15,450 bases of DNA. It comes from Chloroflexota bacterium (lineage in GTDB: Bacteria; Chloroflexota; Dehalococcoidia; JACPQK01). The position numbers and the translations under genes were made by a program. The notes under the pieces are model-generated. The model had not been told where the DNA came from. It saw nothing but the letters and a program-made list of their open reading frames with translations, and did no database searches. The DNA is taken from positions 1-15,450 of the forward strand of contig JACPQK010000051.1 in the NCBI GenBank assembly GCA_016190535.1, in the 5' to 3' direction. This document shows positions 1-15,450 of the stretch, piece by piece; positions within the stretch are counted from its first letter, which is position 1, and each line of letters opens with the position of its first letter.

Positions 1-60
1 CCTGAGCAAGGCGAAGGGATGAGGGTGAAGCCCCAGCCTGCGTAAAGGCGGTGTGTTTTG

Positions 61-122
61 TTGATGACCATAAGCCGGGGGCATAGTAGGCACCAAGCTA
101 AGCCCCTTGCTTCAGCCGGGGG
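61..122 (-). repeat. dispersed palindromic repeat, copy 1
   Basis: Read on the minus strand this segment begins CCCCCGGCTGAA, continues through an AGGGGC block and ends GCCCCCGGCTTATGG-T-CATCAA. The same order of blocks occurs at 13407-13453 on the plus strand, with about 15 bases missing from the middle. On the plus strand the outer part (103-121) folds as a small interrupted hairpin, CCCC-tt-GCT-tc-AGC-c-GGGG. Hairpins of this style are known at the ends of IS200/IS605-type elements and their small derivatives, but no transposase is visible, so the class is an inference. Confidence 0.6.
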
Positions 123-223
123 TATCAAGTACCACCTGTGAGGTGATTGCCGGACCGCATTTGCGCTTGCTTCGGTCTTTATCAAGAATCCACGGTTTAC
201 GTCCCCGGCTAAAGCAAGGGGCT
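101..223. repeat. 21-bp inverted repeat bounding a MITE-sized segment
   Basis: Bases 101-121 and 203-223 are reverse complements with a single mismatch (the C of TTGCTTC against the T of TTGCTTT). They enclose an 81-bp spacer with no coding signal. Each arm can also fold on itself. The segment could be a small non-autonomous mobile element, two inverted solo copies of the same repeat, or a long-range hairpin. No target-site duplication is evident at the outer edges. The bases just inside the right arm read TTTAC. Confidence 0.6.
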
Positions 224-253
224 GCCCCCAGGCTCCTGGAGCCGCCAGAGCTG

Positions 254-262
254 TGGTATTCT
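254..262 (+). promoter_or_regulatory. possible extended -10 promoter of the phoB-phoR pair
   Basis: TGGTATTCT fits an extended -10 element (TG, one base, TATTCT). It would start transcription near 268-270, just upstream of the GGAAGGGA ribosome-binding site at 276-283. No recognisable -35 hexamer lies at the usual distance. No 11-bp PHO-type repeats are visible upstream, so autoregulation by the usual sites is not apparent. Confidence 0.35.
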
Positions 263-287
263 GGGGGTAGGTGTTGGAAGGGATGTT

Positions 288-1016
288 GTGTCAGTAGCAC
301 CGTTTCAGCGGGGGGCATCTTCCACAAAGCGGACGGTCCTGCTCGTGGAAGACGAGGAGAACCTGCTGGAGGCCCTCAGATATAGCCTCCAGCGGGAAGG
401 CTATGCGGTGCTCGCCGCCACGGATGGCGAAGAGGCCCTGGAGGTCGCCCGGCAGGCCGATCCGGAACTGGTCATTCTGGACATCATGCTCCCCAAGTTG
501 GACGGCCTCGAGGTATGCCGTATCCTGCGCCGGGAGAGCCAGGTCCCCATCCTGATGCTCACTGCCAGGGCCGAAGAGGTAGACCGGGTAGTAGGCCTGG
601 AGCTGGGGGCCGACGACTACGTCACCAAGCCCTTCAGCATGCGGGAGCTCATGGCCCGGGTGCGGGCCCTGCTCAGACGCTCCAGCCTTTCCGTGGGAGC
701 ACCATCGCAGCCCCCCCAGGTGCTCACGGCGGGGGACCTGGAGATAGACCTTGCCGGTCATACCATCACCCGCGGCAGAGCACCCCTGGAGCTGAAGCCC
801 CGGGAGTTCGATCTGCTGGTCTTGCTGGTGGCAAACAAGGGCAGAGCCTTCACCCGGGACCAGATACTGGGACGCCTTTGGGGCCATGACTACATCGGGG
901 ACATCCGCACCGTGGACGTCCACATCCGCTGGCTGCGGGAGAAGATAGAGACCAATGCCAGCAGCCCCCAGCGTATTGTTACTGTTCGTGGGGTGGGCTA
1001 CCGGTTCGACGGATGA
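288..1016 (+). CDS. phoB: OmpR/PhoB-family response regulator, phosphate regulon type
   Basis: This 242-residue protein is a cytoplasmic two-component regulator. The receiver domain (about residues 16-130) has the acidic pair E21/D22, the phospho-acceptor D65 in LVILDIMLP, the switch T92 in LMLTAR and K114 in DDYVTKP. After a short linker, the winged-helix DNA-binding domain (about 149-240) ends with the conserved VRGVGYRF. Start: GTG at 288, four bases after GGAAGGGA; the ATG at 283 is out of frame and soon stopped. The stop codon overlaps the ATG of the kinase gene (ATGA), so the two are translationally coupled. Pairing with a PAS-containing kinase directly upstream of pstS makes the phosphate regulator (PhoB in Gram-negatives, PhoP/RegX3 in Gram-positives) the best assignment. 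The family is clear; the signal is inferred from context. Confidence 0.85.
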
Positions 1017-2776
1017 GGTTCTACCACTCCCTCGGGTGGCGTATTGTCCTGGCCTACACCGGCCTCATCTTCATCGCCATGGGTGCCGTGAGCCTCTACC
1101 TGGTGGATTTCGTCCGTGACAGCTACATGTCCAGCCTGGAAGAGCGCCTGAAACAGGAGGCCGGCCTCGTCGCTGAGACCGCCACCCCTTACTTTCGTGG
1201 CCCGCTGGACCCTGCGGGACTCCAGGTAGTGTCCCAGCGCATGAGCAACCTCATTGATGCCCGGGTCACGCTCATAGCCCGGGACGGCACGGTGCTGGCC
1301 GATACCTGGGAAGACCCTACGGCCATGGACAACCACAGGACCCGCCCCGAGGTCCAGAGCGCCCTGAGCTCTGGCCTGGGCTTGGCCACTCGAGTGAGCG
1401 CTACGGTAGGGCAGGAGTTGCTCTACACCGCTGTGCCCATCCATGTGGAGGGCACCGGGATGGGGGTGGCCCGGGTAGCCGTGCCCGTCTCCCAGGTCCA
1501 GGACAACGTCAATCGGATTATCTCTACCATCGCCCTGTCCGCCCTGGTTGTGGCATTCTTTTCCATCGCTCTGGGCTATTTCCTGGCCCGGCGGACCTCC
1601 CGGTCAGTGCGCACTGTAGCTGAGGCGGCCCATCGCCTGGCCGCTGGCGACCTGGAGCACCGGGTGGAGGCCCTCGCCTCCGACGAGACCCAGGAGCTGG
1701 CTACCGCCTTCAACTGGATGGCGACAGCTCTACGGGACATAGTCCGGGACCTGTCGGGGGAGCGGAACAAGCTGGTAGCAGTCCTGGATACCATGGCTGA
1801 CGGTGTGGTGGTCATCCAGCCTGGTGGCGAGATCGGCCTCCTTAACCGGGCAGCGGAAGGACTCCTCGACTTGCCAGGGGCCCGAGCCGCGCCCGTCCGG
1901 TTTATGGAGGCAGTCCGGGACCACGAGCTCCAGGGCCTGGTGTCTAGAGCGCTGGAGACCCAGAGGCAGCAACAAGGCGAGGTGGAGCTCTTCTCCCAGC
2001 GTCGTACCCTGAGTGCCATCGCCACACCCTTGTCCGGAGATGGGTCCGCCGGCGTCCTGCTCACCCTGCATGACCTGACCCGCATGCGGCGAGTGGAGAC
2101 TACTCGGAAAGAGTTCGTGAGCAATGTGTCCCACGAGCTGCGCACCCCTCTGGCCTCTGTCAAGGCCATGGTAGAGACCCTGGAGGACAGCGCCCTGGAT
2201 GAGCCAGCGGCGGCCAGGGACTTCGTCCGGCGTATCCACGGGGAGATAGACCGCATGAGCGCCATGGTGGCCGAGCTGTTGGAGCTGGCCCGTCTGGAGA
2301 GCGGCCCGCCAGCCCTCCATCCGGCCCCCCTGCAACTGGACCTGTTGGTGAGGGAGGTCAAGGGGCAGTTTGAGGCGCAGGCCCAAGCCAAAGGAATTGT
2401 CATGGAAGCCACAATCCCTGACACGTTGCCCCGGGTCTGGGGAGCGCCGGAGAAGCTCCGCGCGGTGTTGGGCAACCTCCTGGACAATGGGCTAAAGTTT
2501 ACCCCGGCCGGGGGGAAGGTTACTATAGCCGCCAGAGTAGAGGGGCGCTATGTGGCTGTCTCGGTGAGCGACACGGGCATCGGCATTGCCCCCGAGCACC
2601 TCCCCCATATCTTCGAACGGTTCTATAAGGTGGACCACTCCCGGCGGGACGAGGGCACAGGCCTGGGTTTGGCCATCGTCAAACATATTGTCCAGGCCCA
2701 TGGAGGAGAGGTTCGGGTGGAGAGCCGAGAGGGGATGGGGAGCACCTTCACCTTCACCCTGCCTCGCGCCACCTAG
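1013..2776 (+). CDS. phoR: membrane sensor histidine kinase, PhoR type (HAMP-PAS-HisKA-HATPase)
   Basis: This 587-residue kinase is the partner of the preceding regulator. A first transmembrane helix lies at about residues 9-31 and a second at 169-192, enclosing an extracytoplasmic domain of roughly 135 residues. A HAMP linker follows (about 193-245), then a PAS-like domain (about 253-350, starting [12 protein letters not shown]). The dimerisation/phosphotransfer domain has the H box [13 protein letters not shown], with phospho-acceptor H374. The ATPase domain shows the N box NLLDNGLKF (488-), G1 DTGIGIA (520-526), F box FERFYKVD and G2 EGTGLGLA (547-554), so it looks catalytically intact. 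The large outside domain is longer than in E. coli PhoR, which has almost none, and resembles Gram-positive PhoR kinases. The ATG overlaps the phoB stop. Phosphate sensing is inferred from the adjacent pst operon; direct ligand binding by the outside domain remains possible. Confidence 0.85.
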
Positions 2777-2793
2777 CGCATCTCCCTAGTACT

Positions 2794-2835
2794 CATCGAG
2801 AGGCCCTCCCCCTCGAGGGGGAGGGCCTCTCGATG
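2794..2835 (+). terminator. perfect 42-bp palindrome after phoR, probable terminator
   Basis: The 21 bases beginning CATCGAGAGGCC are followed by their exact reverse complement, centred on CTCGAG. As RNA this is a stem of 19 bp with a four-base loop, 17 bases after the phoR stop. The following bases (TTCATGTTAC) are only weakly T-rich, so it is not a textbook intrinsic terminator. It may act as a transcription end, an RNA 3'-end stabiliser or a barrier between the regulatory pair and the pst operon. The first PHO-type repeat begins at its last base. Confidence 0.65.
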
Positions 2836-2878
2836 TTCATGTTACGTTCACCAAACCCTAAACGAACGTTAACGCTAT
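2835..2878 (+). promoter_or_regulatory. PHO-box-like array A, four 11-bp direct repeats
   Basis: Four consecutive 11-base units read GTTCATGTTAC, GTTCACCAAAC, CCTAAACGAAC and GTTAACGCTAT. The first two and the fourth share GTT(C/A)A at the same phase; the third is degenerate. PhoB/PhoP-type regulators bind head-to-tail on 11-bp direct repeats, and GTTCA-type units are known from actinobacterial PHO boxes, so binding by the adjacent regulator is the likely role. No convincing -10 sits at the expected distance; candidates are TATGAC (2876-2881) and TACTAC (2903-2908). Confidence 0.6.
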
Positions 2879-2882
2879 GACA

Positions 2883-2978
2883 AAGGCCTGTTCAAGAACA
2901 GCTACTACGCTAGAGGTGGAAAGGAGGTGAACCAATGAAAAGACAACCGGTGCAAACTTCCGATCTTAAACAGGCCTT
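2883..2978. repeat. 10-bp inverted repeat flanking the small ORF start
   Basis: AAGGCCTGTT at 2883-2892 is exactly complementary to AACAGGCCTT at 2969-2978. If transcribed from the upstream array this would close a long hairpin around the Shine-Dalgarno sequence and first codons of the 18-codon ORF. Bases 2888-2901 (CTGTTC-AA-GAACAG) form a competing local hairpin that uses part of the left arm. An RNA switch is conceivable but is only inferred. Confidence 0.4.
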
Positions 2979-2991
2979 AGACAATTGTTAA
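2935..2991 (+). CDS. possible 18-residue leader peptide upstream of pstS
   Basis: ATG at 2935 opens an 18-codon frame (MKRQPVQTSDLKQALDNC, stop TAA at 2989-2991). Its ribosome-binding site, AAAGGAGGTGA at 2920-2930, is the closest match to the anti-Shine-Dalgarno sequence in the window and lies four bases from the ATG, which is the main reason to take so short a frame seriously. The peptide is hydrophilic, with no signal sequence and no recognised domain. The end of the frame overlaps PHO-type array B, so it would be translated only from a promoter upstream, probably at array A. It could be a leader peptide, a small regulatory protein or a chance frame. Confidence 0.35.
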   Translation: MKRQPVQTSDLKQALDNC

Positions 2992-3008
2992 AGCTCCGTT
3001 AAAGTTCC
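2965..3008 (+). promoter_or_regulatory. PHO-box-like array B, four 11-bp direct repeats before pstS
   Basis: Four consecutive 11-base units read CTTAAACAGGC, CTTAGACAATT, GTTAAAGCTCC and GTTAAAGTTCC; the core (G/C)TTA(A/G)A is kept in all four. These resemble the TTAACA-like repeats bound by Bacillus PhoP at 11-bp spacing. The array ends five bases before a TATTAT -10 element, so it takes the place of a -35 hexamer, as in PhoB-activated promoters where the activator recruits polymerase. It is the best candidate for phosphate-starvation control of pstSCAB-phoU. Confidence 0.7.
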
Positions 3009-3013
3009 TAGGC

Positions 3014-3019
3014 TATTAT
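3014..3019 (+). promoter_or_regulatory. -10 element of the pstS promoter
   Basis: TATTAT lies five bases after PHO array B and no -35 hexamer is present, the usual layout for an activator-dependent promoter. Transcription would begin near 3026, inside the GGAGAGG ribosome-binding site of pstS. The transcript would then be nearly leaderless, or the operon depends mainly on a promoter further upstream. Confidence 0.5.
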
Positions 3020-3034
3020 CGTGGAGAGGTGACA

Positions 3035-4153
3035 ATGAGCTATAGGCAACAACCCCTGTTCTTGAAGGCCATTAGCGGCCTTCTGGCTGCGGCAATACTT
3101 CTGGTCGCCGTGGCATGTGGCGGCTCGACCCGGCAAGCAACCCCTACAGCGGCTTCTTCAAGTCCTACCGGCACAATCCGTCTGAACGGTACCGGTGCCA
3201 CCTTCCCCTATCCCCTCTACTCCCGCTGGTTCGATGAGTATGCCAGGGTGTACCGCACTCAGGTAAACTACCAGTCCATTGGCTCGGGTGGGGGCATCCG
3301 GCAGATTACCGAGGGCACGGTGGACTTTGGCGCCTCCGACGGCATTATGACCGACCAGCAGGAAGCGGCAGCGGTGCAGCGCTATGGCCCTATCCTCCAC
3401 ATCCCCATGGCTATGGGGGCAGTGGCGGTGGTCTATAACCTGCCCAGCATCGCCAGCGGCCAGTTGAAGCTGACGCCTGACGTGCTGACGGATATCTACC
3501 TCAAGAAGATCACCCGCTGGAGCGCCCCCCGTATCACGGCGATCAACCCGGGGCTCAGCTTGCCCAGCCAGGAGATTGCCGTTGTCCACCGCTCGGACGG
3601 CTCCGGCACCACCTTCATCTTCACCAACTATCTCTCTAAGGTCAGCCAGGAGTGGAAGGAGAAGGTAGGGAACGCCACGGCGGTGAACTGGCCGGGAGAC
3701 ATCGGCGGCCAGGGCAATGAGGGGGTGGCAGGGCAGGTGCGCCAGATACCGGGGGCTATCGGCTACGTGGAGCTGGCCAACGCCAGGCAGACCAATCTCC
3801 CCTGGGTAGCCCTGGGGAACGCCGCCGGCAACTTCATCGCCCCCAGCCTGGAGGCCACCAGCCTGGCCGCTCAAGGGGTAACCCTGCCCGAGGATATGAA
3901 GGTCATGGTCACCAACTCCCCTAACCCCCAGGCCTATCCTATCTCCGGTTTCACCTGGCTCCTGGTCTATGAGCAGCAGCGAGATTGCACCAAGGGCAAG
4001 GCCCTAGTGGACATGCTGTGGTGGGCCATCCACGATGGCCAGGGCTACGCGCCCCCTCTGGACTATGCGCCGCTGCCGCCGGACGCGGTGGCCCAGGCGG
4101 AGACCCAGATCCGCTCCATCACCTGCGCTGGCCGGCCGCTCTTGGAGAGTTAG
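3035..4153 (+). CDS. pstS: phosphate ABC transporter, substrate-binding lipoprotein PstS
   Basis: PstS captures inorganic phosphate outside the membrane and delivers it to PstC/PstA. The 372-residue product starts with a lipoprotein signal: basic MSYRQQPLFLK, a hydrophobic stretch, and lipobox VAVA before C28, so it should be lipid-anchored. A short Ser/Thr/Pro-rich tether follows. Phosphate-pocket motifs are GTGATFPYPLY (52-62), FGASDG (98-103) and SDGSGTT (187-193); GAIGYVELA near residue 240 is also typical. I chose ATG at 3035 because GGAGAGG (3023-3029) then lies five bases upstream; an in-frame GTG at 3029 would overlap that site but would be usable on a leaderless transcript. It is the first gene of the operon, behind PHO-type array B. 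Length fits the family. Confidence 0.93.
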   Translation: MSYRQQPLFLKAISGLLAAAILLVAVACGGSTRQATPTAASSSPTGTIRLNGTGATFPYPLYSRWFDEYARVYRTQVNYQSIGSGGGIRQITEGTVDFGASDGIMTDQQEAAAVQRYGPILHIPMAMGAVAVVYNLPSIASGQLKLTPDVLTDIYLKKITRWSAPRITAINPGLSLPSQEIAVVHRSDGSGTTFIFTNYLSKVSQEWKEKVGNATAVNWPGDIGGQGNEGVAGQVRQIPGAIGYVELANARQTNLPWVALGNAAGNFIAPSLEATSLAAQGVTLPEDMKVMVTNSPNPQAYPISGFTWLLVYEQQRDCTKGKALVDMLWWAIHDGQGYAPPLDYAPLPPDAVAQAETQIRSITCAGRPLLES

Positions 4154-4174
4154 TGCCGAATCGGGGAAGCTTCA

Positions 4175-5170
4175 TTGGCTAGAGCTCCGGAAACATCGAC
4201 AGTCCAGGCCCCGGTCTGGTGGTGGCGGGCCAGGCTCCGCAGGCCCACCAGCCCAGGGGACTGGCTTTTCCAGGGTAGTTGCCTTCTGGCGGGCATGAGC
4301 CTGATGGGCCTCCTCCTGGCTATGGCAGCTTACCTGACGCAGGTGGCCTGGCCGGCCATAGCACGCTTCGGCCTGGGCTTCCTGGTAGGCTCTACCTGGG
4401 ACCCTGTCCAGGAGGTCTTTGGCGCCCTACCCGCCGTCTATGGCACACTGCTGACCTCGGCCATAGCCATGGCAGTAGCGATACCCGTGAGCCTCGGCGT
4501 GGCGATTTTCCTCTCGGAGCTGTCGCCCGGGTGGCTCCGGGCACCAGCCTCCTTCCTGGTGGAGATGCTGGCTGCTATCCCCAGCGTGGTCCTGGGCCTC
4601 TGGGGGCTATTTGTTATGGTCCCGGTCATCCGGGACCCCATTGAGCGTTGGCTGGGAAGCTCCCTGGGCTTCCTGCCTTTCTTCCAGGGGCCTCCCTTCG
4701 GTGTGGGGTTCCTGGCAGGGGGGCTCATCCTGGCCCTCATGGCCCTGCCCCTCATCACTGCCGTAGCCCGGGATGCCATCCTGGCCGTACCCGTCTCCCA
4801 GCGGGAGGCCATGCTGGCTCTGGGGGCCACCCGGTGGGAGAGCATCCGCAGGGCAGTCCTGCCCTACGCCCGCTCGGGCATCGTGGCGGCCAGTATACTG
4901 GGGCTGGGGCGGGCCCTGGGAGAGACTATGGCAGTAACCATGGTCATCGGCAATGGCTATCAGGTGACAGCCCGGCTCTTTGCCCCGGGCAACACCATGG
5001 CCAGCAAGATCGCCACGGAGTTCAACGAGGCCTCTGGCGACCTCTACATTGGCTCCCTGGTGGAGTTGGCCCTGATCCTTTTTGCCATTACCCTGGCAGT
5101 GAACGTGGGGGGGAGGCTCCTGGTGCGATGGACGGTGGGTGGGTACCGGGGTGGCACCAGATGGCAATGA
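4175..5170 (+). CDS. pstC: phosphate ABC transporter permease PstC
   Basis: This 331-residue integral membrane protein forms half of the phosphate channel with PstA. It has a hydrophilic N-terminus of about 30 residues and about six transmembrane helices, the first starting near SLMGLLLAMAAYL. The cytoplasmic EAA-type loop that docks to PstB reads REAMLALGATRWESIRRAVLP, shown here only to that point, and is followed by GLGRALGETMAVTMVIGN, characteristic of PstC. The start is TTG at 4175, seven bases after GGGGAAG; the next in-frame ATG (4295) would remove part of the first helix region. It lies 21 bases after pstS and its end overlaps the start of pstA, so translation is coupled. Confidence 0.93.
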   Translation: MARAPETSTVQAPVWWWRARLRRPTSPGDWLFQGSCLLAGMSLMGLLLAMAAYLTQVAWPAIARFGLGFLVGSTWDPVQEVFGALPAVYGTLLTSAIAMAVAIPVSLGVAIFLSELSPGWLRAPASFLVEMLAAIPSVVLGLWGLFVMVPVIRDPIERWLGSSLGFLPFFQGPPFGVGFLAGGLILALMALPLITAVARDAILAVPVSQREAMLALGATRWESIRRAVLPYARSGIVAASILGLGRALGETMAVTMVIGNGYQVTARLFAPGNTMASKIATEFNEASGDLYIGSLVELALILFAITLAVNVGGRLLVRWTVGGYRGGTRWQ

Positions 5171-6012
5171 GCAGCTATTTTCGTCGGAAGGCCACCAACT
5201 ACTTCATGGTGGGCTTGTGCGGACTGGCTACCTTGGGGGCAGTGGCCATACTCTTGCTAGTGGTGGGGTATACGGCGGCTAAAGGCATCTCCTACCTTAA
5301 TCTGGAGTTTGTGACTCAAACGGCCCGGCCCCTGGGGGAACCGGGGGGAGGGATGCGCCACGAGATCGTGGGCACGATCATCCTGGTGAGTCTGGCCTCG
5401 GCCATGGGGATACCCTTGGGCCTCCTGGCGGGAGCTTACCTGGCAGAGTACGGGGGAGGCCGTCTCGGCTCCACCATCCGCCCGGTGGCCGATGTGCTCA
5501 CCGGCGTGCCCTCGGTAGTGGTGGGCATTTTTGTCTATGTGCTGCTGGTCCGGCCCATGGGCACCTTCTCCGCCCTTTCCGGCGGCGTAGCGCTAGCCAT
5601 CATCATGCTTCCGGTGGTGGCCCGGACCACAGAGGAGATGATGAAGCTGGTGCCTAGCACCTACCGGGAGGCAGCCCTGGCTCTGGGCATCCCCCCATGG
5701 CGCACCGTCGTCAGCGTGGTAATGCCCAGCGCTACAGTGGGAATTGTGACCGGGAGCATGCTCGCCGTGGCCAGAATAGCCGGGGAGACCGCGCCCCTCA
5801 TCTTCACCGCCCTGGGAAATCGCTTTGGTTTCGCCGGCCTGGGCCAGCCCATCGCCGCCATGCCTCTCCAGATATGGCGCTACGCTGTCTCCGCCTACGA
5901 CACCTGGCATCAGCAGGCCTGGGCAGCCTCTTTCCTGCTGGTAATGCTGGTGCTGCTGGTCAGCGTCTCCGTAAGGTGGCTCACCGCTCGACGCTTGAGG
6001 CAGGGTATGTAA
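5161..6012 (+). CDS. pstA: phosphate ABC transporter permease PstA
   Basis: PstA is the second channel subunit. The 283-residue product begins with a basic stretch ([12 protein letters not shown]), then a hydrophobic helix ([16 protein letters not shown]), and has about six transmembrane helices in all. The ATPase-contact loop contains [16 protein letters not shown] and is followed by [18 protein letters not shown], the PstA counterpart of the PstC motif. I chose ATG at 5161 because GGGGTGG (5148-5154) is six bases upstream; ATG at 5167 is a near-equal alternative and overlaps the pstC stop. The longer open frame upstream is the shadow of pstC and is not part of the protein. One base separates its stop from the pstB start. 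Confidence 0.92.
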
Positions 6013-6013
6013 T

Positions 6014-6838
6014 ATGGTATTACAGAGGGCAGCCGGGATGGATAGGGAGAGGGTCCACAGCCAGGAGGAGGCTTGCATCGCCGTGGAGGGACTCCGTGCC
6101 TGGTACGGGCCCCTCCTGGCCTTGCGTGATATCTCCTTGACCATATTTGAGAGACAGGTCACCTCGGTGATAGGGCCCTCAGGGTGTGGTAAGTCAACCT
6201 TCATCCGCTGCCTCAACCGAATGCACGAAGTGGTGCCCGGGGCCAGGGTAACAGGCAAGGTGATACTGGAGGGCCAGGACATCTATGCCCCCGGGGTAGA
6301 CCCCGTGAGAGTGCGCCGCAAGGTGGGCATGGTCTTCCAGAGGCCCAACCCCTTTCCCACCATGTCCGTTTTCGACAACGTGGTGGCGGGCATCAAGCTC
6401 AACGGCCTGGGGAGGCCCGGCCAGTTGGCCGAGGTCGTGGAAAAAGCCCTCCGGCAGGCTGCCCTCTGGGACGAGGTCAAGGACAAGCTGAAGGAGGGCG
6501 GGGCCGCCCTTTCCGGAGGCCAGCAGCAGCGCCTGTGCATCGCCCGTGCCCTGGCCGTACAGCCTCAAGTGCTCCTCATGGACGAGCCCTGCTCTGCCCT
6601 GGACCCCAGCGCTACCGCCCGTATCGAGGACCTCATCCGGGACCTCAGGGAGCGATACACCATTGTCATCGTGACCCACAACATGCAGCAGGCGGCCCGT
6701 GTCTCGGACATGACCGCTTTCTTCATGATGGGCCAGGACCGGGCAGGCGAGATTGTGGAGTACGCCGAGACCCGGCAGATATTCACCAACCCCAAGGACG
6801 AGCGGACCCAGGCCTACATCACCGGCCGCTTTGGCTAG
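6014..6838 (+). CDS. pstB: phosphate ABC transporter ATP-binding protein PstB
   Basis: PstB is the cytoplasmic ATPase that powers phosphate import. In the 274-residue product the Walker A motif GPSGCGKST is at 54-62, the signature LSGGQQQR at 166-173, Walker B LLMDEP has D190/E191, and the switch histidine is H222 in [13 protein letters not shown]; all are intact. [16 protein letters not shown] after Walker A and [16 protein letters not shown] at the Q loop are typical of PstB rather than other ABC ATPases. ATG at 6014 lies one base after pstA and gives about 15 more N-terminal residues than usual; ATG at 6038 ([12 protein letters not shown]) is an alternative. Confidence 0.95.
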
Positions 6839-6853
6839 AGAGGGGAGGCCAGT

Positions 6854-7519
6854 ATGCCCCGAGCAGATTTCGACCGGCACCTGCGGGAGCTCCAGGATGA
6901 CCTTCTGGCGCTGGGGAGCATGGTGGAGAAGGCCATCGCCAGGGCCCTGGATGCCTTGAAGCGACGTGACCTCGAAGCCTCCCGCCAGGTGGTCCGCTGG
7001 GATGACTTCATTGACCAGAAGCGCTTTGAGCTTGAGGAGAAATGCATCGAGCTCATTGCCACCCAGCAGCCTGTGGCCGGGGACTTGAGGACCCTGGTGG
7101 CTATCCTCCACATTGCCGTGGAGCTGGAGCGCATGGGGGACTACGCCGAGGGCATCGGCAAGATCAGCCTGATGATGGGGGAGGAACCACCCCTGAAGCC
7201 CCTGATTGACATCCCCCGCATGGCGGAGAAAGCTACCCACCTGCTGCGCCGCAGCCTGGATGCCCTGGTGAACCGGGATATCATCGCCGCCAGGGCAGTG
7301 TGCAACGACGACGACGAGGTTGACGCCCTCTATGACCAGGTTTACCGGGAGCTGCTCACCTATATGATCCAGGACCCCAAGACCATACAGCGGGCCACCT
7401 ACCTCTTGTGGGTCGCCCATGACCTGGAGCGCACCGCCGACCGGGCCACCAACATTGCCGAGCGGGTGATCTACCTGGTAACTGGGAAAATGACGGAAAT
7501 CAACGTTTCCAGGTATTAG
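6854..7519 (+). CDS. phoU: phosphate signalling protein PhoU
   Basis: PhoU is a peripheral helical protein that links PstSCAB to the PhoR-type kinase and represses the regulon when phosphate is plentiful. The 221-residue product has the usual two repeats of a three-helix PhoU domain. The first carries VELERMGDYAEGIGKI and the second DLERTADRATNIAERVIYL, the acidic metal-binding E/D-x-x-x-D motifs of the family. The N-terminus FDRHLRELQDDLLALG is also typical. ATG at 6854 follows a strong AGAGGGGAGG site, 15 bases after the pstB stop. It is the last gene of the pst operon. Confidence 0.95.
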   Translation: MPRADFDRHLRELQDDLLALGSMVEKAIARALDALKRRDLEASRQVVRWDDFIDQKRFELEEKCIELIATQQPVAGDLRTLVAILHIAVELERMGDYAEGIGKISLMMGEEPPLKPLIDIPRMAEKATHLLRRSLDALVNRDIIAARAVCNDDDEVDALYDQVYRELLTYMIQDPKTIQRATYLLWVAHDLERTADRATNIAERVIYLVTGKMTEINVSRY

Positions 7520-7587
7520 CCGGGAGGGATCGGGAGCAGGCTGGGGTCCCCAGAAGAGCACACGGACTTCTGCCAGCATAGAAAAGG

Positions 7588-7615
7588 CGGAGGCGGCCAT
7601 CCTTGACCGCCTCCG
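7588..7615. terminator. convergent terminator between phoU and the SnoaL-like gene
   Basis: CGGAGGCGG at 7588-7596 pairs perfectly with CCGCCTCCG at 7607-7615 around a ten-base loop. On the minus strand the stem is followed by CCTTTTC, a fair U-tract, so it works best for the leftward SnoaL-like gene. On the plus strand it would end the pst operon without a U-tract. A second eight-pair stem (7618-7625 with 7642-7649) lies beside it. Confidence 0.65.
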
Positions 7616-7639
7616 AAGGCTGCCTCCCTTTGCCTGGGT

Positions 7640-8101
7640 TCAGGCAGCCCTGACCATAGGGGTAACCTTTGCCAGCTCACTCACCTGAGACAGCAGGCCG
7701 AGCTGGCCGATGAGGGACAGGGAATCGAAGAAGCCCTTGTCCTCAACTATAAACCCCTCCGGATTGAGCCGCAGGAGGCATACCCCCTCCATAGACACCT
7801 TTTTGCCGGTGGGTGGGATAATACCCCAGGGAGCCTCCAGGGGGCCCGTGTTGGTGCCTGTCCAGGCATACTCCACCAGTATGGAGTCCCCGCTCTCGAA
7901 GGTGCGCTGCACCTTACTGCAGAGATCGGGGAAAGCGCGAAAGATGGCCGCCCACTGGTGGCTGAGGGACTCCCGGCCGCGAATAGGCTCCCGCAGGTAG
8001 CCCCCGGTCATTACCGCATAGGGGGCGTAGTTTTCGACCAGGCCCCCCACATCATGGCGGTTGATGGCCTCGTCAACCTTGTATACCAATGCCTCGTGCA
8101 C
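7640..8101 (-). CDS. SnoaL-like / NTF2-fold ester-cyclase family protein
   Basis: The 153-residue product has the pattern of the SnoaL-like polyketide-cyclase branch of the NTF2 superfamily: a cone-shaped fold used either for catalysis or for binding small hydrophobic ligands. Visible family features are a helix with NRHDVGGLVENYAP, GRESLSHQWAAIFRAFPDL, the strand region SILVEYAWTGTNTGPL, PPTGKKVSMEGV and a C-terminal QLGLL. The substrate cannot be read from the sequence. I start at GTG 8101 because GAGGAGG lies five bases upstream. A longer frame begins at ATG 8176, but that codon overlaps the TATAAT -10 element, so it should not be in the mRNA. It converges on phoU and has no obvious link to phosphate uptake. 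Confidence 0.75.
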   Translation of the reverse strand: MHEALVYKVDEAINRHDVGGLVENYAPYAVMTGGYLREPIRGRESLSHQWAAIFRAFPDLCSKVQRTFESGDSILVEYAWTGTNTGPLEAPWGIIPPTGKKVSMEGVCLLRLNPEGFIVEDKGFFDSLSLIGQLGLLSQVSELAKVTPMVRAA

Positions 8102-8174
8102 TTCCTCCTCCTCTCTTGGCCGGGCACCCCAGACCTGCGGAGAGAGCGTGACCCGACCAATACCCCTTCCCTCC

Positions 8175-8192
8175 ATTATACGAATATACGAA
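8175..8192 (-). promoter_or_regulatory. promoter of the SnoaL-like gene with tandem 8-bp repeat
   Basis: On the minus strand TATAAT occupies 8180-8175, placing the transcript start near 8168. It sits in a tandem repeat TTCGTATA-TTCGTATA (8192-8177), which could be an operator or simply AT-rich promoter DNA. No clear -35 hexamer is seen (GAGTGA at the expected distance). Confidence 0.5.
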
Positions 8193-8254
8193 CTGGGTCA
8201 CTCTTCCCCGCAGCAAACCCTAGCAGAGAGGTAGTTTACATTCCCCACGGCAGA

Positions 8255-8283
8255 TTGACTCCGCCTGTAACCGCTGATAGAAT
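8255..8283 (+). promoter_or_regulatory. sigma-70-type promoter for the 88-residue membrane protein
   Basis: TTGACT (8255-8260), 17 bases, then TAGAAT (8278-8283): five of six matches in each hexamer at ideal spacing. Transcription would begin near 8290, leaving a leader of about 150 bases before the first supported ORF at 8443. It is divergent from the SnoaL-like promoter. Confidence 0.65.
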
Positions 8284-8442
8284 TTAGGTTATGTCAGGTA
8301 GAAGAGGGAAGTGGCTCTGGTCATGGTCTTGATGGGGACGTTGCAAATGGAGTTGAGGGGGTTGCTAGCGAGCGATGTCTTCTCTTGCTCCAACAGCAGT
8401 TATCTTATGGCGCCAGCCGCAGGCTGGGGACAGTATCCCTGA

Positions 8443-8709
8443 ATGGAGCTGGTCCTCTATGCAGCGGCTGCGCTGTACGGCGCTTTTGGCCTCCGCTATC
8501 TGGTAAAGTCCCTCTCCTCTTTTGCCCACCTGCTCCGTAGGGGCAGAAGGCACCCGGAGGCGGTGACGGCCAGGCTCGCGGGCGCGCCCGAGTGGGCCAT
8601 CGGCGGCTGCCTGGTGCTCGCTATCGGGGCCGCAGGCCTGACCGCTTTTCTCATGGCCAGCCTCTGGCCCTTGATCCTGATGGTGGACCGCACCATCAAG
8701 TGGGACTGA
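8443..8709 (+). CDS. small two-helix membrane protein, function unknown
   Basis: I do not recognise this 88-residue protein. It has a hydrophobic N-terminal segment (LVLYAAAALYGAFGLRYLV), a basic loop (LLRRGRRHPEAVTARLAG) and a second membrane segment (GGCLVLAIGAAGLTAFLMA), ending with a charged VDRTIKWD. ATG at 8443 is the first possible start because a TGA directly precedes it in frame. The ribosome-binding site is weak (GGGGAC about 12 bases upstream). Support comes from the consensus promoter at 8255-8283 and a hairpin after the gene. It has no visible operon partners. Confidence 0.5.
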   Translation: MELVLYAAAALYGAFGLRYLVKSLSSFAHLLRRGRRHPEAVTARLAGAPEWAIGGCLVLAIGAAGLTAFLMASLWPLILMVDRTIKWD

Positions 8710-8742
8710 CGCTACTAACGCCGAGAGGTGCCTCCGAACAAA

Positions 8743-8775
8743 GCTCAGGGGCAGTTTTGGTGTCTGCCCCTGAGC
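8743..8775. terminator. bidirectional hairpin terminator between two small genes
   Basis: GCTCAGGGGCAG (8743-8754) and CTGCCCCTGAGC (8764-8775) form a perfect 12-bp stem with a nine-base loop, inside a looser outer stem (8724-8730 with 8793-8799). On the minus strand it is followed by TTTGTTC, which suits the leftward 109-residue gene. On the plus strand it ends the 88-residue gene without a U-tract. The remaining bases, 8800-8887, hold nothing I can identify. Confidence 0.7.
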
Positions 8776-8887
8776 AACAGCCAGCCGCTGACCACCTCTA
8801 GGCTCTACTGCCCCCGCAGCCCCCGCCCATCCCCACTGGGAGAGGGGCGACCAGAGCAGATGGCCCTAGCGAGCCCGCGGGCCGTGC

Positions 8888-9217
8888 CTAAGCGCGGGCC
8901 CCCTCGCCCTCGGCCAGCACTCGGAAGAACTCGTCTACCGTGGTGGTTAGCTGGCGCACGAAGACGGTAAAGATGGAGATGACCCGCAGTAGGATAGCGG
9001 ACACTCCCCAGAACACGGATGCGGGCAGCCGCACCCAGGCCCCCCCCGGTATCTCTGTAGGTGCGATGCCCAACTCGCTGCGCTGCGCCAGCCCGGTAAC
9101 GAATCCGTCTACCCGCTCAGCTCCGATGCGGAAAAGCATGGTAAAGATTCGCACCAGGTTGATGACCACCAGGGTGATGTTCGTAGCCAGGTCACCAACA
9201 CGTTCAGCCCACGTCAT
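8888..9217 (-). CDS. small hypothetical protein with two hydrophobic segments
   Basis: I do not recognise this 109-residue protein. Two hydrophobic or amphipathic stretches (NITLVVINLVRIFTMLFRIG and VFWGVSAILLRVISIFTVFV) are joined by a linker, GLAQRSELGIAPTEIPG; the C-terminus is acidic. Both hydrophobic segments carry arginines, so membrane-associated helices or a helical bundle are as likely as true transmembrane helices. I start at ATG 9217, five bases after GGGGAGGAGG. A longer frame starts at 9265 but has no ribosome-binding site. The consensus promoter at 9283-9311 supports expression. Confidence 0.6.
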   Translation of the reverse strand: MTWAERVGDLATNITLVVINLVRIFTMLFRIGAERVDGFVTGLAQRSELGIAPTEIPGGAWVRLPASVFWGVSAILLRVISIFTVFVRQLTTTVDEFFRVLAEGEGARA

Positions 9218-9282
9218 CACATCCTCCTCCCCTCGAGGCTCCCCTACCTCGACCGCCGCAAACATATAGGGGGTATCCTTTT

Positions 9283-9311
9283 ATAGTATCTTCAGATATG
9301 GGGGATGTCAA
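9283..9311 (-). promoter_or_regulatory. strong sigma-70-type promoter, leftward
   Basis: On the minus strand TTGACA (9311-9306), 17 bases, then TACTAT (9288-9283). This is the best promoter match in the window. The transcript would begin near 9276, about 60 bases before the chosen ATG at 9217. Confidence 0.75.
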
Positions 9312-9780
9312 ATTGGCTCCTGGATTCTAAGGGGTCTCTCACCTTTCTGCTACCCCAGACCAACGCAAATGTTACAGTAGCTCCTCGAGGTCGTTTAGCA
9401 AACCCTTTTCAAGCCCCTGAATCCCCACGTCTTGGGGGACTTTTTGAATTTGGGGGATACCCGGGCACCCTCTGGGTGGGCGTTTTCAATCTCCACCCAC
9501 TTCCACCCTTAAGAGCGTAGAACCCGCCCACCCCAAAACAGCATGGGTGAATTACGTTAATTGTCACCCTGAGAGTTTGTGAGGAAATTTGTTTTGGGCC
9601 TCACCCAGAGAACCGAGCCAGATCCGAAATCATGCCTGCCCACAGGCCCAATCGAGAAAAACTCGCAGGCTCTCAGCATGGCACGTGGCGGGGGCTTTTC
9701 CCCCGTTAGGTGAAGCTGCGCTAGCCGAATCGCTGATCTTGGGCCCAGCCCAAACGGTGAGTTGAGCTTCAAGAAGCTCA
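9312..9780. repeat. gene-free stretch of degenerate palindromic repeats
   Basis: No gene is supported here. Visible structures are: a CCCC..TTGGGGGAC..GAATTTGGGGG block (9415-9460), like C/G-rich repeats common in Chloroflexota and cyanobacterial intergenic DNA; TGGGTGG/CCACCCA (9473-9499); CCCAAAACA/TGTTTTGGG (9532-9540 with 9590-9598) enclosing GGGTGA/TCACCC; the hairpin CGGGGG-CTTTT-CCCCCG (9689-9705); and GAGCTTC-AA-GAAGCTC (9764-9779). Open frames that cross these structures are not convincing. Confidence 0.55.
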
Positions 9781-9807
9781 CCCACGGGGTGGGTGCCCGG
9801 GCTTGTT

Positions 9808-9917
9808 TGTCATTGCGAGGCACGAAGTGCCGAAGCAACCTCTATCCCAACCCCCGCCGGCCTGGAGATTGCTTCGCAGGAGTTTACCCTGAGGCCGCCG
9901 AAGGGCTCGCAATGACA
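9808..9917. mobile_element. MITE-like palindromic element with TGTCATTGCGAG ends
   Basis: TGTCATTGCGAG (9808-9819) is the exact reverse complement of CTCGCAATGACA (9906-9917). Inside, GAAGCAACCTC (9832-9842) and GAGATTGCTTC (9865-9875) are inverted with one mismatch. This nested layout matches a widespread class of small intergenic elements seen in many bacterial genomes as GTCATTGCGAG...GAAGCAATCTC. It has no coding capacity. It lies upstream of the RAM-domain gene, so an apparent longer reading frame for that gene running through it is spurious. Confidence 0.65.
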
Positions 9918-9983
9918 GGCAAGAATTCCTATCCACAGATTACGGGCCCGCTACGGGGCTGGTGCTCTCGCATGCAGTTAGAT

Positions 9984-10026
9984 TATGATATGGGGAAATG
10001 TCGCCTGTGCCGGTGGTGGCACAGGC
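9984..10026 (+). promoter_or_regulatory. possible -10 and leader hairpin before the RAM-domain/proS pair
   Basis: TATGAT at 9984-9989 is a fair -10 element without a clear -35. GCCTGTGCC (10003-10011) pairs perfectly with GGCACAGGC (10018-10026) around GGTGGT and would lie just after the predicted transcript start. It could be an RNA-stability or regulatory hairpin. It lacks the features expected of a T-box. Confidence 0.3.
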
Positions 10027-10055
10027 TCGGAAGATGGTGGCGGGAGGAGCCTATT

Positions 10056-10289
10056 TTGCAGGCAATTGTACTGATCGACGTGCCGGCCAAACAGTCCGGG
10101 CCGGTGGTCCGCTGGCTTCGGGCCGTGCGCGGGGTGGCGGCCGCATGGGCCGTATATGGGGAACACGATATTGTGGCCCGGGTCCAGGTAGCTGATGTCC
10201 AGGCCCTGGACAAGCTAATCATGGAGGAGATCCAGAAACACCCCGAGGTCAAAACTACCCGGACCTACATTGTTGTCGAGTCCCTGTAG
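10056..10289 (+). CDS. stand-alone Lrp/AsnC-type RAM ligand-binding domain protein
   Basis: The 77-residue product matches the effector-binding half (RAM domain, alpha-beta sandwich) of Lrp/AsnC regulators but has no helix-turn-helix. Typical features are an opening strand AIVLIDVPAK, then VVRWLRAVRGVAAAWAVYGEHDIVA, here cut into IVARVQVADVQALDKLI, and an ending TTRTYIVVESL. Such stand-alone domains form oligomers that bind amino acids or related small molecules. I start at TTG 10056, six bases after GGGAGGAG; an upstream in-frame ATG at 9972 lacks a good ribosome-binding site and would add an unusual Trp/Arg-rich tail. One base separates its stop from proS, so the two are probably co-translated. 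The ligand is unknown; proline or another amino acid is only a guess from context. Confidence 0.75.
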   Translation: MQAIVLIDVPAKQSGPVVRWLRAVRGVAAAWAVYGEHDIVARVQVADVQALDKLIMEEIQKHPEVKTTRTYIVVESL

Positions 10290-10290
10290 T

Positions 10291-12060
10291 ATGAGGATAT
10301 CTCAGCTCCTGGGGCGCACTCTCCGCCAGGAACCGGCGGAGGTGGAGACGCCCAGCCATCGCCTGATGATGAAAGCCAGCCTCATCGCCCCCTTGTCTGC
10401 GGGAGTGTACAGCTATCTGCCCCTGGGCTGGCGGGCGCTACGTAAGATCGAGCAGGTTATCCGGGAGGAGATGGACGCTGCCGGCGGCCAGGAGGTCATG
10501 ATGCCCGTGCTCCAGCCCATCGAGCTCTGGGAGGAGACCGACCGCCGCCGCGCCTTTGGCCCTACCCTGTTCACCACCACCGACCGCAAGGAACGCGTGC
10601 TCTGCCTGGGCCCCACCCATGAGGAGGTGGTCACCCTCTTGGTACGCCGCCACGTGCAGAGCTACCGGGACCTCCCCCTCCGCCTCTACCAGATCCAGAC
10701 CAAGTTCCGGGACGAGCCCCGCCCCCGGGGTGGCCTGATGAGGACTCGGGAGTTCACCATGAAGGACCTCTACAGCTTCGATGCCGGCGAGGACGGGCTG
10801 GAGGCAAGCTATCAGGCCATGATGGCCGCCTACTACCGTATCTTCCAGCGCTGCGGGCTCCAGGCCATCGCCGTGGAGGCGGATAGCGGTGCCATCGGCG
10901 GCAAGGACTCCCACGAGTTCATGGTGGTAGCGGAGAGCGGGGAGAACGACATTATTTTCTGTACCAGTGGCGACTACGCCGCCAACGTGGAGCGGGCCCA
11001 GAGCGTAAAGCCTCCCATACCCCTGGAGTCCCCCTTGCCCCTGGAGCACATCTCCACTCCCGGCGTCAAGACCATTGAGGACTTAGCCCATTTCCTGGGC
11101 ATACCTCAGAGCCGTACTCTGAAGGCTGTCTTCTACATGGCCGATGCTAGCCTGGTCTTCGTGGTCATCCGGGGCGACCTGGAGGTCAACGAGGTCAAGC
11201 TGAAGAACGCCCTGCACTGCTTCGAGCTGCGCCTGGCCGACGATGAGGAGGTGGCCCAGGCAGGCCTGGTAGCCGGCTGGGCCTCCCCTGTCGGCCTTAA
11301 GGGCGTGCGTGCCATTGCCGATGACTCTATCCTGCTGGGCAGCAACTTTGTGGCAGGGGGTAACAGCCCTGATACCCATCTACGCAACGCCAACTACCCG
11401 CGGGACTTCTCCGTGGAGCAGGTCCTGGACATCGCCACCGCCCAGCCCGGCCACGCCTGCCCTCGCTGCGGCAGCGGGCTACGCCAGACCCGGGGCATTG
11501 AGGTGGGGCATGTCTTCAAGCTAGGCACCTTCTTCAGCCAGCGCCTGGGAGCCACCTACCTGGACCGGGAGGGTACTCAGCGCCCTATCATCATGGGCTG
11601 CTACGGCATTGGCGTAGGACGGCTCCTGGCCGCGGCCATCGAGGCCCACCACGATGACAAAGGGATCATCTGGCCGGTAAGTATAGCCCCCTACCACATA
11701 TACCTGTGCCCCCTCAACCTGGACCAGGCCCCGGTGCGGGAGGCGGCGGAGTCCCTCTACCAGGAGTTGACCCAGAGGGGCTTTGAGGTCCTCTACGACG
11801 ACCGGACGGATTCCCCCGGCATCAAGTTCAACGACGCCGACCTGCTGGGTATGCCCCTGCGCCTCACCGTCAGCCCCCGCACCCTGCGGGAGGGTGTGGT
11901 GGAGGTCCAGTCCCGCCAGGACGGGCGGCGGGACTACATCCCCCGGGAGAATGTAGTCCGCCTGTTGGGGGTTCGGCTTCGCGCTCTAGCGCGCAAGACA
12001 ACGGGGCAGGGGAACGCGCCCAGGTTCGGAATCCTTTCCGCACCCTCCAAGACCCGCTGA
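10291..12060 (+). CDS. proS: prolyl-tRNA synthetase, bacterial type with INS editing domain
   Basis: This enzyme charges tRNA-Pro with proline in the cytoplasm. The 589-residue product has the class II synthetase core: motif 1 region about residues 38-76, the PTHEE loop (108-112), motif 2 FRDEPRPRGGLMRTREFTMKD, starting at F139, and motif 3 GCYGIGVGR (436-444). Between motifs 2 and 3 is the roughly 180-residue INS domain that clears mischarged alanine, so this is the long bacterial ProRS form. CPRCGSGL and GIEVGHVFKLGTFFS precede motif 3 as usual. The anticodon-binding domain begins near residue 470. The C-terminus has a short basic tail (RKTTGQGNAPRF). ATG 10291 follows the RAM gene by one base and has almost no ribosome-binding site, so it probably depends on translational coupling. 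Confidence 0.95.
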   Translation: MRISQLLGRTLRQEPAEVETPSHRLMMKASLIAPLSAGVYSYLPLGWRALRKIEQVIREEMDAAGGQEVMMPVLQPIELWEETDRRRAFGPTLFTTTDRKERVLCLGPTHEEVVTLLVRRHVQSYRDLPLRLYQIQTKFRDEPRPRGGLMRTREFTMKDLYSFDAGEDGLEASYQAMMAAYYRIFQRCGLQAIAVEADSGAIGGKDSHEFMVVAESGENDIIFCTSGDYAANVERAQSVKPPIPLESPLPLEHISTPGVKTIEDLAHFLGIPQSRTLKAVFYMADASLVFVVIRGDLEVNEVKLKNALHCFELRLADDEEVAQAGLVAGWASPVGLKGVRAIADDSILLGSNFVAGGNSPDTHLRNANYPRDFSVEQVLDIATAQPGHACPRCGSGLRQTRGIEVGHVFKLGTFFSQRLGATYLDREGTQRPIIMGCYGIGVGRLLAAAIEAHHDDKGIIWPVSIAPYHIYLCPLNLDQAPVREAAESLYQELTQRGFEVLYDDRTDSPGIKFNDADLLGMPLRLTVSPRTLREGVVEVQSRQDGRRDYIPRENVVRLLGVRLRALARKTTGQGNAPRFGILSAPSKTR

Positions 12061-12075
12061 GCGGGCTACGGCTGA

Positions 12076-12088
12076 CGTATAATATACG
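12076..12088 (+). promoter_or_regulatory. -10 element within a CGTATA-A-TATACG palindrome, MFS gene
   Basis: TATAAT (12078-12083) lies inside a perfect 13-base palindrome centred on A. Transcription would begin near 12090, two bases from the GTG start. The palindrome may be an operator or a by-product of the AT-rich -10. No good -35 is seen (CGCTGA at the expected place). Confidence 0.5.
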
Positions 12089-12091
12089 CCT

Positions 12092-13387
12092 GTGGCTGTC
12101 TCCAGTCCCCGCAAGGTCCCGGCCCAGTCCAGGCTGCATTACGCCTGGGTCATCCTGGCGGCCGCGGCCGTCCTCAGCATAGCCAGCCGGGCAGACTCTG
12201 CCTCCTTTGCCGTCTTTGTGGACCCCCTGGTCAAGCTCCACGGCTGGAGCCGGGGACAGGTCTCCCTGGCCTATTCCCTGGCCTTCCTGGGCGGCATACC
12301 GGCGGTGCTGGTGGTGGGCTGGCTGGGTGATCGCTATGGGGCCAGGCGACCCCTGGTGGCCGCTGCCCTGGTCATGGCTTTGGGCACAGTGCTCATGGGC
12401 ACTATAGCCCACCTCTGGCAGCTCTACCTCTTCTATGGCCTCTTGGTGGGCTCCCTGGGCAATGCGTCCTTCGTAGTCCTCCTCCCGGTGACCATTACCC
12501 GTTGGTTCCACCGCCGGGCGGGCCTGGCCATAGCCATCTACTGGGCGTCGGTAGGGATGGGGCCGGTGGTCTTTGCCCCCGTCTTCCGCTGGCTCATTGA
12601 GAGCCAGGGCTGGCGCTGGACCTTTGTCACTATGGGGCTGGTCTTGGGTGCTGCGCTCTTCTTCTGCTCTCTGCTCATCCGGGGGAGACCCCGGGAGAAA
12701 GGGATGACCGCCTACGGCGCCGATAACAGCCCGAATACCCCTCCCGGCCAGGAAGCGCTGGGCCTGGCCCAGGGCCTGCGCACCGTGATGGCCCGGCCCT
12801 CGGTATGGCACCTCACCACCATCCACCACCTGGGCTGCGTGGGGCACGCCGTTATTCTGGCCCATGTGGTGTCCATGGCCACCTATCAGGGGGTATCTGG
12901 AGTGGCAGCGGCCGGGGTGATCAGCGTCATCGCCGGCACCTCCGTATTCAGCCGATTCCTCTTCTCCCTGCTCACCGAGCGGCTGGGCGCCCGCCGCCTG
13001 CTGGCCACAGCCCTCATACTGCAGAGCACCCCCATTCTGCTTCTGCTCTGGGCACGGGAACCCTGGGCCTTCTATCTCTTTGCCGTGGCCTTCGGCCTGG
13101 GGTATGGGGGAGAGATGGTGGGGTTCCCCATCATCAACCGGCAGCTCTACGGTCCAGAGGCCCCTCTGAGCTCCATCTATTCTTTCCAGACCTTGGGCGC
13201 CATGCTGGGCATGGCCCTGGGAGGATGGCTTGGGGGTGCGCTATTCGACCTCAGCGGGGCCTACCGCTGGTCCATCCTGCTGGCGGCAGGGGTCGGGCTG
13301 CTGGCCATGCCCTCTGTCCTCTCCCTGCCTCGACAGCGGGAGGCTGCCTTCCCGCCTGGGCGGGTAGTGGCCACAGCCCCTCAGTAG
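12092..13387 (+). CDS. MFS transporter, monocarboxylate/oxalate-formate type
   Basis: This 431-residue integral membrane protein has the 12-helix layout of the major facilitator superfamily, with a central cytoplasmic loop around GRPREKGMTAYGADNSPNTP. The first loop reads DPLVKLHGWSRGQVSLAYS and the loop between helices 2 and 3 has GWLGDRYGARRPL, the MFS signature. GWSRGQ-type sequences are common in the monocarboxylate/oxalate-formate branch, so an organic-acid substrate is plausible but not shown. The start is GTG 12092: no ribosome-binding site precedes it and a TATAAT lies nine bases upstream, which points to a leaderless mRNA. It follows proS by 31 bases but has its own promoter. The C-terminus is complete. 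Confidence 0.85.
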   Translation: MAVSSPRKVPAQSRLHYAWVILAAAAVLSIASRADSASFAVFVDPLVKLHGWSRGQVSLAYSLAFLGGIPAVLVVGWLGDRYGARRPLVAAALVMALGTVLMGTIAHLWQLYLFYGLLVGSLGNASFVVLLPVTITRWFHRRAGLAIAIYWASVGMGPVVFAPVFRWLIESQGWRWTFVTMGLVLGAALFFCSLLIRGRPREKGMTAYGADNSPNTPPGQEALGLAQGLRTVMARPSVWHLTTIHHLGCVGHAVILAHVVSMATYQGVSGVAAAGVISVIAGTSVFSRFLFSLLTERLGARRLLATALILQSTPILLLLWAREPWAFYLFAVAFGLGYGGEMVGFPIINRQLYGPEAPLSSIYSFQTLGAMLGMALGGWLGGALFDLSGAYRWSILLAAGVGLLAMPSVLSLPRQREAAFPPGRVVATAPQ

Positions 13388-13406
13388 CGGGGTTGTTCAG
13401 GAACGC

Positions 13407-13453
13407 CCCCCGGCTGAATCATGGGGCCTAAAGCCCCGGCTTATGGCCATCAA
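13407..13453 (+). repeat. dispersed palindromic repeat, copy 2
   Basis: The segment starts CCCCCGGCTGAA, has GGGGCCTAAAGCCCC in the middle and ends CCCCGGCTTATGG-C-CATCAA. Both outer blocks match copy 1 (61-122, opposite strand) almost exactly; the middle is about 15 bases shorter. GGGGC-CTAAA-GCCCC can fold as a hairpin. It lies between the MFS stop and the split surface-protein gene and may have been part of the rearrangement that removed the start of that gene. Confidence 0.6.
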
Positions 13454-13460
13454 GTAAATA

Positions 13461-13916
13461 ATGTGCCTCATGTTGGGTGAGGCCTTCCCCCTCTCTCAAG
13501 AGGGGGAAGGGGTTGTTGGTATCGTTATCCCTAACCCCCATGACGCACCCACGGCGCAAGGCACGGCCTACTACGGCCTGCTGCCCCTGGCCGGCAAGAA
13601 TAAGATTGGTGTAATGGTGGACGTAGTTTCTCTTCGCGACGACCGACCGGTGGGAACCGCCTATTATGGCAACACGGCCGACGGGAACCTCTCCAGCGTC
13701 AAGCAGAGCAACTTCGACGGCTACGCCAGTTCGGGGCCAATGACAGTAAGATTGGATTACGAGGATGGGCCTGCGCCCCTCACCATTGCCATCTCGTTGA
13801 ATTACTCCGTGGCAGCACGTGCTGTTCCTGCTACCCCCCCCCTCCTCCAGGCGGTACAGCGCCCACGCCAGCACCAGTCCCTACACCCACGGTCTCCCCA
13901 GCCTCTATTAGCATAA
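13461..13916 (+). CDS. N-terminal part of a split surface protein (5'-truncated, frameshifted)
   Basis: Reading from 13461 gives 151 residues, but only the stretch from about GTAYYGLLPLAG (13558) to SVAARAVPATPP (13841) looks like genuine protein. That part has a beta-rich character with GTAYYG occurring twice. The first 30 or so residues are read through a hairpin repeat, and there is no ribosome-binding site and no signal peptide, so the true 5' end seems lost. After the C9 tract this frame degenerates (LLQAVQRPRQHQ) and stops, while the -1 frame continues with a normal Pro/Thr linker into the next entry. A minus-strand frame over the same bases has no domain I recognise. It is probably one half of a decayed or phase-variable gene. 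Confidence 0.5.
   Translation: MCLMLGEAFPLSQEGEGVVGIVIPNPHDAPTAQGTAYYGLLPLAGKNKIGVMVDVVSLRDDRPVGTAYYGNTADGNLSSVKQSNFDGYASSGPMTVRLDYEDGPAPLTIAISLNYSVAARAVPATPPLLQAVQRPRQHQSLHPRSPQPLLA
13483..13510 (+). terminator. 12-bp hairpin, possible terminator or dispersed repeat
   Basis: CCTTCCCCCTCT (13483-13494) and AGAGGGGGAAGG (13499-13510) form a perfect stem around CTCA. No U-tract follows. It resembles the C/T-then-G/A hairpins found as dispersed intergenic repeats, including the 42-bp palindrome at 2794-2835 in style though not in exact sequence. It may end the MFS transcript. It lies inside the first codons of the following frame, which suggests those codons are not original coding sequence. 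Confidence 0.5.
13834..13842 (+). repeat. nine-C homopolymer at the frame junction
   Basis: Nine C residues lie exactly where the reading frame must change. With ten C (or seven) the upstream half, ending AVPATPP, would run without interruption into PPPPGGTAPTPAPVPTP and on into the C-terminal half. Such tracts gain or lose bases by polymerase slippage, which underlies phase variation in surface genes, and they also attract sequencing errors. Confidence 0.8.
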
Positions 13917-13939
13917 ACGCTTATCTCCATTCGCAGACT

Positions 13940-14854
13940 TTGCGGGTGGGCAAAATCCCGGAGACTGGCGAGATGTTCCTCATCAGCGATAACGTGGGAT
14001 GGGGCCTCTTCGACACTCCGAATTCCGCAGTAATGCAGGACGCCGATGGCAACGGGGTCATCTCTTATCAAACGCCTGGTGAGCGGCAGTCGGTGAGCGG
14101 CGCTTTGCTTCAGGGCGCTACACAGGCGTGGCGGATCGTCTCGGTATCGCCCTCTGGCCGCACCGTGAAGCTATCTCCTGTAGCTAAAGGGACGCTGAAG
14201 GGGCGTGTCCAGACCTTCGTTGGTGCCAGGCCAGTAGCTGGTGCCACCATACAGATCTGGCCGGGACCCTTTGAGACCACCAGCGGCCAGGACGGCTCCT
14301 ACAGCCTGGAGGCCTATGGGGCAGCGCCTTGGAAGGTGCTGGTGAAAAAGGAAGGATATATACCCTTTGTGTACTATGCAGGTCGTGGCAAAGACCCCGC
14401 CTCTACGCCTGGTATTTCTTTGAGAGAGCGCAGCGTGACCACCTTTAACTTTGAGCTGGGCGAGGGCTCATCACAGACCTCAGGTACAGTCAAGTTGCTC
14501 CCGTCCGGGTCCTTCTACGCCATCCTTGGGCTGGCGTTTAGCGATCAGACTGTGGGGGATTTCTCCGTAAACACTTATCAGCAGCAGGACAAAGAGGGGA
14601 AAACCGTGGCGGGCGCATCAGCGTGCTCCCAGTTCGAGGGTCAAAGGGGTATGGTGGGACTGGGAGACCGGGGGGCCACACCCCTGGACCAGATAACCAT
14701 CCCGCCCATCGGGTATTCGAACAGTTGCGTCCAGCTCAACTCGGGCCATGTCTATATCGTGAAAGCCCGAGAAGGGCTGGAGGGGCACTTCGTCGTCCTC
14801 CGCGTGGATTCCATAACAACCGATGGGGCTACCATCTCCTACCTGTACAGGTAG
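13940..14854 (+). CDS. C-terminal part of a split surface protein with carboxypeptidase-regulatory-like domain
   Basis: The 304-residue frame counted from TTG 13940 has no ribosome-binding site, and the frame is open well upstream, encoding a Pro/Thr-rich linker (GGTAPTPAPVPTPTVSPAS) back to the C9 tract. It therefore looks like the continuation of the preceding half. Segment 1 (about residues 1-80) is unassigned. Segment 2, GTLKGRVQTFVGARPVAGATI to DGSYSLEA, is a carboxypeptidase-regulatory-like beta-sandwich, a domain common in extracellular proteins. Segment 3 (about 185-304), ending GHVYIVKAREGLEGHFVVLRV, is a conserved-looking domain I cannot name. The roles are probably extracellular adhesion or binding; no catalytic residues are visible. 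Confidence 0.55.
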   Translation: MRVGKIPETGEMFLISDNVGWGLFDTPNSAVMQDADGNGVISYQTPGERQSVSGALLQGATQAWRIVSVSPSGRTVKLSPVAKGTLKGRVQTFVGARPVAGATIQIWPGPFETTSGQDGSYSLEAYGAAPWKVLVKKEGYIPFVYYAGRGKDPASTPGISLRERSVTTFNFELGEGSSQTSGTVKLLPSGSFYAILGLAFSDQTVGDFSVNTYQQQDKEGKTVAGASACSQFEGQRGMVGLGDRGATPLDQITIPPIGYSNSCVQLNSGHVYIVKAREGLEGHFVVLRVDSITTDGATISYLYR

Positions 14855-14898
14855 ATAGGTCTGGGGGCTACGCCCGTCAACAGGTAAACCCCCAGACC
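14839..14898 (+). terminator. palindrome at the stop codon and a 10-bp terminator stem
   Basis: CTACCTGTACAGGTAG (14839-14854) is a perfect 16-base palindrome whose last three bases are the stop codon. GGTCTGGGGG (14858-14867) then pairs with CCCCCAGACC (14889-14898) across a 21-base loop. No U-tract follows. Together they are a likely transcription end or RNA-stability structure. Confidence 0.5.
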
Positions 14899-14930
14899 GT
14901 AGCCTTGCGTCTCTCTGCTCCCGGACAATC

Positions 14931-14960
14931 CCCCGCCCCCAGCCTTCGGGCTGTGCGGGG
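14931..14960 (-). terminator. hairpin after the ABC-2 permease gene
   Basis: CAGCC-TTCG-GGCTG (stable UUCG-type loop on the plus strand) is nested in CCCCGC/GCGGGG. It lies just beyond the stop of the leftward permease gene and faces the preceding terminator, so the two transcripts converge here. The U-tract on the minus strand is poor. Confidence 0.45.
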
Positions 14961-14970
14961 TTGGGAGGGG

Positions 14971-15450
14971 CTAACCGGGCACTATGTCCCGGCGCTCAAA
15001 GAGCCATATGGCGGCAACCAGGACCACCAGGGCGGCCCCCACATGCAGGGCCAGCCCGGCCACGTGGAGTCTCCCCTCCAGCAGCAAGGGCACACCCTGG
15101 AAGTAGTAGAAGAAGGATCCCTTCTGTAGCCACTGGAAGGATCCCAGGGCTGGCCCCACGAAGTTAAGGATGTGCATGCCCGCCGTAATGAGCCCCGATA
15201 CCATCAAGGCCCGGCCGGTGTTCAGGTAGAGGACGGAGAACAGCGAGGCATAGGCCGCCACGGCCACCACCAGCAGGTAGACCTGAAGATGGGCCAGAAG
15301 CAGGTTGCCCAAATCCAGCCCCACCCCAATGGCCCTCGTCCCCACCAGCATACCCACCACGGAGGCGACGAGGATGGCGGCCAGGGCCACCAGGAACGCC
15401 AGGAACTTGTAGAGTACCACCTGGGAGCGGCGCACCGGCTGGGCCAGCAG
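14971..15450 (-). CDS. ABC-2 type transporter permease, C-terminal part
   Basis: The gene runs off the right edge; 159 C-terminal residues are present. The sequence opens LLAQPVRRSQVVLYKFLAFL, the cytoplasmic coupling segment typical of ABC-2 permeases of the NosY/NatB type (LLaqPvsR..vvlgKf). Four or so transmembrane helices follow, including FLVALAAILVASVVGMLVG, VYLLVVAVAAYASLFSVLY and VGAALVVLVAAIWLFERRDI, the last close to the C-terminus with the usual FERRD ending. It exports an unknown substrate, with its ATPase probably encoded upstream (to the right, outside the window). GTG at 15435 lies inside the conserved segment and is not the true start. Confidence 0.85.
   Translation of the reverse strand: MLAQPVRRSQVVLYKFLAFLVALAAILVASVVGMLVGTRAIGVGLDLGNLLLAHLQVYLLVVAVAAYASLFSVLYLNTGRALMVSGLITAGMHILNFVGPALGSFQWLQKGSFFYYFQGVPLLLEGRLHVAGLALHVGAALVVLVAAIWLFERRDIVPG

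What the first reader, a model, noticed from the sequence alone, without database searches (positions are those of the whole stretch)
2835..3019. Two separate four-unit PHO-box arrays before pstS
Array A (2835-2878) and array B (2965-3008) each hold four head-to-tail 11-bp units. Over the eight units, T at position 3 is invariant and A at position 5 is kept in seven. The types differ: GTTCA-like (actinobacterial style) in A, (G/C)TTAAA-like (Bacillus style) in B. Array B ends five bases before TATTAT, as in activator-dependent PhoB promoters. Two arrays 86 bases apart suggest two promoters, or cooperative/looping control, for one operon.
Basis: partly seen in the sequence, partly recalled or inferred. 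Interest (0 to 1): 0.7.

Follow-up and report, generated by a model that had tools for sequence, protein, structure and literature searches.

The report
Tandem phosphate-starvation promoters before pstS
In front of a bacterial phosphate-uptake operon there appear to be two complete, back-to-back switches of the ordinary phosphate-starvation type, where the related bacteria examined have at most one, and the extra one seems to drive a tiny 18-amino-acid reading frame.

Summary
In detail: head-to-tail 11-bp arrays lie at 2835-2878 and 2965-3008, and they are the two best sites of the window under a matrix built from relatives alone. The arrays are conserved: of 60 Chloroflexota pstS loci scanned (56 distinct), 31 (28 distinct) carry one, the window included, and only the window has two separate ones. 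By that rule B has its -10 at 3014-3019. A continues in phase for two more units, to 2900 (the first of them weak), and has its own -10, TACGCT, at 2906-2911 (P about 0.0005). So A looks like a six-unit second promoter. It faces a strong Shine-Dalgarno and an 18-codon ORF (2935-2991) whose start region resembles that of pstS (1 of 436 control starts aligns as well), suggesting duplication of promoter plus start. 'Two site types' and DNA looping are not supported. This is a lineage-specific elaboration of the known PHO box; binding and transcription are untested.

The parts
288..1016 (+). Response regulator of the OmpR/PhoB class, the presumed binder of the arrays (start 288 or a little downstream)
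   Evidence: NCBIfam: best models YycF 258.6, MtrA 250.9, PhoB TIGR02154 239 bits (cut-off 296.2), all below their cut-offs; best solved relative M. tuberculosis RegX3, 2oqr
1013..2776 (+). PhoR/PnpS/WalK-like sensor kinase
   Evidence: NCBIfam WalK 373, PnpS 345.7 (cut-off 400), PhoR 280.6 (334.2), all below cut-offs
2794..2835 (+). Perfect 21-bp inverted repeat, terminator-like hairpin between phoR and the arrays; its last base is the first base of array A
2835..2878 (+). Array A as reported: four 11-bp units
2879..2900 (+). In-phase units 5 (weak, score -1.6) and 6 (GTTCAAGAACA, score 4.2) of array A
2906..2911 (+). TACGCT, proposed -10 of promoter A, 5 nt after unit 6
   Evidence: same hexamer at the same place in L110
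2921..2930 (+). AAAGGAGGTG, Shine-Dalgarno of the short ORF
   Evidence: sequence
2935..2991 (+). 18-codon ORF MKRQPVQTSDLKQALDNC with stop; ends inside array B
   Evidence: start region resembles the pstS start
2965..3008 (+). Array B: four 11-bp units
3014..3019 (+). TATTAT, -10 of promoter B, 5 nt after the array
   Evidence: spacing rule
3035..4153 (+). pstS (ATG 3035; GTG 3029 possible), first gene of pstSCAB-phoU
   Evidence: TIGR00975 375 bits, cut-off 205; 372-aa form listed for this contig

Best explanation
Two complete activator-dependent promoters stand in tandem between phoR and pstS. Phosphorylated regulator from 288-1016 binds head-to-tail on the 11-bp units (inferred) and brings RNA polymerase to a -10 placed 5 nt after the last unit (geometry shown by comparison; activation inferred). 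Promoter B (2965-3019) starts the pstSCAB-phoU transcript about 9 nt before the pstS ATG (inferred). Promoter A (six units and -10, 2835-2911) starts an RNA that first carries the 18-codon ORF and then runs on into pstS (inferred). The hairpin at 2794-2835 separates both from phoBR. B looks like the counterpart of the relatives' single promoter; A is the extra one, perhaps from a tandem duplication of promoter, ribosome site and first codons (suggestive only). The simplest effect is a stronger or more finely graded response of one operon to phosphate starvation.
For: Arrays far above chance. 31 of 60 Chloroflexota pstS loci carry an array (28 of 56 distinct), 15 of the 31 with a phoR-like gene just upstream. 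TANNNT exactly 5 nt after the fourth unit in 11 of 14 loci picked on array score alone, 9 of 392 at out-of-phase offsets; in 11 further distinct loci 5 at exactly 5 nt and 8 in phase within one unit, 1 of 308 out of phase. In-phase extension of A to unit 6, 5 nt, TACGCT: random continuations do as well in 0.0005 of 20,000 trials; a model of one unit + 5 nt + -10 ranks B's last unit (2998) first and A's unit 6 (2890) second of 30,858 positions; the six-unit model ranks 2835 first of 30,748. L086 is a single array with six in-phase units. Aligning the whole region with L083 and L113 picks block B as the counterpart (P 0.004 and 0.002). ORF start aligns with pstS start: 1 of 436 control starts as good.
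Against: No binding or transcript data. Unit 5 of A is weak (unit-level P 0.11), and unit 6 also forms the palindrome CTGTTC-AA-GAACAG (2888-2901), which could be another protein's site. With two-unit and four-unit models, other in-phase frames of array A score slightly higher than the frame ending at TACGCT (2857 over 2879; 2835 over 2857). A plain sigma-70 scan flags neither -10; it flags a different + strand site, TAGACA-16-TAAAGT at 2978-3005 inside array B, and one - strand site. The -10 matrix came from hand-picked loci. 29 of the 60 loci have no array, including L084 and L085, two of the three most similar PstS.
Confidence: 0.62

Rival explanations
1. Only B is a promoter; A is an upstream accessory cluster of regulator sites that raises occupancy at, or loops to, B and has no start of its own.
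For: The four strongest units of A are followed at 5 nt by AGGCCT, not a -10; A's TACGCT rests on a weak unit 5; the relatives' single promoter aligns with B.
Against: Unit 6 and TACGCT fall in phase at the same 5-nt spacing (P about 0.0005), and a strong ribosome site with ORF follows at once. None of the other 55 distinct loci shows a separate upstream accessory array.
Confidence: 0.22
2. The stretch between the arrays is a regulatory leader: the short ORF or RNA structure in the A transcript controls pstS expression by attenuation or translation coupling.
For: Strong ribosome site and ORF; RNA 2878-3040 folds better than most shuffles (z -2.2, 6 of 200 shuffles as good).
Against: The strong stem uses bases upstream of A's predicted start; RNA from 2918 folds like shuffles (z -0.29, 79 of 200 as good). 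No Rfam match in the window at gathering scores. No Shine-Dalgarno-led ATG ORF ending before pstS was seen in the 18 leaders listed.
Confidence: 0.08
3. The arrays serve another OmpR-family regulator (YycF/MtrA-like) and are not PHO boxes.
For: The neighbouring regulator misses the PhoB equivalog cut-off and scores higher with the YycF and MtrA models; OmpR-family proteins share direct-repeat binding (general knowledge).
Against: The arrays lie before pstS in 31 of 60 loci, in 15 of these with a phoR-like gene just upstream; 11-nt direct repeat units before pst genes are the recorded Pho target (PMC4415409, PMC7866108, passages).
Confidence: 0.06

Closest known systems
E. coli PhoB PHO box (11-nt direct repeat units) and its -10
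   Same: Head-to-tail 11-nt units placed just upstream of a -10 of the form TAN3T/A; PMC1906773 gives 8-bp repeats with 3-bp linkers 10 bp upstream of the -10 (passages); PMC4415409 gives two 11-nt units per box (passages).
   Different: E. coli core is CTGTCAT; here TT(A/C)A. Two separate arrays with an ORF between them.
Streptomyces PhoP operators (GTTCACC units, simple and complex operators)
   Same: 11-nt units with GTTCACC core, as in unit 2 of array A; operators with strong and weak units, e.g. a -2.8-bit unit in the S. filipinensis phoRP operator (PMC6283541, passages).
   Different: The S. coelicolor and S. lividans pstS operators are described as two units or two boxes in tandem (PMC2605767, PMC7866108, passages); here six plus four units as two promoters.
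Cyanobacterial SphR Pho boxes (CTTAACCT, three or more repeats)
   Same: Core CTTAAC and 11-bp period, close to the Chloroflexota units (PMC1906773, passages).
   Different: No doubled promoter was seen in the passages read.
Single-array pstS promoters of other Chloroflexota (L083, L113, L109, L086 and others)
   Same: Same units and, in most, the same 5-nt rule, often directly after a phoR-like gene. L083, the nearest, departs from the rule: TATAGT stands at 10 nt and CACACT at 5.
   Different: One array each; no Shine-Dalgarno-led ATG ORF ending before pstS in the 18 leaders listed.

Membership tests
PHO box (PhoB/PhoP operator) | Head-to-tail direct repeat units of 11 nt with a conserved core | tested here: met
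PHO box (PhoB/PhoP operator) | Found upstream of pst genes and conserved in relatives | tested here: met
   31 of 60 Chloroflexota pstS loci, 28 of 56 distinct; 29 without
PHO box (PhoB/PhoP operator) | Fixed short distance to a -10 element | tested here: met
   11 of 14 at 5 nt; further set 5 of 11 at 5 nt, 8 of 11 in phase
PHO box (PhoB/PhoP operator) | Bound by the phosphorylated Pho regulator and active under phosphate limitation | not testable with these tools
   needs footprint and transcript mapping
Regulator as PhoB equivalog | NCBIfam TIGR02154 above curated cut-off | tested here: not met
   239 bits against 296.2; also below the cut-offs of the YycF and MtrA models
Array A as an independent Pho promoter | -10 at 5 nt after the last in-phase unit | tested here: met
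   TACGCT after unit 6, P about 0.0005, but unit 5 is weak
Two classes of site (actinobacterial in A, Bacillus in B) | The two unit types occur in separate arrays, not mixed | tested here: not met
   TTCA and TTAA units in one array in L083, L110, L103; array A itself holds both
Tandem duplication of promoter and start | Sequence similarity of the two blocks beyond shared motifs | tested here: inconclusive
   P 0.0005 by shuffles, 1 of 436 control starts as good, but one gapped alignment chosen after the fact

The most novel reading that the evidence does not exclude
A whole pstS promoter-plus-start module was duplicated in tandem, and the upstream copy was kept as a working Pho-induced gene for an 18-aa peptide, or as a second switch with another threshold (six units against four), giving this lineage a two-step phosphate response from one operon.
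Probability: 0.2. Interest if true: 0.5.

Novelty: new member of a known kind. Interest (0 to 1): 0.32.

Why it matters
The comparison gives a testable sequence rule for phosphate-starvation promoters in Chloroflexota (11-bp units, 5 nt, TANNNT), which could help annotate Pho targets in this phylum. The doubled promoter is a natural case for asking what a second copy of such a promoter adds. A full-text search for 'Pho box', Chloroflexi, PhoB and regulon together gave one paper, seen only in the listing, and one for Dehalococcoid, 'phosphate limitation' and pstS gave none; that is only weak evidence that the rule is undescribed, since many papers are not held.

Tried and rejected
Leader attenuation: RNA from the predicted start of A folds like shuffles. 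Rfam: no match in the window at gathering scores. A at position 6 as a mark of the last unit: 10 of 22 last units against 18 of 66 inner units, P 0.12, not significant. An array before phoB: the best + strand site starting in 1-288 scores -11.5. A hairpin between phoR and the array as a general feature: of 10 loci folded, window -41.1, L083 -28.9, L109 -20.8, the other seven weaker than -8 kcal/mol, and some of these stretches include the end of phoR. Searches among relatives of G025 and of G016 (10 of 80 genomes each) gave no new loci; the family of G025 held one genome.

Errors of mine and limits: read loci from minus-strand matches in the wrong orientation; redid this, and the conclusions do not rest or 26. 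The 15 loci of the matrix were picked by eye from the list after I had seen the -10s; three (L096, L111, L103) had low array scores. The 14-of-15 spacing count is therefore biased; one search gives the set picked by score alone (11 of 14; misses L083, L072, L038). The second set (13 loci) wrongly held L163, which is L057 again, and L072, already in the first set; one search recounts it without them (11 loci). Even so, L154 is close to L031 and L159 to L057. Among the 60 loci, four are repeats (L082 = L001, L156 = L031, L163 = L057, L010 = L106), and five of the 60 have only 230-470 bases before the pstS match, not counting repeats (L081, L106, L157, L031, L080); L102 and L108 were left out for having too little. 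The 22 loci were chosen to have TANNNT, so their -10 letters at positions 1, 2 and 6 are circular. Each genome search returns at most 30 loci, so loci with less similar PstS were not read.

Full report
WHAT IS THERE. The window is a 15,450-base contig; no whole genome is held for it. Its PstS relatives are Chloroflexota, Dehalococcoidia among them, as far as sources name them. Gene order on the + strand is response regulator, PhoR/PnpS-like kinase, pstS, pstC, pstA, pstB, phoU. The stretch between phoR and pstS (2777-3034) holds a perfect 21-bp inverted repeat (2794-2835), array A, an 18-codon ORF behind a strong ribosome site (2935-2991), array B, and TATTAT.

CHECK OF THE OBSERVATION. The stated coordinates and letter counts are right. 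The arrays are not chance: none of 2,000 random sequences of the same make-up reached their score, and a matrix from 60 units of 15 relatives, without the window, places B and A first and second of about 30,000 positions.

CONSERVATION. PstS relatives were taken from 393 genomes of the class of G001 (33 with E <= 1e-100) and 400 genomes of the phylum (105 with E <= 1e-80); each call gives at most 30 loci. Of 60 Chloroflexota pstS loci with at least 150 bases before the match, 31 carry an array scoring 12 or more (6e-5 per position on reverse strands), the window included. Four of the 60 are repeats, so 28 of 56 distinct loci. Two loci were flagged with two arrays, L086 and the window; L086 is one array of six in-phase units, so the window alone has two separate ones. 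29 loci have none, among them L084 and L085, two of the three with the most similar PstS (75%); no PhoR match lies in those two loci. The most similar loci with the phoR-pstS order, L083 and L113, have a single array each. In 15 of the 31 a phoR-like gene ends just upstream.

THE FIVE-NUCLEOTIDE RULE. Among 14 distinct loci chosen only by array score with the window-trained matrix (score 11 or more), 11 have TANNNT exactly 5 nt after the fourth unit; L083, L072 and L038 do not (L083 has TATAGT at 10 nt). Out-of-phase offsets between 0 and 30 give 9 of 392. In 11 further distinct loci, 5 have it at exactly 5 nt and 8 in phase within one unit; out-of-phase offsets give 1 of 308. This resembles the E. 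coli arrangement as told in PMC1906773 (passages): repeats 10 bp upstream of a -10 TAN3T/A.

ARRAY A IS LONGER THAN REPORTED AND HAS A -10. Five bases after the fourth unit of A stands AGGCCT, no -10. But units continue in phase: 2879 GACAAAGGCCT (-1.6; as good in 11% of random places) and 2890 GTTCAAGAACA (4.2; 1%). Five bases after the sixth unit comes TACGCT, the hexamer of L110. Random continuations do as well with frequency 0.0005; none of 20,000 letter shuffles did. One unit + 5 nt + -10 ranks 2998 (promoter B) first and 2890 (promoter A) second of 30,858 positions; six units + -10 rank 2835 first of 30,748. With two or four units the frame ending at TACGCT ranks third, behind B and behind a frame of A without -10. 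Weak units inside operators are on record: PMC6283541 (passages) lists a -2.8-bit unit in a PhoP operator. Against this, unit 6 also forms CTGTTC-AA-GAACAG, perhaps another protein's site, and a plain sigma-70 scan flags neither -10 but a + strand site inside array B (2978-3005).

THE SHORT ORF AND A POSSIBLE DUPLICATION. Promoter A faces AAAGGAGGTG and an ATG opening 18 codons; promoter B faces GAGAGGTG and the pstS ATG. The two start regions align with score 20; 1 of 436 other gene starts with ribosome sites from the fetched loci does as well against the ORF start (0 of 299 with G+C above 0.55), and 0 of 436 against the pstS start; shuffles give P 0.0005 for the stretches after the arrays. 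The simplest history is a tandem duplication of promoter and start, with the upstream coding part cut to 18 codons. Aligning the whole region with L083 and L113 picks block B, so A would be the added copy. This was noticed after the fact and rests on a gapped alignment.

MECHANISM. Shown: arrays, their conservation, the -10 spacing. Inferred: binding by the neighbouring regulator (PhoB-like by context; below the PhoB cut-off; nearest solved structure RegX3), activation at both -10s, starts near 2918 and 3026, run-on from A into pstS. The hairpin after phoR suggests that pst needs its own promoters, though such a hairpin is not general. Attenuation is unlikely: RNA from 2918 folds like shuffles (z -0.29), and the stronger fold needs bases upstream of that start.

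Two promoters: supported, on better evidence than given. Two site types: not supported, since TTCA and TTAA units mix within single arrays, A included. Looping: not favoured, with a 64-bp gap.

LITERATURE. Seen as passages: PMC4415409, PMC1906773, PMC2605767, PMC6283541, PMC7866108. Other papers were seen only in listings. Statements on DNA stiffness and OmpR-family binding are general knowledge, from no call.

VERDICT. A real, conserved PHO-box promoter (B) and a probable second, six-unit promoter (A) peculiar to this lineage among the loci examined. Known kind, unusual doubling, modest interest.

Noticed in passing
101-223: 21-nt inverted repeat (95% complementary, 81 nt between the arms) upstream of the response regulator gene; could be a small mobile element or a hairpin.
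   Followed up: no
9802-9923: 18-nt inverted repeat (89% complementary, 86 nt between the arms), and a longer-range one at 9460-9480 / 9781-9801, in a region of lower G+C; looks like a small repeat element.
   Followed up: no
2878-2897 and 2964-2983: 20-nt inverted repeat (85%) whose arms overlap units 5-6 of array A and units 1-2 of array B; no explanation beyond chance or shared motifs.
   Followed up: partly
2888-2901: Palindrome CTGTTC-AA-GAACAG covering unit 6 of array A; possible site of another regulator.
   Followed up: no
L057 4625-4685, L157 and L159: Pst loci of other Chloroflexota with a five-unit array, the last unit ATTAAAGCGA(T/C), then AACTG and TACAAT, more than 200 nt before the pstS start in L057.
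   Followed up: partly
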